Source: Chitinophagales bacterium 33-2
GTDB taxonomy: Bacteria > Bacteroidota > Bacteroidia > Chitinophagales > Chitinophagaceae
Length of the DNA stretch: 64,000 nt
Assembly: GCA_002050435.1 (NCBI GenBank)
Contig: MWYV01000006.1
Span: 1-64,000 of the forward strand
Direction of reading: 5' to 3'
Shown in pieces: positions 1 to 64,000 of this stretch; the first letter of the stretch is position 1; every line of letters begins with the position of its first letter. The position numbers were made by a program, and so were the translations under genes. Under the pieces are notes generated by a model. That model ran no database searches and was not told the origin of the DNA. It was given only the letters and a program-made list of their open reading frames with translations.

Positions 1-12
1 CTTTTTATACTG

Positions 13-24
13 TCTAAAGAACTC
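13..24 (-). promoter_or_regulatory. boxA-like antitermination motif
   Basis: On the minus strand this reads gagttctttaga, close to the GTTCTTTGA/boxA-like motif found in Bacteroidota 16S rRNA leaders. It lies just downstream of the last of four tandem promoters, which supports an rRNA operon beginning left of the window. The motif is short, so on its own the call is weak. Confidence 0.5.
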
Positions 25-56
25 TTTTTGTACTCCCTTTTTTTCGATTGGGAGTG

Positions 57-457
57 CAAAGCTACAACCCTTTTTTATTTCAGCCAAAACAATCTTTGAA
101 ACTTTGAAAATTTCCCGGAGACAACCCTCCAAAATTGTTGACCTGAATCACTTCGAAATAAAAAAAGAACTGATGATTTTTTTTTGCGGACTGCAAAGAT
201 ACGATCACCATGCAATACCAACCAAATATTTATTGAACAAATCACACAAAAAAATGCAAAGGAAAACAATCAGATTTTAAAGTGGATCATTCGGTCAAAA
301 AGCGGGTGCAAAGATAAGTAAGTATTTGATACCCAACAAACTATATTTCACCATTTTCCTTAAAAGAATCTTAAAGCACCTGCTCCGTTTCTATTAAGCT
401 GACCATTGTTTCAAAAAGCGGATGCAAAGATAAGGAGCATGTGCTTTCCCTTCCAAA
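57..457 (-). promoter_or_regulatory. Tandem array of four promoters, probable rRNA operon leader
   Basis: Four leftward promoters each match the Bacteroidota pattern TTTG-N20-TAnnTTTG. Read on the + strand as CAAAnnTA then CAAA, they lie at 57-64/85-88, 194-201/223-226, 309-316/337-340 and 425-432/454-457. Two of them sit in near-identical contexts (an agcggrtgcaaagataag core). Perfect -33/-7 pairs with constant spacing, repeated every ~115-137 bp, are expected for a strong stable-RNA operon. No protein gene lies downstream of them inside the window, so the transcribed unit must start to the left of base 1. That it is an rRNA operon is inference. Confidence 0.75.
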
Positions 458-502
458 TAAATCCATTGTTTTATTGCTAAAAACCTGTGAAAACGAAGCC
501 TG

Positions 503-1237
503 TTAAGGGAAATAATTTTCGGGATAGCTTACTTCTTCCAGGTAAAGACCATGCGCAGGGACCGAAAACCCCGGATTCTTATCATTCTCAAACTGATTTT
601 TAAAGGCTTCCACACTTAACTGCTCCCTTCCTACCCTGAGCAAAGCACCCGCAAGCAACCGAACCATCCCTCTTAAAAAACGATTCGCCTCAATCGTATA
701 GATCAATGTTTCACCTTCACGGTTCCATTCACTCCTTTCAATCTTACAAATGAAATGCTTTACCTGCGTATTGGATTTTGAAAAACCCTGGAAATTCTCC
801 CTTTCCTTTACGATAGCAGCTGCCTCTGCCATCAGTTCGAGGTTCAGCCGGTAAGGATAATAATAAGAAAAGCCCTCCGCAAAAGGATCCTTATTCCTGT
901 GCACCCTGTACCGGTACCTCCTGCCAATGGCATCAAACCTGCAATGACGCTCCGCAGGCATTTCCCAGCAATTTTTCAAGGCGATGTCCGGCGATAACAA
1001 CGCATTCATTTTATACAGAAACTGCGGATGCAGTGCCGCCGCATCAAAATGAAAGAAATTGCTTTTGGAATGTACCCCGGCATCCGTCCGCGACGAACCG
1101 GTCATTGCTACCTTTTGCCTATGGATCAGCGCAAAAGCTTCTTCCACTGCCGATTGTACAGTCCTGGCATTTTCCTGTACCTGGAAACCGCTGAATTGCG
1201 TTCCCTTATAAGAAAGTTCAATAAAAAATCGTGGCAT
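503..1237 (-). CDS. truA: tRNA pseudouridine(38-40) synthase TruA
   Basis: Converts uridines 38-40 in the anticodon stem-loop of many tRNAs to pseudouridine; cytoplasmic. The 244-residue length is usual for bacterial TruA. The catalytic motif is visible as SSRTDAGVHS with nucleophile Asp52, after an N-terminal block with YKGTQFSGFQ. C-terminal motifs around RFLRGMVRLL also fit the family. The start codon overlaps the stop codon of the upstream DUF4476 gene by one base (TGATG at 1235-1239), so the two are probably translationally coupled. Downstream is a ~500-bp region holding promoters for an outside operon. Confidence 0.96.
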   Translation of the reverse strand: MPRFFIELSYKGTQFSGFQVQENARTVQSAVEEAFALIHRQKVAMTGSSRTDAGVHSKSNFFHFDAAALHPQFLYKMNALLSPDIALKNCWEMPAERHCRFDAIGRRYRYRVHRNKDPFAEGFSYYYPYRLNLELMAEAAAIVKERENFQGFSKSNTQVKHFICKIERSEWNREGETLIYTIEANRFLRGMVRLLAGALLRVGREQLSVEAFKNQFENDKNPGFSVPAHGLYLEEVSYPENYFP

Positions 1238-2565
1238 CAGAATTCACCAATAAGCGCTTTAAAACGCCTAAGATAATAATCATCACTGATCTCGGCCTGT
1301 AAGGATGGGAACTGAGCCGGATCGCTTATATGTAAATAAGCAGCATCAAAAAAAAGATACTTCCCTGCAGACGTAAGAAATAATGCACCAAGGTGCCGGA
1401 CCTGGTCGGTAGAAAAACACCGGCTCCTGAATACCTTGCGCGCTTCTTCCACCATAGCTTCATCTGTAAGCTTCCCCGCCATATTCTTTCTCAGCTTGAA
1501 GAAATCTGATTCTGAAGCAATTTGTCTGCACTGGTTCCTGCTAACAGCAGGCTCCTGAATTGTGGAAGGATTTTGCAGGACTGTAGTATCCTCTTTATTT
1601 AATGTGGATGTGGTTTCCGGCTTTTTATCTTCTGCTATTGGCACCTCCCTTTTTACATCAAGAAACAAACTTTCATCTTTCACCTGAGTATCCGTTTCCA
1701 TCAGCCTGAAACGTGGATTGGGAATGACCATCCGAATGGTATCGGTGCCTTCCGGTGTTTCATCAAGAAACACCATGATGAAACCCTCTGTGGAAGATCT
1801 TTCTGCATATTTGCGCACACCAGTCCTGTTATTGAGCGCCCCCGGTTCCGGAACCATTTGTTCAGCGGGTGCCACAGTTTCACCTGATGCAGTATCTTTT
1901 TGAATCTTTTCAGGCTGCTCAACTTCGACAACCTGGGCTTCCTCTTTTTTTTCAGCCTCAGTTTCAATGATTGCTTTTATCACGGTCACCGTATCTGTTG
2001 TTGGTTCAGCCTGCACATAAGCCACGGTATCAACAACTACCGGATCTGCATTGACTTCTTTTGGTGTTTCCACCTGAACAGCCGTAACGGCCACTTCCTT
2101 TTTTTGTGCCACCACATTTTTCGCAAATACCGGCATCATCACCAATCCCGGATCACCTGATGCCCTGCTTAATAATAAGGTGAAGGCATCCGTCCTGGTT
2201 TCATAAGTGATATCAGAACGGGAGATGTCTTCCAATGGCGCTACTTCGCGGTTGTCATCTAAATTTGCTAAAATGATCCGGCTGTTTTGCTGTTTAATGA
2301 TATATCCTTTGTCGCCTCTGATATCAATCTCAAATTTTCGCTCCTTCGCCCCTTCACCCGGCATGCCCATGGCCAGTTGGTATTTTCCTTCGGTGAGTGA
2401 AGGCAGAATATAATAACCGGGCGCAATGGAACTATACACCTTATCTCCCATTTTTATATAAAAAGGATGCTGCTCTGCTGATTCAAAATATAAAAAATAT
2501 TGTTGCTGGGCCATGGCAACAAACGATATGGAAATGAGGGAAAATAAGAGAAGCATTTTCTTCAT
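1237..2565 (-). CDS. Secreted DUF4476 domain protein
   Basis: A 442-residue exported protein of unknown function. Residues 1-19 are a signal peptide ending in AMAQ. Residues ~20-110 form a beta-rich domain of the kind common at the N-terminus of such proteins. Residues ~150-260 are low-complexity, rich in Val, Thr, Glu and Pro, and are probably a disordered linker. The last ~95 residues, beginning near CRQIASESDFFKLRK, match the DUF4476 pattern, which is largely restricted to Bacteroidota. The coupling to truA looks like a shared transcript rather than shared function. A TAATTTTG motif (2571-2578, minus strand) just upstream may be its promoter. Confidence 0.8.
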   Translation of the reverse strand: MKKMLLLFSLISISFVAMAQQQYFLYFESAEQHPFYIKMGDKVYSSIAPGYYILPSLTEGKYQLAMGMPGEGAKERKFEIDIRGDKGYIIKQQNSRIILANLDDNREVAPLEDISRSDITYETRTDAFTLLLSRASGDPGLVMMPVFAKNVVAQKKEVAVTAVQVETPKEVNADPVVVDTVAYVQAEPTTDTVTVIKAIIETEAEKKEEAQVVEVEQPEKIQKDTASGETVAPAEQMVPEPGALNNRTGVRKYAERSSTEGFIMVFLDETPEGTDTIRMVIPNPRFRLMETDTQVKDESLFLDVKREVPIAEDKKPETTSTLNKEDTTVLQNPSTIQEPAVSRNQCRQIASESDFFKLRKNMAGKLTDEAMVEEARKVFRSRCFSTDQVRHLGALFLTSAGKYLFFDAAYLHISDPAQFPSLQAEISDDYYLRRFKALIGEF

Positions 2566-2754
2566 TGTCTCAAAATTAAAGCAAATTAAACTCTGAAACT
2601 CTTTGCAGCTGCACCCAAGTGCCGTTTTAGCTTTATCCTAACCAATAACAGGAGGGAGAAAATCTTTAGGCTATCCATATTCGATTGCCATTTATCTACT
2701 TAAAATATTCAAATGGAAAGGTAACAACTAAATTTGCCCAACTAAAATTGTTAT

Positions 2755-5214
2755 ATGAAGCCTTTTCTATTGTTAAGTTTTACTTTTTTCTTTAGCTATG
2801 CTTCCATCGCACAGCAGGTGCATGTTGCAGACCAGTCCATTTACCAGGCAACACCAGACAAGATCCACAACATGGTACATACAAAAGTGGAAGTGCGTTT
2901 TGATTATACCCAATCCAGGATGCCCGGCAAAGCCTGGATCACGCTTGCTCCGCATTTTTATGCCACCGATTCTTTAACGCTGGATGCAAAGGGAATGGAC
3001 ATCAGGCAAGTTGCCATAGTTAAAGCCGGGAAAAATATTCCTTTAAAATACAGCTATGACAACATGGAGCTGAAGATCAAACTCGACAAAAAATATACTA
3101 GAAATGAACGCTATACCATATATGTGGATTATGTAGCAAAACCAGATGAATACAAAGGAAAAGGCAGCGCTGCCATTACCGATGCCAAGGGATTGTATTT
3201 TATTAACCCCCGTGGTGAAGAAGAAGGAAAGCCAACACAGATCTGGACACAGGGTGAAACCGAGGCCACTTCCGTATGGGTTCCGGTGATTGATAACCCA
3301 AACCAGAAAACCACACAGGAAATAATAATGACGGTGCCTTCAAAATATGTTACGTTAAGTAATGGAAAGCTTGTAAGCCAAAAACCCAATGCTGATGGCA
3401 CACGCACTGATCATTGGAAGATGGATCTTCCGCACGCTCCTTACCTGTTTTTTATGGGCGTGGGTGATTATGCGGTGATAAAAGACCAATATAAAGGGAA
3501 GGAAGTAAGCTATTATGTTGAAAAAGAATATGCATCTGTAGCCAGGAAAATATTTGGCCTCACACCCGAAATGCTTGGTTTCTTTTCAAGGATCACGGGT
3601 GTAGAATATCCCTGGAATAAATATGCACAGATGACCGCAAGAGATTATGTTAGCGGCGCTATGGAAAATACTACGGCTACGCTTCACAGTGATATTGTGC
3701 AGCAGGATGCGAGGCAGCTAACAGATCAGAATATCTGGGAAGATGTAATTGCACACGAAGCCTTTCATCAATGGTTTGGAAACATCGTTACTACTGAAAG
3801 CTGGAGCAATCTTTCACTCAATGAATCATTTGCCAACTACAGTGAATACCTGTGGAGAGAACATAAATATGGTAAGGATGCTGCCGATGATCATGGACTT
3901 TCAGATATGCAGGGCTACCTGGGAAGTCGCAGTGAAAGTAAGGACCTGATCCGGTTCAACTACCATGATAAGGAAGAAATGTTTGATGCAGTAAGTTATA
4001 ATAAAGGTGGTCGCATACTGCACATGCTCCGCAACTTTATAGGTGACAGCGCTTTCTTTAAATCACTAAATCTTTACCTGACAAAATACCGTTTCCAGGC
4101 TGCGGAAGCACACCAGCTCCGCCTGGCTTTTGAGGAAGTGACCGGGAAGGACCTGAACTGGTTCTTTAATCAGTGGTATTTTGGTGCAGGACATCCTAAA
4201 CTGAACATTCAAAAACAATATATCAGTAATACCGGCAGTGTTAGGATGATTGTAGAACAAACCCAGGGCGAACCTGTTTTCCAGGTTCCGGTTGCTGTTG
4301 ATGTGTGGAATGGATTAACAGCACAACGTTATACTGTGTGGCTGAAAAACAAAACAGATACATTTTTCTTTCCTGCTACTGCTGCACCTTCACTGGTAAA
4401 CTTTGACGCAGAAAAAGTTTTATTATCCCAGAGAACAGAACACAAAACAACAGAAGAATATGTATTCCAGTACAGGAATTCAAAGAATTATATAGATAGA
4501 AGAGAAGCGCTTGATTCAGCCTTTGCCCGACTCGATAATAATTTAGCCATTCAACTTGTGCTGAATGCGCTGCGCGATCCTTATGCAGGTTTGAGAACTT
4601 ATGCCATTACCAAACTGGATATGGGCAATGATCATTTAAAAGTGGCAGCAGAACCTTTGCTATTTGAAATTGCACAAAGGGAAAAAAACCGTTTGACAAA
4701 AGCGGCAGCCATTGCCAAACTGGGCACCTACAGGAATAATAAATATGCGAATCTTTTCCGCACTGCGGTCAATGATTCTTCTTATACCGTTGCAGGAAAT
4801 GCACTGGAAGCATTGAGCAGGGTGGATAGTGCAGATGCTGCCAATGAAGCCAAAAGATTGTCAGCATTTCCTTCCAAAGGAAGACTGGCTTCCGTAATAA
4901 GATCTTTATTAAGTTCAAATGACAGATCGGGTGCTGATCAGATGCTTTCAGATTTTGAAAAACTTCCTTTTGGCCAGGAAAAATTTGCTGCTTTGCAGGG
5001 ATTGTTCGAATTCCTGGTTAGCACATCACAACTCGATCAATTTAAAAGAGGTGTTGATGCTTTGATGGCATTTCAGGATCAGGTTCCTGCGGCTTATAAG
5101 GAGCAAATTGGCCCGGCATTAACTGAGGCACTCAGGGAACTTCAAAAAGAAAAGATCGCTAACGGCCAGCAGGCGTTTGCTGATTATATTGAATTGAAGT
5201 TGAAGAATGCTTGA
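2755..5214 (+). CDS. M1 family metallo-aminopeptidase, exported
   Basis: Zinc aminopeptidase that removes N-terminal residues from peptides. The first ~19 residues are a signal peptide, so it acts in the periplasm or at the surface. The exopeptidase motif GAMEN is at 301-305. The zinc site is HEAFH (334-338), with the third ligand Glu357 in LNESF, 18 residues after the second His, exactly as in M1 peptidases. The C-terminal ~280 residues are helical and HEAT-like, as in the ERAP/APN fold. The full length of 819 residues is normal. A TAAATTTG element at 2729-2736 is a candidate promoter, but no good -33 box is seen. A hairpin terminator follows at 5271-5302. Confidence 0.95.
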   Translation: MKPFLLLSFTFFFSYASIAQQVHVADQSIYQATPDKIHNMVHTKVEVRFDYTQSRMPGKAWITLAPHFYATDSLTLDAKGMDIRQVAIVKAGKNIPLKYSYDNMELKIKLDKKYTRNERYTIYVDYVAKPDEYKGKGSAAITDAKGLYFINPRGEEEGKPTQIWTQGETEATSVWVPVIDNPNQKTTQEIIMTVPSKYVTLSNGKLVSQKPNADGTRTDHWKMDLPHAPYLFFMGVGDYAVIKDQYKGKEVSYYVEKEYASVARKIFGLTPEMLGFFSRITGVEYPWNKYAQMTARDYVSGAMENTTATLHSDIVQQDARQLTDQNIWEDVIAHEAFHQWFGNIVTTESWSNLSLNESFANYSEYLWREHKYGKDAADDHGLSDMQGYLGSRSESKDLIRFNYHDKEEMFDAVSYNKGGRILHMLRNFIGDSAFFKSLNLYLTKYRFQAAEAHQLRLAFEEVTGKDLNWFFNQWYFGAGHPKLNIQKQYISNTGSVRMIVEQTQGEPVFQVPVAVDVWNGLTAQRYTVWLKNKTDTFFFPATAAPSLVNFDAEKVLLSQRTEHKTTEEYVFQYRNSKNYIDRREALDSAFARLDNNLAIQLVLNALRDPYAGLRTYAITKLDMGNDHLKVAAEPLLFEIAQREKNRLTKAAAIAKLGTYRNNKYANLFRTAVNDSSYTVAGNALEALSRVDSADAANEAKRLSAFPSKGRLASVIRSLLSSNDRSGADQMLSDFEKLPFGQEKFAALQGLFEFLVSTSQLDQFKRGVDALMAFQDQVPAAYKEQIGPALTEALRELQKEKIANGQQAFADYIELKLKNA

Positions 5215-5220
5215 AGAAGT

Positions 5221-5251
5221 GTTTAGTCGTTTAGTCGTTTAGTCGTTTAGC
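5221..5251. repeat. Low-complexity tandem repeat of gtttagtc
   Basis: Three and a half perfect copies of the octamer gtttagtc, beginning seven bases after the aminopeptidase stop codon. Its complement, ctaaac-based units, recurs in inverted orientation at 5500-5585. Confidence 0.85.
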
Positions 5252-5270
5252 CAGGACACCTATTCCAAAA

Positions 5271-5302
5271 GAAAAAGAGAGCGTAATGCTCTCTTTTTTT
5301 TA
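5271..5302 (+). terminator. Rho-independent terminator after M1 aminopeptidase
   Basis: Stem agagagc / gctctct with a five-base loop (gtaat) followed by eight T. An A-run on the left side would let it work on both strands. Confidence 0.85.
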
Positions 5303-5590
5303 TTTATCAATCACCAGTTTCGGGATATAAAAACGGTTCGCTCACAAATAAACATGGAAATTATCTAATTGGATCCATCGATTATAGAACAAGTCAGGCT
5401 CGGCCGACAAGCGAGGAAGCAATTTTAGGGTCATTCCTAAAACGATTAGCTAATACACTAACTATACACCAACTATACCTAAGCAGGCAAGCAACCTTTC
5501 AACAACTAAACGCCTAAACACCTAAACCCAAACCTCCAAACCCTCAACGCCTAAACGACTAAACAACTAAACAACTAAACCTAACCCCTC
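5303..5590. other. Non-coding spacer with inverted low-complexity repeats
   Basis: No gene seen. It contains a small hairpin (ttttagg/cctaaaa, 5423-5442). From about 5500 to 5585 there is a degenerate tandem array of units like nnnctaaac (cgcctaaac, cacctaaac, cgactaaac, aacaactaaac). These are the reverse complement of the gtttag units at 5221-5251, so the spacer and terminator are enclosed between inverted low-complexity arms. Confidence 0.7.
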
Positions 5591-5767
5591 TCACCCCATC
5601 GCATGTTGTCCTCTCTCCAGGTGGGGAGCATCTTTATTTGATTCATCAAACATTTTCATCACCCCGTCAGCCAATCTTTCATGGGGATGGGTTTTACTTT
5701 TATAAAACCAGATCAGTCCTGCAACAACGGCACCTACTGCAGTGGCAGCAATTATCATTTTACTCAT
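5591..5767 (-). CDS. Small membrane-anchored protein, 58 residues
   Basis: A short ORF found by reading the minus strand; I do not recognise a family. It begins MSKMIIAATAVGAVV, giving one N-terminal transmembrane segment (residues ~4-22) that ends at an aromatic/basic boundary (WFYKSK). A short charged, His-rich tail follows, ending HAMG. It starts 34 bases downstream of the TPM-domain protein stop, on the same strand, so it may be the last gene of the LemA-TPM transcript. The hydrophobic pattern and position argue for a real gene; lack of known homologues keeps confidence moderate. Confidence 0.6.
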   Translation of the reverse strand: MSKMIIAATAVGAVVAGLIWFYKSKTHPHERLADGVMKMFDESNKDAPHLERGQHAMG

Positions 5768-5801
5768 AACTTTTTTCCATAGGCATTCAATTCACATACC
5801 A

Positions 5802-6602
5802 TTACCACCGGCCTCCGGCTCCGCCACCACCAAAACCGCCACCTCCAAAGCCGCCAAAGCCTCCTCCGCCGCCACCACCAAATCCGCCTCCACTACCGCC
5901 AAAGCCTCCTGGAAAAATAACCGGACCGCCAAATCCCCGATAACCCCTGCGTGACATATAACCACCTCCTCCTTTACCTCCACCCCGGCCTCCAAAACCT
6001 ACTAAGACAGAAATGATGATGATCGCGATGATCAGACGTCCCAGTCCACCTCCTGAACCAGGTCTTGTTCTGCCCCTCTCGCTGTATCCGGGTGGTGCCG
6101 TGTATTCACCCGCTGCCGCCAGTATAATGGCATTGGTTGCCTGATCAAAAGCTTCGTAAAACCTATTGGCTCTCAGGTTGGGAATCAGTTCTGCCTGCAG
6201 GATCGCATTGGCAGTGATATCAGGAATGGATCCTTCCATTCCATACCCGGTAGCGATAAAGGCATCGCGGTTGCCCGCACCCCCTCCGGTTGAAACCAGG
6301 ATCACCATACCATTATTGAACTGAGCACCACCAATGCCCCATTTTCTTCCCAGCGCCACTGCATATTCCACCGCAGCATAATCATTTAAACCGGTTACAG
6401 TGGCAATTACGATTTGGGTAGAAGTCGAATCATCGTAGGCCACCAGTTTGCGTTCCAGCGTCGCCACTTGTTCTGCAGTCAATAGATTGGCGAAATCATT
6501 AACCAGCCTTGGAGGTGATGGTCTTTCGGGTACATATTTCTCCACCTGGGAAAAAACATGTAAGCCGGAGAGCAGGCATATCAGGACAAGCAATTTCTTC
6601 AT
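5802..6602 (-). CDS. TPM-domain membrane protein with Gly-rich tail (YgcG-like)
   Basis: 266 residues. A signal peptide (1-18, ending VFSQ) is followed by a TPM domain (~30-155; pattern RLVNDFANLLT...ATLERKL at its start). A transmembrane segment near LGRLIIAIIIISVLVGF anchors it. The last ~70 residues are almost all glycine with Phe, Arg and Tyr. TPM domains are associated with membrane-protein quality control and photosystem II repair in plants; the bacterial role is uncertain. It lies two bases downstream of a second TPM protein, behind lemA, a conserved three-gene arrangement in Bacteroidota. Confidence 0.88.
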   Translation of the reverse strand: MKKLLVLICLLSGLHVFSQVEKYVPERPSPPRLVNDFANLLTAEQVATLERKLVAYDDSTSTQIVIATVTGLNDYAAVEYAVALGRKWGIGGAQFNNGMVILVSTGGGAGNRDAFIATGYGMEGSIPDITANAILQAELIPNLRANRFYEAFDQATNAIILAAAGEYTAPPGYSERGRTRPGSGGGLGRLIIAIIIISVLVGFGGRGGGKGGGGYMSRRGYRGFGGPVIFPGGFGGSGGGFGGGGGGGFGGFGGGGFGGGGAGGRW

Positions 6603-6604
6603 AT

Positions 6605-7066
6605 CTATTTCCCGAAAACGATTTCATCGGGTAACTCGTTTTTGTCTGTGGGTCCCTGGTAAGGAAAATGCTGGTGCAGGGCTTCGCCCAGATCATTAAT
6701 GGCCTGGCAAATACCATCTGCCAGGTGATTGACCCTGAAATGTGCCAGCATTTTTGCAACTTCAACCTGCCAGTACTCTTTGCTAACTTTTGAATGAATA
6801 CCAACATCGCCATAAATGGCTACCTGGTGGTCATCAACAGCAAGGTAAACCAGTGTTGCATTGCGCATGGCTGTATCATACATCTTTAGTTGCTCAAAAA
6901 TATCCAGCGCACGGTCCAATGCATTCACATATTTACATTTTGATTCTATAAATACACGCACCTCACCACTGGTGCGTTGTTCGGCATGTTTGATTGCCTC
7001 AACCAGCTGTTGCTTTTCTGCTTCGCTCAGAAATTCTTTGGTTTTCTTCCAGGGAAATAAATTCAC
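6605..7066 (-). CDS. TPM-domain protein, soluble or peripheral
   Basis: A 153-residue protein consisting of little more than one TPM domain (for example VEAIKHAEQRTSGEVRVFIE and AVDDHQVAIYGDVGI). It lacks a signal peptide and has no membrane segment. Its start is two bases from the lemA stop and its stop is two bases from the next TPM gene, so translation is probably coupled. By position it should work with the membrane-anchored TPM protein and LemA at the cytoplasmic side. The biochemical function is not established. Confidence 0.85.
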   Translation of the reverse strand: MNLFPWKKTKEFLSEAEKQQLVEAIKHAEQRTSGEVRVFIESKCKYVNALDRALDIFEQLKMYDTAMRNATLVYLAVDDHQVAIYGDVGIHSKVSKEYWQVEVAKMLAHFRVNHLADGICQAINDLGEALHQHFPYQGPTDKNELPDEIVFGK

Positions 7067-7068
7067 GT

Positions 7069-7725
7069 TTATCTTATTGTATCCAGGTTAACAGGAGGTG
7101 TTCTTGGCGGGGCCTGTTGTTCGGAAAAATCAACATTGGGCGCATTCTGTGTTCCCGGATCGGCTTCGAAATATGGTTTTTCCGCAAACCCGAGAAAGCC
7201 TGCATAAAAATTATTGGGAAAAGTTCTGATAGTGGTATTATAATCCTGAGTTGCCTGGTTAAAATCCCTTCTTGATACCTTGATCCTGTTTTCAGTTCCT
7301 TCCAATTGAACCTGGAGGCTTCGAAAACCTTCATTGGCTCTTAAGTTTGGGTATTGTTCAACGGTGACCAATAACCGGGAGAGCGCTCCGGATAATTGTG
7401 CCTGCGCCTGTTGAAACTGCTGGAAATTTTCTGCAGTTAGGTTTTCAGGATTGATCTGCATGGAGGATGCCCTGGCCCTGGCATTGATCACATCATTCAG
7501 AGTTCCCCTTTCAAAATTCGCCTCACCTCTCACCGTACTTACCAGATTGGGAATCAGATCAGATCTTCTCTGATATTCGGCCTGCACATCGGCCCATCTG
7601 CCTCTCACATTTTCTTCAAGACCAACAGCACGTTTTTGCAAAGAGATCGCGCCGCAACCCATACAACCACCAACCAGAATCAGAAATCCTACTATTACCA
7701 AAATAACCAGTGATGACGTTTTCAT
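7069..7725 (-). CDS. lemA: LemA family protein
   Basis: 218 residues. A short N-terminal hydrophobic segment (residues ~5-25, with CMGCG) anchors the protein. A helical LemA domain follows, with the family features LEENVRGRWADVQAEYQRRSDLIP near residue 36 and a coiled, Gln-rich region. LemA proteins are membrane proteins of unknown molecular function that are commonly encoded with TPM proteins, as here. It is the first gene of the operon. The upstream ~120 bases are AT-rich and show no convincing promoter. Confidence 0.93.
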   Translation of the reverse strand: MKTSSLVILVIVGFLILVGGCMGCGAISLQKRAVGLEENVRGRWADVQAEYQRRSDLIPNLVSTVRGEANFERGTLNDVINARARASSMQINPENLTAENFQQFQQAQAQLSGALSRLLVTVEQYPNLRANEGFRSLQVQLEGTENRIKVSRRDFNQATQDYNTTIRTFPNNFYAGFLGFAEKPYFEADPGTQNAPNVDFSEQQAPPRTPPVNLDTIR

Positions 7726-7845
7726 TTTTGTTTTTTAAAAAATTTTTGAATATTTAAATTTAACTGATTTAGACAAACAAAATCAATGCATAACTACACA
7801 TTCCATTCCATATCTAAATGAGAAACGATTGAGAACCGGCTGACA

Positions 7846-9036
7846 CTATTTCATTGCTGCAATTCCTGGCAACTCTTTTCCTTCGAAATATTCCAGCATG
7901 GCACCGCCTCCGGTGGATACATAGCTTACTTTATCTGCGAATCCAAACTGGTTAACCGCCGACACACTATCGCCGCCACCGACAAGCGTATAGGCCCCAT
8001 TGTTGGTAGCATCTGCAACTGCCTGGGCAATGGCTTTTGTGCCGTGCTGGAATTTTGCCATTTCAAAAACACCCATAGGTCCGTTCCATAAAATGGTTTT
8101 GGATTGTATGATCACTTTTGAAAAGACCTCGCAGGCAAGTGCGCCAATATCAAGCCCCATCCAGCCATCCGGTATGTTATTACTAAGTGATGATGAAATG
8201 CTGGCGTCTTCGGCAAATTGATCGGCGATGATGGAATCTGATGGCAGGTGAATGATAACACCTTTTGCTTTGGCTTTTTCCAGCAGTTCTTTCGCAGTGT
8301 CAACTTTATCTTCTTCCAGCAGCGATGATCCGATCGATCCTCCCATGGCCTTGAAAAAAGTATAGGCCATACCACCGCCGATAATGATATCAGTGGCACG
8401 GTCAAGCAGGTTTTCAATGATCATGATTTTATCAGAAACCTTTGCTCCCCCGATAATGGCCGTAAAAGGTTTTTCTGAGCTGTGCATGACCTTCTCCGCA
8501 CTTTCCACTTCACTTTCCATTACCAGTCCAAACATTTTGTTCTCCGGCTGAAAGAATTGTGCGATCACTGCGGTGGATGCGTGTGCACGGTGCGCAGTTC
8601 CAAAAGCATCATTCACATAAATGTCGCCCAGCTTTGAAAGTTTTTCTGCAAAAGCTTTGTCGCCTTTTTCTTCTTCTTTGTGAAAACGAAGATTCTCCAG
8701 CAACAATACGCCACCTGGTTGTAAGCCTGCTGCTTTATGCTGCGCTTCTTCACCAATACAGTCATTTGCAAAGTCCACTTTGGTTCCCAGTAATTCTGAA
8801 AGATGATCTACAAGGTGTTTAAGTGAATATTTTTCTGCAGGACCATCTTTTGGCCTTCCGAAATGCGACATCAGGATCACGCTTCCTCCATCATCCAATA
8901 TTTTTTTCAGCGTAGGTATGGTGGCACGCATCCGGTTATCATCTGTGATCTGAAATGTTTCATCCAGTGGAACATTAAAATCCACCCTGATCAGCACTTT
9001 CTTTCCGGAAAAATTAGAATCACTGAATTTGCTCAT
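7846..9036 (-). CDS. pgk: Phosphoglycerate kinase
   Basis: Glycolytic enzyme transferring phosphate from 1,3-bisphosphoglycerate to ADP; cytoplasmic. The 396-residue length is standard. The N-terminal signature [14 protein letters not shown], the substrate-binding SHFGRPK, the hinge region and the C-terminal nucleotide site with GGGDSVSA and STGGGA are all visible. It lies downstream of gap on the same strand, consecutive steps in glycolysis. The gap terminator between them suggests that pgk has its own promoter or is reached by read-through. Confidence 0.98.
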
Positions 9037-9123
9037 GTTGTTATTATGATAAGGATGAAGGTAAATATTTTGATGTTTTTAATTGAGACGTAAATCCGCA
9101 ACTAAAAATTCAGTCCATTCTAA

Positions 9124-9148
9124 ACAAAAAAGGCTCCGAAGAGCCTTT
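9124..9148 (-). terminator. Rho-independent terminator after gap
   Basis: Minus-strand stem aaaggctc/gagccttt with a four-base loop, followed by a T-rich run. It lies three bases beyond the gap stop codon. Confidence 0.85.
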
Positions 9149-9150
9149 CA

Positions 9151-10161
9151 TTATTTAATCATTTTTGCAAAGTAGTGTACCGTGCGCACGAGCTGAGAAA
9201 CATAACTCATCTCATTATCATACCAGCTGACGGTTCTTACGATCTGGTGTTCACCCACAGTTTGCACTTTTGTTTGTGTACCATCGAATAAGCTACCAAA
9301 CTCGATACCAATGATATCGCTGCTTACAATTTCATCTTCTGTATAACCAAAGCTTTCGTTGGCTGCAGCTTTCATAGCTGCATTGACCTCTTCAACCGAA
9401 GTTTTTTTATTTAAAATCACTGTCAATTCGGTAAGAGAACCTGTCAGCGTTGGAACACGCTGTGCAGTACCATCCAGCTTTCCCTTTAATGAAGGAAGCA
9501 CCAGCCCGATGGCTTTTGCAGCACCTGTACTGTTTGGAACAATATTCTGGGCGGCGGCTCTTGCTCTTCTGAGATCATCTTTCGGGTGAGGAGAATCCTG
9601 TGTATTCTGATCGTTGGTATAGGCATGCACGGTTGTCATCAACCCGGTGGCAATACCAAATTGCTCTTCCAGCACCTTGGCCATTGGTGCCAGGCAGTTG
9701 GTGGTACAGGAAGCACAGCTGATGACGGTTTCTGAACCATCCAGTATTTCGTGATTGACATTAAAAACAATTGTTTTCAAATCACCGGTAGCGGGGGCAG
9801 AGATCACCACTTTTTTGGCACCGGCTTTTATATGAGCTTCCGCTTTTTCTTTATCGGTAAAGAAGCCGGTACATTCCAGTACTACATCCACTTCATGGGT
9901 TCCCCAGGGAATCTGTGCAGGATCTTTCTGAGCATAGATCTTTATTTCTTCACCATTTACTGAAATTGAATTTTCTGAAGCCTGTACATCCTGGCCGAAA
10001 CGACCCTGGGCAGTATCATATTTTAAAAGATGCGCAAGCACTTTTGGACTTGTAAGGTCATTGATCGCTACTACATCAATTCCTTCCATATTATAGATCT
10101 GTCTATATACCAACCGGCCTATTCTTCCAAAACCGTTGATGGCAACTTTTACTTTACTCAT
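9151..10161 (-). CDS. gap: Glyceraldehyde-3-phosphate dehydrogenase, type I
   Basis: Oxidises glyceraldehyde 3-phosphate with NAD and phosphate in glycolysis. 336 residues from the chosen start, beginning [16 protein letters not shown] with the Rossmann motif. Catalytic Cys152 is in SCTTNC, and the C-terminal SWYDNEMSY motif is intact. An in-frame ATG lies 16 codons further upstream at 10209, but a promoter-like TACCTTCG (minus strand, 10188-10195) falls between, so that ATG would not be in the transcript. The downstream start also matches family length. Confidence 0.97.
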
Positions 10162-10187
10162 ATATTTTGCTGGTTTGTTTAGCGGGG

Positions 10188-10195
10188 CGAAGGTA
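10188..10195 (-). promoter_or_regulatory. Promoter -7 element for gap
   Basis: Minus-strand TACCTTCG, a variant of TAnnTTTG, placed ~27 bases ahead of the gap start. No clear -33 box was seen. Confidence 0.4.
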
Positions 10196-10251
10196 AGAAG
10201 ATTATGCATTAAGCTAAAGATGGGCCTGGGCCATCAACATCTTAAACAATT

Positions 10252-11394
10252 TTATTTCTTTTGTATGACAGGTCGCAGGGCTGAGAGCACGGCGGTATCC
10301 TGCTTAAATGACCAGTCGAGCGCTTTATAAGAAATAGAATTATCGTTGGCAGCATGAAAAAACACCACGGCTTTTATCGCCGGGTATTTTGAATAAATAG
10401 ATTCAAAAGCCTCCTTAAACCAGGTCTTGCGTTTTCCACCCACGGCTAGCGATCCAAATTCAGCAACCATAATAGGTTTGCCGTATAAAGAAAGTTCATT
10501 ATAAGCGTTGTTAATAATATCCGGGAATGCCCACCACTGGCTCCAGGTGGCTACGGTTCCATAGTTCAATCCTGTGAAGCCGATCCAGTCTACAAATTCA
10601 TGACCTGGATAAAATTGCGCATAGGTGGCATAGGCCGGGTGTGGCGACCAAATCCAGATGGCATTATCCGCCCCAACTGCTCTGAAACGGTTTACCACAT
10701 GCCTCCACGCATTAATATAATCTTCAGGCAGATTATTCTGTTCACCCCAGGGATAACGGTAAGGATCGTTCATTTCATGTCCCCATCGCAGGAAGAAAGG
10801 CATGCCGAACTTTTTGGCATCAACCGCCCATTTATCGATATAGGCATCATATTTTCCTTCAGCAATGGCTTTTAAACCGCCTTTGTTTACATCAGCATTG
10901 CCGGAATTGTTATGTACAAAATAGAGCGGGTCAAAATCATTTAGCCAGGGCTCCCAGGTGATCATGGGAATAGAGCCAAGATCATACAGCGCCTGTGCAC
11001 GCAGGAGTGGAAATACCTGGTCTTTTTTACTGCCCCAGGCTGTATAAATTGAAACAACGGGCAATTTGGTTTTTAAGGAATCTTCAAGCTGTATGATGTT
11101 CTCATAAGATTCCTGGGTAGCATCGTCATATGCTCCCAATAAAAGCGTATCAATGGTGTTGATGTATAATTTGTTGTTACGGTAGGCATTGAACCATTCT
11201 AAAGCCGCAGACCTTCTCTGTCTTGTATTCAACATTTGATTTTCTGTTCTTGCAATTCCTGCATCAACGCCTGATAAAATATCTTCAAAAGGACCTTTTG
11301 ATTTGTTGCCAAGGTAAACCATAGCCAGGAAAAAAACGATGCCCAGGATCACTGCGGTAATAACCGCTGTAAACCTTATAACAACAGTTTTCAT
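10252..11394 (-). CDS. GH26-like beta-mannanase-type glycoside hydrolase, membrane anchored
   Basis: 380 residues with a single N-terminal membrane segment (residues ~7-29), placing the catalytic domain outside the cytoplasm. The domain has the GH26 layout: the acid/base in RWGHEMN (Glu207) and the nucleophile in MVAEFGS (Glu312), with the WIWSP strand between them. GH26 enzymes cleave beta-1,4-mannans or beta-1,3/1,4 glucans. Its start overlaps the stop of the glycosyltransferase gene by four bases, so it likely trims or releases the polymer made by that enzyme. The substrate is inferred only from family. Confidence 0.88.
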   Translation of the reverse strand: MKTVVIRFTAVITAVILGIVFFLAMVYLGNKSKGPFEDILSGVDAGIARTENQMLNTRQRRSAALEWFNAYRNNKLYINTIDTLLLGAYDDATQESYENIIQLEDSLKTKLPVVSIYTAWGSKKDQVFPLLRAQALYDLGSIPMITWEPWLNDFDPLYFVHNNSGNADVNKGGLKAIAEGKYDAYIDKWAVDAKKFGMPFFLRWGHEMNDPYRYPWGEQNNLPEDYINAWRHVVNRFRAVGADNAIWIWSPHPAYATYAQFYPGHEFVDWIGFTGLNYGTVATWSQWWAFPDIINNAYNELSLYGKPIMVAEFGSLAVGGKRKTWFKEAFESIYSKYPAIKAVVFFHAANDNSISYKALDWSFKQDTAVLSALRPVIQKK

Positions 11395-13031
11395 AAAAAT
11401 TTTTCTTTTATTGGATGAATGCTTACAGGTTTTTTAACTTGGTCCGCATAGGCATCCAGATCAATTTCATTCCAGGGTTCGCGAGACCTGATATTTTTTG
11501 ATTCTATTGCAGCGTAGGTGCCACCAAAAGTCATTACAAATCCTATAGTTGCAAAAAGCACCATGCCCCAGATCTCTCCGCTACTCAGCGCAAGCCGGGC
11601 TTCGTGCGTAAAATATATTCTCTGTATCACCACAAGGAAAACCGTAAGTATAAACACCGCCTGGTGCAGAAATAATGGCCTCGCAAATCTTGTTAACCCG
11701 CGCACCGCTTTTTTTTCTGTTGGAATATAGGGGATGTCTTTATTCAAAATAGACAAAATAAATCCCTTAAAGAAAACAGGCCAGCACGCGAATTTTAAGA
11801 ACATTCCACGCCAATGTAATCCCCTTTCCATTTTAGGGTGACAAAGCCATTGCTGAACAAATAAATAAATGGTGATAGCAAAAAATGCCATGGGTAGCCA
11901 GTGCACAGCGAAATCAATGAAATCCATATTGGCAGGTAAAAATCCAAAAAACAAGAACAGGTAGGGAAAGATCATAAATAGCAACATGGTGAATCCAGAA
12001 ATATAGTAAGTGCCAATAGTAAAATAAGAAAGCCGTTGCCATGCAGAAAGTCCTTTCCATTGATTTGGCAGTTCGGCAAATAAAACTTCATGAACACCTC
12101 TTGACCATTTTAATTGTTGCTTACAAAATGATCCCAGATCTTCCGGTACCAATCCGCGACTTACAATAACGGGTGCATAAATAGATTTCCATCCTTTTCC
12201 ATGAATTCTTATGGCGGTGATCATATCTTCCGCGAGACCAATGCCATGTCCGCCAATACTTTCAAGTGCCTTCCTGCGAAAGGTGCAGTTTGCACCAATA
12301 GCCACAGCGCAATTATATCCGTTCATTCCAATTTGAGTGGGTCCGTAAAAACCATAGGTCTGCTCTGCCGCTGCTTTTGCTGTAAACGAAAGTGGCTGAT
12401 TATAATAGGCCTGTGCAACCTGTACATACCCTAATTTTTCATCATTGAAGTATCCAAGCACTTCATCAAAGAAATTATCGAAAGGGATGTGATCAGGATC
12501 CAGGACAAGGATGATCTCTTCGGTTGTTTTTTTAAGCGCCTCATTTATTTTGCCGGCTTTCGCGCCCTGGTAACCTACCAGTTCCAGCCATACTGCGCCA
12601 TGTTTTTGCGCTACTTCTTTGTATCGTGGATCCATGGTATCATCGAGTAAATAGGTAGTATGGGGATAGGAAATGCGCGCGCAGGCTTCAAGTGTTTTAT
12701 CAAACATGCTTAAAGGCTCACCGGGAGAACTGGTAGTGAAAATGGCAACGCTTAGATTCCTCTTTAATGCGGGTGGTTTTGGCGGCACTTTCATGCCCAG
12801 GTAAGAGATCCATAACATAACCATCCTGAAAACACCCCACCACATAATACCACTTAATACAATAAAGAGTGCCAGTGAAGCAATATGTTCTTCCCTGAAC
12901 CACCAGTTAAAAAATCGTGCAATAGATAAACAACCTGCAACAACAAGTGCGGCGAGTAATGCTTTGGACCAAACATTCGGAGGTTGTACCCGTCGTGATT
13001 TCCATACTGTAGGATCCAGGAAACTTTTCAT
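11391..13031 (-). CDS. Cellulose-synthase-like family 2 glycosyltransferase
   Basis: A 546-residue membrane enzyme expected to polymerise a polysaccharide from sugar nucleotides and extrude it. Two N-terminal membrane helices (~24-80) precede a GT2 domain with LLDD (129-132), the DPD metal site (178-180), an AED general base (268-269) and the acceptor motif QQLKW (305-309). Further helices lie at ~330-520. In the QxxRW motif, Arg is replaced by Lys308, an unusual but conservative change. No PilZ domain is visible. It overlaps its neighbours by four bases on both sides. Confidence 0.92.
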   Translation of the reverse strand: MKSFLDPTVWKSRRVQPPNVWSKALLAALVVAGCLSIARFFNWWFREEHIASLALFIVLSGIMWWGVFRMVMLWISYLGMKVPPKPPALKRNLSVAIFTTSSPGEPLSMFDKTLEACARISYPHTTYLLDDTMDPRYKEVAQKHGAVWLELVGYQGAKAGKINEALKKTTEEIILVLDPDHIPFDNFFDEVLGYFNDEKLGYVQVAQAYYNQPLSFTAKAAAEQTYGFYGPTQIGMNGYNCAVAIGANCTFRRKALESIGGHGIGLAEDMITAIRIHGKGWKSIYAPVIVSRGLVPEDLGSFCKQQLKWSRGVHEVLFAELPNQWKGLSAWQRLSYFTIGTYYISGFTMLLFMIFPYLFLFFGFLPANMDFIDFAVHWLPMAFFAITIYLFVQQWLCHPKMERGLHWRGMFLKFACWPVFFKGFILSILNKDIPYIPTEKKAVRGLTRFARPLFLHQAVFILTVFLVVIQRIYFTHEARLALSSGEIWGMVLFATIGFVMTFGGTYAAIESKNIRSREPWNEIDLDAYADQVKKPVSIHPIKEKFL

Positions 13032-14536
13032 TTTATAAACCGATATGCCAAACCAAGATTTACGAGGTGGCTGTTATAAAAAAGCAGGCTGTTGAAGTTA
13101 TAGTTTCCGTGAAGCATAATTTTCCTGTTCAGCGCAGCATTCAAACCTGCCTGCAGCTCGAAGGGCGTATAGTTATGTGGATGAAAAGTTTTTGTGATAC
13201 TAAACTGGCTGCCATTTTTATCGAGCATGAGATAAGGATTCAAGGCCTTTCCTAAAACAGCCGCACCTGCTTTGAACTGCAGGTTGATCGTTTTTGAAAG
13301 TGAGGAGCGTATCAAGAGCAGTAAGGAATGCACATGCTGATCCATGGGTGTAAAATAGGGATCATAAACACCTTCCACCTGGGTAAGCGGAGGCTGACTG
13401 GAAGCAATTTCGTTTAGAGACTTAGCAGGAATGAACTTATTTATTTCTGCATTGGCATAACTATAAGCATATCCACCCTGCAAACGAAAAGTCTGATTGC
13501 TTATGATCGGAAAGAGGAACCAACCAAAGAGGTTATTTATTTTATTGCCATCTTCAAATGATTGCAGCAGGTATCCTGCTTCTCCTGTCCACTTATCATT
13601 TTTGTTATATCCTAATCCAACGCCAGCAGTGGTATAGGTGAAAGGATTGTTGATACTGGCGAGTGTGTACTGGTAGGGTTGCATTGACACATGCAGATGA
13701 GCATTAAGATTTGGAGAAAACTTTTGGGTGAATTTTAATGCCCCAATCAAAAAATTTTCCTGTCCTGAATTAAAAAAGCCTGCTTCCACATTCAATAAAG
13801 TTTTTGCAAAGTTGAACCTGAAAGTATTTCCTGCAAGAAGCGAATAAGTTTGATTTTTTACTTTTGTATCCTTACCATATTGATTGTCGGCAAACGTGAA
13901 TTTTAGTGCTGGAGCAAATCGTTTCGAAGCCAGCCATCCCGCAGTAACCAGGAGCTGCTTTCTGTTCAGTTCCTGGTCATCTGACAGAAGGGACCCTTCC
14001 AGTGAAATGTTTGGTGCGTGTGTAAATTCGATTGCAGATTTTAATTGTAAAGCTTCTGCATGAGTGGGTTCTTTTTTTAAAACAGCAACCAATTTTTCTT
14101 TTGCTGCGCCAGGTTCAGTATTCCAGAAATGCATATAGGCAAGCAGCATATTGGCCCTGGCATTGCCTGGTTCCTTAGCAATATAATGTTCAAGTACCGG
14201 TTTTGACTCCTTGAATTTTCCTATTTCCCAAAGCATTTCACCATAGCTTAAAGCCAGGCCATGAACTCCCGGGAAATCTTTAATGGCTTTTTCATATATT
14301 TCTTCAGCCTCAGAAAAATTTTGCATCCAGTAATTCACCTGGGCATGCAGCCATAATGCATACACATTATGGTTTGCCATGTTATAAACCTTCAACAGTT
14401 CATGTGCATCTTCATAACGTTTTTGCATAGCCAGCGATCGGGCGTATTCAACCGTATCAATAGATTTTTTTTGGGAAAAGCCTGTATAGGAAAAAGCAAA
14501 AAGGCAAAGCAGGAATAGCTTCTTTTTCAGGTTCAC
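13028..14536 (-). CDS. TPR plus outer-membrane beta-barrel protein
   Basis: 502 residues. A signal peptide (1-21) is followed by about five TPR-like helical repeats (~25-170) and then a beta-rich C-terminal half with alternating aromatic strands that ends in a typical Phe/aromatic barrel tail (LGLAYRFIK). The architecture resembles exopolysaccharide export porins such as PgaA and BcsC, though the sequence is too divergent to name. As first gene of a tightly overlapping operon with a polysaccharide synthase and a glycoside hydrolase, it is the likely outer-membrane exit. Function is inferred from layout and context. Confidence 0.8.
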   Translation of the reverse strand: MNLKKKLFLLCLFAFSYTGFSQKKSIDTVEYARSLAMQKRYEDAHELLKVYNMANHNVYALWLHAQVNYWMQNFSEAEEIYEKAIKDFPGVHGLALSYGEMLWEIGKFKESKPVLEHYIAKEPGNARANMLLAYMHFWNTEPGAAKEKLVAVLKKEPTHAEALQLKSAIEFTHAPNISLEGSLLSDDQELNRKQLLVTAGWLASKRFAPALKFTFADNQYGKDTKVKNQTYSLLAGNTFRFNFAKTLLNVEAGFFNSGQENFLIGALKFTQKFSPNLNAHLHVSMQPYQYTLASINNPFTYTTAGVGLGYNKNDKWTGEAGYLLQSFEDGNKINNLFGWFLFPIISNQTFRLQGGYAYSYANAEINKFIPAKSLNEIASSQPPLTQVEGVYDPYFTPMDQHVHSLLLLIRSSLSKTINLQFKAGAAVLGKALNPYLMLDKNGSQFSITKTFHPHNYTPFELQAGLNAALNRKIMLHGNYNFNSLLFYNSHLVNLGLAYRFIK

Positions 14537-14802
14537 TGGATTGGATTTTGATCAAACACATAGCTAACCTTTAAAATGAGTTATGCCATGGACTTACAAT
14601 ATAATAATAAAACGCCCTTACTTTAAATGAATTTACATATTGTCCTGATTAATCAGGGAAATTGCTTAAAGAATTCTTCATTCAATATATGTAGGAAATT
14701 CTTTTTATAACCCTACAAGGGGAACCGTCATTGTAAGCGCAGCTGAATTGCCCCGTCATTGCGAGCGCAGCGAAGCAATCTCCGGGGGACGGTTTAGGCG
14801 GC
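14537..14802. other. Non-coding spacer with REP-like elements
   Basis: No gene seen. The right part (14724-14824) consists of repeat-like DNA: a degenerate and then an intact copy of a cgtcattg(c/t)gagcgcagc element, followed by a gcggcttagcgcctttgcgg phrase. The left part (14537-14720) is AT-rich upstream DNA of the exopolysaccharide operon. Confidence 0.6.
14724..14790. repeat. REP-like palindromic elements, two copies
   Basis: An intact copy (cgtcattgcgagcgcagc followed by gaagcaatc) at about 14754-14780 can fold as attgc/gcaat around a GC-rich centre. A degenerate copy (cgtcattgtaagcgcagctg) lies just left of it. Similar short palindromes are dispersed in many bacterial genomes. Confidence 0.75.
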
Positions 14803-14937
14803 TTAGCGCCTTTGCGGCAAAAAGGTATAACGATTGCGACCAATATTGTGTTCCTTCAATCTATTGATGACATCAAGAGACATTCCCGTATAGCGGGCCC
14901 CGTCTGACCTGCTTTCTAAAACATAGACGTATACCAT
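14803..14937 (-). pseudogene. Truncated GIY-YIG nuclease copy
   Basis: The first 38 codons are identical to the intact GIY-YIG gene at 15002-15268, up to the RNRYT motif. Identity stops abruptly at 14825, where repeat-like DNA begins. The frame then reads FLPQRR and stops at 14803. The catalytic Glu half of the domain is missing, so it cannot be active. It is the truncated second copy of a tandem unit, cut off by the REP-like cluster. Confidence 0.85.
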
Positions 14938-14987
14938 AAAAAAAGCCCCAAAATGTGGGGCGATTATTCGTACCGCGTACGGGATTC
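14825..14987. repeat. 163-bp direct repeat, left copy
   Basis: Base-for-base identical to 15156-15318 (offset 331). It spans the 5' part of a GIY-YIG gene, its upstream terminator and the last 17 bases of tRNA-Glu. Perfect identity implies a recent event. Confidence 0.95.
14938..14961 (-). terminator. Copy of the tRNA-Glu terminator
   Basis: Identical to the hairpin at 15269-15292: stem gcccca/tggggc followed by T7 on the minus strand. Here it follows a tRNA 3' fragment rather than a tRNA gene. Confidence 0.8.
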
Positions 14988-15036
14988 CCTGCCTGACTGC
15001 GTCACGCAGGCAGGGAACCCCTATTACCTCCGTGAA
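14971..15036 (-). pseudogene. tRNA-Glu 3' half, interrupted by a palindrome
   Basis: On the minus strand this matches tRNA-Glu from the first anticodon base (ttcacggagg...) to the 3' end, with one mismatch (c for g at 15021). It is split in the T-loop, between ttc and gaa, by the 27-bp palindrome at 14988-15014. It has no 5' half and cannot make a tRNA. Confidence 0.88.
14988..15014. repeat. 27-bp palindromic insertion in the tRNA fragment T-loop
   Basis: Arms cctgcctg and caggcagg flank an 11-base centre. An overlapping perfect palindrome, tgcgtcacgca, lies at the centre-right. The insertion separates gggattc from gaaccc, which are contiguous in the intact tRNA gene, so its borders are exact. 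It also supplies the stop codon of the GIY-YIG ORF. Confidence 0.88.
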
Positions 15037-15268
15037 GTTTATCCAGCCATTTCCTGCCAGCAGCAGTCTTCAAATATTTTTCATGTTTACGTCCCTCTTC
15101 CCATGAGTGAAAAGCTTCAGAGCAATAGATTATCTCCCAGGGAACATGAGCCTTAGTATAACGATTGCGACCAATATTGTGTTCCTTCAATCTATTGATG
15201 ACATCAAGAGACATTCCCGTATAGCGGGCCCCGTCTGACCTGCTTTCTAAAACATAGACGTATACCAT
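15002..15268 (-). CDS. GIY-YIG family nuclease, tRNA-associated
   Basis: A small 88-residue protein consisting of one GIY-YIG domain of the YhbQ/UPF0213 type. Visible motifs are VYVYVL (GIY position), RYTG (YIG position), Arg26 and His30 in NRLKEH, and the catalytic Glu63 in HEKYLK. All expected catalytic residues are present. The gene begins 34 bases downstream of tRNA-Glu, behind its terminator. Its last ten residues (HGGNRGSLPA) are encoded by a duplicated tRNA fragment and the inserted palindrome, so the native C-terminus ends near residue 78. It may be the nuclease of a selfish tRNA-linked element; target unknown. Confidence 0.85.
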   Translation of the reverse strand: MVYVYVLESRSDGARYTGMSLDVINRLKEHNIGRNRYTKAHVPWEIIYCSEAFHSWEEGRKHEKYLKTAAGRKWLDKLHGGNRGSLPA

Positions 15269-15318
15269 AAAAAAAGCCCCAAAATGTGGGGCGATTATTC
15301 GTACCGCGTACGGGATTC
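15156..15318. repeat. 163-bp direct repeat, right copy
   Basis: Identical to 14825-14987. This copy is continuous with the intact GIY-YIG gene and the intact tRNA-Glu. Confidence 0.95.
15269..15292 (-). terminator. Terminator of tRNA-Glu
   Basis: Minus-strand stem gcccca/tggggc with a five-base loop and a following run of seven T. It lies ten bases beyond the tRNA 3' end and directly ahead of the GIY-YIG start codon, so that gene would be shielded from tRNA transcription. Confidence 0.88.
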
Positions 15319-15373
15319 GAACCCGTATTACCTCCGTGAAAGGGAGGCGTCCTAGCCCTTAGACGAACGCGGC
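15302..15373 (-). tRNA. tRNA-Glu (anticodon TTC)
   Basis: 72 bases, no encoded CCA. The acceptor stem gccgcgt/acgcggt closes with one G-T pair. The anticodon stem cctcc/ggagg encloses loop ctttcac with anticodon ttc, and the T-arm gggttcgaatccc is canonical. A promoter is placed upstream and a terminator downstream. Confidence 0.96.
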
Positions 15374-15388
15374 TCGTTTTTGGGAGGG

Positions 15389-15420
15389 CAAAGATAGGTG
15401 CCAGTGAATATGGTTCCAAA
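15389..15420 (-). promoter_or_regulatory. Promoter of tRNA-Glu
   Basis: Minus-strand TTTG (15417-15420) and TATCTTTG (15389-15396) with 20-base spacing, the full Bacteroidota consensus, 16 bases ahead of the tRNA 5' end. Confidence 0.85.
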
Positions 15421-15456
15421 AAATTTTAATCTTAGTTCTCTTGAGCTGTGCTTTCC

Positions 15457-16860
15457 TTAACCCAGTCCCGTTTCTGAATGCAGGTCGGGTACAATCACAT
15501 CCGCGAAACCCTTTTTAACCAGGCGATCACGAAATGCAGCCTGCACCTCGTACTCTCCATGAACCAGGAAAAGCTTTTGCACCGCCTTCATATCCTGGCA
15601 GGCAAGCCACTGGAACATGTCTTCATAATCACCATGAGCACTCATACTTTTAATGGCACTGATCTCCGCATTGATTTCATGCGGCACACCAAAAATTTCT
15701 ATTTCCTTTCGTCCTTCCTGAAGCCTTGCACCAAGTGAACGCGGCTCGCAATAACCTGTCATCAGTATTCCATTTCTTGAATTTTCCACGGTATTAGAAA
15801 TATGGTGCTTCACCCTTCCTGCTTCCGCCATGCCACTGGCAGAAATGATCACACAGGGCTCCTTCCGGTAATTCAATTGTTTTGAAGCTTCTACAGATTC
15901 TATATAGCGCAGCCCCTTAAAATGAAAAGGGTCGCTGTCTTCTTTCATAATCTTTTGAAGATGCCTGTTAAAGTATTCGCTGTGATTTTTTACGATCTCT
16001 GTTACTTTCAGGCTTAATGGACTGTCCAGAAAATAATCCAGGTCGGGCAAACGGTTTTCCAGCTCCAGCTGGTTGAATGCAAACAGGATTTCCTGGGTTC
16101 TTCCCAGGCTGAAAGCGGGAATAATGAGTTTTCCTTTTTTTTGGATACAGGTTTTTGTAACCATTTCCAGCAAATGATCAATAGATGTTTTTACATCTTC
16201 ATGCAAACTGTTTCCATAAGTAGATTCCAAGATTATAAAATCTGCCTGCGGAAAAACCTGGGGTGATTTCAATATCACATCCCTGTATCTGCCAATATCA
16301 CCGCTAAAACTGAGCTGGCGTGTTTTACCATCTTCAGTAATTTTTAAATGAACCGCAGCGCTTCCGATAATATGTCCTGCATCGGTAAACAGCACCTCCA
16401 CTCCTTCTATTACCGGTTCCCAGGTTCCGTAACCAGCCTCAACAAACTGGTCAAGGCAGGCCACTGCATCATCAATGGTATATAAAGGCTGGGCAAGGGG
16501 TTTCCCCTGCACCTTGCTGCTTTTATTGTGGTATTGGGTATCAGACTGCTGAATCTGTGCTGAATCTCTCAACAAAACCGCTACGAGCTCCTTTGTAGCT
16601 GGTGTACAGAAAATTTTTCCTGAAAATCCTTCCTTATATAACCGAGGTATGAGCCCGCAATGGTCAATATGCGCATGAGACAAGATCATTGCAGAAACCG
16701 ATGCAGGATCAAAGCCAAAAGTCCTGTTCAGGGTGTCGGTATCCTTTCCCATTCCCTGGAACATGCCGCAATCAAGCAAAATTTTTTTTCCATTTTTCAA
16801 ACTGACCAAATGTTTCGAGCCTGTTACCGTTCGTGCTGCTCCGTGAAAAGAAATCTTCAT
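15457..16860 (-). CDS. MBL-fold beta-CASP RNA nuclease-like protein
   Basis: 467 residues, usual for bacterial beta-CASP metallo-beta-lactamase proteins. The zinc motif HAHIDH (62-67) opens the active site, GHIIGSAAVHL carries a further ligand, and the beta-CASP insertion with the ISASGMAEAGRVKHH signature and a C-terminal MSAHGD motif are present. Such enzymes process or degrade RNA; some relatives act on DNA. No partner gene is evident nearby. It is transcribed toward the tRNA-Glu promoter region. Confidence 0.92.
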   Translation of the reverse strand: MKISFHGAARTVTGSKHLVSLKNGKKILLDCGMFQGMGKDTDTLNRTFGFDPASVSAMILSHAHIDHCGLIPRLYKEGFSGKIFCTPATKELVAVLLRDSAQIQQSDTQYHNKSSKVQGKPLAQPLYTIDDAVACLDQFVEAGYGTWEPVIEGVEVLFTDAGHIIGSAAVHLKITEDGKTRQLSFSGDIGRYRDVILKSPQVFPQADFIILESTYGNSLHEDVKTSIDHLLEMVTKTCIQKKGKLIIPAFSLGRTQEILFAFNQLELENRLPDLDYFLDSPLSLKVTEIVKNHSEYFNRHLQKIMKEDSDPFHFKGLRYIESVEASKQLNYRKEPCVIISASGMAEAGRVKHHISNTVENSRNGILMTGYCEPRSLGARLQEGRKEIEIFGVPHEINAEISAIKSMSAHGDYEDMFQWLACQDMKAVQKLFLVHGEYEVQAAFRDRLVKKGFADVIVPDLHSETGLG

Positions 16861-16901
16861 TGATTTTTTTTATATGTAATTATAAGATGTGTTTCATATC
16901 G

Positions 16902-17399
16902 TCAGCTCTTTTGTTTAAACGACCAGGTGATCCAGAATTCGGCAACCAGTTCTCCCTTATCATTATAGCCTGAGGAAATTGCACGAACGGTTTGGGCCAC
17001 ACCCGTAACTTTTGCCAGGTCAATGCTGTCGCCGATCTCCCTGCCGGCTTCGCAAATGAACTTTGTTATGCCAACAGCACGTTTATGAAAATTACCTTCT
17101 ATCGCCACTACAAGCATGGAAATTTTCGGCACCTGCCCGTAGGTATGGCCCATAGCCAAAATGCCGGTAGTCATTTCTGCTGCCATGGAAAGGCAGGCAA
17201 AATAGGTGGATCGGAAAGGATTGCGCGTAAACCATTTATAAGGGATCGAAACTTCACAGCGGTTTTCACCAGCATCATTCAGCTTTAAGCCTGAAAAATA
17301 GGCAGCCGGCAGGTTTTTAAGCAGGAAAAACCGGAATTTTAAGGGATTCCGGACCAGTGAATGAAAGTCATTTTTGGTTTCGTGCTGAACAGCATTCAT
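16902..17399 (-). CDS. DUF4442 hot-dog fold thioesterase-like protein
   Basis: 165 residues matching the DUF4442 pattern of the hot-dog superfamily: RNPFRSTYFACLSMAAEM over the central helix, and paired beta-strands ending FWITWSF. Members are putative acyl-CoA or acyl-ACP thioesterases, but substrates are largely unknown. No signal peptide, so cytoplasmic. It lies 41 bases upstream of the beta-CASP gene on the same strand and may share a transcript; no functional link is obvious. Confidence 0.8.
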   Translation of the reverse strand: MNAVQHETKNDFHSLVRNPLKFRFFLLKNLPAAYFSGLKLNDAGENRCEVSIPYKWFTRNPFRSTYFACLSMAAEMTTGILAMGHTYGQVPKISMLVVAIEGNFHKRAVGITKFICEAGREIGDSIDLAKVTGVAQTVRAISSGYNDKGELVAEFWITWSFKQKS

Positions 17400-17535
17400 A
17401 ACCTAAGTTAGCGTAAATAACAGCAGGGAGGGTGAGATAACAAGTGGTTTTAAATAATTAATTAACCTAATCCTGACAGTTCATGCATCTATAAATGGAA
17501 ATATTTCGTCAAATTTGGAAACTCAAAATTTAAGT

Positions 17536-18402
17536 ATGAAAAAGTTATTCCTCATTGCCTTTCTTGGATCTTCCATTGTAGCCATAGCCCAGACGCCTGG
17601 AGCCATTCATTTTAAAAAGGGTCAGAAACTTGAAATTGTAACTGAAACAAAAAAGGCGACCAGTATGGATTTCATGGGTCAGTCTATGGAAAACAAAGTG
17701 AATTCCACCGTTACAGAAAGTTATGACGTGGAGAACATGACAGATAATGCTGCCACCATTGAATACAAAGTAAAACGTGTATTGGTAACTGCAGAAGGAA
17801 TGGGAAGAACAGAAAGCTTTGATTCTGAAAAAGAAGGCGACCGTAAAGGTGAATTGGGAAAAATGTTGGAAAAGGGTTTAAAAAATAAATACACCATGGA
17901 GGTTGACAAATCCGGTAACATCATTGCCGTAAAAGCTGATGATGACAATCCACATGCTAAAAGAACGCCGGAAGAAGAAGCAGTTTCTGAAATGCTTGCC
18001 ATGCAATTTGGATTGAATTTTGGATTACCTAAAACGGGAAGTTCCAGCATATTCAAATTACTTCCCGGAAAGGCATTGACTACCGGTGAAACCTGGACAG
18101 AAAATACAGATGTCAACGGAGTTAAAAAAACCGCTAATTATAAGGTAGCCAGCATTACTGATGAAGACATCATCATTGATTTTACGGAAGAAAGTACGAT
18201 CAACACCAAGCAGGACATGATGGGTGCTGAAGCCATTATTACCGGCAATGAAAAATCTAATGGTAGAATTACATTAGACAAATCAACGGGAATCTTTAAA
18301 TCAAAAACATTTACAAAAGAAAGCAAGGCAAATATTGAGGCCCAGGGAATGTCAATTCCAACAACGGATAAAACTACAGTTACAGTTACTGTTAAAGGAT
18401 AA
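17536..18402 (+). CDS. Secreted DUF6263-like protein
   Basis: 288 residues from the chosen start (MKKLFLIAFL), which gives a clean signal peptide ending at AIAQ; an in-frame ATG seven codons earlier (17515) would spoil it. The mature part is a beta-rich repeat of strands with many Lys, Glu and Thr, and contains LLPGKALTTGETWT, typical of the DUF6263 group of exported Bacteroidota proteins. Function unknown. It ends at a bidirectional terminator shared with lysA. Confidence 0.75.
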   Translation: MKKLFLIAFLGSSIVAIAQTPGAIHFKKGQKLEIVTETKKATSMDFMGQSMENKVNSTVTESYDVENMTDNAATIEYKVKRVLVTAEGMGRTESFDSEKEGDRKGELGKMLEKGLKNKYTMEVDKSGNIIAVKADDDNPHAKRTPEEEAVSEMLAMQFGLNFGLPKTGSSSIFKLLPGKALTTGETWTENTDVNGVKKTANYKVASITDEDIIIDFTEESTINTKQDMMGAEAIITGNEKSNGRITLDKSTGIFKSKTFTKESKANIEAQGMSIPTTDKTTVTVTVKG

Positions 18403-18418
18403 TCTCAAATAATCTTAT

Positions 18419-18453
18419 AAAAAAAAGTCCGAAGAAATCCTTCGGGCTTTTTT
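18419..18453. terminator. Bidirectional terminator between DUF6263-like gene and lysA
   Basis: Nine-pair stem (agtccgaag/cttcgggct with one G-T) and a five-base loop, flanked by an A-run on the left and a T-run on the right. It serves two convergent genes. Confidence 0.88.
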
Positions 18454-18467
18454 TATGAATTGAAATT

Positions 18468-19682
18468 CTATAATACTTCCACCTGGTTCTTTAACAGGTC
18501 TTCAAAAACATCTCTTTTCCGGATGAGCAAATGTTTACCGTCTTTAACCAGTACTTCGGCTGGCTTTAACCGTGAGTTGAAGTTGGAACTCATTTCAAAA
18601 CCATAAGCACCTGCATTGTAAAAAACAAGAAAATCGCCTTCGCGCACTTCATTCAATTTCCTGTCCCATGCAAAAGTGTCGGTTTCGCAAATATGTCCTA
18701 CAACCGTATAAATGCGTGGATTGCCTTCCGGGTTGGTAATATTTTCAATCCGGTGATAAGATTCATACATCATCGGTCGGATCAGGTGGTTGAACCCACT
18801 GTTCACTCCAACAAAAACAGTCGCTGTGGTTTGCTTGATGACGTTACATTTTGTAATAAAATAACCTGCTTCACTTACAAGAAATTTCCCCGGTTCAAAC
18901 CAAACCTCCAATTCCCTTCCCTTTTCCGCACTGTATTTTTTAAAAGCTTCTGTTACTTTTTCTCCGAGGTCATATACATCTGTTCTTACATCATTTTCAT
19001 GATATGGCACTTTAAAGCCACTACCCAGGTCAACAAATTTCAGCTCCGGAAAGTGATCTGCCAGTTCAAACATGATCTCGAGGCCGGCAAGAAACACGCT
19101 GACATCTTTTATATCGCTGCCGGTATGCATGTGAATCCCTGTAACATGGATGCCTGTTGTTTTAATGATCCTTTCAATGTGACGCATCTGGTGAACAGAA
19201 CTGCCAAATTTGGAATCAATATGGCCCGTTGACATTTTATAATGCCCGCCACCCATGATGTGCGGGTTAAACCTGATGCAGATAGGATAGCTTCCACCAT
19301 ATTTATTTCCAAACTGCTCCAGTATCGAAATATTATCGATGTTCAGGTTCACACCAAGTTCCTTTCCTTCTTCAATTTCTGAAAGATCAACACAATTAGG
19401 TGTGAACAATATATTTTCAGGAGCAAAACCCGCCTTCAAACCCAGTTGTACTTCATTGATGCTGACACAATCCAGCCCGGCGCCTAGTCCCTGTATATAC
19501 CTTAAGATATTAATGTTGGTTAAAGCTTTGCACGCATAAAAAAATCTGGAAGGGCAACCCTTAAATGCCTTTTCAAGGTGCTGGTATTGTTCCTCGATCT
19601 TTTCCGCATGATAAACGTAAACCGGAGTGCCAAATTCTTTTCCGATAGCAACCAGTTCAGCATTAGAGATAGTCTGAGCCAT
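18468..19682 (-). CDS. lysA: Diaminopimelate decarboxylase
   Basis: PLP enzyme that decarboxylates meso-diaminopimelate to lysine, the last step of lysine synthesis. 404 residues. The PLP lysine is Lys52 in YACKALTN, the phosphate-binding glycine motif is in VDLGSGF, and the active-site cysteine region is visible as ICETDTF. The HxH of the TIM barrel (TGIHMHTGSDI) is intact. It lies 15 bases downstream of scpB on the same strand. Confidence 0.96.
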   Translation of the reverse strand: MAQTISNAELVAIGKEFGTPVYVYHAEKIEEQYQHLEKAFKGCPSRFFYACKALTNINILRYIQGLGAGLDCVSINEVQLGLKAGFAPENILFTPNCVDLSEIEEGKELGVNLNIDNISILEQFGNKYGGSYPICIRFNPHIMGGGHYKMSTGHIDSKFGSSVHQMRHIERIIKTTGIHVTGIHMHTGSDIKDVSVFLAGLEIMFELADHFPELKFVDLGSGFKVPYHENDVRTDVYDLGEKVTEAFKKYSAEKGRELEVWFEPGKFLVSEAGYFITKCNVIKQTTATVFVGVNSGFNHLIRPMMYESYHRIENITNPEGNPRIYTVVGHICETDTFAWDRKLNEVREGDFLVFYNAGAYGFEMSSNFNSRLKPAEVLVKDGKHLLIRKRDVFEDLLKNQVEVL

Positions 19683-19697
19683 AATTTGAGTGAAATT

Positions 19698-20603
19698 TTA
19701 TTGGGGCGATCTTTCTTCGTCTTCCTGTTCCTCTTCATCACCAGGAGATGCATCATCATGAGCAGTATCATCTATGTTATCGTCCTGCTGATCTTCGTTT
19801 TCATTCGCTGCAGCATCACCTAATTGTTGATCCTCTTCATCAGAAACAAATTCATCAGAAATTGATTCGTCTGGTTCAGCTTCATCAGAAACTGATTCAT
19901 CAGATACAACTTCATTTTCGAAGGCATGTCCATTTACATAACCTTCAGGTTCGGGTGCATCTTCCGAAGCAATCAGTTCACCAATATCAGAAACGGCAAG
20001 CACTTCACTTTGTTCAAAATCTGTATGATGAATGACGGTTGGTTCCACCACCTGGTCGGCAAGCACTTCCCTAATCTTTGGCAGATCTTCTGGTGAATTG
20101 ATTCCAAAATAATCCATGAAAGTTTTAGACGTAGCGTAGATCAATGGATGCCCGGGAAGTTTTTCATTGCGGCCGCTGATCAAGATCAGTTCTTTCTCCA
20201 GTAATTTTTGCACTGCGTAATCACTGCTCACACCACGAATGGATTCGATCTCTCCTTTTGTTACCGGTTGCTTGTAGGCAATGATGGCTAGTGTTTCCAA
20301 CGCTGCTGCTGACAATCGTTTTAAAAACTTTTCTCCATTCAGCTGCGCAACGGTTTTATGGTATTCCTTTTTTGTAAGGAACTGCCATCCACCACCGCTT
20401 TGCCTTACATCAAAAGGGTAAAACTCGGAATCGTATTTTTCTACGATTCCTTCCAGCGCGGCATCTACCTGTTCCACAGCGATCTTGTCTTCCATAAACC
20501 CAAAAGCCTGGTTGATCAGCTCAGTGATTTCCGCTGCTGTCAATGGTTTATCGCTTGCAAAAATGAGCGATTCAATATGTGGAATGAGGTTCGAAATTTC
20601 CAT
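19698..20603 (-). CDS. scpB: Segregation and condensation protein B with long acidic tail
   Basis: Winged-helix subunit of the Smc-ScpAB complex that compacts and separates chromosomes. Residues ~1-185 carry the two winged-helix domains, with the family motifs LSAAALETLAIIAYKQPVTK and IRGVSSDYAVQKLLEK. The remaining ~115 residues are highly acidic and repetitive (units such as SDESVSDE and SDEFVSDEE), making the 301-residue protein clearly longer than typical ScpB. No scpA is seen in the window. Confidence 0.93.
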   Translation of the reverse strand: MEISNLIPHIESLIFASDKPLTAAEITELINQAFGFMEDKIAVEQVDAALEGIVEKYDSEFYPFDVRQSGGGWQFLTKKEYHKTVAQLNGEKFLKRLSAAALETLAIIAYKQPVTKGEIESIRGVSSDYAVQKLLEKELILISGRNEKLPGHPLIYATSKTFMDYFGINSPEDLPKIREVLADQVVEPTVIHHTDFEQSEVLAVSDIGELIASEDAPEPEGYVNGHAFENEVVSDESVSDEAEPDESISDEFVSDEEDQQLGDAAANENEDQQDDNIDDTAHDDASPGDEEEQEDEERSPQ

Positions 20604-20678
20604 TATGCTGGTGCTTGTACCGGTTGAAAATATATAAGTTTCAGCAACCTTACCAATTAAGCCTGGTGATATTTAATT

Positions 20679-21560
20679 TTAACCTTGTAATGCTGCGGCA
20701 CCACTTACAATCTCTGTAAGTTCTGTTGTAATGGCTGCCTGCCTTGCACGGTTATAAGATATCTTCAGATTGCGCAATATCTCATTTGCATTTTCACTTG
20801 CCTTATCCATTGCAGTCATCCGGGCACCATGCTCAGAGGCATGCGCATCCAGTACAGCTTTAAATAATTGCGTATTCAGGATCTTGGGCATCAGCTCCGC
20901 GATCAGTTCTTCTATATTCGGATCAAATATAAAATCTGCCTTGATGGTGTTTTCTGTTTGTTTTGATTTTTGAATAGGCAGAAACTGTTCTGAAACAAAA
21001 CCCTGGGTAGCTGCATTTTTAAATTCGCTGTACACCACTTCAATTGCATCAAACTCCTTGTTCATATAAGCCTGAACTGCAGCTTGAGAAGCCTGCTGAA
21101 CAGATTCAAAAGAAAGATTCAGGAAAATATCTTTATGGGTATCCGTAACCGAAAAACCATTTTTCAAAAAATGCTCATAGCCTTTCTTGCCCATACTCCA
21201 GATGGTGATGCTCTTTTTACCATGCTGCACATGGTATTTATCATTTATAAGTTGCCTGGCTTTTTTAATGACATTCGCATTATAGGCTCCTGCGAGTCCA
21301 CGATCCGAGGTGATAACGATCAGCAAAACCTTTTCAACCGGTCTTTGGGCAGAAAGCGGATTGCCACCTTCCAATTCCGTACTGCTCACAATATTGCTCA
21401 GCATTTCCTGGAGTTTGCGTGCATAAGGGCGCATTTGAATAATGGCATCCTGTGCACGGCGTAATTTGGCCGCACTTACCATTTTCATAGCCTTGGTGAT
21501 CTGCTGTGTGCTTTGAACTGATTTGATCCTGTTACGTACCTCTTTTAACTGGCCAGCCAT
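20679..21560 (-). CDS. atpG: ATP synthase subunit gamma
   Basis: Central stalk subunit of F1F0 ATP synthase, rotating inside the alpha3-beta3 head. 293 residues. The conserved N-terminal helix (LKEVRNRIKSVQSTQQITKAM) and the C-terminal helix (ITTELTEIVSGAAAL) that form the coiled coil are both present. The other subunit genes are not in this window on this side, so atpG is probably the last or an isolated F1 gene here. A promoter-like TACCTTTG lies upstream at 21614-21621. Confidence 0.97.
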   Translation of the reverse strand: MAGQLKEVRNRIKSVQSTQQITKAMKMVSAAKLRRAQDAIIQMRPYARKLQEMLSNIVSSTELEGGNPLSAQRPVEKVLLIVITSDRGLAGAYNANVIKKARQLINDKYHVQHGKKSITIWSMGKKGYEHFLKNGFSVTDTHKDIFLNLSFESVQQASQAAVQAYMNKEFDAIEVVYSEFKNAATQGFVSEQFLPIQKSKQTENTIKADFIFDPNIEELIAELMPKILNTQLFKAVLDAHASEHGARMTAMDKASENANEILRNLKISYNRARQAAITTELTEIVSGAAALQG

Positions 21561-21613
21561 AGTTTTTATTTAGGTTTAATAAAGCAGCCGGAATGCATGC
21601 TTTCTTCGGGCCG

Positions 21614-21621
21614 CAAAGGTA
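21614..21621 (-). promoter_or_regulatory. Promoter -7 element for atpG
   Basis: Minus-strand TACCTTTG, matching TAnnTTTG, 53 bases ahead of the atpG start codon. This suggests atpG can be transcribed separately from the lipoprotein gene further upstream. Confidence 0.5.
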
Positions 21622-21680
21622 GGGCAGCAGGGCTAAATATCCATATTTACCTTGCCTCATTAAAAACTTATCCTGATTTA

Positions 21681-22379
21681 TTATGGAACCAGCAGAAATT
21701 CCCGGTTCAGTCCATAAGTGGTAGTAAGCACGCCTCGATGCGGGCCAAATTGCAAAACCTGCTCATCTTCCCTGAAAATCTCCATCATTACCGGCCCTTT
21801 ACTGAGTTTGGAAAGCATTCTTTCCGTCACCTTCAGGCTGCCATCCCTGACCATTACAGGTTCATTCACATCATTGGTGGTAAAAGAGGTATCGACAAGG
21901 GAAAGGTTCACCCTTACTTCGTCTTCCGGCATATCTTCCAGTCGCAGTTCAAAAGCACCGGAGGAGATTTCTTCCATCAGGTTGTGCGAAAGACTGAATG
22001 CATAATATTCAAATTCCTGTTCATAAGCTTTCCCTTCCGGGGAGGTAAATCTGAGTCGATGCTTACCACCGAATCCTTCAAGTGGAAAGGAAATTTCATA
22101 AAATATTCCTGAAAAGCCTGCACTGTCTGGCTGTAACAATTCACCATCCAGTTCCAGCATGGCAGGTGGTTCCAGGAGTATCGCTTCTCCATTGGGTCCG
22201 TGTGAACGCACCTGCAGCAGGCAGGTTACCGTTTCTTTTTCTTCATCTCCCCAGATCTTTATTTCTATGTAAAGGGGTATTCCGGCACCTTCCATTTGGG
22301 GCGACTGGTCCTGGTTATTATTACAGGAAGCAACAATGACAGGTAAGATCATCCAAAGCAGGTATCGAAGCAATTTCAT
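21681..22379 (-). CDS. Putative lipoprotein, family not recognised
   Basis: 232 residues. The N-terminus has a hydrophobic segment ending in a lipobox-like VASC at residues 16-19, so it is probably a lipoprotein. The rest is beta-rich with no motif I recognise; it contains paired strands and several acidic stretches. No functional clue from neighbours (atpG downstream, divergent secA upstream). Confidence 0.7.
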   Translation of the reverse strand: MKLLRYLLWMILPVIVASCNNNQDQSPQMEGAGIPLYIEIKIWGDEEKETVTCLLQVRSHGPNGEAILLEPPAMLELDGELLQPDSAGFSGIFYEISFPLEGFGGKHRLRFTSPEGKAYEQEFEYYAFSLSHNLMEEISSGAFELRLEDMPEDEVRVNLSLVDTSFTTNDVNEPVMVRDGSLKVTERMLSKLSKGPVMMEIFREDEQVLQFGPHRGVLTTTYGLNREFLLVP

Positions 22380-22472
22380 GCAGGGTGATTTCAGATGAAA
22401 GGGAAAAATACAGTAATCTGGTTAATTATAACATGCGTGGACCGCACGGGCATACAGGAGCGCAAATTGATT

Positions 22473-22480
22473 TATCTTTG
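22473..22480 (+). promoter_or_regulatory. Promoter -7 element for secA
   Basis: TATCTTTG, an exact TAnnTTTG match, 91 bases ahead of the secA start codon. A clear -33 TTTG is lacking. Confidence 0.55.
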
Positions 22481-22571
22481 ACGCCCTGTCAAAATGGCCC
22501 TTAAAATTATTAGCACCTTTTTTGACAAAAAATCTTCTATCAAATAAATAATGAATCCCAATAACTAGTTT

Positions 22572-25500
22572 ATGATTGGTTTTTTCTCCAAAATTTTCGG
22601 CGGCAGCAAATCTGAAAAGGATGTACGGACGGTGATGCCACTTGTTTCAAAGATCAATGACAACTTCAAAACCTTTCCATCATTATCAAATGATGAATTA
22701 AGAAATAAAACCCAGGAGTTTCGCAAAAGGATCAATGATCATGTAAAAGACATTGAACAGAAGATCATTGATACGAATAATAAAGCGGAGCAACTTGATT
22801 TTAATGACCTAACGGGCAAGGATGCCATTTACCAGGAGGTTGATGATCTGAAAAAAGAAAGGGACGACAAAATTGAAGAAGTTCTGAAAGAATTGTTGCC
22901 CGAAGCTTTTGCAGTGGTAAAAGAAACTGCCCGCCGTTTTAAAGAAAATACGCAACTGGTTTCTGCTGCAACCGATCTTGATCGCGAACTGAGTGTAAGG
23001 AAAGAACATATAACCATTGAAGGCGACCAGGTTACTTATACAAATACCTGGAAAGCAGCCGGTGGTGAGGTTACCTGGAACATGGTGCATTATGATGTTC
23101 AGCTTATTGGTGGTGCAGTACTGCATTCAGGGAAGATCGCTGAAATGGCAACCGGAGAAGGAAAAACCCTCGTGTCAACACTTCCTGCCTATTTAAATGC
23201 ACTTGCAGGTGAAGGCGTGCATATTGTAACTGTAAATGATTACCTGGCCCGACGCGACAGCGAATGGAACGGCCCAATTTTCGAATGGCTCGGACTCCGC
23301 GTTGATTGTATAGACAAACACCAGCCCAACAGCGAAGAAAGACGCAAAGCCTATGCTGCCGATATTACCTACGGCACCAACAATGAATTTGGTTTTGATT
23401 ACCTGAGAGATAATATGGTGCATGCACCCGAAGAAATGGTACAGCGCAAACACCATTTTGCCATGGTGGATGAGGTGGACAGCGTGTTGATCGATGATGC
23501 GCGAACGCCCCTGATCATTTCAGGACCCGTACCAAGAGGTGATGACCAGCAATACCATATTCTGAAACCGCGTGTTCAGCAACTGGTGGAAGCACAGGAA
23601 AGGATCGTGCGCCAGAATCTGAATGAAGCAAAAAAGAAATTCAGTGAAGGTGATGATGACCCGAAAAGTGGCGGATTGGTTTTATACCGCGCCTTCAGAG
23701 GATTGCCCAAATACGGTCCGCTTATTAAATTTCTCAGTGAACCTGGCATCAGGGTGAAATTGCAGAAAGCTGAAAACTATTACATCGGCGACCAGCAACG
23801 CAATATGCATATTGTGGATGAAGACCTGTTGTTTCACATTGATGAAAAAAACAAGAATGTAGATCTAACCGACCAAGGTCTGCAGATGATCACAAAAGCT
23901 GGTGAAGACCCGGAATTTTTTATCCTTCCCGACATCAATATCAAACTCGCTGAAATAGAAAAAGCCGATACTTCGCCGGAAGAAAAACTGCAGCAGAAAG
24001 AAACCATTCTAAATGAATATTCTCAGAAAGCAGATCGCATTCATTCCGCGCAGCAATTGCTGAAAGCCTATTCACTTTTTGACAAAGACGTGGAATATGT
24101 GGTGATTGAAGGACAGGTAAAGATCGTTGATGAACAAACCGGCCGTATCATGGAAGGCCGCCGGTACAGTGATGGATTACACCAGGCCATTGAAGCCAAA
24201 GAAAATGTAAAGATCGAAGCGGCTACGCAAACCTATGCCACGGTTACACTCCAGAATTATTTCCGTATGTACCACAAGCTGGCAGGTATGACCGGAACAG
24301 CTGAAACAGAAGCATCAGAATTATGGAGTATCTATAAGCTCGATGTGGTAAACATTCCGACCAACATTCCTGCGGTGAGAATGGATCACCAGGACAAAGT
24401 ATATAAGACCAAGCGCGAAAAATTTGGTGCCGTAATTGAAGAAGTGGAAGCCCTGCGCGAAGCAGGACGTCCGATTCTTGTTGGTACTACTTCGGTTGAG
24501 GTAAGTGAATTATTGAGCAGGATGCTTACTGCCAAAAAAATTCCGCATAATGTTTTGAATGCAAAACAACACGCGCGTGAAGCACAGGTGGTAGCAGAAG
24601 CCGGACTTGCAGGCGCAGTGACCATTGCCACCAATATGGCTGGTCGTGGTACCGACATCAAACTCGGACCAGGTGTGAAAGATGCAGGAGGACTAGCCAT
24701 TATCGGCACGGAAAGACACGAATCGCGTCGTGTGGACAGGCAGTTAAGAGGTCGAGCGGGAAGACAGGGTGATCCGGGAACCTCACAATTTTATGTATCG
24801 CTCGAAGATGATTTGATGCGCATGTTCGGAAGTGAAAGAATCGCAGGGCTAATGGACAGGTTTGGGTATAAAGCAGGTGAAGTGATCCAGCACAGCATGA
24901 TCACCAAATCAATTGAAAGGGCGCAGAAGAAAGTAGAAGAGAACAACTTTGGTATCCGTAAACGTTTGCTGGAGTATGATGATGTAATGAACAAGCAAAG
25001 AAATGCCATCTATGAAAGAAGGAACCACGCCCTGTTTGGCGACCGGCTTGCCCTTGATATTGACAACGCATTTTTTGTAGTTGCAGAAGACATCATCAAT
25101 TCAAACCGCGAAGGTGATGATTTTGAAAACTTCAAGCTGGCCTGCATTATGAATTTTGGAATTGCTACCAATATTACCAGCGAAGCATTCAAATCAACAG
25201 ATGTGAATTCACTTGCTGATCAATTGTATGTGGAAGCAATGGAAAGCTACCAGCGACATAAAGTTGATGTAAGCACCAAAGCTGTTCCGGTATTTAAAAA
25301 CATCAGGCAATCGCAGGGACAGCATATAGAAAATGTGGTGGTCCCTTTTTCTGACGGCAGAAAGGGAATTAATGTACTGACCAATCTTGATAAAACGCTT
25401 CAGTCAGATGGCAAAGAACTTACTTATGCCATGGAGCGAAATATAACCCTTTCCATTATTGATGATGCATGGAAAGAACACCTGCGGGCAATGGATGATC

Positions 25501-25898
25501 TGAAGCAAAGTGTTCAAACTGCTTACCTCGAACAAAAAGATCCGCTGGTAATTTACAAAGTCGAAGCTTATAATTTATTCAGAAGGTTGAGCAGTGAAGT
25601 GAACAGGGAGATCGTTTCCTTCCTTTGTCATGCCCAGCTACCGGTACAGGAAGAAGTGCCCACGCTGCGTGAAGGCAGGCAGCAGAAAACAGACATGAGT
25701 AATTTGCGGGCGAACAAAGATGAAATTGATGCGGCGGGTGATGATTATGCTGCAAATGAAAAAGATTATTTTGACCCCACTGGCAATGTAGCGGTTAAGC
25801 AGGAACCTATTAAAGTGGGACCCAAGATCGGCCGGAACGATCCTTGTCCCTGCGGGAGCGGTAAAAAGTTCAAGAACTGCCACGGGAAAGAAAGCTGA
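22572..25898 (+). CDS. secA: Preprotein translocase ATPase SecA
   Basis: Motor of the Sec pathway, pushing unfolded precursors through SecYEG. 1108 residues, the long form typical of Bacteroidota, with extra sequence near the N-terminus (~30-130) and in the middle (~340-460). Walker A is TGEGKT (194-199), the DEVD box is in MVDEVDSVLIDDARTP, and the arginine-finger region reads RQLRGRAGRQGDPG. The C-terminal SEC-C zinc motif (CPCGSGKKFKNCH) is intact. It supplies all exported proteins noted here, including T9SS substrates. Confidence 0.98.
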   Translation: MIGFFSKIFGGSKSEKDVRTVMPLVSKINDNFKTFPSLSNDELRNKTQEFRKRINDHVKDIEQKIIDTNNKAEQLDFNDLTGKDAIYQEVDDLKKERDDKIEEVLKELLPEAFAVVKETARRFKENTQLVSAATDLDRELSVRKEHITIEGDQVTYTNTWKAAGGEVTWNMVHYDVQLIGGAVLHSGKIAEMATGEGKTLVSTLPAYLNALAGEGVHIVTVNDYLARRDSEWNGPIFEWLGLRVDCIDKHQPNSEERRKAYAADITYGTNNEFGFDYLRDNMVHAPEEMVQRKHHFAMVDEVDSVLIDDARTPLIISGPVPRGDDQQYHILKPRVQQLVEAQERIVRQNLNEAKKKFSEGDDDPKSGGLVLYRAFRGLPKYGPLIKFLSEPGIRVKLQKAENYYIGDQQRNMHIVDEDLLFHIDEKNKNVDLTDQGLQMITKAGEDPEFFILPDINIKLAEIEKADTSPEEKLQQKETILNEYSQKADRIHSAQQLLKAYSLFDKDVEYVVIEGQVKIVDEQTGRIMEGRRYSDGLHQAIEAKENVKIEAATQTYATVTLQNYFRMYHKLAGMTGTAETEASELWSIYKLDVVNIPTNIPAVRMDHQDKVYKTKREKFGAVIEEVEALREAGRPILVGTTSVEVSELLSRMLTAKKIPHNVLNAKQHAREAQVVAEAGLAGAVTIATNMAGRGTDIKLGPGVKDAGGLAIIGTERHESRRVDRQLRGRAGRQGDPGTSQFYVSLEDDLMRMFGSERIAGLMDRFGYKAGEVIQHSMITKSIERAQKKVEENNFGIRKRLLEYDDVMNKQRNAIYERRNHALFGDRLALDIDNAFFVVAEDIINSNREGDDFENFKLACIMNFGIATNITSEAFKSTDVNSLADQLYVEAMESYQRHKVDVSTKAVPVFKNIRQSQGQHIENVVVPFSDGRKGINVLTNLDKTLQSDGKELTYAMERNITLSIIDDAWKEHLRAMDDLKQSVQTAYLEQKDPLVIYKVEAYNLFRRLSSEVNREIVSFLCHAQLPVQEEVPTLREGRQQKTDMSNLRANKDEIDAAGDDYAANEKDYFDPTGNVAVKQEPIKVGPKIGRNDPCPCGSGKKFKNCHGKES

Positions 25899-25932
25899 CC
25901 AGTTGTTTTGCGTTAATTCATAAGAATGTAAC

Positions 25933-26364
25933 ATGCTATATTCTCTTCGCAGGATGAAGTTGGAAGATGCTGAAAGCATTTCCGCTTTGTCGAAGCAGCT
26001 GGGTTATGGATTAGATGTTGATGAAACAAAAGATTTGATTGGGCTCGTCAACAATCACCCTGATCATATTGCACTAGTGATCGCTGATGAAAAAAAGCAG
26101 ATTGGCTGGATTCATGCTTTTAAAACTTTAAGAATTGAAAGCAAACCATTCATTGAGATCGGAGGTTTGGTAGTTGATGAAAATTACAGAGGAAAAGGCG
26201 TGGGTAAACTGCTGATAAATGCCATAAAAAACTGGTCAGAACAAGAAGAGATCAGCACGATAAGAGTAAGGTGCCATACCAAAAGAAAGGAAGCACATTT
26301 GTTTTACAATAAGCTCGGCTTCTCAGAAAGCAAGGAACAAAAGATCTTCGAAATAAGGATATAA
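25933..26364 (+). CDS. GNAT family N-acetyltransferase
   Basis: 143 residues with the GNAT fold: an N-terminal RRMKLEDAESISAL strand-helix, then the acetyl-CoA-binding motif RGKGVGKLLINA, and the C-terminal HLFYNKLGF motif. The acetylated substrate is unknown. It starts 35 bases after secA on the same strand. Bases 26092 onward of this gene are the left end of a 1452-bp segment that is repeated exactly downstream. Confidence 0.9.
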   Translation: MLYSLRRMKLEDAESISALSKQLGYGLDVDETKDLIGLVNNHPDHIALVIADEKKQIGWIHAFKTLRIESKPFIEIGGLVVDENYRGKGVGKLLINAIKNWSEQEEISTIRVRCHTKRKEAHLFYNKLGFSESKEQKIFEIRI

Positions 26365-26440
26365 AGAGGCTGTATTAAAAAGAAAATGAAGGCGACGAGG
26401 ATGGCTTAAATAAAACTTCCATCACCTACCCGAATAAAAA

Positions 26441-26471
26441 GAGGCTGTCTTGGACTTTGAGACAGCCTCTA
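26441..26471. terminator. Bidirectional terminator between GNAT and CHRD genes
   Basis: Eleven-pair stem agaggctgtct/agacagcctct with a nine-base loop, placed between convergent genes. Confidence 0.85.
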
Positions 26472-26477
26472 TTATAT

Positions 26478-26906
26478 TTACCTGATCTGTCCCCTGATAG
26501 ATCCCTGGGGATACCAAACAGTATGAATATTTACATATAACGCATCGTTCATCAATGTATTGTACTGGCTTTGCGTAAGCTGGATAGTTTTGTTCTTACC
26601 AAAATCAGCAGCACTGGAGGCCAGGCCAATAGCGACACCACCGTTCACGCCTGCAGCTCCAAAGTGAATGTGTGCGGCTGTCAGCATATCACCATCATCG
26701 AGCTTTTGAACAATGAGTTTGTAATGCAGTTTCATGTCACTCGTAAGCCTGAAAATGGCGAGACCCATTGATTCAGAATCAGTATTGGCTTCAACTGATG
26801 AAAGCTGAACAACCTGCGTCCAAACAACCTTACCCTGCGCATAAGTTTGATTTGCAAAAGAAAGAAACAGAATAGACAGAAAACTAAATAAAATAAACTT
26901 TTTCAT
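26478..26906 (-). CDS. CHRD domain protein, secreted (copy 1)
   Basis: 142 residues. A signal peptide (1-23, ending TYAQ) is followed by one CHRD domain: the core TAAHIHFGAAGVNGGVAIGL and the closing VNIHTVWYPQGSIRGQI are characteristic. CHRD domains were defined in animal chordin and are common in bacterial exported proteins; the function is unknown. An identical copy lies at 27930-28358. It lies just downstream of the amidohydrolase (or its truncated copy) on the same strand. Confidence 0.9.
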   Translation of the reverse strand: MKKFILFSFLSILFLSFANQTYAQGKVVWTQVVQLSSVEANTDSESMGLAIFRLTSDMKLHYKLIVQKLDDGDMLTAAHIHFGAAGVNGGVAIGLASSAADFGKNKTIQLTQSQYNTLMNDALYVNIHTVWYPQGSIRGQIR

Positions 26907-26967
26907 AATTTGTGGTTTAAGAGTTCATTGTAAATACGTACAAACCACCTGAAAGGTTTTAATATTT

Positions 26968-27567
26968 TTAAAAATCTTTCAACTTGTATTTATGCTGGTA
27001 ACGTTCATTCAGTTGTTTATGTTTATTATCCAGGTCAATCTTTCTTCCCTGTATATAAGCATCCGTTACAATACTCGTCCGCATATCCAAAATGTCTCCT
27101 TCACTGATCACGATGTTTGCATCTTTTCCAACCTCGATGCTGCCTGCTTTATCATCAATGCCCAGTATCCTGGCAGCATTCAGTGTGATGGCTTGTAATG
27201 CCTGTTCTTTTGTCAAACCATAATTGGCAGCGGTACCGGCATTGAAAGCCAGGTTTCTTCCCCTGGTTTGCGCATCATTATCGGAAATACAATAAACAAC
27301 ACCTGCTTTTTGAAGTGCTGCTGCTGTTTTATATGGCTGATCCACATCATCATCCGGAAGTGTTGGTAAGCTATGCATCTGGCTTAGAATCACCGATACG
27401 CTATTTTGCTTTAGCAGGTCAGCGATCTGCCAGCTGTCACTTCCCCCTACAATAACCACATCAAAACCAAACTCTTTTACAAAATCAAGTGCAATAAGCA
27501 TTTGTTTTACTGTGTTGGCATGTACATACAGCTTCTGCTTTTTAAAAAGCAGATTGGCTGGATTCAT
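26968..27567 (-). pseudogene. Truncated amidohydrolase, 3' part only
   Basis: Codons upstream of 27543 were lost; the remaining ~192 residues are identical to the C-terminal part of the intact gene at 28420-29718. The open frame begins with eight foreign codons (MNPANLLF) read antisense through the duplicated GNAT sequence. Without signal peptide or N-terminal domain it is unlikely to be functional. Confidence 0.88.
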
Positions 27568-27816
27568 GCTTTTAAAACTTTAAGAATTGAAAGCAAACCA
27601 TTCATTGAGATCGGAGGTTTGGTAGTTGATGAAAATTACAGAGGAAAAGGCGTGGGTAAACTGCTGATAAATGCCATAAAAAACTGGTCAGAACAAGAAG
27701 AGATCAGCACGATAAGAGTAAGGTGCCATACCAAAAGAAAGGAAGCACATTTGTTTTACAATAAGCTCGGCTTCTCAGAAAGCAAGGAACAAAAGATCTT
27801 CGAAATAAGGATATAA
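27544..27816 (+). pseudogene. Truncated GNAT acetyltransferase, 3' part only
   Basis: Identical to the last ~90 codons of the GNAT gene at 25933-26364, including the acetyl-CoA motif, but lacking the N-terminal half. An open frame extends upstream to 27502 through antisense amidohydrolase sequence, giving an artificial start. It is a by-product of the tandem duplication. Confidence 0.88.
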
Positions 27817-27892
27817 AGAGGCTGTATTAAAAAGAAAATGAAGGCGACGAGGATGGCTTAAATAAAACTTCCATCACCTACCCGAATAAAAA

Positions 27893-27923
27893 GAGGCTGT
27901 CTTGGACTTTGAGACAGCCTCTA
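27893..27923. terminator. Bidirectional terminator, duplicated copy
   Basis: Same hairpin as 26441-26471, carried in the second duplication copy. Confidence 0.85.
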
Positions 27924-27929
27924 TTATAT

Positions 27930-28358
27930 TTACCTGATCTGTCCCCTGATAGATCCCTGGGGATACCAAACAGTATGAATATTTACATATAACGCATCGT
28001 TCATCAATGTATTGTACTGGCTTTGCGTAAGCTGGATAGTTTTGTTCTTACCAAAATCAGCAGCACTGGAGGCCAGGCCAATAGCGACACCACCGTTCAC
28101 GCCTGCAGCTCCAAAGTGAATGTGTGCGGCTGTCAGCATATCACCATCATCGAGCTTTTGAACAATGAGTTTGTAATGCAGTTTCATGTCACTCGTAAGC
28201 CTGAAAATGGCGAGACCCATTGATTCAGAATCAGTATTGGCTTCAACTGATGAAAGCTGAACAACCTGCGTCCAAACAACCTTACCCTGCGCATAAGTTT
28301 GATTTGCAAAAGAAAGAAACAGAATAGACAGAAAACTAAATAAAATAAACTTTTTCAT
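27930..28358 (-). CDS. CHRD domain protein, secreted (copy 2)
   Basis: Identical in sequence to the protein at 26478-26906: signal peptide then one CHRD domain, 142 residues. Here it follows the intact amidohydrolase gene with a 62-base gap, which is the ancestral arrangement. If the assembly is right, the cell has two expressed copies with the same upstream 60 bases, so gene dosage would be doubled. Confidence 0.9.
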   Translation of the reverse strand: MKKFILFSFLSILFLSFANQTYAQGKVVWTQVVQLSSVEANTDSESMGLAIFRLTSDMKLHYKLIVQKLDDGDMLTAAHIHFGAAGVNGGVAIGLASSAADFGKNKTIQLTQSQYNTLMNDALYVNIHTVWYPQGSIRGQIR

Positions 28359-28419
28359 AATTTGTGGTTTAAGAGTTCATTGTAAATACGTACAAACCAC
28401 CTGAAAGGTTTTAATATTT

Positions 28420-29718
28420 TTAAAAATCTTTCAACTTGTATTTATGCTGGTAACGTTCATTCAGTTGTTTATGTTTATTATCCAGGTCAATCTTTCTTCC
28501 CTGTATATAAGCATCCGTTACAATACTCGTCCGCATATCCAAAATGTCTCCTTCACTGATCACGATGTTTGCATCTTTTCCAACCTCGATGCTGCCTGCT
28601 TTATCATCAATGCCCAGTATCCTGGCAGCATTCAGTGTGATGGCTTGTAATGCCTGTTCTTTTGTCAAACCATAATTGGCAGCGGTACCGGCATTGAAAG
28701 CCAGGTTTCTTCCCCTGGTTTGCGCATCATTATCGGAAATACAATAAACAACACCTGCTTTTTGAAGTGCTGCTGCTGTTTTATATGGCTGATCCACATC
28801 ATCATCCGGAAGTGTTGGTAAGCTATGCATCTGGCTTAGAATCACCGATACGCTATTTTGCTTTAGCAGGTCAGCGATCTGCCAGCTGTCACTTCCCCCT
28901 ACAATAACCACATCAAAACCAAACTCTTTTACAAAATCAAGTGCAATAAGCATTTGTTTTACTGTGTTGGCATGTACATACAGCTTCTGCTTTTTATCAT
29001 AAAGATTTTTTACCGATTCAAACATCAGGTTTGTGGAACGTCCGCCGGTTTCTGCATGATAGGCTTTAGCTTCCCTGAAAAAAGATTTCAACCCGTCTAT
29101 TTTTTCAAGACCTTCTTTCACCGGATCTGTTTCGGGTCTGCCGGCAGCACCGCCAAAACGTGGACGAGCCATTAGCAATGGAAGATAAACATGCAGACCT
29201 CCATCTTTTTTATAAGCTGCATCTTCCCAGTCCCATGCATCCATCTGCACCACACTGGACTGACCTGCAACAAAACTACCCTGGGGTACAATATTGGAGA
29301 TCAGGATTCCATTGGATCGTAAGGTGTTGATCACTTTCGAATCTGAGTTATAAGCAACAATGGCGCGAATATTCGGATTCATATCTCCCATTTCCTGCAC
29401 ATCATTGCTGGCTCTCACCGCGCCAATTTCAACAAGCCCAAGATTACTCACCGTGGAGATCAAACCAGGGTAAACATGTTTTCCCTGTGCATTTACCTGG
29501 GAAGCACCGGCAGGTATGGTAACAGATGTACCTACAGCAGCAATTTTTCCATTGGTGATGACTATGGAAGCATTATTCAAAACCTGGCCATTGCCAACAT
29601 GAACCGTTGCATTGGTAATTACAATGGAGCCTTCCTGTTTAGGCGTAGGATAAACATTTTCCTGTGCATCTACTGCAATGGCCGTAAACAACAGGATATA
29701 TAAAATGAGTTTTTTCAT
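28420..29718 (-). CDS. Amidohydrolase-like secreted protein lacking the HxH metal motif
   Basis: 432 residues with a signal peptide (1-18). It has the composite beta-sandwich plus TIM-barrel layout of imidazolonepropionase-type amidohydrolases, and the C-terminal motifs ALQAITLNAARILGIDDKAGSIEVGKDA are clear. However the usual HxH after the first sandwich (GLIDxHxH) reads GLISTVSNLG, so two metal ligands are missing. It is similar in plan to the N-terminal half of the 1015-residue protein encoded just upstream, 17 bases away. It is probably a partner or pseudoenzyme of that protein. Confidence 0.82.
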   Translation of the reverse strand: MKKLILYILLFTAIAVDAQENVYPTPKQEGSIVITNATVHVGNGQVLNNASIVITNGKIAAVGTSVTIPAGASQVNAQGKHVYPGLISTVSNLGLVEIGAVRASNDVQEMGDMNPNIRAIVAYNSDSKVINTLRSNGILISNIVPQGSFVAGQSSVVQMDAWDWEDAAYKKDGGLHVYLPLLMARPRFGGAAGRPETDPVKEGLEKIDGLKSFFREAKAYHAETGGRSTNLMFESVKNLYDKKQKLYVHANTVKQMLIALDFVKEFGFDVVIVGGSDSWQIADLLKQNSVSVILSQMHSLPTLPDDDVDQPYKTAAALQKAGVVYCISDNDAQTRGRNLAFNAGTAANYGLTKEQALQAITLNAARILGIDDKAGSIEVGKDANIVISEGDILDMRTSIVTDAYIQGRKIDLDNKHKQLNERYQHKYKLKDF

Positions 29719-29735
29719 TTGTTTGTTTTTTCTGG

Positions 29736-32700
29736 TTAATCTTCAAGGTCGATGGTTAAAAGTCCGTGGCTGTGCTGGTGATCAAAACAACTGTGCATCA
29801 CCTGGTAACTTGGTATTGCTGCCTGTGTGGGCGCCCCACTTCTTTTTTCCCCTACCATTTTTTTCACAAGCCTGTTTCGCTCGGAATCAACGAGTAACTG
29901 CAACTGTTCGTCTTTTTGCCTGTCGAAATAAACGATACCATCCACGATCGTATATAAAGCTTTGGCATAAATGCTCAGCGGATGTTCGCTCCATACTACC
30001 ACATCACCATCTTTCCCTGCTTTCAAACTTCCCACCTTATCATCTACCCTTAACATTTTTGCTGCGTTCAGTGTTACCATTTTAAATGCCTCCTCTTCAG
30101 ATAAACCACCATACTTTACTACTTTGGCTGCTTCCTGGTTCAACCTGCGCGCCATTTCTGCATCATCTGAATTCAGCGCAACATTTAAACCCATGCGGTG
30201 CATGATGGCTGCGTTATAAGGAATGGCATCCTGAACTTCCATCTTATAAGCCCACCAGTCTGAGAACGTAGAAGCATTGGCGCCATGATCTTTCATTTTA
30301 TCTGCAACCTTATACCCTTCCAGGATGTGCGTTAACGTATTAATCTTATAACCCATCATATCTGCGACACGAATCGCGCTTGTAATTTCACTTTGCACAT
30401 AAGAGTGGCAGGTGATGTGTCTTTCTCCGTTCAGTATTTCTACAAGTGCATCCAGTTCAAGGTCGCGGCGCGGTGGTACAGATCCTTTTTTATTTTTATT
30501 CCCTTCATAATCTTTCCATGCTTTCTGGTAGGCTTTGGCTCTTGTAAACGCATCCACCAAAACCTGTTCAACGCCCATTCTTGTATCAGGATACCTGTTA
30601 TTGTTTGAGCTGTTTCCAATAGCACTTGGAGACCGTTTTACGTTTTCGCCCAAAGCAAATTTTATCTGTCCGGGCCATCCGCGGAATTTTAATTCTTCAT
30701 CATTTGCACCCCATCTTAATTTAATCAATTGTGTTTGTCCGCCAATGGTATTGGCTGAACCATGTAAAATGTGTGAAGTGGTTACGCCACCACTTAACTG
30801 GCGGTAGATATTGATGTCATCCGGATTCAGGTTATCAGCGATCCTTACTTCGGCTGTAACACTTTGTCCACCTTCATTGATTGAAGCTGCGGCAATATGA
30901 GAGTGTTCATCAATGATGCCTGGTGTAACATGTTTGCCTGTTCCGTCGATCACACGTGCGCCGGACGCGTTCAGATTTTTTCCTACACCTGCGATCTTTC
31001 CATTCCTGATCAGCACATCTGTATTCTGCAAAATACCATCAGTTTCATTTGTCCATACGGTAGCATTGCGGATCAATATGGCTTCCTGTTTTGGCATGGC
31101 TGTCTCATCATAACCAAATGGAAGAAAAGGATAAGTTATTTTACCTAAAGAACCCATGGGCCTTCTCCTTGCGCTGTCAGATCTTACTGGGGCTTCGCTC
31201 CCATAATTGGCTGTCCAGGTAAATCTTGTGCCGGCACTGTCTTCTCCATATCCACTCCAGGAATTTCCACTTACAAGGCCACTGAGCCGGTAATTGTTTT
31301 CCGGTCTTCTTTCTGGAGCTACGTTGATGCGCACCTGTCTTCCATCAAAATAAAATTTAGAAGCAACAGTATCTTTTCCAATCAGGTTGGCTGCCGTGGA
31401 AGATTTAAAATCAAGGACGTAGTTCACCGGACCTGAAGGAAGGTTCAGTACCAGGTTATAGTTTCCTTTCATTTCATTGAAAAGATCGTCTTTAACTGAA
31501 TATTTATATCCCTGCACCCAGTTCTGGTAAATAATGGTTTTTTCATCAAATACAGGTCCGGATGTAATGATGAAGTTGGCCATTTTGCCTGCATCCAAAC
31601 TACCGACTTTATCATAAACTCCAATTGCAGTTGCAGGTATGCGCGTAAGTGCATTCATGGCAGCAGTTTCGCTTAAACCATGCTGCATGGCCATTCTCAG
31701 GTTGGACCAGAATTGTTTAGGGTCGCGCAGGTCGGAAAGTGTAAGACAGAAAGGAACACCGGCTTTTTCCATTGCCGCCAGGTTGGTGGGAGCAAGTTCC
31801 CAGTGTTTCATATCATTCAGCGCTACGAAACGTGCATCGTTAGGATCTTCCACATCCATGGCCTGAGGAAAATTCAACGTCAGAATAAAAGTGGCATTGG
31901 TTGCTTTCGTTTCTTTAATTCGCTGGTATTCGTTTCCACCACCTTTTATAATGTACTGCACACCAAATTCATCACCGACCCTATCGGCACGCAGGTTGTT
32001 CCATTTATCACCGGCTTCAAAGATCTGGGGTAGTGACTGGTTATCCAGCCATGCCTGCAAACTCAGGTTGATCCCTTCTGTAGCAGGTTTATTTTTATAC
32101 CACTGCGCATCCAGAAAGGTTTGGCGAAGCAAAGCGATATAACCCATCATGGAGTTAGGATAGCTCTGTGTTGAGCTTCCTTTACTAAATGAATAATGCG
32201 CTGAAGCACGGTCGCGGAGCATGGTAAAATTTTCTTTGTCATTGGCCAGCGTTACCACGGTACCGGTACCTCGTGCCACACCATCTTTTAAATGGGTAAG
32301 CACCGTACCAAATCCAAGGTCGCGAATCGCTTTGGCTTTCGCTTCGTCGGCTGCAAAAACACGATAGGCGTCAACTTCACTTTTTACAGCCTGGTTCCAG
32401 CCGTATGCACCCTTTGTATTGGTAGTTAACTGGGCGCGCGCAAAAAAATCAAAACCTCCCTGTCTTTGCTGCGGCGCAGGCATTCCATAATCACTGTAGA
32501 TGTCGATAAACGAAGGATAAATGTATTTTCCTTTGCAATCAATTACCACCGCACCTGACGGCAGGGCTATATTGTTTCCTGCTGCCACTACTTTCCCGTC
32601 GCGTATTACGAGCGTCGCATTTTTTAATACCGTCTGGGCATCTTTTACAATGGTGGCATTGGTAAATGCATAATGACGACTTCTTTCGTCAGCAATACCA

Positions 32701-32783
32701 TACACAGGAAAGGTAGTCTGCGACCACAATTTTCCGGTCATCAAGACCACAAATGCCAGGATAAAGCATTTTGCTTTGCACAT
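29736..32783 (-). CDS. Double-domain secreted amidohydrolase
   Basis: 1015 residues; a signal peptide (1-21) then two amidohydrolase modules in tandem. In the N-terminal module (~25-430) the metal motif is degenerate (YPSFIDIYSDYG). In the C-terminal module (~560-990) the motif GIIDEHSHIA, the later His residues in ITCHSYVQSE and HILEGYK, and the Asp in ALNSDDAEMARR are all intact, so this module should be active. A linker of ~100 residues separates them. The likely reaction is hydrolysis of a cyclic amide or peptide, not further identified. Followed 17 bases later by the degenerate paralogue. Confidence 0.88.
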   Translation of the reverse strand: MCKAKCFILAFVVLMTGKLWSQTTFPVYGIADERSRHYAFTNATIVKDAQTVLKNATLVIRDGKVVAAGNNIALPSGAVVIDCKGKYIYPSFIDIYSDYGMPAPQQRQGGFDFFARAQLTTNTKGAYGWNQAVKSEVDAYRVFAADEAKAKAIRDLGFGTVLTHLKDGVARGTGTVVTLANDKENFTMLRDRASAHYSFSKGSSTQSYPNSMMGYIALLRQTFLDAQWYKNKPATEGINLSLQAWLDNQSLPQIFEAGDKWNNLRADRVGDEFGVQYIIKGGGNEYQRIKETKATNATFILTLNFPQAMDVEDPNDARFVALNDMKHWELAPTNLAAMEKAGVPFCLTLSDLRDPKQFWSNLRMAMQHGLSETAAMNALTRIPATAIGVYDKVGSLDAGKMANFIITSGPVFDEKTIIYQNWVQGYKYSVKDDLFNEMKGNYNLVLNLPSGPVNYVLDFKSSTAANLIGKDTVASKFYFDGRQVRINVAPERRPENNYRLSGLVSGNSWSGYGEDSAGTRFTWTANYGSEAPVRSDSARRRPMGSLGKITYPFLPFGYDETAMPKQEAILIRNATVWTNETDGILQNTDVLIRNGKIAGVGKNLNASGARVIDGTGKHVTPGIIDEHSHIAAASINEGGQSVTAEVRIADNLNPDDINIYRQLSGGVTTSHILHGSANTIGGQTQLIKLRWGANDEELKFRGWPGQIKFALGENVKRSPSAIGNSSNNNRYPDTRMGVEQVLVDAFTRAKAYQKAWKDYEGNKNKKGSVPPRRDLELDALVEILNGERHITCHSYVQSEITSAIRVADMMGYKINTLTHILEGYKVADKMKDHGANASTFSDWWAYKMEVQDAIPYNAAIMHRMGLNVALNSDDAEMARRLNQEAAKVVKYGGLSEEEAFKMVTLNAAKMLRVDDKVGSLKAGKDGDVVVWSEHPLSIYAKALYTIVDGIVYFDRQKDEQLQLLVDSERNRLVKKMVGEKRSGAPTQAAIPSYQVMHSCFDHQHSHGLLTIDLED

Positions 32784-32846
32784 GTTGGATAAAATTTAGA
32801 TTAATTTGTTTGAGATTTCAGGAGTCCCAATTTAAACAGTTTTTCA

Positions 32847-33518
32847 ATGCCCATCGCACATTTTATAGATCATACTATGTTAAAGCCTTCCACTGTACTG
32901 GCAGATATAAAAAAAATATGTGATGAAGCGATAGCATATGGTTTTGCAGCCGTTTGTATCCCGCCTTATTTTGTACATGATGCAAGACAGGCGATTGGTA
33001 AAGGACCGGTAAAGGTGGCCACGGTTGTAGGCTTTCCATTTGGTTACAGCCATTATGCTTCAAAACTAAAAGAAACCGAGCAGGCCATGGAAGATGGTGC
33101 CAATGAAATTGATATGGTGATGAATGTGACAGCCTTTAAATCCAATGACCTGGCGTGGCTGGAGACAGAGATCAAAAACATAGCAGCAGCAGTTGCAGAT
33201 AAAAATGCCGTACTGAAAGTAATCATAGAATCAGGTATTTTGACCAAAGAGGAAATCATTAAATGCTGTGAACTTTATAAACATTACCCGGTGCATTTTT
33301 TAAAAACTTCCACAGGATATGCTGAAAAAGGAGCCAGTATTGCAGATGTGGAAATCATGAGGGCACACCTCCCTGCCCATATCCAGATCAAGGCAAGTGG
33401 CGGGATCAGGGACTATGCTTTCGCAAGCGCTTTGATCCAGGCCGGTGCAACAAGACTGGGATGCAGCGCTTCTGTGGAAATTGTTAAAGGAGGAATAGCA
33501 GCCAAAACAGGCTATTAA
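32847..33518 (+). CDS. deoC: Deoxyribose-phosphate aldolase
   Basis: Cleaves 2-deoxyribose 5-phosphate to glyceraldehyde 3-phosphate and acetaldehyde, in deoxynucleoside breakdown. 223 residues, normal size. The Schiff-base lysine is Lys153 in FLKTSTGY. Asp and Lys partners in the barrel (EIDMVMNV, VIIESGIL) and ASGGIRDY near the C-terminus are present. Cytoplasmic. It is divergent from the amidohydrolase gene and shows no other deo genes beside it. Confidence 0.97.
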   Translation: MPIAHFIDHTMLKPSTVLADIKKICDEAIAYGFAAVCIPPYFVHDARQAIGKGPVKVATVVGFPFGYSHYASKLKETEQAMEDGANEIDMVMNVTAFKSNDLAWLETEIKNIAAAVADKNAVLKVIIESGILTKEEIIKCCELYKHYPVHFLKTSTGYAEKGASIADVEIMRAHLPAHIQIKASGGIRDYAFASALIQAGATRLGCSASVEIVKGGIAAKTGY

Positions 33519-33574
33519 CAAAACAAAAAGGAAGTTGGAACTATATTTGAAACTGCATGGCAAACCTGGACAAT

Positions 33575-34012
33575 ATGAAATTTTTTCTGCTGATGTCAGC
33601 TCTTTTTTCTTTCCAAATCTTATCCGCCCAGGGTATGGATTCTACTTCGGTGGTTGTTCATAAGGATCCGCGGATGGAAATACTTTCAAAAAAACAGGCC
33701 AGCGTAAATGCGGCGGTTAAAAAAGCCTCTGCCCGCAGCATGAAAGGTTACCGGTTGCTGGTGGTGAATACTACAAAGCGCGATGAAGCCATGGATGCTA
33801 AAACAAAAGTGTATACCTACTTTCCTGAGCTTAAATCTTACATGGTGTACCAGACCCCTTATTTTAAATTAAAAGCCGGCAATTTTAAAACAAGAGAAGA
33901 AGCCGAAAAATACAGAAAATCCTTCCTCACGGTGTTTCCCAAAGGAGTTTTTATTTTGAATGATACTATTGAATTAAAGCTTGAAAAAGATTCCGAATCC
34001 AGTGAACAATAG
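33575..34012 (+). CDS. Secreted SPOR domain protein
   Basis: 145 residues from the chosen start (MKFFLLMSAL), with a signal peptide ending at LSAQ. An ATG six codons upstream (33557) lies almost on the transcription start predicted from the TATATTTG element at 33542-33549, so the downstream start is preferred. The C-terminal ~70 residues resemble a SPOR domain (YMVYQTPYFKLKAGNFKTREEAEKY), which binds denuded peptidoglycan glycan strands. It may be a small envelope or division factor. Confidence 0.78.
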   Translation: MKFFLLMSALFSFQILSAQGMDSTSVVVHKDPRMEILSKKQASVNAAVKKASARSMKGYRLLVVNTTKRDEAMDAKTKVYTYFPELKSYMVYQTPYFKLKAGNFKTREEAEKYRKSFLTVFPKGVFILNDTIELKLEKDSESSEQ

Positions 34013-34064
34013 CTTTCCCCTTTTATTTCTTTCAAATAACTGATTTTTGCATATCAATTAAGAT

Positions 34065-35249
34065 ATGCTCCAGAAAAAAATCAAATCACTTGCAAAAAAA
34101 TACGCTCCGGAATTTATAGAGGTCAGGCACCATCTGCATGCAAACCCGGAGTTAAGTTACCAGGAATTTGAGACCTGTGCTTTTGTACAGTCGGAATTAA
34201 AAAAAATAGGCATCGCCTCCAAAGTGATGGCTACTACTGGTGTGATCGCCATCATTGAAGGAACAGATCCGGCTTCCCGTATAATTGCATTACGCGCCGA
34301 TATGGATGCACTTCCTATAACTGAAGCAAATGATCTTCCTTACAAATCAACAAAACCAGGTATCATGCATGCTTGCGGACATGATGTGCATACCACCTGT
34401 TTATTGGGTGCTGCAAAAATTCTGTACGAAACCAGGACAGATTGGAAGGGCACAGTTAAATTAATTTTCCAGCCAGGTGAAGAAAGAAATCCAGGCGGAG
34501 CCAGCCTGCTAATCAAAGAAGGTGTTTTGGAAGATCCGGCTCCACAGGCCATTCTTGCCCTGCATGTAAACCCACAGCTTGAAAACGGCAAACTCAGTTT
34601 CAGAAGCGGAAAAGTAATGGCAAGTGCTGATGAAATTTATATCACCCTCAGCGGAAAAGGCGGGCATGCGGCAGCACCCCATTATACTACTGATATCATT
34701 TTAGTGGCAGCTCACCTGGTGGTTTCCCTTCAACAGGTGATCAGTCGTCACTGTGATCCATTTGCTCCTTCGGTGTTATCCATTACTTCATTCCAGGGCG
34801 GACATACCACCAATGTCATTCCTTCGGAAGTAAAACTCATGGGAACTTTCAGGGCCATGGATGAAGCCTGGCGATTTAAGGCGCATGGCATTATAAAAAA
34901 ACAGGCGGCCGAACTAGCACAATCCATGGGTGCTGCAATCGATGTGCATATTGATATAGGTTACCCGGTTGTTGTGAATGATGATGCCTTACATCAAATC
35001 GCAAAAGATCAGGCCATTAATTATATGGGTGAAGATCAGGTGGAAGAAACCGAAATGCGCATGGGTGCTGAAGATTTCGGTTTTTATTGCCAGAAGATTC
35101 CAGGTTGTTTCTTCAGACTGGGAACAGGCAACAAAGAATTGGGCACTACAGCAGGCGTGCATACGCCAAAATTTAATATAGATGAAAGCGCCATTGAAAC
35201 CGGTATAGGAATCATGGCTGCCTTTGGCGCCGGTGTTGCTTTGTCCTGA
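34065..35249 (+). CDS. M20 family amidohydrolase (N-acyl-amino acid / carboxypeptidase type)
   Basis: 394 residues, cytoplasmic, typical M20D peptidase. Metal ligands and catalytic region are visible: RADMDALPI, MHACGHDVHTT and QPGEE. The dimerisation domain (ISLxGKGGHAA-like, here TLSGKGGHAAAPHYTTD) is in the middle, and the C-terminal motif MGAEDFGFY is intact. Relatives hydrolyse N-acetyl or indole-acetyl amino acids; the substrate here is not known. It is transcribed in the same direction as the SPOR gene and maeB. Confidence 0.93.
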   Translation: MLQKKIKSLAKKYAPEFIEVRHHLHANPELSYQEFETCAFVQSELKKIGIASKVMATTGVIAIIEGTDPASRIIALRADMDALPITEANDLPYKSTKPGIMHACGHDVHTTCLLGAAKILYETRTDWKGTVKLIFQPGEERNPGGASLLIKEGVLEDPAPQAILALHVNPQLENGKLSFRSGKVMASADEIYITLSGKGGHAAAPHYTTDIILVAAHLVVSLQQVISRHCDPFAPSVLSITSFQGGHTTNVIPSEVKLMGTFRAMDEAWRFKAHGIIKKQAAELAQSMGAAIDVHIDIGYPVVVNDDALHQIAKDQAINYMGEDQVEETEMRMGAEDFGFYCQKIPGCFFRLGTGNKELGTTAGVHTPKFNIDESAIETGIGIMAAFGAGVALS

Positions 35250-35316
35250 ATGGTTATTTTTACAAAATTCCTTACCTGTGAACCGGTAACGGTAAGCATC
35301 AGCTTAAATTATTTTC

Positions 35317-37650
35317 ATGCAGAAAGATCTTAGAAAACAGGAAGCTTTAAAATATCATGCAGAAGGGAAGCCAGGCAAGATCGAAGTAGTGCCTACCAAG
35401 GAAACAAAAACACAGCGGGATCTTTCTCTTGCCTATTCACCCGGCGTTGCCGAACCCTGTAAAGAAATTGCAGCGAATAAAGAAAACGTTTATCTCTATA
35501 CCGCGAAAGGAAATCTTGTTGCCGTGATCAGCAACGGCACTGCGGTTCTTGGATTGGGTGATATTGGTCCGGAAGCAAGTAAACCTGTAATGGAAGGCAA
35601 AGGCGTATTGTTCAAGATCTTTGCAGACATAGATGTTTTTGATATTGAAGTGAATGAAACGGACCCGGAAAAATTCATCAGCATTGTAAAAGCACTTGAA
35701 CCCACTTTTGGCGGCATCAACCTGGAAGATATAAAAGCACCTGAATGTTTTGTTATTGAAAAAGCTTTACGCGAGCAACTTTCCATTCCTGTAATGCACG
35801 ATGATCAACACGGAACAGCTATTATCAGTTCCGCTGCCTTGTTAAATGCATTGCAGCTGCAAAAGAAAAAGATTGAGAAGGTAAGATTTGTGATCAACGG
35901 TGCCGGTGCTGCAGCTATGGCCTGTATTCAACTGTATGTATCACTTGGCGCAAAACCGGAAAATTTTTGCGTGTTTGATATTAACGGTCCTTTACACAGG
36001 GAAAGAAGCGACCTCGAAGAATTCAAATTGAAATTTGCCAATGCAAAACCTGATGTAACACTGGCCAAAGCCATGAAAGATGCAGATGTGTTTGTAGGTC
36101 TGAGTGTAGGCAATGTAGTTACTAAAGAAATGGTGAGAAGTATGGCAAAAAATCCAATTGTTTTTGCTATGGCCAATCCCGATCCGGAAATCGGCTGGGA
36201 AGAAGCCACCAGTGTGCGTAAAGACCTGATTATGGCTACAGGCAGAAGTGATTTTCCCAACCAGGTAAATAATGTACTGGGCTTCCCTTATATTTTTCGT
36301 GGTGCACTTGATGTGCGAGCCACCCAGATCAACGAGGATATGAAGCTGGCTGCAGTGAGGGCACTTGCACAGTTGGCACAAACCCCGGTTCCAGATATTG
36401 TAAATCTTGCCTATAATGCCAAAACCATAAATTTTGGAGCGGAATATATTATTCCAAAACCCCTGGATCCACGGTTACTGGCAACAGTTGCGCCCGCAGT
36501 GGCACGTGCAGCCATAGCATCCGGAGTTGCTCAAAAACCCGTTACCGATTGGGAAGGATATGCCAATGACCTGAATCGACGGCTGGGGCTCGACAACCAG
36601 GTGATCAGGGTTTTGGGCAGCAAGGCCAGGAGGGATCCTAAAAGAATAGTATTTGCTGAAGCTGATAATGCCAAAATATTAAAAGCCGCCCAGATCGTAA
36701 TTGATGAAGGCATTGGTTTCCCAATTCTTCTGGGAGATGAAAATAAGATCAGGACCATTGCGCAAAACAATGGTATAGATCTGGAAGGGTTGCCCATTTA
36801 CGATCCAAGGAGTGATGCCATGGAATCGAAAAGAAACCATTACGGAGAGCTGTTCTTCAATAAAAGGAACCGGAAAGGATTTAATTTTTATGAGTCCAAA
36901 AAAGTGATGAAGGACCGGAATTATTTTGGATGTATGATGGTGGAAACCGGCGAGGCTGATGCAATGATCTCCGGACTTTCAAAAAATTATCCCGACACCA
37001 TTCGACCCGCCATTCAATGCATCGGTATGGAAGAGGGCACCAACAGGATCGCAGGCATGTACCTGATGATGACCAAAAAAGGACCGATTTTTCTTGCTGA
37101 TACAACGGTCAATTTTCATCCTACAGCCGAACAACTTGCAGAAATAGCTTTGTTGGTGGCCAAAGAGGTGATGCAATTTAATATTCAGCCCAGAATGGCC
37201 ATGCTGAGCTATTCCAATTTCGGCAGCAGCAATTCTGCAGAGGCACGACTGGTAGCTAAAGCCAGAGACCTGGTAAAAAAACAAATGCCCGAATTGATCA
37301 TCGATGGTGAAATGCAGGTCAGTCTTGCTTTCAATAATGAATTACTGAAAGAAAATTATCCCTTTTCAGAATTAGTGGATAAAGCCGTGAATACGCTTAT
37401 CTTTCCAAATCTTGCGGCGGGAAATGTTGCTTATAACCTCCTTAAGGAAGTGGGTTCTGCTGATGCCATTGGCCCGATTTTGTTAGGTTTGAAAAAGCCG
37501 GTACATATCCTCCAATTGGGAAGTTCTGTAAGAAACATTGTAAATATGGCCATGATCGCGGTAGTGGATGCCCAGATCAAGATACAGGCTGAAACTGATG
37601 AATTGATCCGGCGCTCCCCATGGTGGAAGCGGTTAAAAAATAAGATCTGA
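35317..37650 (+). CDS. maeB: NADP-dependent malic enzyme with phosphotransacetylase-like domain
   Basis: Oxidative decarboxylation of malate to pyruvate with NADPH production. 777 residues, the usual long bacterial form. The N-terminal malic domain (~1-165) and NAD-binding domain (~165-410, [16 protein letters not shown]) carry the catalytic stretch [14 protein letters not shown] and MHDDQHGTA. Residues ~430-770 form the C-terminal PTA-like domain, thought to sense acetyl-CoA rather than catalyse. It is often found near ruvA and sprA in this phylum. Confidence 0.95.
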
Positions 37651-37675
37651 TGCTACAACCTTGTAAAATCAATTA

Positions 37676-37683
37676 TAAATTTG
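37676..37683 (+). promoter_or_regulatory. Candidate -7 element for mlaE-mlaF
   Basis: TAAATTTG, matching TAnnTTTG, 32 bases ahead of the mlaE start codon. No properly spaced -33 box is seen. Confidence 0.4.
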
Positions 37684-37715
37684 TGCTGAGGTTAAAGGAA
37701 TAAAGAAAGTAACAT

Positions 37716-38456
37716 ATGAAATTTTTCAGCGAGGTTGGGAAATACTTAAAGATGATCAAAGGGATGTTTTCCAAACCGGAGAATCTTAAGATGTATTGGA
37801 AAGAATTCATGCACCAATGCTCTGAGATCGGAATTGGTTCCCTGGGTATTGTGATCATTATTTCCATTTTTATGGGTGCGGTGTCCACAGTTCAGACCGC
37901 TTACCAGTTAACCAGTCCCCTGATTCCTAAATATACAATTGCACAAGTGGTTCGTGACACGGTGATCCTTGAATTCGCCCCCACACTTGTATCCATTGTA
38001 TTATCCGGTGTGGTGGGAAGTAAGATCGCAGGCGAGCTGGGAAATATGCGCGTATCAGAGCAAATCGACGCACTGGAAATCATGGGCGTGAATACCAAAG
38101 CTTACCTGGTGGCTCCAAAAATCCTGGCTGCCCTGGTGGTGATTCCAATGCTTGTAGTGCTTGGCGCCGTTCTTGGTATCTGGGGTGGAAAAATGGCTGG
38201 AAGTTTATCAGGCATCATTTCTACTGATGAATTTAATAAAGGTTTATTAATGGGATTTATCCCTTACAATACATTTTTTGCCCTGGTAAAAGCTTACACT
38301 TTTGCTTTTCTGATCTCCAGTATTCCTGCATATTATGGATATAATGTGAATGGTGGCGCTTTGGAAATTGGAAGAGCCAGTACAAAAGCTGTAGTGGTAA
38401 CCTGTGTGTCTGTATTGTTTGCAGATTATTTATTAGCCGCAATTATGCTTGAATGA
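37716..38456 (+). CDS. mlaE: MlaE family lipid ABC transporter permease
   Basis: Inner-membrane permease of a phospholipid trafficking ABC system that keeps the outer membrane asymmetric. 246 residues with about five hydrophobic segments; the conserved cytoplasmic motif EIxALxVMGxNPxxYLVxP appears as DALEIMGVNTKAYLVAPK. Its stop overlaps the start of the ATPase gene by four bases (ATGA), so the two are coupled. No MCE-domain gene (MlaD) follows, unlike many other loci. Confidence 0.93.
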   Translation: MKFFSEVGKYLKMIKGMFSKPENLKMYWKEFMHQCSEIGIGSLGIVIIISIFMGAVSTVQTAYQLTSPLIPKYTIAQVVRDTVILEFAPTLVSIVLSGVVGSKIAGELGNMRVSEQIDALEIMGVNTKAYLVAPKILAALVVIPMLVVLGAVLGIWGGKMAGSLSGIISTDEFNKGLLMGFIPYNTFFALVKAYTFAFLISSIPAYYGYNVNGGALEIGRASTKAVVVTCVSVLFADYLLAAIMLE

Positions 38457-39328
38457 TAGAAGTAAAAAATTTAAAGAAAAGTTTTGATGGCACAACCATA
38501 CTTCATGGTGTAAATGTGACCATGGATCCGGGGCAGTGTAACCTGATCATTGGCGCCAGCGGAAGCGGAAAAACCGTATTCATGAAATGTCTTGTGGGAT
38601 TGATGCCACCCGACAACGGTGCAATTCTTTATCATGGGAAAGATTTTGTAACCATGAACGTGGAAGAAAGAAAAGAGATCCGCAAAGAGATCGGCATGCT
38701 GTTCCAGGGATCGGCGCTGTTTAGCAGTATGACGGTGGAAGATAATATTTTATTTCCTCTAGACATGTTCACAAAGGACACAAAAAAAGAAAAAATGAAA
38801 AGGGTAAATGCCGTGCTGGATCGTGTAAACCTGGAAGGCTCTAACAAAAAATTCCCGGCAGAAATCAGCGGTGGTATGATGAAGCGCGTGGGCATTGCAC
38901 GTGCCATTGTTTTAAATCCTAAGTTTTTGTTTGTAGATGAGCCCAACTCCGGGCTGGATCCCCAAACCTCAGGATTGATCGACCAATTGATCAAGGATAT
39001 CACTATAGAATATAATATTACTACCATTGTAAATACGCATGATATGAATAGCGTAATGGAAATGGGTGATCACATCATTTACATGCACCTAGGCAAAAAA
39101 GAATGGGAAGGCACCAGCAAGGATATCATTTTTAGCAAAAATGAATTACTGAATGATTTCATCTTTGCATCCGAATTCTTGAAAGATGCAAAAGATATGA
39201 GGATGCTTGAGGAAACCGGGAAGGTCGCCAACGAAAGAAACATGGCTGATCTTACACACGATGATGCACCGGAACTGGTTCCGCCTCAGGAAGACGAAGA
39301 AAATCCAAAAAAAGATCAGCCTGAATAA
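38453..39328 (+). CDS. mlaF: MlaF-type ABC transporter ATP-binding protein
   Basis: ATPase partner of the MlaE permease. 291 residues. Walker A GASGSGKT (34-41), signature ISGGMMKR, Walker B FLFVDEPNSGLDP and the H-loop (THDMNSV) are all intact, so it should hydrolyse ATP. A ~40-residue acidic tail (APELVPPQEDEENPKKDQ) extends past the usual end. Translation is coupled to mlaE. The gene ends six bases from a convergent protease gene with no clear terminator between. Confidence 0.93.
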   Translation: MIEVKNLKKSFDGTTILHGVNVTMDPGQCNLIIGASGSGKTVFMKCLVGLMPPDNGAILYHGKDFVTMNVEERKEIRKEIGMLFQGSALFSSMTVEDNILFPLDMFTKDTKKEKMKRVNAVLDRVNLEGSNKKFPAEISGGMMKRVGIARAIVLNPKFLFVDEPNSGLDPQTSGLIDQLIKDITIEYNITTIVNTHDMNSVMEMGDHIIYMHLGKKEWEGTSKDIIFSKNELLNDFIFASEFLKDAKDMRMLEETGKVANERNMADLTHDDAPELVPPQEDEENPKKDQPE

Positions 39329-39334
39329 AATCCT

Positions 39335-42300
39335 TTAATGCACCAGCACTTTTCCTGATGCCAGTTGGTTTCCCTGTCCATCTTTCACTATCACCATGTA
39401 AACACCTCTTGCTGCCGAAAAAACAGTAACCGGGTGCAACTGGTATGGCTGCGCCACCTTATAACTCCTTTGAAATACCAACGCTCCGCCTGCATTGTAA
39501 ACCATCACCTGCTGCACACTGTTGCCACCGCCTGAATGATAATAGGCAACAGTGAAATTTCCATTGTTCGGACTTGGATAAATAAACAGGTTGCTGCTTA
39601 CAGAATCTGAAATCCTCAGCACATTTGAAATGTCCGCACAGCCATTTGCATCCTCAACTCTTAAACGGTATTGTCCAAGGCCGGTAATACCTACATCAAT
39701 AGTTTCATCAAGTATATTCAAGCTGCTTCCGTCTTTAAACCATGTATAGGATAGTCCGGTTACTGGTTGTGTTTGCCCGGTTATTGTAGTTCTCAGTCCT
39801 GGCAGGAGTTTCGTGTAAGGCAATGCTTTCAATTCTACTGTAGGTAAAATATTTACTACCAGTGTTGCTGCAAGTGAAACAGTTGGATTGGTACAGGTAG
39901 CATTCCAAACTAAAACCCTGTACCTGTTGTTATTGAGTTGATTCGTTGTTGCATCGATTGGTAAAACGGCCGATTGTGCTCCCTGGATATTAGTGAAATT
40001 ATTTCCGCCATCGGAACTCACCTGCCACTGGTAGCTATTACCCGATCCGGAGGCCGTTACAAAAAATAAAGCGGCGTCGCCGGCACATACCGTGGTTAAT
40101 GCTGGATGTGTGTTAATTTGAGCTGGTGTGATCACTTGCAGGATCGCCGCTGCAGAGGTAACCGTAGCACCGCAGTTTCCGGTTATGAATACCCTGTAAC
40201 GATTGGCGTTCATCCCCGCACTCACGTTGTTGGCCTGATAGGAATTGTTTGTTGCACCTGGAAGGTCAGCATAAGAAGCACCGCCATTGGTGCTGATCTG
40301 CCACTGATAATTTATGGCACCCTGGGCATTTACCGTAAAGCCTGTACTGGCACCCGTGCAAATCGTTTGAGAAACAGGTTGTGTAATAATGGAAGGAGGT
40401 GTTCCCACTATCGTGAAGTTTACAATTCTTGTTCTGGTGATTGTTCCCGCAATGCCAGTTACGGTAATGGTATAATTTCCTGCACTTAATGCCTGGGTAT
40501 TGGTCAGTGTAACCGTTGTAGCATTTCCCGGAGTCAGTGGATTGTTTCCAAATTCCACGGTGGTGCCAGCCGGGTGCCCGGATGCGGATAGGTTAATGGG
40601 TGTTGCAAATCCACCAAAGGCAAATGATTCCAGCTGAAGCGAAGCTGTGGAAGGTCCGCTGCAGGCAATACTGGCTGCTGGTGGGTTATTGAAATCAAAC
40701 CCTGAAACGGCTGCTGAAATGGTGAAATTATTATTAGAGATGTCAAAATAAACATTGTTAATTGCCTCTACTCTTACACGCGCGAGTGTTGTTGCAGTTG
40801 GAGGCAGCACTACCTGTTCATTTCCGTCATTTGGTGTGGATGCAAGCAATTCAACAGGGTAGGTAAATCCTCCATCAGTTGAAAGTGTGATCCTGACATT
40901 CGCAGTATTAATAGGCGCTGCTGAAGTTCCGGCCACATTCCAGGTAACATTTTGTGTCGATCCACCAGGGAATGATTCGCCACCGTTTGGTGCTGTAACA
41001 ACAAAAGGGCCGGTACCTGGAACCGCATTGATCTGAAATACCGGAGCAAAGGATGCCTGGCACCCATCACCTCCGGACGTAATGGCACCGCCACCTGCAC
41101 GGTTATCCCTTACTGTTAGTCTGAATTTCATCGTTCGCCCAACGGAAGGCAGGGTTTCTCCTTTTTGTCCGCCCATAATCGACCCTGGGTTGGCAGGAAA
41201 GCCTGCAAGGATTACGGCTATGTCTGGGAAAGTGCGCGTTCCGGATGATTTTGGTATTCTTGATTTGAATAATGGTGCCGTAGTGCTGCTGCCACCCGAT
41301 GACCAGGTGCCCGCAGTACCAAGGTCCCACCCTTCCCAGTTATAAGTGATTGCATCTCCGTCGGCATCCGTAGCTGTGGCTGTCAGCTTGAATGGTGTAA
41401 GCAATGGTATGCTGGCTCCATTGGAAGGCATGGAAGTAATGACGGGAATTGTATTCCCTGTATTGATCACTCCACGACAGGAAGCACCACCTGCTTCAAT
41501 AAAAAGCGTCATCTGGTCGTAGCTTCTCGCATGAAAATAAGGATCACTGTTTGGCTGAATATTATCTGTACCACAAATACCTGCGTATGCCTGGATGGTA
41601 GTACCGCTTCCCACTTCATAGGCACTTGCAGCCGACCTGTTGCCATTACAGCTTCCTGTTGCGCTGTTGAAAGTATGACTGCCGCCGAACTGGTGCCCGA
41701 TCTCGTGCGCCACGTAATCAATATCAAAAGGATCACCAACTGGATTGGCTCTTCCTGTAATTCCACGTGCTTTACTTGCATTGTTACAAACCACTCCAAG
41801 TCCTGCAAGTCCGCCACCACCTGTGCTGAATGTATGACCCACATCAAAATTTACAGAACCAATGGTATTGGTGATCACGGACTGGCTTTCATTGATCAAT
41901 GTTCCGGAACTATTGTTTCCATTAAATGGATCCGTTGCAGGATTCATAAATTCGATCAGGTCATTGTTTTCGATCAAAATCAACCGGATGGCCAGTTCTT
42001 TTTCATATACACCATTTACTCTGTTCACTGTTGTTACAATGGCGCTGTGCAAAGCTGCAGGTGTATTGCCTCCAACAGCTACAGCATATTCACCTGTACA
42101 GGCTACTGCCAGTCTGTAGGTATAAATTTGTGTTCCCCTGCATGGCCCGGCCTGAACTGAAGTGGTTTTTAATAATTGCTCCGTATTTGGATCCTCATCA
42201 ACATAGCAGGAAAACCCTGTTGAACTTTTATATTCTTTTCTGTAATAACTATGATAATACATAGTGTTGCCTCTTTGCCATGGATCTATATTGAAATCAC

Positions 42301-42733
42301 CATTTATGCTAAGTACCTGCGCATGGAATCCAAAATATGGATTGAAATCCATACGCACGGTGGCATAAGGATCATCAATACCCTGGCCTGTAAAAGTTTT
42401 GATCTCAGGAAATTTCTGGGACATGCCTGTTTCCTGTATGGCACTTTCCCAAACCCTGAACCGCTGTGTGCTTCCATCAGGCATTGGAAAAAGCATAATA
42501 GGTGCTTCAGCCCTGTTGTTAAATTGTTGTTCGGAAGGAAGCGTCCATAAAAAGTTCTTTAAAGCCTGGACATCTGCGCCAAGCGCACGAAACGTTTCCG
42601 GCAATTTTCTTTCCGGTTGAAGCGTGGGAAGATTTACCCGGCTTACATCAAAGAAATAAGTTTGCTGGGCAAAAGCAGGGAGTATTATCAGGGATAACAC
42701 CGCTGCCTGGATCAGGCGTAGGAACATTCTCAT
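39335..42733 (-). CDS. Secreted reprolysin-like metallopeptidase with Ig-like repeats and T9SS sorting tail
   Basis: 1132 residues. Signal peptide (1-22), then a propeptide-like region and a metzincin catalytic domain with the full zinc motif HEIGHQFGGSH (HExxHxxGxxH). An Ig-like domain of PKD type follows, then a region with FPGGSTQNVTWNVAG-type repeats, and two Ig-like repeats starting PVSQTICTG. The last ~85 residues (YPSPNNGNFTV ... LASGKVLVH) are a T9SS type A sorting domain. It is probably exported via the SprA translocon encoded in this window. Target proteins unknown. Confidence 0.92.
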   Translation of the reverse strand: MRMFLRLIQAAVLSLIILPAFAQQTYFFDVSRVNLPTLQPERKLPETFRALGADVQALKNFLWTLPSEQQFNNRAEAPIMLFPMPDGSTQRFRVWESAIQETGMSQKFPEIKTFTGQGIDDPYATVRMDFNPYFGFHAQVLSINGDFNIDPWQRGNTMYYHSYYRKEYKSSTGFSCYVDEDPNTEQLLKTTSVQAGPCRGTQIYTYRLAVACTGEYAVAVGGNTPAALHSAIVTTVNRVNGVYEKELAIRLILIENNDLIEFMNPATDPFNGNNSSGTLINESQSVITNTIGSVNFDVGHTFSTGGGGLAGLGVVCNNASKARGITGRANPVGDPFDIDYVAHEIGHQFGGSHTFNSATGSCNGNRSAASAYEVGSGTTIQAYAGICGTDNIQPNSDPYFHARSYDQMTLFIEAGGASCRGVINTGNTIPVITSMPSNGASIPLLTPFKLTATATDADGDAITYNWEGWDLGTAGTWSSGGSSTTAPLFKSRIPKSSGTRTFPDIAVILAGFPANPGSIMGGQKGETLPSVGRTMKFRLTVRDNRAGGGAITSGGDGCQASFAPVFQINAVPGTGPFVVTAPNGGESFPGGSTQNVTWNVAGTSAAPINTANVRITLSTDGGFTYPVELLASTPNDGNEQVVLPPTATTLARVRVEAINNVYFDISNNNFTISAAVSGFDFNNPPAASIACSGPSTASLQLESFAFGGFATPINLSASGHPAGTTVEFGNNPLTPGNATTVTLTNTQALSAGNYTITVTGIAGTITRTRIVNFTIVGTPPSIITQPVSQTICTGASTGFTVNAQGAINYQWQISTNGGASYADLPGATNNSYQANNVSAGMNANRYRVFITGNCGATVTSAAAILQVITPAQINTHPALTTVCAGDAALFFVTASGSGNSYQWQVSSDGGNNFTNIQGAQSAVLPIDATTNQLNNNRYRVLVWNATCTNPTVSLAATLVVNILPTVELKALPYTKLLPGLRTTITGQTQPVTGLSYTWFKDGSSLNILDETIDVGITGLGQYRLRVEDANGCADISNVLRISDSVSSNLFIYPSPNNGNFTVAYYHSGGGNSVQQVMVYNAGGALVFQRSYKVAQPYQLHPVTVFSAARGVYMVIVKDGQGNQLASGKVLVH

Positions 42734-42839
42734 GGCAGTTAATAAAACTTCAATTTAGCAACAAAAACTGGTTACAAGGCTGGGAAAGGGATTTATTTCA
42801 GCTGAAATACACTTTACCGTGTTGAACGGATCCTTTTGT

Positions 42840-43331
42840 TTATTTTTTTCTTGAATAAACGATAAAATCTGTAGCCGGAATTTTGTCCACACCCAGTTGG
42901 CGCAGCATATTCACCAATTGCCCCCGGTGGTAAGTGCCATGATTAAATACATGAAGCAGCACCTGGTAAACCGGCTGTTTGAATTGTTCTTTTTTGGAAT
43001 TCTGGTAAATGAATTCATGCGTAAATACATGCTCCTGTGCGTTGAGAACCCATTCAACCCATTGCCGGTCCTGTTGCATCAATCCTAGTGAAAGTGATTT
43101 CAAATCCCCATTAAATTTTTCACTCGGCACTATGATCTTTTCGCTCAGTTTCATTCTCTGCCACCATATAGATTCAGCATCCCATACATGCAGCATTGTT
43201 TTTATAATGGAAGGAAAACTAGACTTTACTTCCTGGGCAGGAAGCTGTTCAGGTAATTGTAAAATGGTTTTCATCAATAATTCATTTGCCCAGGAATTAT
43301 AGGAAGCCAGCTGGTGAACGATGGGTTTCAT
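42840..43331 (-). CDS. DinB-like four-helix protein
   Basis: 163 residues of the DinB/YfiT fold, a four-helix bundle that commonly binds a divalent metal through three His. Candidate metal His residues appear in the N-terminal QLASYNSWANELL region context (His7), in TMLHVWDAESIWW and in FNHGTYHRGQLVNMLRQLG, the last being the typical C-terminal motif. Some members are bacillithiol or mycothiol transferases. The biological role here is not known. It is divergent from the PLP lyase gene, with start codons 46 bases apart. Confidence 0.88.
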   Translation of the reverse strand: MKPIVHQLASYNSWANELLMKTILQLPEQLPAQEVKSSFPSIIKTMLHVWDAESIWWQRMKLSEKIIVPSEKFNGDLKSLSLGLMQQDRQWVEWVLNAQEHVFTHEFIYQNSKKEQFKQPVYQVLLHVFNHGTYHRGQLVNMLRQLGVDKIPATDFIVYSRKK

Positions 43332-43342
43332 CTTTTATCGAA

Positions 43343-43350
43343 TACTTTTG
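43343..43350 (+). promoter_or_regulatory. Promoter -7 element for the PLP lyase gene
   Basis: TACTTTTG matches TAnnTTTG and lies 28 bases ahead of the chosen start codon. It rules against the longer frame that begins at 43321. Confidence 0.5.
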
Positions 43351-43377
43351 AACAAAACTATCAGGAAACATTCAGCT

Positions 43378-44586
43378 ATGAAGAAAAAATTTCCATATAA
43401 AGGTTTTGGTTCCGCCGCGATCCATGGAGGACATCAGCAAGAACCCAGGCATGCACACCAGACGCCCATTTACGCATCCAGTACTTATGTGTTTGATTCT
43501 GCTGAACAGGGCATGAGGAGATTCAGTGGTGAGGAAGAAGGTTATATCTATGCCCGGTGGGGGAATCCTACCATTACCGAAGCAGAAAACAAGATCGCAG
43601 AACTTGAAAGCTTTGGTTTAGATTTTCCATTGAAAGGCATCTTACATGCTTCAGGAATGGCTGCCATCAGCACGCTTTTTCTTTCGTCATTAAAACAGGG
43701 TGATAAAGTGCTCACCCACTATTCCCTATACGGGGGCACTGACGACCTGCTTAGTAAAGTGCTTCCCTCTTTAGGTATTACAGCCGTAATCACCGACCTC
43801 AGAAATACAGAAGGCGTGGATGATCTGCTGAAAAAAGATCCTGACATTAAAATGCTCTACCTTGAAACGCCTGCAAACCCCACCATACAATGCGTTGATC
43901 TTGAAACGCTGTCTTCCATAGGGAAAAAACACGGTTTGCTGGTGGCCTGCGATAATACTTTTGCAACCCCTTATCTGCAACAACCTTTTCGGTACGCTAT
44001 TGATTTTGTTGTGCATTCAACAACAAAATTTTTAAATGGACATGGAACAGCTATTGGTGGCATATTATTGGGTAAAGACATTGAGAAAATGAATAAAGAA
44101 GTCACAAAAGTGCACAGGTTGCTGGGTGGCAATTCCAATGGATTTGATGCTTTTCTTCTTACGCAGGGAATGAAAACACTGGAGATCCGGATGGAAAGGC
44201 ATTGCATGAATGCAGAGCAAGTGGCCATGTATTTAGAGCATCATGAAGCAGTAGAAAAAGTAAATTATTCAGGATTGTCTGCACACCCCGATTTTACAAT
44301 CGCGGCCCGGCAAATGAAACATGCGGGTGCCATGTTGAGTTTTGAATTAAAAAAAGGGCTGCAGGGTGGAATTGCATTTCTTAACAAACTGAACATGTGT
44401 ACCCGTACGGTTTCTTTGGGAACCGTGGATACGTTACTATCACATCCGGCATCAATGACACATTATGGTGTGTCAAAAGAACAGAAGATCAAGTATGGCA
44501 TTACAGACGGATTGATAAGAATGAATGTTGGAATAGAAAACATAGAAGACATTTTAGAAGATCTTGAACAGGCGCTTAAAAATTAA
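43378..44586 (+). CDS. Cys/Met metabolism PLP-dependent enzyme (cystathionine/methionine lyase family)
   Basis: 402 residues from the start at MKKKFPYKGF; a frame extension of 19 codons upstream is judged spurious because it crosses the promoter. The family fold is clear: ETPANPTIQ, CDNTFATPYLQQP and the PLP lysine in VHSTTKFLNGHG. Substrate-specificity residues were not resolved, so it could be methionine gamma-lyase, cystathionine gamma-synthase or beta-lyase. Cytoplasmic. It precedes a GNAT gene by ten bases. Confidence 0.9.
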   Translation: MKKKFPYKGFGSAAIHGGHQQEPRHAHQTPIYASSTYVFDSAEQGMRRFSGEEEGYIYARWGNPTITEAENKIAELESFGLDFPLKGILHASGMAAISTLFLSSLKQGDKVLTHYSLYGGTDDLLSKVLPSLGITAVITDLRNTEGVDDLLKKDPDIKMLYLETPANPTIQCVDLETLSSIGKKHGLLVACDNTFATPYLQQPFRYAIDFVVHSTTKFLNGHGTAIGGILLGKDIEKMNKEVTKVHRLLGGNSNGFDAFLLTQGMKTLEIRMERHCMNAEQVAMYLEHHEAVEKVNYSGLSAHPDFTIAARQMKHAGAMLSFELKKGLQGGIAFLNKLNMCTRTVSLGTVDTLLSHPASMTHYGVSKEQKIKYGITDGLIRMNVGIENIEDILEDLEQALKN

Positions 44587-44596
44587 AGTATCGGTA

Positions 44597-45046
44597 ATGG
44601 AAATCAGCATCAGGAAAGCAGTAAAAGAAGATTGCCCAAGAATACTCGAACTGGTAAAAGAACTGGCAAAATATGAAAGGTCACCAAATGAAGTGACCGT
44701 TAGCCAGGATCATTTTGAAAAAAGTGGTTTCGGCAGCCGCCCGCTTTGGTGGGCTTTTGTAGCAGAAGTGGACGGCGTAATTCAGGGTTTCGCATTGTTT
44801 TATATTCGCTTCAGCACATGGAAAGGTCAGCGTATGTACCTGGAAGATCTGATTGTTACCGAAGAAATGCGTGGAAAAGGATTAGGCAAACTGCTTTTTG
44901 AAAAGCTGCTGGTGGAAGCAAAAAAAAGAAAGCTGAACGGAATACAATGGCAGGTGCTGGACTGGAATAAACCGGCCATTAATTTTTACACGAAATATGA
45001 AACAAGGTTTGACCCGGACTGGATCAATTGTGCGATCAGTTGTTAA
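44597..45046 (+). CDS. GNAT family N-acetyltransferase (diamine/Rim-like)
   Basis: 149 residues from the ATG at MEISIRKAVKEDC; an ATG 11 codons earlier lies inside the preceding gene. The protein has the GNAT acetyl-CoA motif RGKGLGKLLFEKL and strong resemblance to spermidine/diamine acetyltransferase-type proteins (FYIRFSTWKGQRMYLEDLIV, WQVLDWNKPAINFY). The acceptor is not identified. It likely shares a transcript with the PLP lyase. Confidence 0.88.
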   Translation: MEISIRKAVKEDCPRILELVKELAKYERSPNEVTVSQDHFEKSGFGSRPLWWAFVAEVDGVIQGFALFYIRFSTWKGQRMYLEDLIVTEEMRGKGLGKLLFEKLLVEAKKRKLNGIQWQVLDWNKPAINFYTKYETRFDPDWINCAISC

Positions 45047-45075
45047 CAAACTACAAGGTGTTTGCTTTCCAAAAC

Positions 45076-45966
45076 TCAACCCACCGATTCCACTGTAACT
45101 TCTTTATTGATCTTTAAGATCAATCCTTGTAAAACTTTGCCCGGACCCATCTCGGTGAACCGGGATGCACCGTCCCTGATCATGGCCTGCACACACTGCG
45201 TCCATTTCACTGCGCCGGTAAGCTGGTTGATCAGGTTGTGTTTGATCTCTTCTTTATCAATAACGCCCCTTGCAACAACATTCTGGTAAACGGGACATGA
45301 TGGGGTATGAAAATTTGTGGTCTCAATCGCTTTCTGCAATTCCTGTCTTGCGGGTTCCATCAAGGGAGAATGAAAAGCCCCGCCAACAGAAAGAAGCATG
45401 GCTCTTTTTGCGCCCGCCGCTTTTAATCTTTCACACGCGATGTCAATGCCTTTATGTGAACCGGAAATCACCAGCTGGCCCGGACAATTATAATTTGCCG
45501 GAACAACCACTTCGCTGGTTTCAGCCTGCACTTCATTGCAAACCGCTTCCACTTTATCATCTGCAAGTCCTAGTACAACAGCCATGGTAGAAGGATTGAT
45601 CACACAAGCTTTTTGCATGGCCTGCGCCCGCAAGCGTACCAGTTCAAGTCCGCTTTCAAAACTCAGACTTCCATTGGCAACAAGAGCAGAAAATTCTCCA
45701 AGTGAATGCCCCGCCACCATTTCAGGTTTGTTCTGCTGAACGCCTTTATAAGCAATGATGGAGTGAAGAAAAACAGCAGGCTGGGTTATATTGGTTGGCC
45801 TGAGGTCATCGTCGGAGCCATTGAACATGATGTCGGAGATCCTGAAACCAAGAATCTCGTTGGCCTGCTCGAAGATCTTTTTTGCGAATGAGCTGTTATC
45901 ATAATGCGACTTTCCCATTCCGGAGAACTGTGCCCCTTGTCCGGGAAATACAAATGCATGTTTCAT
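45076..45966 (-). CDS. fabD: Malonyl-CoA:ACP transacylase
   Basis: Loads malonyl groups on acyl carrier protein for fatty acid synthesis. 296 residues from MKHAFVFPGQGAQ, with the nucleophile Ser88 in GHSLGE, the arginine region LRAQAMQ and the catalytic His in AFHSPLM. The in-frame ATG at 45984 lies inside the TACTTTTG promoter element at 45982-45989, so the downstream start is chosen. Works with FabH, also encoded in this window. Confidence 0.97.
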   Translation of the reverse strand: MKHAFVFPGQGAQFSGMGKSHYDNSSFAKKIFEQANEILGFRISDIMFNGSDDDLRPTNITQPAVFLHSIIAYKGVQQNKPEMVAGHSLGEFSALVANGSLSFESGLELVRLRAQAMQKACVINPSTMAVVLGLADDKVEAVCNEVQAETSEVVVPANYNCPGQLVISGSHKGIDIACERLKAAGAKRAMLLSVGGAFHSPLMEPARQELQKAIETTNFHTPSCPVYQNVVARGVIDKEEIKHNLINQLTGAVKWTQCVQAMIRDGASRFTEMGPGKVLQGLILKINKEVTVESVG

Positions 45967-45981
45967 AATTCCGATTGATCG

Positions 45982-45989
45982 CAAAAGTA
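45982..45989 (-). promoter_or_regulatory. Promoter -7 element for fabD
   Basis: Minus-strand TACTTTTG, 16 bases ahead of the fabD start codon. Confidence 0.55.
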
Positions 45990-46042
45990 AGCATCTGGAG
46001 CTTAAACGCGTGGATTAATTGCTGATTTTAACCGGTCTTTTC

Positions 46043-46642
46043 TCAGGAAAGCCTTGAAGAAATCAGCTTTAAAAACTCATTCCTCGTAACATGGTTATTC
46101 AAAAATTCCCCGTCAAAAGCTGAAGTAGTTGTTACGGAATTCTGTTTCTGCACACCGCGCATCATCATACATAAATGTTTGGCTTCAATCACCACCGCCA
46201 CACCCAGTGGATCCAGGCTTTCCTTAATAGATTTCAGGATCTGTGAGGTTAGTCTTTCCTGAACCTGCAGGCGGCGGGCAAATACATCAACCACTCTTGC
46301 CAGTTTACTGAGTCCTGTTATATAACCATTGGGTATATAGGCAATATGCGCCTTGCCGAAAAATGGGATCAGGTGGTGTTCACACATGGAAAACAACTCA
46401 ATGTCCTTAACGATCACCATCTCACTTACTTCTTCTTCAAACCGCGCCGATTTCAGAATCGCCGTTGCATCCAACTGGTAGCCATGGGTAAGGTATTGCA
46501 TGGACTTGGCCATCCGCTCCGGAGTTTTTTGCAAACCTTCGCGGTTCACATCTTCACCCAATAAATTAATGATGTTGCTATAGTTAGTGATCAGACCTTC
46601 GGTAGTGTCTGCATCAAAACTTTCTGTTTTATGAAAAGCCAT
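46043..46642 (-). CDS. folE: GTP cyclohydrolase I
   Basis: Converts GTP to 7,8-dihydroneopterin triphosphate, the first step for folate and also for 7-deazaguanine (queuosine) synthesis. 199 residues. The zinc and catalytic motif [21 protein letters not shown] and the C-terminal CMMMRGVQK are intact. It lies 25 bases downstream of queD on the same strand, which links both genes to pterin and deazapurine synthesis. Confidence 0.97.
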
Positions 46643-46667
46643 GGTGAACTGTTTGTTTATATTTTAA

Positions 46668-47081
46668 TCAGGCAGGGTACTCAACATAATTTCTTGGCGT
46701 CTCGTATAACCGTATGAAGAGGTCAAGAGAGGACTCAATATGCGGACGCAAAAGATCGTGTATCACCACTGCTATATTTTCGGCGGTTGGATTTAAATCC
46801 CTGAACGCTTCAACATCCATGTTCAGATTTTTATGATCCAGTTCTTCAAGTACATGCATACTCACCAGATCGGAAAGCAATTTAAGATCCATTACAAAAC
46901 CCGTTTCCTCATCGATCGCTCCGGTAACTTTGACCTCGAGTTCATAATTATGCCCATGGTAGTTAGGCAGGCTGCATTTGCCAAAAGTGGAAGCATTTTG
47001 CTCATCTGTCCAGCCTTTTTTATAAAGGCGGTGGGCGGCATTAAAATGTTCCCTGCGGATTACGGCTACTTTTTTTCCCAT
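46668..47081 (-). CDS. queD: 6-carboxytetrahydropterin synthase / 6-pyruvoyl-tetrahydropterin synthase family
   Basis: Turns dihydroneopterin triphosphate into 6-carboxy-tetrahydropterin on the queuosine path. 137 residues from MGKKVAVIRREHF. Zinc ligands are visible in FNAAHRL and NYHGHNY; the catalytic region ELDHKNLN is intact. Frames starting at 47090 or 47108 are possible, but 47108 lies within the promoter at 47106-47113, so it is excluded. Followed by folE, its substrate supplier. Confidence 0.92.
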   Translation of the reverse strand: MGKKVAVIRREHFNAAHRLYKKGWTDEQNASTFGKCSLPNYHGHNYELEVKVTGAIDEETGFVMDLKLLSDLVSMHVLEELDHKNLNMDVEAFRDLNPTAENIAVVIHDLLRPHIESSLDLFIRLYETPRNYVEYPA

Positions 47082-47105
47082 AGATTTCATCTGTACTACA
47101 ATATA

Positions 47106-47113
47106 CAAAGGTA
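47106..47113 (-). promoter_or_regulatory. Promoter -7 element for queD-folE
   Basis: Minus-strand TACCTTTG, matching TAnnTTTG, about 25 bases ahead of the chosen queD start. Confidence 0.55.
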
Positions 47114-47152
47114 ATGGTTGGGTAAGAAGAAGGATTATTACGAATTTTGCAT

Positions 47153-47803
47153 ATGCAGATCTTATTATGCTCAGCTACAGAAATGGAGATCAGGCCCGTA
47201 ATCGACTGGCTGAATCAGAACAATTTTGATCACACGGATGTTCTAATAACCGGCGTTGGGCTGCTGGCCACAACTTATAGCCTGGCAAAACAGGTTGGCA
47301 GCAAGAAACCTGATCTTATACTTCAGGCAGGCATTGCAGGTGCTTTTGATAAAACCATTCCCTTAGGAAGTGTCAAAATAGTAAGGCATGATATTATCGG
47401 GGACCTTGGAGTAGAAGAACTGGGCGCATTCAGGTCTGTATTTTCTTTGCAGCTGGCAGACGAAGACAGTTTTCCTTTTGCTGGTGGCCGGTTAACAGCC
47501 AGTGATCATTGGATTTTAAAATCAGGAATCCCTTTTGCTGACGGCATATCTGTAAACGAGATCAGCACAACTAAAAAAAGAATGGATTATTATACGCTTA
47601 CACTGGGTGCAGCAATAGAAACCATGGAAGGTGCGGCCTGCCATTATGTGGGACTGATGGAACGGATCCCCTTTCTCCAGTTAAGAGCTGTCTCCAATTA
47701 TGCCGGTGAAAGAGATAAAAATTTGTGGGAGCTGGATCTTGCAATTACAAACCTGAACACAACACTTATCCACCTGATCAAAAAAATGATTTATGAAACT
47801 TAG
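47153..47803 (+). CDS. mqnB: Futalosine hydrolase
   Basis: Cleaves futalosine to hypoxanthine and dehypoxanthine futalosine in the futalosine pathway to menaquinone. 216 residues from the ATG (MQILLCSATEMEI); an upstream TTG at 47147 adds two residues and is less likely. Nucleosidase-family motifs VLITGVGLLATTYSLA and LQAGIAGAF, then ETMEGAACHYV, are visible. Its last 11 bases overlap the start of mqnD, indicating coupled translation of consecutive pathway genes. Confidence 0.93.
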   Translation: MQILLCSATEMEIRPVIDWLNQNNFDHTDVLITGVGLLATTYSLAKQVGSKKPDLILQAGIAGAFDKTIPLGSVKIVRHDIIGDLGVEELGAFRSVFSLQLADEDSFPFAGGRLTASDHWILKSGIPFADGISVNEISTTKKRMDYYTLTLGAAIETMEGAACHYVGLMERIPFLQLRAVSNYAGERDKNLWELDLAITNLNTTLIHLIKKMIYET

Positions 47804-48584
47804 CCTTGGATTTTCACCATGCCCGAATGATACATTCATTTTTGATGCACTGGTAAATAAAAAAATTGATACAAAGGGACTGGAATTTGAAGTGGTAATG
47901 GAAGATGTGCAAACGCTTAACAGTTGGGCAAATGCGCAGAAACTTGATATCACTAAACTTAGCTTTCCCGCCTTCTTTAATAATCATAAGGCATACACCA
48001 TCCTGAACAGCGGATCTGCTTTAGGCAAAGGCGTTGGTCCCCTGTTGATCGCAAAAAAAATGGTGGATGTTCCGGATGTAAGTCATTGCACAGTTGCCAT
48101 TCCGGGTGAAAATACAACTGCCGCTTTCCTGCTTGATTTTGCTTTTCCGCACATTGATAAAAAAGTAGTGATGCTTTTTTCAGAAATCGAAGACGCCATT
48201 TTAAATGAAGTGGTGGACATGGGTGTGATCATACATGAAAACAGGTTTACCTACCAGCAAAAAGGTTTACTCAAGATCATTGACCTGGGAGCAGTTTGGG
48301 AAGAAAAACAAAAAGTACCGGTTCCACTGGGATGTATCGCCATCAGGTCTTCAATTGGTCCGGCAATCCAGGAACAGGTTGACCACCTGATCAGGGAAAG
48401 TCTTGAATATGCACAACAACATTATCCTGTGATCAGTGATTATGTAAAAAAACATGCCCAGGAAATGGATGAAAACATCATGCGCAAACACATTGAACTT
48501 TATGTAAATGATTTTTCACTTGATCTTGGCGACCAGGGAAAAAAAGCGATTGAAGCATTAAGAAAGGTGTACGATATGAAATAG
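47793..48584 (+). CDS. mqnD: 1,4-dihydroxy-6-naphthoate synthase
   Basis: Converts cyclic de-hypoxanthine futalosine to 1,4-dihydroxy-6-naphthoate in menaquinone synthesis. 263 residues, with the signature start LGFSPCPNDTFIFDALV, DITKLSFPAFF and a periplasmic-binding-like fold. Cytoplasmic. Together with mqnB it shows that this organism uses the futalosine rather than the o-succinylbenzoate route. Confidence 0.95.
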   Translation: MKLSLGFSPCPNDTFIFDALVNKKIDTKGLEFEVVMEDVQTLNSWANAQKLDITKLSFPAFFNNHKAYTILNSGSALGKGVGPLLIAKKMVDVPDVSHCTVAIPGENTTAAFLLDFAFPHIDKKVVMLFSEIEDAILNEVVDMGVIIHENRFTYQQKGLLKIIDLGAVWEEKQKVPVPLGCIAIRSSIGPAIQEQVDHLIRESLEYAQQHYPVISDYVKKHAQEMDENIMRKHIELYVNDFSLDLGDQGKKAIEALRKVYDMK

Positions 48585-48585
48585 T

Positions 48586-49893
48586 TTATTGACCAGCGCC
48601 CAGGGAAGCCTTAAAAACCCTAAGACATCTTTCTCTTGCGAAAGCATGATCCACTATTGGCAATGGATATTCAAAGGTTTCAATTTCAGGCACCCATTTT
48701 TTTATATAAATGTATTTTCCATCAAACTTTTTGGTTTGTGCATCCGGACTAAAAATCCTGAAATAAGGAGCGGCATCGCACCCGCATCCAGCCACCCATT
48801 GCCAGTTGCCAATATTAGAAGCCAGTTCATAATCCAAAAGTTTGGAAGCAAAATAAGCTTCGCCCCATCTCCAGTCGATCAACAGGTGTTTCACCAGGAA
48901 ACTGGCCGTAACCATCCGGACCCGGTTGTGCATGAAACCCGTTGCATTCAATTCACGCATTCCTGCGTCAACAATAGGATAACCGGTCATTCCTGATTTC
49001 CATTTTTCAAATTCCTCTTCATTATTTCTCCACTGTATGCGATCGTAGTGTTGCTTAAAACATTGATGCTCCAGCCTGGGCTGGTGCCAGAGTGCCTGCA
49101 TAAAAAATTCTCTCCAGATCAATTCATTCAAAAATATTTCATTGATGTCTTTAGCCATCGCTACGATCTTTCTCACACTAACGGTTCCAAATCTTAAATG
49201 AACGCCCATTCTTGTTGTACCTGCCAATGAAGGAATGTCTCTTGTCTGGTGATAGTTTTGAATAATGGATGGATCAATTTCAATGGGCAAGAATCCAGCT
49301 GCTGGTTCAAATCCCATTGATTCAACAGTAGGAACAGGAAGCGGATCCTGTTTATAAAAGTTGTGTAACAGTTTTTCAGATGGAAAAGGCACTAATGTGC
49401 CATCAGTAAGTAATATCTTCCATTTTTTCGAATATGGAGTGAACACAGCATAAGTATCTCCACCATCTTTAACCACTTCCGATTTTTCAAATATCACCTG
49501 GTCTTTAAAAGTTTTAAAGTTGATTCCCTTTAAACCAAGCGATTGTTTTACTTCCTCATCTCTCCTGACTGCATAAGGTTCATAATCGTGATTTGTAAAT
49601 ACAGTAGCTATTGCATATTTTTCTGTGAGTGCTGTAAATATTTCAACAGGTTTTCCATAATAACACGTGAGGGTACTGCCGTTTTCAATCAGTATTTCCT
49701 GCATGGCCATAACTGTATTGTAAATGAATTGCACCCTCCGGTCTTTGCAGTCAGTTAATTCCTCAAGTATATCCTGATCGAAAATAAAAAGTGGCAAAAC
49801 AGGAAGGGAAGAACGCAATGCCTCAAATAATCCTTTATTATCCCACAGCCGCAGATCGCGACGAAACCAAAAAACATTGACCTTTTGTTGCAT
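48586..49893 (-). CDS. Deoxyribodipyrimidine photolyase / cryptochrome family
   Basis: 435 residues. The N-terminal antenna domain begins VFWFRRDLRLWDN. The C-terminal FAD-binding domain contains GTTRMGVHLRFGTVS, the MVTASFLVKHLLIDWRWGE stretch and NIGNWQWVAGCGCDAAPYFRIF, typical of class I CPD photolyase. Light-driven repair of cyclobutane dimers is likely; a cryptochrome role cannot be excluded. It is convergent with mqnD, one base apart. Confidence 0.92.
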   Translation of the reverse strand: MQQKVNVFWFRRDLRLWDNKGLFEALRSSLPVLPLFIFDQDILEELTDCKDRRVQFIYNTVMAMQEILIENGSTLTCYYGKPVEIFTALTEKYAIATVFTNHDYEPYAVRRDEEVKQSLGLKGINFKTFKDQVIFEKSEVVKDGGDTYAVFTPYSKKWKILLTDGTLVPFPSEKLLHNFYKQDPLPVPTVESMGFEPAAGFLPIEIDPSIIQNYHQTRDIPSLAGTTRMGVHLRFGTVSVRKIVAMAKDINEIFLNELIWREFFMQALWHQPRLEHQCFKQHYDRIQWRNNEEEFEKWKSGMTGYPIVDAGMRELNATGFMHNRVRMVTASFLVKHLLIDWRWGEAYFASKLLDYELASNIGNWQWVAGCGCDAAPYFRIFSPDAQTKKFDGKYIYIKKWVPEIETFEYPLPIVDHAFARERCLRVFKASLGAGQ

Positions 49894-49908
49894 AAGGGAT
49901 CAACAATT

Positions 49909-50724
49909 TTAATCCGTCTTTGTTGAAATAACTGCCTGGTAAACTGATTTTGTAACAAGATTGAAATACAATTTTTCCCCGATTTGCTTCACCCATTTTA
50001 GTCCTGCAATGGCATTGGTGGTAAACACCTCATCTGCAGTCATGAGATCATCTGAGGTGACAGGACCTTCACAGATTTCAAAATTTTTATCTGGCAACTG
50101 CAGCAGATGCTGACGGAAAACACCAGCAACACAGCCTTCATTCAAAGCAGGCGTAATGATCTTGCGATCTTTCACAATAAAAATATTGGCCCTGCTGGTA
50201 TCTGCCACCCTGCCCGCTGTGTTGAGCACAATCGCATCATCCCACCCATTTTCAGTTGCAAAAATTCCTGCCATAACATAAGGAAGAAAATTGGCTGATT
50301 TTAGTGATGCAAATTTGTCCATCCCTTTTTGCACTTCGCTGTAAATGCCCAGGGTATATCCTTCATCATTCCAGGTAGTATATTCATGTTCGAGTGCCTG
50401 GGCTTCTATTAAGAAATGAGCATGTCCTTCATTAGACCGGAAAACAGCCAGCCGCACCCTCCCCAGTTTCAGGCAATGATTGAGTTCACATAATTCAAGG
50501 ATATAGGGTGATAAATTTTTTTTTGCCAGCGCCTCCTTTGGCAATTTCATTTGCTCCATTCCATGAAACAGTCTTTGATAATGCAGTTCCTCAAGCACAA
50601 TGTTGCCATCTGCAACTTTGATTGTTTCAAACAAGCCATCCCCATACGCAAACCCACGATTGGATGCATGTAATACCGGATCATGGGAAGGAAAAAAAAA
50701 TCCATTTAAGCATACCTGGTTCAT
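49909..50724 (-). CDS. Class IV aminotransferase (aminodeoxychorismate lyase / BCAT-like)
   Basis: 271 residues of the fold-type IV PLP family: start motif NGFFFPSHDPVLHASNRGFAYGDGLFETI, phosphate-binding DTSRANIFIV, and TPALNEGCVAGVFRQ near the C-terminus. This could be aminodeoxychorismate lyase (PabC) for folate, or a branched-chain or D-amino-acid aminotransferase; sequence alone does not decide. It lies 15 bases upstream of the photolyase gene on the same strand. Confidence 0.88.
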   Translation of the reverse strand: MNQVCLNGFFFPSHDPVLHASNRGFAYGDGLFETIKVADGNIVLEELHYQRLFHGMEQMKLPKEALAKKNLSPYILELCELNHCLKLGRVRLAVFRSNEGHAHFLIEAQALEHEYTTWNDEGYTLGIYSEVQKGMDKFASLKSANFLPYVMAGIFATENGWDDAIVLNTAGRVADTSRANIFIVKDRKIITPALNEGCVAGVFRQHLLQLPDKNFEICEGPVTSDDLMTADEVFTTNAIAGLKWVKQIGEKLYFNLVTKSVYQAVISTKTD

Positions 50725-50757
50725 ACAACAAAATACAGTAAAAAACTTTGAGCACGT

Positions 50758-51540
50758 TTAATTTACTTCATCTTTTAAAATACCAGAACGGTTGATGAGG
50801 TATGCATTGGCCTGCTGGGTACAGGTTAGAACCAGGTCATTAATACAAACATGCGCCGGCAAATTGGCCGTGAAAAAAACAATAGCGGCCACATCTTTTG
50901 CTTCAAGTGGTGTAAACCCTTCATACATTTTTTTTGCAGTTGCTTCAGCGCCTTTAAAACGCACCATGGAAAATTCCGTCTCAGCTGCGCCGGGATGAAT
51001 CGCTGTCACTTTAATATGATGAGGTAAAAGGTCGATGCGCATGCCCCTGGTAATGGCGTCAACTGCTGCTTTTGATGCACAATAAACATTGCCTCTTTCA
51101 TACACTTCCTTTCCAGCAATGGAACCAATATTAATGATATGACCTTTATTACGGCTGATCATGAATGGAAGCACTGCTTTTGAAACATAAAGCAAACCTT
51201 TCACATTGGTATCGATCATCGTATTCCAGTCATCAGTAGAGGCTTCATCAAACAATTCGCGTCCAAGGGCAAGACCGGCATTATTAATTAATACATCTAC
51301 TTGTTTCCATGATTCTGGCAGGGACTCAACTGCATGCTGAACATCGGTTTCTTTCCTGACATCAAAACAAAGTGTAAAACATGAAATGTTGTAAGATGAT
51401 TCCAGTTGCTGCTTCAGCTTTTCCAGCCTTTCCGATCTTCTGCCTGTAATGATACAATCGTAATGATTGGAAGCAAATACTTGCGCAAATGCTTCACCAA
51501 ATCCGGCAGTAGCACCAGTAATGAAAACGATCTTTCTCAT
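50758..51540 (-). CDS. SDR family NAD(P)-dependent oxidoreductase (YdfG-like)
   Basis: 260 residues with the classic short-chain dehydrogenase motifs: TGATAGFGEAFA for cofactor, NNAG, the catalytic Ser in IINIGSIAG and YCASK with Tyr and Lys. The closest general type is serine 3-dehydrogenase/YdfG-like, which oxidises small hydroxy acids, but the substrate is not certain. It is 33 bases upstream of the class IV aminotransferase, so the genes may form one operon with the photolyase. A TATATTCG element (51545-51552, minus) may be its promoter. Confidence 0.92.
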   Translation of the reverse strand: MRKIVFITGATAGFGEAFAQVFASNHYDCIITGRRSERLEKLKQQLESSYNISCFTLCFDVRKETDVQHAVESLPESWKQVDVLINNAGLALGRELFDEASTDDWNTMIDTNVKGLLYVSKAVLPFMISRNKGHIINIGSIAGKEVYERGNVYCASKAAVDAITRGMRIDLLPHHIKVTAIHPGAAETEFSMVRFKGAEATAKKMYEGFTPLEAKDVAAIVFFTANLPAHVCINDLVLTCTQQANAYLINRSGILKDEVN

Positions 51541-51626
51541 GAGGCGAATATAGGGAATGGAGGGGGAATTGGGTTTGGGTGAATGAGCAATGGGGAATGG
51601 TCATGGTCAATAGTCAATGGTCAATC

Positions 51627-51643
51627 ACTGTTGTCCGGGGAAA
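51627..51643 (+). repeat. 17-bp terminal inverted repeat, left
   Basis: actgttgtccggggaaa; perfect complement at 52190-52206. Confidence 0.85.
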
Positions 51644-51747
51644 TCAAACATCGCTTTTAGTTAAGCTATTTTGCCTCAGGCCGGCAGGCCTCGTACCTGC
51701 CCCGCTGCTGAATTCCCCTTGTGACTAAAGCCAGGCAACAAAAAGGC

Positions 51748-51813
51748 CTCCCGCAGATTACGCAGATTTTCGCTGATTGGTTTTCTGCGTTCATCAGCGC
51801 GATCTGCGGGCAA
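51748..51813. repeat. Hairpin-forming palindromic repeat
   Basis: Arms cccgcagat and atctgcggg, with a nested cgctgat/atcagcg pair between them, form a long imperfect stem-loop. The repeated cgcagatt phrases are like dispersed repeats seen in many Bacteroidota genomes. Short open frames read through it are not genes. Confidence 0.7.
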
Positions 51814-52189
51814 CAAGAGGCAGGTACCAGGGTTCCTCGCCAAAATGAAATTCCAGCACATCATCTTATCACATTTAGGTGGTTGTGTGCGCCTTATTGC
51901 TCCTGATTTTTCCTAAGAAATCTTTAAACCTAAGGGGAGCAATACAGCGCGAAGAACGCTTGCACAATCAGATCGCATGGAGTTGCACCTGTTTTCATTT
52001 TTCGGTGGGCTCCCTTGCGCAATCATCCGAAGGTATCTGGTAAAAACAGACTGTTACGCACTGATTGCGCTTGAATTTTTGCCTGCCTTTTTTTTCAAGA
52101 AAAAAGGTGGAAGAGGCATTTAACCATTGGATTAATGTTATAATCCTGCAGAAGTCAATTTCGGTATGGTTATGCCAATTCAGAAAATC

Positions 52190-52206
52190 TTTCCCCGGAC
52201 AACAGT
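52190..52206 (-). repeat. 17-bp terminal inverted repeat, right
   Basis: Reverse complement of 51627-51643, no mismatch. Confidence 0.85.
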
Positions 52207-52250
52207 TCACCATTGACCATTCACGCTTCCCCATTCACTATTCACTTTAC

Positions 52251-55200
52251 CTATTGCGCTAACGAGATCCGCACCTGCACACCTGCCCTTGTATTTGTAA
52301 TAGGCGCTGTAGTGGCGATCTTCGGAATCACACGGTTCTGTTCAAAATAAAATTTAAGATTCACCCTGTTGTTCATGACATAATCAATAGAGGGCGCAAT
52401 GCGTATCACTTTTTGTCCTGCTGTACCAAAGGCCAAATTCTGGTCAAGTTTACTGTTAGAGGTGGCATCATCGCGTAAACTAAAATCAAACCGGAAGGTT
52501 ACATCATTTTCAAGCGTTTTTCCATCTTTCCCAAGCTTAATATTTCCAAGCAATGGAAAACCTCTTCTCCTCCAGTCAAACCCGAAAGTATATTCGGTAG
52601 ACCTGTTCTCTGCAAGCTGATAATCTACAAGGCTTAAACTCAACTGCCTGCTTTTCTTGTATTCAAACCTTGCAGACAACTGGTTTACGAAGGTCATGTC
52701 TGCTGCGATCAGCGGACTGAATTGTTCACTGATCGTAATATTAGGTACAAGGAAATATGGAATATAATTTCCTGTTTGCGGATCAATAAATTCCGGGTAG
52801 CCCAATCTGAATGGATCACTGAACAACAGCGCTGTTGAAAAGCTGTTCATGCTCAGCGTTGAGTTATACCCATGGCGTAGCGTGAAGTTGGTAAATAATT
52901 TCTCCATGCCTTTCATCCGGGTCAACCCATTATAGGTAATGTTCCAGTTGGGTTTAGGAATCATCCTGGAAAATGGATTTGAACGAAGGTTTGGATTTGA
53001 ATTTTTAACCAGCTCGATGGTGCGTGGATCTTTATCAGTATACGCAGCAAGGAAAGCAGGGATCAATACATCCTGTGCATATCTTCCATAACCATCAGCA
53101 GTGGTGGCGTAAGGATTTAAAGTTTTAAGCCTATCCTGTAATATCACCCTGTTTGCTTCAAATTTTTTAAAGGTTTCAGAGATTTCATTCGGGTCAAATT
53201 TTGTGAACAGGGTCTGGTAAGAGATATAACTGATGCTGAAGCTGCCGTTGGCATAAGGATTCAGTCGGGTTAAACCTGAATTACCTGTGGTATCCTTATA
53301 CAATTCAGAATATTGCTTATCGAAAGTTCTGTCAAAAGTGATGTCGATATTCAGATCTCTTATCGGCATGATCTGGGCCGTGATATTGATATGCTGGTTG
53401 TAACGTTGTTGTATAAGCGCATTAAATAAAGAATCTCTTGAGAGCAAACCTCTTTGTCCAAGCCTGTTGATATCGCTGGTGTCGGGCTGGTAGCCAAAAA
53501 CGTATTTCCATCCCGGGTTGCCGGTTCCGAGATTCATGCCCAGCACTTTGGTACTGTCGAGATAACCCGGAAGCAAAGTGCCTATGTCCTCATTATACTG
53601 TACACCAATTCTTTTTACGGAAGTAAGCATCCTACCAAAAAATTTCCCCAATCCTGAAACCGAAGGAACGTAGTTCGGATCTCTTGGCTGCTTTTTCTTT
53701 GAGGTATCGTTTGGCGATGGTTTTGGTGGTTTTGGTGAGCCCGGCGCATCGCTGTTAACAGCACGGAGGAAATTCCACTTGCTGTACAACCTTTCAAAAT
53801 CAAAATCTGCTGTCACATTTCTGACCTGTCCGTTCACCAGGGTATTCCCCTGTTCTCTTGCCAGCAAAGAAGCGGCAACCCAGTCATAAGTGGCGGTATA
53901 GGATGCCCTCACCGTGGTCCAGTCAAGGAAAGGGATCTTGGCGGTGGGAAGATTATAGGCAATCGTGCCTTCCTGGTGATAATGCGTATTTCTTCCGCCT
54001 TTCAGGAAATTATTTTTAATAACCTCTTTTTCTTCCGGCGTATCGATTCTTCCAAAAGGTTCATCGATCCTTGCATTGTTTACAGCATTAAAGTCTAGTG
54101 TGATCGATCGCGTAAGGTCCCACCTCAATGAATAGTAGCGGTCGAATGTAAAAAACTTATTGAAGTTTTCAGGCAGCTTAAATGATGTACCCACATTCCT
54201 GTTTCTTAATATTCCATACTGGCGGAAAACATCTGCACGAACGGAAAGTGCAGAAGGTTTGTAATTGAAATTAAAATCCCTGATCAGTGCCAGCCACGGT
54301 GATTTTGATTTTATTATGCCTTTAAAGGGCTCAACAAATTTTGGTTGCGGTGCAAAACTATATCCCACAGCTGCCCTTGTGGTTTTAATATCTTCCAGTT
54401 CAATCAAAGGATTACTTCTTTGCTGGTGCGTAAGCGAATAATTCAAATCGAAATTAGATATGTCCCAGATTTTCGCCGGCTTTGTGCTGGTCCTGATTTT
54501 TTTTACATTGGTAAAATTGATCGTCTTCAGTGTTACTTCGTCTACTGCATCCCTTCGTATAGAATCTGCCATTTGTTTACTCGAGGCAGCATCGATCTTG
54601 TCCTTCAATTTCAAATCAAGATCATAAGGATCAAATTGCGGGGAACTGGTTGTTTTACTGATGGCAGCATATACCGGAAGTGTAATCCCCGTACTCTTTG
54701 GCAGCAATCTTCCCAGGTCGAGGTTTGTACTGATATCAAACTGTGAAAAGTCTTCGCGGCTTCTTTCATTCACTCTTTGTTCCAGTGAACCAAATCCAAT
54801 ACTTCTTCTACTTGCAGAAACACTGATTTGTCCCAGATCCGCAAGCCGCAGATCCACGCGACCAAGGGCAGCCCATCCTCCTGATTCATTCAACTTGGAT
54901 AGCCTTAATTCATTAAACCAGATCTCGGTATTTACCATGTTGGAACTGGCATTTTCCACTCCAAGGAACATACCTCTTACTTCACCAAGGTTTGGATTTC
55001 CAAGAATGGCAAAGCTTCTTCCGTTAATCACTTCATTATAATATATTGCCGGACTGCCTGTTGAATTCCTCCGGGTTTTTATTTCTGTAAGAATGGAAAG
55101 ATCAAAATCAAGATTGTTCTGTTCCGGCCATATCCCTAAAGAATCTTTTGTATACCATGGCGTGATCTTCAATGGTATCCTGACCTCGTAAAAATTGCTC

Positions 55201-58200
55201 ACAAAATCACTTCCTATTCTTACTACGGCAACAAGATCTCCATCATTGATATTTCCACCAACCGGTTTCAGGTCTTCGGCATGTACAAACATGGACAATG
55301 TTCCATACTGCCTGAGGTCAAGGTTCATGGTTTTAAAAACGCCACGTGTATCCTTTTGCGTTAGATTGTTCAATTTTAAACTAAGTGATTGTTCATTCAA
55401 CAATAACTGAACATTGTTATTGCTGATCTGCTGCTGGCGTTCAATACCCGGCGGCTGACGGTAAGGAATTGGATTCCGCTGATCGTTCTCTTCCAGATTT
55501 ACAGCAAGCACATTCACGCCAACCGGGTCCTGTGCAGGAAGCGGCATATACATTCCGGTATTATTCACTTCATAAGTGAACTTTCTCCACTGGTTGCGTA
55601 TCAGCTCCAGTTTGGCAAAACGCAAAACAGCGGTATCCTCAAAATTCGTCATGAACATCCTGATAAAACGAATGGATTTAAGATCAGGAATGTTACCAAT
55701 TTTGTTTTCATAATCATTTACTGGTATACGGAAAAGATACCATTGTTCCACCCTCGTTGTATTGTTTGCCAGCTTCACTGTAACTTCTCTTACATCAGTG
55801 ATGTATTTGTTATTCTGGACATTCATACCGGGTTTCAGATCTACACGGTATTGAAAATATTCTTCTACTTCATTCAAAGTATTATCTCTGTTCAGTTCTT
55901 CCTGGTCGGGCAATAAGGTAAAGGCATTTGTAAATTGATCCGTGTTTGCAGCAACAGGTGAATTGCCATGCGGGTTATTGATATTCTGATAACGCTCCAG
56001 GATCCCTGCAGGTTTTGATGGATCAATTTTACTCTGGTCGAAAGCAGGATCGCGGTAACCCATAAAATTATCTCCTGCAGGATCATTTAATGCAGAAAGA
56101 TATATTGGTGAGTTGGTGCCATATTGAACGGCTAACTGGTTCAGGTAAACCTGGAATTTGACCCGCTCATCATCATCCGTCAAACCATCAAATCCAACAT
56201 CCTGGAAAGGCCTGTCGGCAGGATCATTGCTGAAAGCATTGGTGATCTGGATGGGATTTCTTGGTACCCTTCCCCAGTTGGTTTCATCTACCGGAATATT
56301 CGGTTGTGTTGGTGTGGGAAGTCCATTCTCATACAATCGTTTTCCATCGCGCAAAATATCTTCTGAAATATTTCCGAGTTGAAAATAGAGTTCACCACCT
56401 GAGCTGTTTGGCCTGCTGATAAAAGGATTCTGCACCCAGAACTCAATAAATTCAATATTGCTCGTTTCAAAATCTGTCTGGTCAATATTCCTCATGATTC
56501 CGGCCCATGATTCTTTAGGGCTGATCAAACGACCATTTGCATCAAGACCCGAGGTGCGGAAATTATAAGGACCTCTTTCTCTCGGGTAATAGGCCATGTC
56601 GAAGGTGGTGAGTATGGCCTGGCCAATATCATTTGTTCTTTGTGGAAAGATCTCTGACTGAAATACCTGCCTTGTTTCTGGTTTAGACAATTCATCCGGA
56701 TCATTTCTAAGCGGATTGTTGTTATTCCTACGCTCCTGCAATACCGGCTCAATATTATACCATGCAAGTTTTGCACGGTTAAAACCACTGGAAAGATCAT
56801 CCAGCAAAGTAGCTTCCGGGAAGAGTATGTTACCATTGGCATCAGGCGCTTTTTGCGGAACCGAAGCAAGCGCCCAGCTGATGATGGGAAATCTCAGATC
56901 AATGGCACTCCTGGTGCCTTCAAAATCATCAATATAAATCACACCTTCGCTTCCTTTTCCAATTTGGGCGGCATGCCCGGGATCCAGGATCGCGGCTTCA
57001 CCATAAGCAGTAATGGAAGACATTGCTTTCGAAGAAAAGAAAGGCAGTTTATTCAGCCATTTGGTCATTCTTGGAAAATCATCCCGGAAATCAAAGTCCA
57101 GCCCATACATGGTATTGCGAATAGGATCTTCACCAAATACCATTTTAGTAAAGAAAGGCCTTTCACCAAGTTTTACCATGGATGCTCCTACAGTGAGGTG
57201 ACGGTTCACAAGGTAATCCAGTCTTAATCCAAGGTAATTACGTTGCTGTAATCCGAACGTAGCGTTGTTCTCATATTGAACCTGTACCGGCAAACCGGAT
57301 TGAATGATGGCGGGATTGATGATCCGCATTGTTCCCAGGTCGTAATTGATCTCGTAATCAAAATTTTCTCTAAGTAATTGTCCGCCTGCCGTTACACTCA
57401 CCGACCCTCTTGGTATATTAAAACCAAGCTGGTAATCTGAATTGGTACTCGATTTGGAACGGCCGATTATTTTAAACCGGTTTAAATTTGCAAAGGTCTG
57501 TGCAATGGCTTTAATGGTATCATACAAAGGGTAAAAGACCACATTCGGGCGATCGGCTACCTTTACTGCATATTCAATATCTCTTCCAAAAGGTTCCAGC
57601 ACGGGAAAAATCACCCTGCTTTGAGAAGAGATAACAGTTGCGCCTTCCAGGTAATCAAACAACCCATCAGGCTGCGGATCATTTTGATTGTTCAACCTGT
57701 CGAGATTTACCAGGGTAAGGATGGGTGTTCCCGGTTCCACAGTGGGATGGGTTACATCAATTGGGAGGTATCTTTTATCACCACCACTGGGTTCTTCATA
57801 AGTAATGTCCAAACGAAAATCTTCTCTTTCCAGCTGGCCATAACCTACACTGTACACATTCTTCATCATCAGGTCCCAGATAGGCAGGTTGGTTCTTTGA
57901 GAAGTGGCTTTTAATAATTTCAGGAAAAGGACTTTTTGATTATTTCCTGTGGGATCAGGCGGCACATCCTGCGAAAATTCACCCACCTGGTGCACCTTTC
58001 CATTAAAGGTATATTGATAGGCAATTCCCAAAACTTCATCGGGTTGCAATGGCTGGTTTAATGAAATAAAACCCACCTGCGGGTTGAAGAAATAGTCTGA
58101 GGGCTGAAGTTTTCTGGCAAATGTTTTTTCAAAATCCTGCACGGGCTGAAAACCCTGTGCGGTTAGAATGCTTTGTACCTGGGTAGAATTCCTGGTATTG

Positions 58201-59378
58201 GGATTGGCATTCAAAATCTGGAAAAGATCATTTGCATTATTGCGGGGAAGTGAATCGCCCATGCCAGTAAGTAATGGACTAAAAGGAACCCTTTCACCCA
58301 TATCCATAAAACCCACAATATCCCTGGTATCTGTGGTGGCACCCGTACGGTTGGTCACCCATACTTCTACCCTTAATATATTCACCTGTGAGCGAATCAA
58401 AGGAAGATCACGCATCACTTTATTATAGTTGTTACGGAAATAATGCGCCATGAGGAAGTGACGGTTCTCTTCATATTCATCCGCCCTCATACTGAAAGCC
58501 TGCGTGGCAGCACCACCCTGTAGGCCCATGCTTTGCCGCTGCGACCTTTGATTGGCCAGAACCGTGGTAACATATAACCTGCCGAACTGCAATTGTGATT
58601 TAATTCCGAAAAGCGATTGCGCACCCGGGATAAGGGTTCCCCTCGAGGAAAAGTTGACATTACCAGCCTGAAAGATCTTCAGGATCTCATCATCTTTACC
58701 CATATAATCCAGCTTCAGCTGGTTTTCGAAATCAAAATTTGCCAGCGTATTATAGTTGATGGGAAGCCGGATCTTATCACCAATATTGGCATCCACCTGT
58801 AACTGTGCGTTTTGGTTAAAATCAAAATTGCCCATCTTACGGGCTCTTTCAGGAAGTGTGGGGTTTTTAATATTCTGACCCTGGTAGCCTGCGGTGATAT
58901 CCACATATCCAGTAGGCCTGATCTCCACTTTGTTGTTTCCGGTGATCCTGTTCACCCAGTCTTTGGAAAAACCAAACTTTGGTTTAAAGGTGCGACGGTT
59001 AAGATTGGAAAGCAGGTCGGCGCGTTCTCGGAAATAATCCCTTTCATCCTTTTGACCCTGCAGCCTAAGAAATTCTTCCATTGTAAAAGAGGCGGGCGTC
59101 CGGTAATACCTGTTCCCGATCTTTTCAACGATATAATATTGTTTGGTGATGGGATCGTATTCAATGTTTCTTTTAATAAAAGAAGTATCCCGGAAATCAA
59201 AACTGTTGCGGTTGGGATAATTGTAAGGATCACCCCGGCGATCGGAAAGAGGATATCTTGAAGTATCAGTTCGGTTACCAGATTGAAAAGGCCCGCCCGC
59301 CCTGACCTCCATGAATATGGAACACAAGGTGAGGGTTATTACCAGCGCGGATAATCTATAGGTAGAATGGTAAGCCAA
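52251..59378 (-). CDS. sprA: SprA, outer-membrane translocon of the type IX secretion system
   Basis: Giant outer-membrane beta-barrel through which T9SS cargo leaves the cell, also needed for gliding where that exists. 2375 residues, usual for SprA/Sov. A signal peptide (1-27) precedes an N-terminal region with NIEYDPITKQYYIVEKIGNR, then many barrel strands with repeated GT/DF/Y patterns, and a C-terminal NRVNLKFYFEQNRV strand. It would serve the T9SS-tailed protease and probably the secreted protein at the right edge. It lies 37 bases downstream of ruvA. Confidence 0.96.
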   Translation of the reverse strand: MAYHSTYRLSALVITLTLCSIFMEVRAGGPFQSGNRTDTSRYPLSDRRGDPYNYPNRNSFDFRDTSFIKRNIEYDPITKQYYIVEKIGNRYYRTPASFTMEEFLRLQGQKDERDYFRERADLLSNLNRRTFKPKFGFSKDWVNRITGNNKVEIRPTGYVDITAGYQGQNIKNPTLPERARKMGNFDFNQNAQLQVDANIGDKIRLPINYNTLANFDFENQLKLDYMGKDDEILKIFQAGNVNFSSRGTLIPGAQSLFGIKSQLQFGRLYVTTVLANQRSQRQSMGLQGGAATQAFSMRADEYEENRHFLMAHYFRNNYNKVMRDLPLIRSQVNILRVEVWVTNRTGATTDTRDIVGFMDMGERVPFSPLLTGMGDSLPRNNANDLFQILNANPNTRNSTQVQSILTAQGFQPVQDFEKTFARKLQPSDYFFNPQVGFISLNQPLQPDEVLGIAYQYTFNGKVHQVGEFSQDVPPDPTGNNQKVLFLKLLKATSQRTNLPIWDLMMKNVYSVGYGQLEREDFRLDITYEEPSGGDKRYLPIDVTHPTVEPGTPILTLVNLDRLNNQNDPQPDGLFDYLEGATVISSQSRVIFPVLEPFGRDIEYAVKVADRPNVVFYPLYDTIKAIAQTFANLNRFKIIGRSKSSTNSDYQLGFNIPRGSVSVTAGGQLLRENFDYEINYDLGTMRIINPAIIQSGLPVQVQYENNATFGLQQRNYLGLRLDYLVNRHLTVGASMVKLGERPFFTKMVFGEDPIRNTMYGLDFDFRDDFPRMTKWLNKLPFFSSKAMSSITAYGEAAILDPGHAAQIGKGSEGVIYIDDFEGTRSAIDLRFPIISWALASVPQKAPDANGNILFPEATLLDDLSSGFNRAKLAWYNIEPVLQERRNNNNPLRNDPDELSKPETRQVFQSEIFPQRTNDIGQAILTTFDMAYYPRERGPYNFRTSGLDANGRLISPKESWAGIMRNIDQTDFETSNIEFIEFWVQNPFISRPNSSGGELYFQLGNISEDILRDGKRLYENGLPTPTQPNIPVDETNWGRVPRNPIQITNAFSNDPADRPFQDVGFDGLTDDDERVKFQVYLNQLAVQYGTNSPIYLSALNDPAGDNFMGYRDPAFDQSKIDPSKPAGILERYQNINNPHGNSPVAANTDQFTNAFTLLPDQEELNRDNTLNEVEEYFQYRVDLKPGMNVQNNKYITDVREVTVKLANNTTRVEQWYLFRIPVNDYENKIGNIPDLKSIRFIRMFMTNFEDTAVLRFAKLELIRNQWRKFTYEVNNTGMYMPLPAQDPVGVNVLAVNLEENDQRNPIPYRQPPGIERQQQISNNNVQLLLNEQSLSLKLNNLTQKDTRGVFKTMNLDLRQYGTLSMFVHAEDLKPVGGNINDGDLVAVVRIGSDFVSNFYEVRIPLKITPWYTKDSLGIWPEQNNLDFDLSILTEIKTRRNSTGSPAIYYNEVINGRSFAILGNPNLGEVRGMFLGVENASSNMVNTEIWFNELRLSKLNESGGWAALGRVDLRLADLGQISVSASRRSIGFGSLEQRVNERSREDFSQFDISTNLDLGRLLPKSTGITLPVYAAISKTTSSPQFDPYDLDLKLKDKIDAASSKQMADSIRRDAVDEVTLKTINFTNVKKIRTSTKPAKIWDISNFDLNYSLTHQQRSNPLIELEDIKTTRAAVGYSFAPQPKFVEPFKGIIKSKSPWLALIRDFNFNYKPSALSVRADVFRQYGILRNRNVGTSFKLPENFNKFFTFDRYYSLRWDLTRSITLDFNAVNNARIDEPFGRIDTPEEKEVIKNNFLKGGRNTHYHQEGTIAYNLPTAKIPFLDWTTVRASYTATYDWVAASLLAREQGNTLVNGQVRNVTADFDFERLYSKWNFLRAVNSDAPGSPKPPKPSPNDTSKKKQPRDPNYVPSVSGLGKFFGRMLTSVKRIGVQYNEDIGTLLPGYLDSTKVLGMNLGTGNPGWKYVFGYQPDTSDINRLGQRGLLSRDSLFNALIQQRYNQHINITAQIMPIRDLNIDITFDRTFDKQYSELYKDTTGNSGLTRLNPYANGSFSISYISYQTLFTKFDPNEISETFKKFEANRVILQDRLKTLNPYATTADGYGRYAQDVLIPAFLAAYTDKDPRTIELVKNSNPNLRSNPFSRMIPKPNWNITYNGLTRMKGMEKLFTNFTLRHGYNSTLSMNSFSTALLFSDPFRLGYPEFIDPQTGNYIPYFLVPNITISEQFSPLIAADMTFVNQLSARFEYKKSRQLSLSLVDYQLAENRSTEYTFGFDWRRRGFPLLGNIKLGKDGKTLENDVTFRFDFSLRDDATSNSKLDQNLAFGTAGQKVIRIAPSIDYVMNNRVNLKFYFEQNRVIPKIATTAPITNTRAGVQVRISLAQ

Positions 59379-59415
59379 GTCGTTTTTCTCTACAATTAGT
59401 TACTCAAATAAGGTC

Positions 59416-60003
59416 TCAAAGGATTTGCAATGCTTTTTTTATCAGCAGTTCCAGGCCTATACCGGGGTCCTGACCAATCACTTTGTGAACAGCTTGATCA
59501 GCAGCCTGTCGGTTTATACCCAGGGCAATAAGTGCATTTAACGCATCATTTATTAATGTATTGCCTTTGGAGGATGAAATATTTAGATCAGATTCCAGTG
59601 GGTGTTTGGCCAGCTTATCACGGAGTTCAACAACAATTCTTTCTGCCGTTTTCTTACCGATCCCTTTTATGCCTTCCAACTGTTTTACGTTACCCTGGAT
59701 GATGGCCCTGCTCAATTCGTCGGGCTTCATATAAGATAACATCACCCTTGCCGTATTGGCACCGATACCGGTGATGGCTACAAGCTGAAGGAACATATCC
59801 TTTTCGGACAGATCTGAAAAGCCAAAAAGAAGGTGTGCATCCTCCCTTACGATCAGGTGCGTGTACAACATTCCTTTTTCTGCGTCCTGTATATTAGAAT
59901 AGGTGTTCAAACTGATCTGAACTTCATATCCCAACCCATTCACATCTACATGAACGTAAGATGGGGTCTTTTTTACAAAATCTCCTTTTACAAAAGCAAT
60001 CAT
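59416..60003 (-). CDS. ruvA: Holliday junction DNA helicase subunit RuvA
   Basis: Binds four-way junctions and directs RuvB during branch migration. 195 residues from MIAFVKGDFVKK, the normal size. The helix-hairpin-helix repeats (QLVAITGIGANTARVML and LEGIKGIGKKTAERIVVELRDKL) and the C-terminal RuvB-binding domain are visible. An open frame extends 54 codons upstream to 60165, but that part has no family similarity and is rejected as start. Confidence 0.95.
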   Translation of the reverse strand: MIAFVKGDFVKKTPSYVHVDVNGLGYEVQISLNTYSNIQDAEKGMLYTHLIVREDAHLLFGFSDLSEKDMFLQLVAITGIGANTARVMLSYMKPDELSRAIIQGNVKQLEGIKGIGKKTAERIVVELRDKLAKHPLESDLNISSSKGNTLINDALNALIALGINRQAADQAVHKVIGQDPGIGLELLIKKALQIL

Positions 60004-60204
60004 GGTGTGCAATATTAAGGGGGATTTTTTTTGTTTGAAAGGGTAAAAAGCTGGAAAGGGAAATGAAGATTGATGAAGGGTTGTTGAACGGTGGTTGAAT
60101 GGAAGCCTAACGAAACAGGTAAAGGGAGGCGTTGGGCCATTGAGAACAAAGACAAATTGGTTCACTTCCTTTTAAGTAAGATCCGCATAATATTTCGCCC
60201 CATT

Positions 60205-60212
60205 TAGTTTTG
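60205..60212 (+). promoter_or_regulatory. Promoter -7 element for fabH
   Basis: TAGTTTTG matches TAnnTTTG, 29 bases ahead of the fabH start codon. No clear -33 box. Confidence 0.45.
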
Positions 60213-60241
60213 CCTTAATTTTCCGCCCTCAAACATTCTGA

Positions 60242-61234
60242 ATGATACAAAAGATCAATGCCGCAATCACAGCTGTTGGGGGCTATGTACCTGAAACCAA
60301 ACTTACGAACGCCGACCTGGAGAAAATGGTGGAAACTACAGATGAATGGATCCGCACCAGAACAGGTGTTGAAGAAAGAAGGATTTTGAAAGAACCGGGG
60401 AAAGGATCTTCGGATCTTGCTGTTCCGGCGGTTTTACAGATCTGTGAAAAAAGAGGCATCAGTCCGGAAGAAATTGATTGCCTGATCTGCGCTACGGTTA
60501 CGCCCGACATGGTGTTTCCTGCAACCGCCAATATTATTTGCGATAAAATAGGCGCTAAAAATGCGTGGGGATTTGATTTGGGCGCAGCATGCTCCGGGTT
60601 TTTATATGCCCTCACCACTGGTGCCGCCCTAATTGAAAGCAGGCGATATAAAAAAGTAATTGTGGTGGGTGTTGATAAAATGAGCGCCATTATTGATTAT
60701 ACCGACCGGCAAACCTGCATCATTTTTGGTGATGGTGCCGGCGCGGTTTTACTGGAACCCAACCACGATGGATTTGGTGTACTGGATAGCATTTTAAAAA
60801 GCGATGGCAGCGGCCGGCAATACCTTCACATGAAAGCAGGTGGTTCGGTAAAGCCGGCATCCGCAGAAACCGTGGCCAATAAAGAACACTTCGTTTACCA
60901 GGAAGGGCAGGCGGTTTTTAAATTTGCTGTGAAAGGCATGGCTGATGTTAGTGCAGAATTACTGGAGCGCAATAACCTGACAGGCGATGACATTGCCTGG
61001 CTGGTACCCCACCAGGCAAATAAAAGAATCATTGATGCCACGGCAGACCGCATGGGACTCTCACACGATAAAGTGATGGTCAATATCCAGAAGTTTGGAA
61101 ATACTACGGCTGCTACTCTGCCGCTGTGTCTTTGGGAATGGCGCCAGCAATTGAATAAAGGAGACAATATTGTGCTGGCGGCTTTTGGGGGCGGATTTAC
61201 CTGGGGTGCCACGCTGCTGAAATGGGCGTATTGA
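60242..61234 (+). CDS. fabH: 3-oxoacyl-ACP synthase III
   Basis: Starts fatty acid synthesis by condensing acetyl-CoA (or a branched acyl-CoA) with malonyl-ACP. 330 residues. The catalytic triad is visible: Cys117 in GAACSGF, His in VPHQANKRI and Asn in KFGNTTAAT. The N-terminal stretch [17 protein letters not shown] is a standard FabH feature. It may not be the only FabH in the genome; no other fab gene lies beside it. Confidence 0.96.
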
Positions 61235-61841
61235 GGGTTGGCGTTTATTTTATTTGACTTTAAAGTAATCTTTAGGGGAAATTTTTATTCTTTGCTTTGT
61301 CCAAAACTTTACGCTAATATCTGGGTTGACTTAATAAAGTAGCAAACAAACACTCCTCCTTCACTTGCTTTTTTTAGAAATCCTAGACAACTACACCACT
61401 CGTAAAAACAAATTCGATTTTTTTAATGATTGTTAAGACTGGAAGCATATAAAAAAGATGTTGGTAGAAAAAATTCAAAATTGGAAATTTCATGCACTGA
61501 TTAAGATTTTATTTTGATGGAAATGTAAATCTTATAACTTATACTATGATCCTCCTGGTCCATAGTGCTAAGTGTTAAGCATTAGTTCCAAAAAAAAAAC
61601 AAAATTCTTTTTATCTATTTAAATGGCGAATCTGATTTACTATTATATTTATTTCTCAAAATTTCAAATCCTTCTTCAAAACCATTTTTCCAAAATTACA
61701 CGGCATAAGTTGCTATTGACGAATTCTGTTTCCTGAGCGAGTATTTAGATATCAGAACTGTTTCTGATCCATCCTTTTAAAGCCAATTGTCAAAGGGTTG
61801 AACTCTTTCCCTTCATCATTTTAATTTATTAATTTTTAACC
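61235..61841. other. AT-rich intergenic region
   Basis: About 600 bases, visibly richer in A and T than the flanks. I see no gene, no convincing terminator after fabH and no full promoter match ahead of the secreted protein gene at its right end. Any regulatory element here is not recognisable to me. Confidence 0.6.
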
Positions 61842-64000
61842 ATGAGGAAACTCTACGCGCTTTTAGCTACGCTATTATTCAGTATTTCGCTTTACGCCCA
61901 GGTCAATGTCACTGCTTCAGCTGGTACAACAGGACCTACTCCTTACACTACTCTGAAACTTGCATTTGATGCAATTAATGCAGGAACACACCAGGGGGCC
62001 ATTACCATTAGCCTTAGTGGCAACACCACTGAAACTGCTTCTGCAGTTTTAAATGCAAGTATTTCTCCGTCGGTCTACTCAAGTGTGTTTATTTCTGCCA
62101 CCACACCCGTAGTAATTTCAGGCAATATTACTGGTGCAGTGATAAAATTGAACGGGGCAGACAATGTAACCCTTGACGGAAGAATAGGAGGTTCTGGACG
62201 AAACATTACTGTTTCCAACACAAGTACATCAACAGCCACTGCTGCCATCTGGCTTGCCAGCGTAATCGCCGGAAATGGTGCAACAAACAATATTATTCGT
62301 AACCTGGAAATTTCTGCCGGTGTGGATCAGTCAACATCAGCTACAACTACCTTTGGTATCATCATGTCTGGAACCACTATTAGTATATCCTCAAATGGTA
62401 CTGATAATGACAACAACCAGTTTGTAGCTAACCAGATCCTGAAAGCGCGCTATGGAATTTTGACAAGAGGCACAACCACTAATCTTAATGAAGGAATTAT
62501 TGTCAGTGACAATATCATTGGACCAACAGCTTTTGGATCTAACTCCATTGGTAAAGTTGGCATTTTTATGCAGGCTGATGCTGGAGCAATAGTAACCCGG
62601 AACTTTGTTCAATTCGTGGGCGGAACAATTGCAACGACTTCTGGTGGAGCAGACCGGATTGGAATTGCCATTGGGCAGGAAAACTGGAGTAACTCCCCGT
62701 CAACATTAACTTCAAATACTTATACTGTTACACAAAATATTGTGCATGATATTGTAGATGAAAGAGCATTTTCTGCAATTGGAATATTATTAGGAACCAC
62801 GGGGGGCGGAAACATTACTGATAATGTTGTGGCAAATAATTTTATATATAATATCCTTGCCAATGGTACTAGTGGAGACCAGGCAGTGGGCATAGGAATT
62901 TCAGGTGGAAAGAATGATAAGGTTGTATTTAACTCAATTTATCTTTCAGGTGATCTGGACCCAGGGACTACAACCTCGGCAACCACAAGCGCTTCAGGTA
63001 TAAGAATCGGAGCGGCTTCCAGCACCTCTTTCCTTGACCTAATCGTGAAGAATAATAATATTTACGTTGACCTCAACAGCAATAATACCATCCAGCATTT
63101 TACAATATCTTCTAACAGTTCAACATTTAACTGGGGTACGGGTGGACTTGATCATAATAATTATTATTATCCTACCACAAACCCACAAATGGCTACCGGT
63201 GGCATTGGTAACACAATTTCCACTACAACACCGTGGACTGGTTTCCTGACTTTGACAGACTGGAAAACAGCATTTACACCTGCACAGGATGCCAATTCAA
63301 TTCAGGTTGTTTCACCATTTGTATCAGCTACAGATCTTCACCTGGTAGCAGGATCCAGCACTAAACTAGAGTCGGCAGGTATTGCTATCGCGGGCATTTC
63401 TACTGACATAGATAATGATACCAGACCTGGTCCTGCAGGTTCCGTTAACGGAGGGGGCACGGCACCGGATATTGGAGCAGATGAATTTGATGGTGCTCTA
63501 GCACTGGCCATTGATTTGGCTGTTTCTGCACTTGTTTCACCTGCATTTAATACCTGTGAGACAAATCCAGCTACCGTTGTGGTTAGAATTAAAAATGAAG
63601 GCAGCTCAACCATAGATTTTTCAACGAGCAATGCCACGGTTACTGCTAATGTTACGGGAGCAACAACAGCAACAGTTTCAGCTATATTAAATTCAGGAAC
63701 CCTCGCTCCTGGAGCAATTCTTGAAGTTCCACTGAGCCCCGGTCTGAATATGTCCACACCAGGAACTTATAATTTTGAATTGTCAACAACCTTATCCGGT
63801 GATGGCAATACCGCAAATAATACTCTTAACACCACTTCTTCCATAGTCATCCCGGTAACACTGCCAGAACAAGTAGATTTTACCGGTTATACAGGGTCAA
63901 ACCTAACTACAGTTTTTCCTAATTGGTATGAAGCTAGAGGGGCGAATACACCTGTAGCGGGAACTTCAAACTGGATAAATTCAAGTTTGGTTACGGGAGC
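61842..64000 (+). CDS. Large secreted beta-helix protein, partial (3' end outside window)
   Basis: The frame is open from 61842 to the last base, ~719 codons with no stop. It begins MRKLYALLATLLFSISLYAQ, a clear signal peptide. Residues ~35-390 show repeated short beta strands with Asn/Gly/Ser/Thr (for example NVTLDGRIGG, NNIIRNLEIS, NDKVVFNSIYLSG), typical of a right-handed parallel beta-helix. Then comes PDIGADEFDG, a common end of such domains, and a CARDB-like Ig-type strand region. It is probably a cell-surface adhesin or T9SS cargo; a sorting tail would lie beyond the window. Confidence 0.85.
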   Translation, partial: MRKLYALLATLLFSISLYAQVNVTASAGTTGPTPYTTLKLAFDAINAGTHQGAITISLSGNTTETASAVLNASISPSVYSSVFISATTPVVISGNITGAVIKLNGADNVTLDGRIGGSGRNITVSNTSTSTATAAIWLASVIAGNGATNNIIRNLEISAGVDQSTSATTTFGIIMSGTTISISSNGTDNDNNQFVANQILKARYGILTRGTTTNLNEGIIVSDNIIGPTAFGSNSIGKVGIFMQADAGAIVTRNFVQFVGGTIATTSGGADRIGIAIGQENWSNSPSTLTSNTYTVTQNIVHDIVDERAFSAIGILLGTTGGGNITDNVVANNFIYNILANGTSGDQAVGIGISGGKNDKVVFNSIYLSGDLDPGTTTSATTSASGIRIGAASSTSFLDLIVKNNNIYVDLNSNNTIQHFTISSNSSTFNWGTGGLDHNNYYYPTTNPQMATGGIGNTISTTTPWTGFLTLTDWKTAFTPAQDANSIQVVSPFVSATDLHLVAGSSTKLESAGIAIAGISTDIDNDTRPGPAGSVNGGGTAPDIGADEFDGALALAIDLAVSALVSPAFNTCETNPATVVVRIKNEGSSTIDFSTSNATVTANVTGATTATVSAILNSGTLAPGAILEVPLSPGLNMSTPGTYNFELSTTLSGDGNTANNTLNTTSSIVIPVTLPEQVDFTGYTGSNLTTVFPNWYEARGANTPVAGTSNWINSSLVTG

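Follow-up and report, generated by a model that had tools for sequence, protein, structure and literature searches.

The locus described here raises the question whether a tRNA gene that is followed by a small nuclease gene and by a piece of the same tRNA represents an ordinary tandem duplication or a selfish unit for which the tRNA gene serves as home. The window, i.e. the whole analyzed stretch of 64,000 nucleotides from Chitinophagales bacterium 33-2, contains according to ARAGORN a single tRNA, a tRNA-Glu(TTC) on the minus strand, and the genome search found only one full-length match to it in the 90%-complete assembly of this genome. On the minus strand the intact tRNA-Glu is followed in this order by a terminator, a GIY-YIG gene of 88 amino acids, a displaced piece of tRNA-Glu, a further terminator and a truncated nuclease:

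15301-15373, minus strand: intact tRNA-Glu(TTC) (ARAGORN and genome search)
15269-15300, minus strand: terminator-like hairpin, its T-run abutting the nuclease ATG (sequence)
15156-15318, minus strand: exact 163-nt repeat, right copy (repeat comparison)
15002-15268, minus strand: GIY-YIG nuclease gene, 88 aa, UPF0213/Slx1-like (ORF, Pfam, alignment and fold)
15015-15036, minus strand: displaced tRNA-Glu piece, nt 34-55, 95% identical (one mismatch)
14988-15014, no strand assigned: 27-nt palindrome CCTGCCTG...CAGGCAGG at the T-loop position GGTTC|GAA
14970-14987, minus strand: displaced tRNA-Glu piece, nt 56-73, 100% identical
14938-14969, minus strand: second copy of the terminator hairpin (sequence and repeat)
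14825-14987, minus strand: exact 163-nt repeat, left copy (repeat comparison)
14803-14937, minus strand: truncated nuclease copy, 38 codons identical and then other sequence, without Glu63

The direct 163-nt repeat reported in the initial annotation of this DNA (14825-14987 = 15156-15318, spacing 331) is indeed exact, and it stops at the 27-nt palindrome. The same annotation had described a unit made of the 3' half of tRNA-Glu, a terminator and a GIY-YIG gene. Terminator, nuclease gene and tRNA piece are all in place, but the tRNA part is not a plain half, because the displaced piece (nt 34-73) is split at 55/56, inside the T-loop sequence GGTTC|GAA, by the palindrome, which had been missed. 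As follows from the coordinates, nuclease residues 78-88 are encoded by the displaced piece and the palindrome. The window contains one full unit and then a partial second unit with a nuclease that lacks the catalytic Glu.

The 88-aa ORF matches PF01541 (E 2e-11), and the residues Y5, Y16, G18, R26, H30 and E63 are invariant in an alignment of 20 sequences, including the Arg26, His30 and Glu63 that had already been named as catalytic. The predicted structure of residues 1-81 has a mean pLDDT of 95.6. The UPF0213 protein BH0048 (1zg2) was the best match by profile (E 9.2e-19) and the top match with Foldseek, followed by another UPF0213 protein and Slx1 and then by the catalytic domain of I-TevI, the only intron-type relative among the matches, whose profile match is far weaker than that of UPF0213/Slx1 (E 0.0032 versus 9.2e-19). 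This ranking by sequence and fold places the nuclease with UPF0213/Slx1-like proteins and not with intron-type homing enzymes, and it carries the catalytic Tyr, Arg, His and Glu by which members of this branch of the GIY-YIG superfamily are recognized. The 81 modelled residues form one domain, i.e. a nuclease predicted to lack a separate DNA-binding domain. When NCBIfam was searched with the window protein, no family was found. The dN/dS ratios ranged from 0 to 0.35 in those close nuclease pairs where they could be estimated, and between tandem copies silent changes usually exceeded replacements (9 versus 2 at L097), with the copies at L276 as an exception (silent 2 versus replacement 3). Judged by these substitutions, the nuclease is under purifying selection, also between tandem copies. 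The search for phage or plasmid carriage of the window protein gave two weak Staphylococcus phage matches and no plasmid match; the two phage records (OR849895.1 and OR845007.1) are unannotated, and the matches are possibly host-derived.

The family is widespread. Searches with the window protein gave matches in 21 of 38 genomes, its own genome included, and with the 20-row alignment the family was detected in 243 of 393 genomes of the order and in 254 of 392 genomes of the phylum. The number of nuclease copies per genome ranged among relatives from 0 to at least 14, with 14 being a lower bound, as at least 14 candidates were scored in such genomes. From the order listing 80 regions were taken, leaving out matches with internal stops in G373, G389 and G393 as well as G238:C82. 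Before counting, 24 loci were excluded, most of them further copies of places kept as other loci; the exclusions also comprised the long GIY proteins L018 and L032 and the locus L012 (intact tRNA at one end of the G011 array). L005, in which the gene is broken, dropped out as well. Of the remaining 141 loci, which come from the order and its near relatives, 100 have the nuclease flanked by a tRNA on one side and by a fragment of that tRNA on the other, as scored by the rule that was also used for the control. A looser fragment rule gives 105 of 141, the extra ones being loci whose displaced copy itself scored as tRNA, and the tree and palindrome counts given below use these 105 loci. Under the strict rule, 16 loci have a tRNA without a piece across the nuclease, six of which (L025, L026, L039, L040, L079, L100) have a displaced copy that was itself called as tRNA, and another 25 lack any tRNA within 900 bases; 15 of these lie at contig edges. 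The phylum search yielded 30 loci, 28 of which were new and outside the order; 25 of these 28 display the tRNA-nuclease-piece pattern, while the remaining three comprise one tRNA without a piece across the nuclease (L268) and two loci at contig edges. In the control, a sense fragment was found near only 1 of 37 nuclease-free tRNA genes from the genus loci. Hence, the alternative named in the initial annotation, a single tRNA-Glu/nuclease locus without tRNA fragments elsewhere, failed when relatives were searched for nucleases beside tRNAs.

The tRNA pieces have the sense orientation in 244 cases and the antisense orientation in two. The tRNAs involved belong to 13 amino acids, the Thr and Ile calls not being counted because they resemble displaced copies. 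In two metagenome-assembled genomes the nuclease follows a tmRNA, L034 (JAUWXV010000082.1) and L035 (LJUD01000172.1), the contig of the latter holding the tmRNA 3' end only; in both, a piece of the tmRNA 3' end comes after the nuclease (L034:1102-1820, L035:1-376) with palindromic inserts at the same place. An Rfam scan of loci without tRNA (20 + 11 loci) recovered an edge-cut tRNA at L105, the tmRNA at L034 and the cut tmRNA end at L035, and gave sub-threshold tRNA-like matches at L074 and L009. Low-scoring Rfam matches at L088, L007 and L151 looked like chance and were discarded.

Two arrangements occur. In type A the tRNA is followed by terminator, nuclease and 3' piece, and in type B the nuclease has the 5' piece before it and the tRNA after it. 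The looser rule assigns 35 loci to type B, of which about seven read as type A with a displaced copy called as tRNA (L025, L026, L079, L084, L100, L113, L141). A terminator-like T-run marks the gene start in type A, with at least seven T in the 14 nt before the ATG in 61 of 89 nuclease genes. Among the nuclease genes directly upstream of a called tRNA, 24 of 33 have their stop codon inside that tRNA, and eight of these stop codons are the TAG at tRNA nt 8.

The units also form tandem arrays. In G009, units of 351 nt follow tRNA-Val, three of them at one contig end and 5.9 copies at the end of another contig; G011 has 430-nt units after tRNA-Pro at contig ends, and G015, a single contig, has 2.3 units of 420 nt after tRNA-Leu. 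Arrays of 5.3 x 450 nt after tRNA-Leu in G634 and of 5.0 x 315 nt after tRNA-Asp in G689 are situated inside single multi-megabase contigs. The units within an array are identical or near-identical to one another, and the location of arrays inside long single contigs disfavours an assembly artefact. The window, G009 and G015 each have a truncated nuclease as the last copy, and in G011 the last unit ends before the nuclease. Since arrays lie at contig ends (L036/L037 in G009, L012/L038 in G011), draft genomes probably hold more copies than were counted. In no genome was one identical element seen at tRNAs of two different kinds. Tandem arrays of tRNA fragments without a nuclease between them, with periods of about 87-111 nt, were noticed at L068:1113-1463, L097:1202-1537, L118:1001-1452 and L122:1059-1561; they adjoin element-bearing tRNAs and may be non-autonomous derivatives.

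A comparison of strains for empty tRNA-Glu sites had also been suggested, and the window site was located across 18 genomes of the genus with the neighbouring MBL-fold gene as anchor. The orthologous tRNA-Glu site carries a nuclease in two genomes (G000, G017) and none in 12; the G017 nuclease is interrupted by a stop and incomplete at the end of its contig. No tRNA was found at the anchor site in G001 and G012, and in G003 and G006 the anchor was represented by a more distant copy only. In the anchor-protein tree the two occupied genomes do not fall together, although the forks there are open, and G009, G011 and G016 form a well-supported group. Within this group, G009 carries an array at the tRNA-Val site, where G011 retains a decayed nuclease start; at the tRNA-Pro site G011 carries an array, and in G009 this site is empty between two conserved flanks. 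The elements are thus present at some and absent from other orthologous sites, as is expected for homing genes. At the window's orthologous site in G004 (L181:3836-4040), two intact identical tRNA-Glu genes are found in tandem without a nuclease.

The displaced tRNA of the window does start at nt 34, as the initial annotation had stated, but the proposal that this position marks an integration boundary was rejected, because displaced pieces of other elements begin at many tRNA positions. The sites that recur are the insertion points of palindromes, GGTTC|GA in the T-loop and ATA|GA in the D-arm. Exact inserts without loss of tRNA letters occur at the T-loop site in eight elements (tRNA-Glu, -Arg, -Leu and -Phe) and at the D-arm site in tRNA-Arg elements; the ends of such inserts are mostly of the CCTGCC...GGCAGG kind. 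In other displaced pieces an arm is partly replaced by TCCCG...CGGGA or TCCGCC...GGCGGA hairpins. Compared with shuffles, 25 of 51 inserts have a stem of five or more (8.0 expected), and 18 of 51 lie beyond the 5% level. The two palindrome classes account for 75 of 105 displaced regions versus 93 of 3056 windows of matched length taken from other parts of these loci, counts that serve as a description and not as an independent test because the patterns were written after the data had been seen, and 30 of 105 displaced regions show neither pattern. The insert sits inside the T-loop motif of the displaced piece in 15 elements including that of the window, and the T-loop motif is still present in 27 of 70 type A displaced regions.

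The pattern CCTGCCTGN{0,14}CAGGCAGG has one site in the 3.0 Mb genome of the window, namely the displaced tRNA-Glu piece, and the genome search found it absent from the genus mates G002, G013 and G017. It is present in 9 of 15 genomes searched, and the reversed control pattern gave 0 in all 15. Class-1 palindromes away from nucleases reach 16 copies in G314 and 18 in G041. Since both classes are found elsewhere in some genomes, the palindromes are not exclusive to the tRNA-nuclease elements. At L290 (G041:C2:1199800-1219700), a cluster of CCTGCCTG...CAGGCAGG palindromes is located inside a longer dispersed repeat (GTCATTCCGAGC...GAGG), and a short GTCATTGCGAGC...GAAGCAATC repeat near the truncated nuclease copy of the window (14727-14790) is apparently of the same kind. 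At L233:1480-1671 (G030:C5), a 5' piece of tRNA-Gly is split by a class-1 palindrome just upstream of an intact tRNA-Gly; no nuclease gene was found in this locus, which is probably a remnant. Near a contig start, L293:181-256 (G016:C38) shows a tRNA-Val-like sequence with the anticodon arm replaced by a CCCGCGTACACGCGGG hairpin, which represents a displaced copy standing alone.

On a tree of 105 nucleases, the amino acid of the associated tRNA changes 31 times, compared with a mean of 72.6 after shuffling (minimum 61 of 1000) and with 60.2 when shuffled within genera (minimum 51). The nearest nuclease relative outside the genus is associated with the same amino acid in 75 of 105 cases (12.3 expected), and the nearest one outside the family in 47 of 105 (12.5 expected). 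Hence, a nuclease lineage keeps to one target gene across hosts, which is a further feature of homing genes. Palindrome class changes five times over 73 leaves versus 18.5 times when shuffled and 12.6 times when shuffled within amino acid, values as low as the observed one being reached in 0 of 1000 shuffles in either scheme; this test left out 30 rows without class and two with both. These results are based on a short tree (80 columns) with 54 of 102 inner branches drawn open. The host family label also follows the nuclease tree better than chance (35 changes versus 47.9 shuffled), so that much of the inheritance may be vertical.

Among known systems, small palindromes are tied to one nuclease-type gene family in the case of REP palindromes and RAYT genes, the RAYTs being Y1 transposases. 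The unit described here does not belong to them, because it lacks a Y1 transposase; its only gene is of the GIY-YIG type, and it comes with tRNA pieces. Assignment to tRNA-integrating islands or ICEs, which are characterized by an integrase and att repeats, was likewise rejected: in line with the earlier statement that an integrase is missing, the window unit encodes the nuclease only, and array units of 315-450 nt are too short to contain an integrase gene. Another comparison is offered by SegB, a larger protein that probably comes from a different GIY-YIG branch. SegB of phages T4/T6 is a free-standing GIY-YIG homing endonuclease that in phage T6 cuts inside tRNA genes, with the motif RAWTSGAAC being preferred but not strictly needed, and through recombination it drives tandem amplification of a unit of tRNA-Tyr and truncated segB, which does not occur with a catalytic mutant (PMC13096335). 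Read on the opposite strand, this motif is GTTCSAWTY, the T-loop of tRNAs. As far as the consulted part of that source describes it, SegB resembles our element in the GIY-YIG gene beside tRNA genes, in a preferred motif that matches the T-loop and in an amplified unit with a C-terminally truncated nuclease, and it differs in that its unit holds a full tRNA, whereas the extra copy here is incomplete and usually has a palindrome. Moreover, SegB is phage-borne and its cutting has been demonstrated, whereas our element is chromosomal and its cutting is what we infer.

Fungal mitochondrial mobile ORFs replace the 3' end of genes, e.g. of atp6 in Allomyces and of atp6, atp9, cox2 and nad3 in Glomus (PMC3630166). 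As in our element, a conserved gene harbours an inserted endonuclease ORF and is completed by a replacement end, and its native end is displaced; unlike here, these are protein genes in organelles with foreign, diverged ends, and palindromes and arrays are unmentioned in the passages of PMC3630166 considered. The UPF0213/COG2827 proteins (BH0048, 1zg2; E. coli YhbQ, B. subtilis YazA) and Slx1 share the same single GIY-YIG domain with the window protein; the sections of PMC7017083 available to us do not mention a tRNA association of UPF0213/COG2827, and they describe Slx1 as a structure-selective repair nuclease with the partner protein Slx4. In the literature searched (titles and abstract openings), no description of chromosomal tRNA-nuclease elements was found. 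Elements in which a free-standing nuclease makes its living by cutting a conserved gene are already known as a kind, and according to the part of PMC3630166 considered, mobile nuclease ORFs are known to replace the end of a gene in fungal mitochondria. What is new is the chromosomal, phylum-wide and tRNA-bound form, together with displaced tRNA pieces that are mostly broken by palindromes, a very small size and an enzyme of the UPF0213/Slx1-like type.

The suggestion of a selfish unit tied to tRNA genes is well supported by the flanking fragments, the empty orthologous sites and the near-identical arrays, and the sequence data point to a very small, apparently undescribed selfish element. We consider it probable that it represents a minimal chromosomal homing-type element with a tRNA gene as home, in which one intact tRNA is kept and the displaced piece is usually broken. 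Its architecture, phylum-wide occurrence, arrays and empty sites are established together with purifying selection on the nuclease and the agreement of nuclease phylogeny with tRNA identity and palindrome class, and from these we infer tRNA-gene cutting, copying by repair, destruction of the target by the palindrome and array growth. The window nuclease would cut tRNA-Glu at the T-loop, and nucleases of other clades would cut other arms. The break would be repaired by copying the element-bearing tRNA locus, whereby the nuclease gene would be added and one tRNA remain intact; the palindrome would destroy the target in the displaced copy and make this copy immune, and repeated rounds or unequal exchange could produce the arrays. 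A cut at the T-loop is proposed for the window nuclease because the SegB motif is the reverse complement of the T-loop and inserts interrupt the T-loop motif in the 15 elements mentioned above. As this motif is intact in the 27 type A regions, the target would have to differ between clades, and the nucleases of these regions might use another target within the tRNA. The displaced copy is interrupted in many elements and the intact tRNA keeps the supposed target, hence self-cutting must be rare or blocked; a similar question on the cutting of the donor is asked by the SegB authors (PMC13096335).

Other explanations have to be weighed against this homing-type element. The window on its own does look like an ordinary local tandem duplication of a tRNA and its neighbouring gene without any role of the nuclease, yet the survey contradicts this explanation, as the structure recurs at many kinds of tRNA versus a single case among the 37 nuclease-free tRNAs, and the order of the parts, with the truncated copy at the far end and the displaced piece directly after the full nuclease gene, also speaks against it, which makes it highly improbable. 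A device useful for the host, with the nuclease and the tRNA pieces protecting tRNA genes from integrating elements or adjusting tRNA dosage, would agree with the purifying selection, also between tandem copies, and with the fact that tRNA genes are common integration sites. We regard it as improbable given the variation in copy number from 0 to at least 14 between relatives, the mostly empty orthologous sites in the genus and the decayed remnant in G011; furthermore, the displaced pieces are incomplete tRNAs and should therefore add no tRNA dose.

Somewhat more weight, although we still think it unlikely, is given to a structure-driven amplification, in which cruciforms of tRNA genes and palindromes would be attacked by the Slx1-like nuclease as a branched-DNA enzyme, and arrays and displaced pieces would be repair by-products and not the result of sequence-specific homing. 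It would explain why the inserts are palindromic, with stems of five or more in about three times as many as expected, and why one family is found at many different tRNAs and tmRNA; the closer relation to UPF0213 and Slx1 than to I-TevI by sequence and fold and the single predicted domain, with no room in the 81 modelled residues for separate DNA binding, fit as well. Against it stands the finding that the clades of the nuclease agree with tRNA identity and palindrome class, an agreement that suggests either some recognition of sequence or strict co-inheritance. A bolder extension of the homing-type element, which we put forward tentatively and hold to be rather less than an even bet, regards the units as the phylum-wide smallest autonomous bacterial mobile elements known to us (about 315-450 nt): a one-domain nuclease would home into tRNA and tmRNA genes and keep the gene whole with its own or a copied end, the palindrome at the cut site would mark the displaced copy as immune, and palindromic repeats elsewhere in the chromosome would originate from the same activity.

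If the homing-type element is confirmed, a single nuclease of 80-90 residues and a tRNA piece would suffice for a selfish element to maintain itself and multiply in bacterial chromosomes, with genes as home that the cell can hardly lose. It would become testable how so small a nuclease finds its target, how a host survives a nuclease that targets the only copy of one of its tRNA genes, and whether palindromic repeats are created by such nucleases. Finally, it would account for some of the short, identical, tRNA-linked arrays at contig ends of draft genomes.
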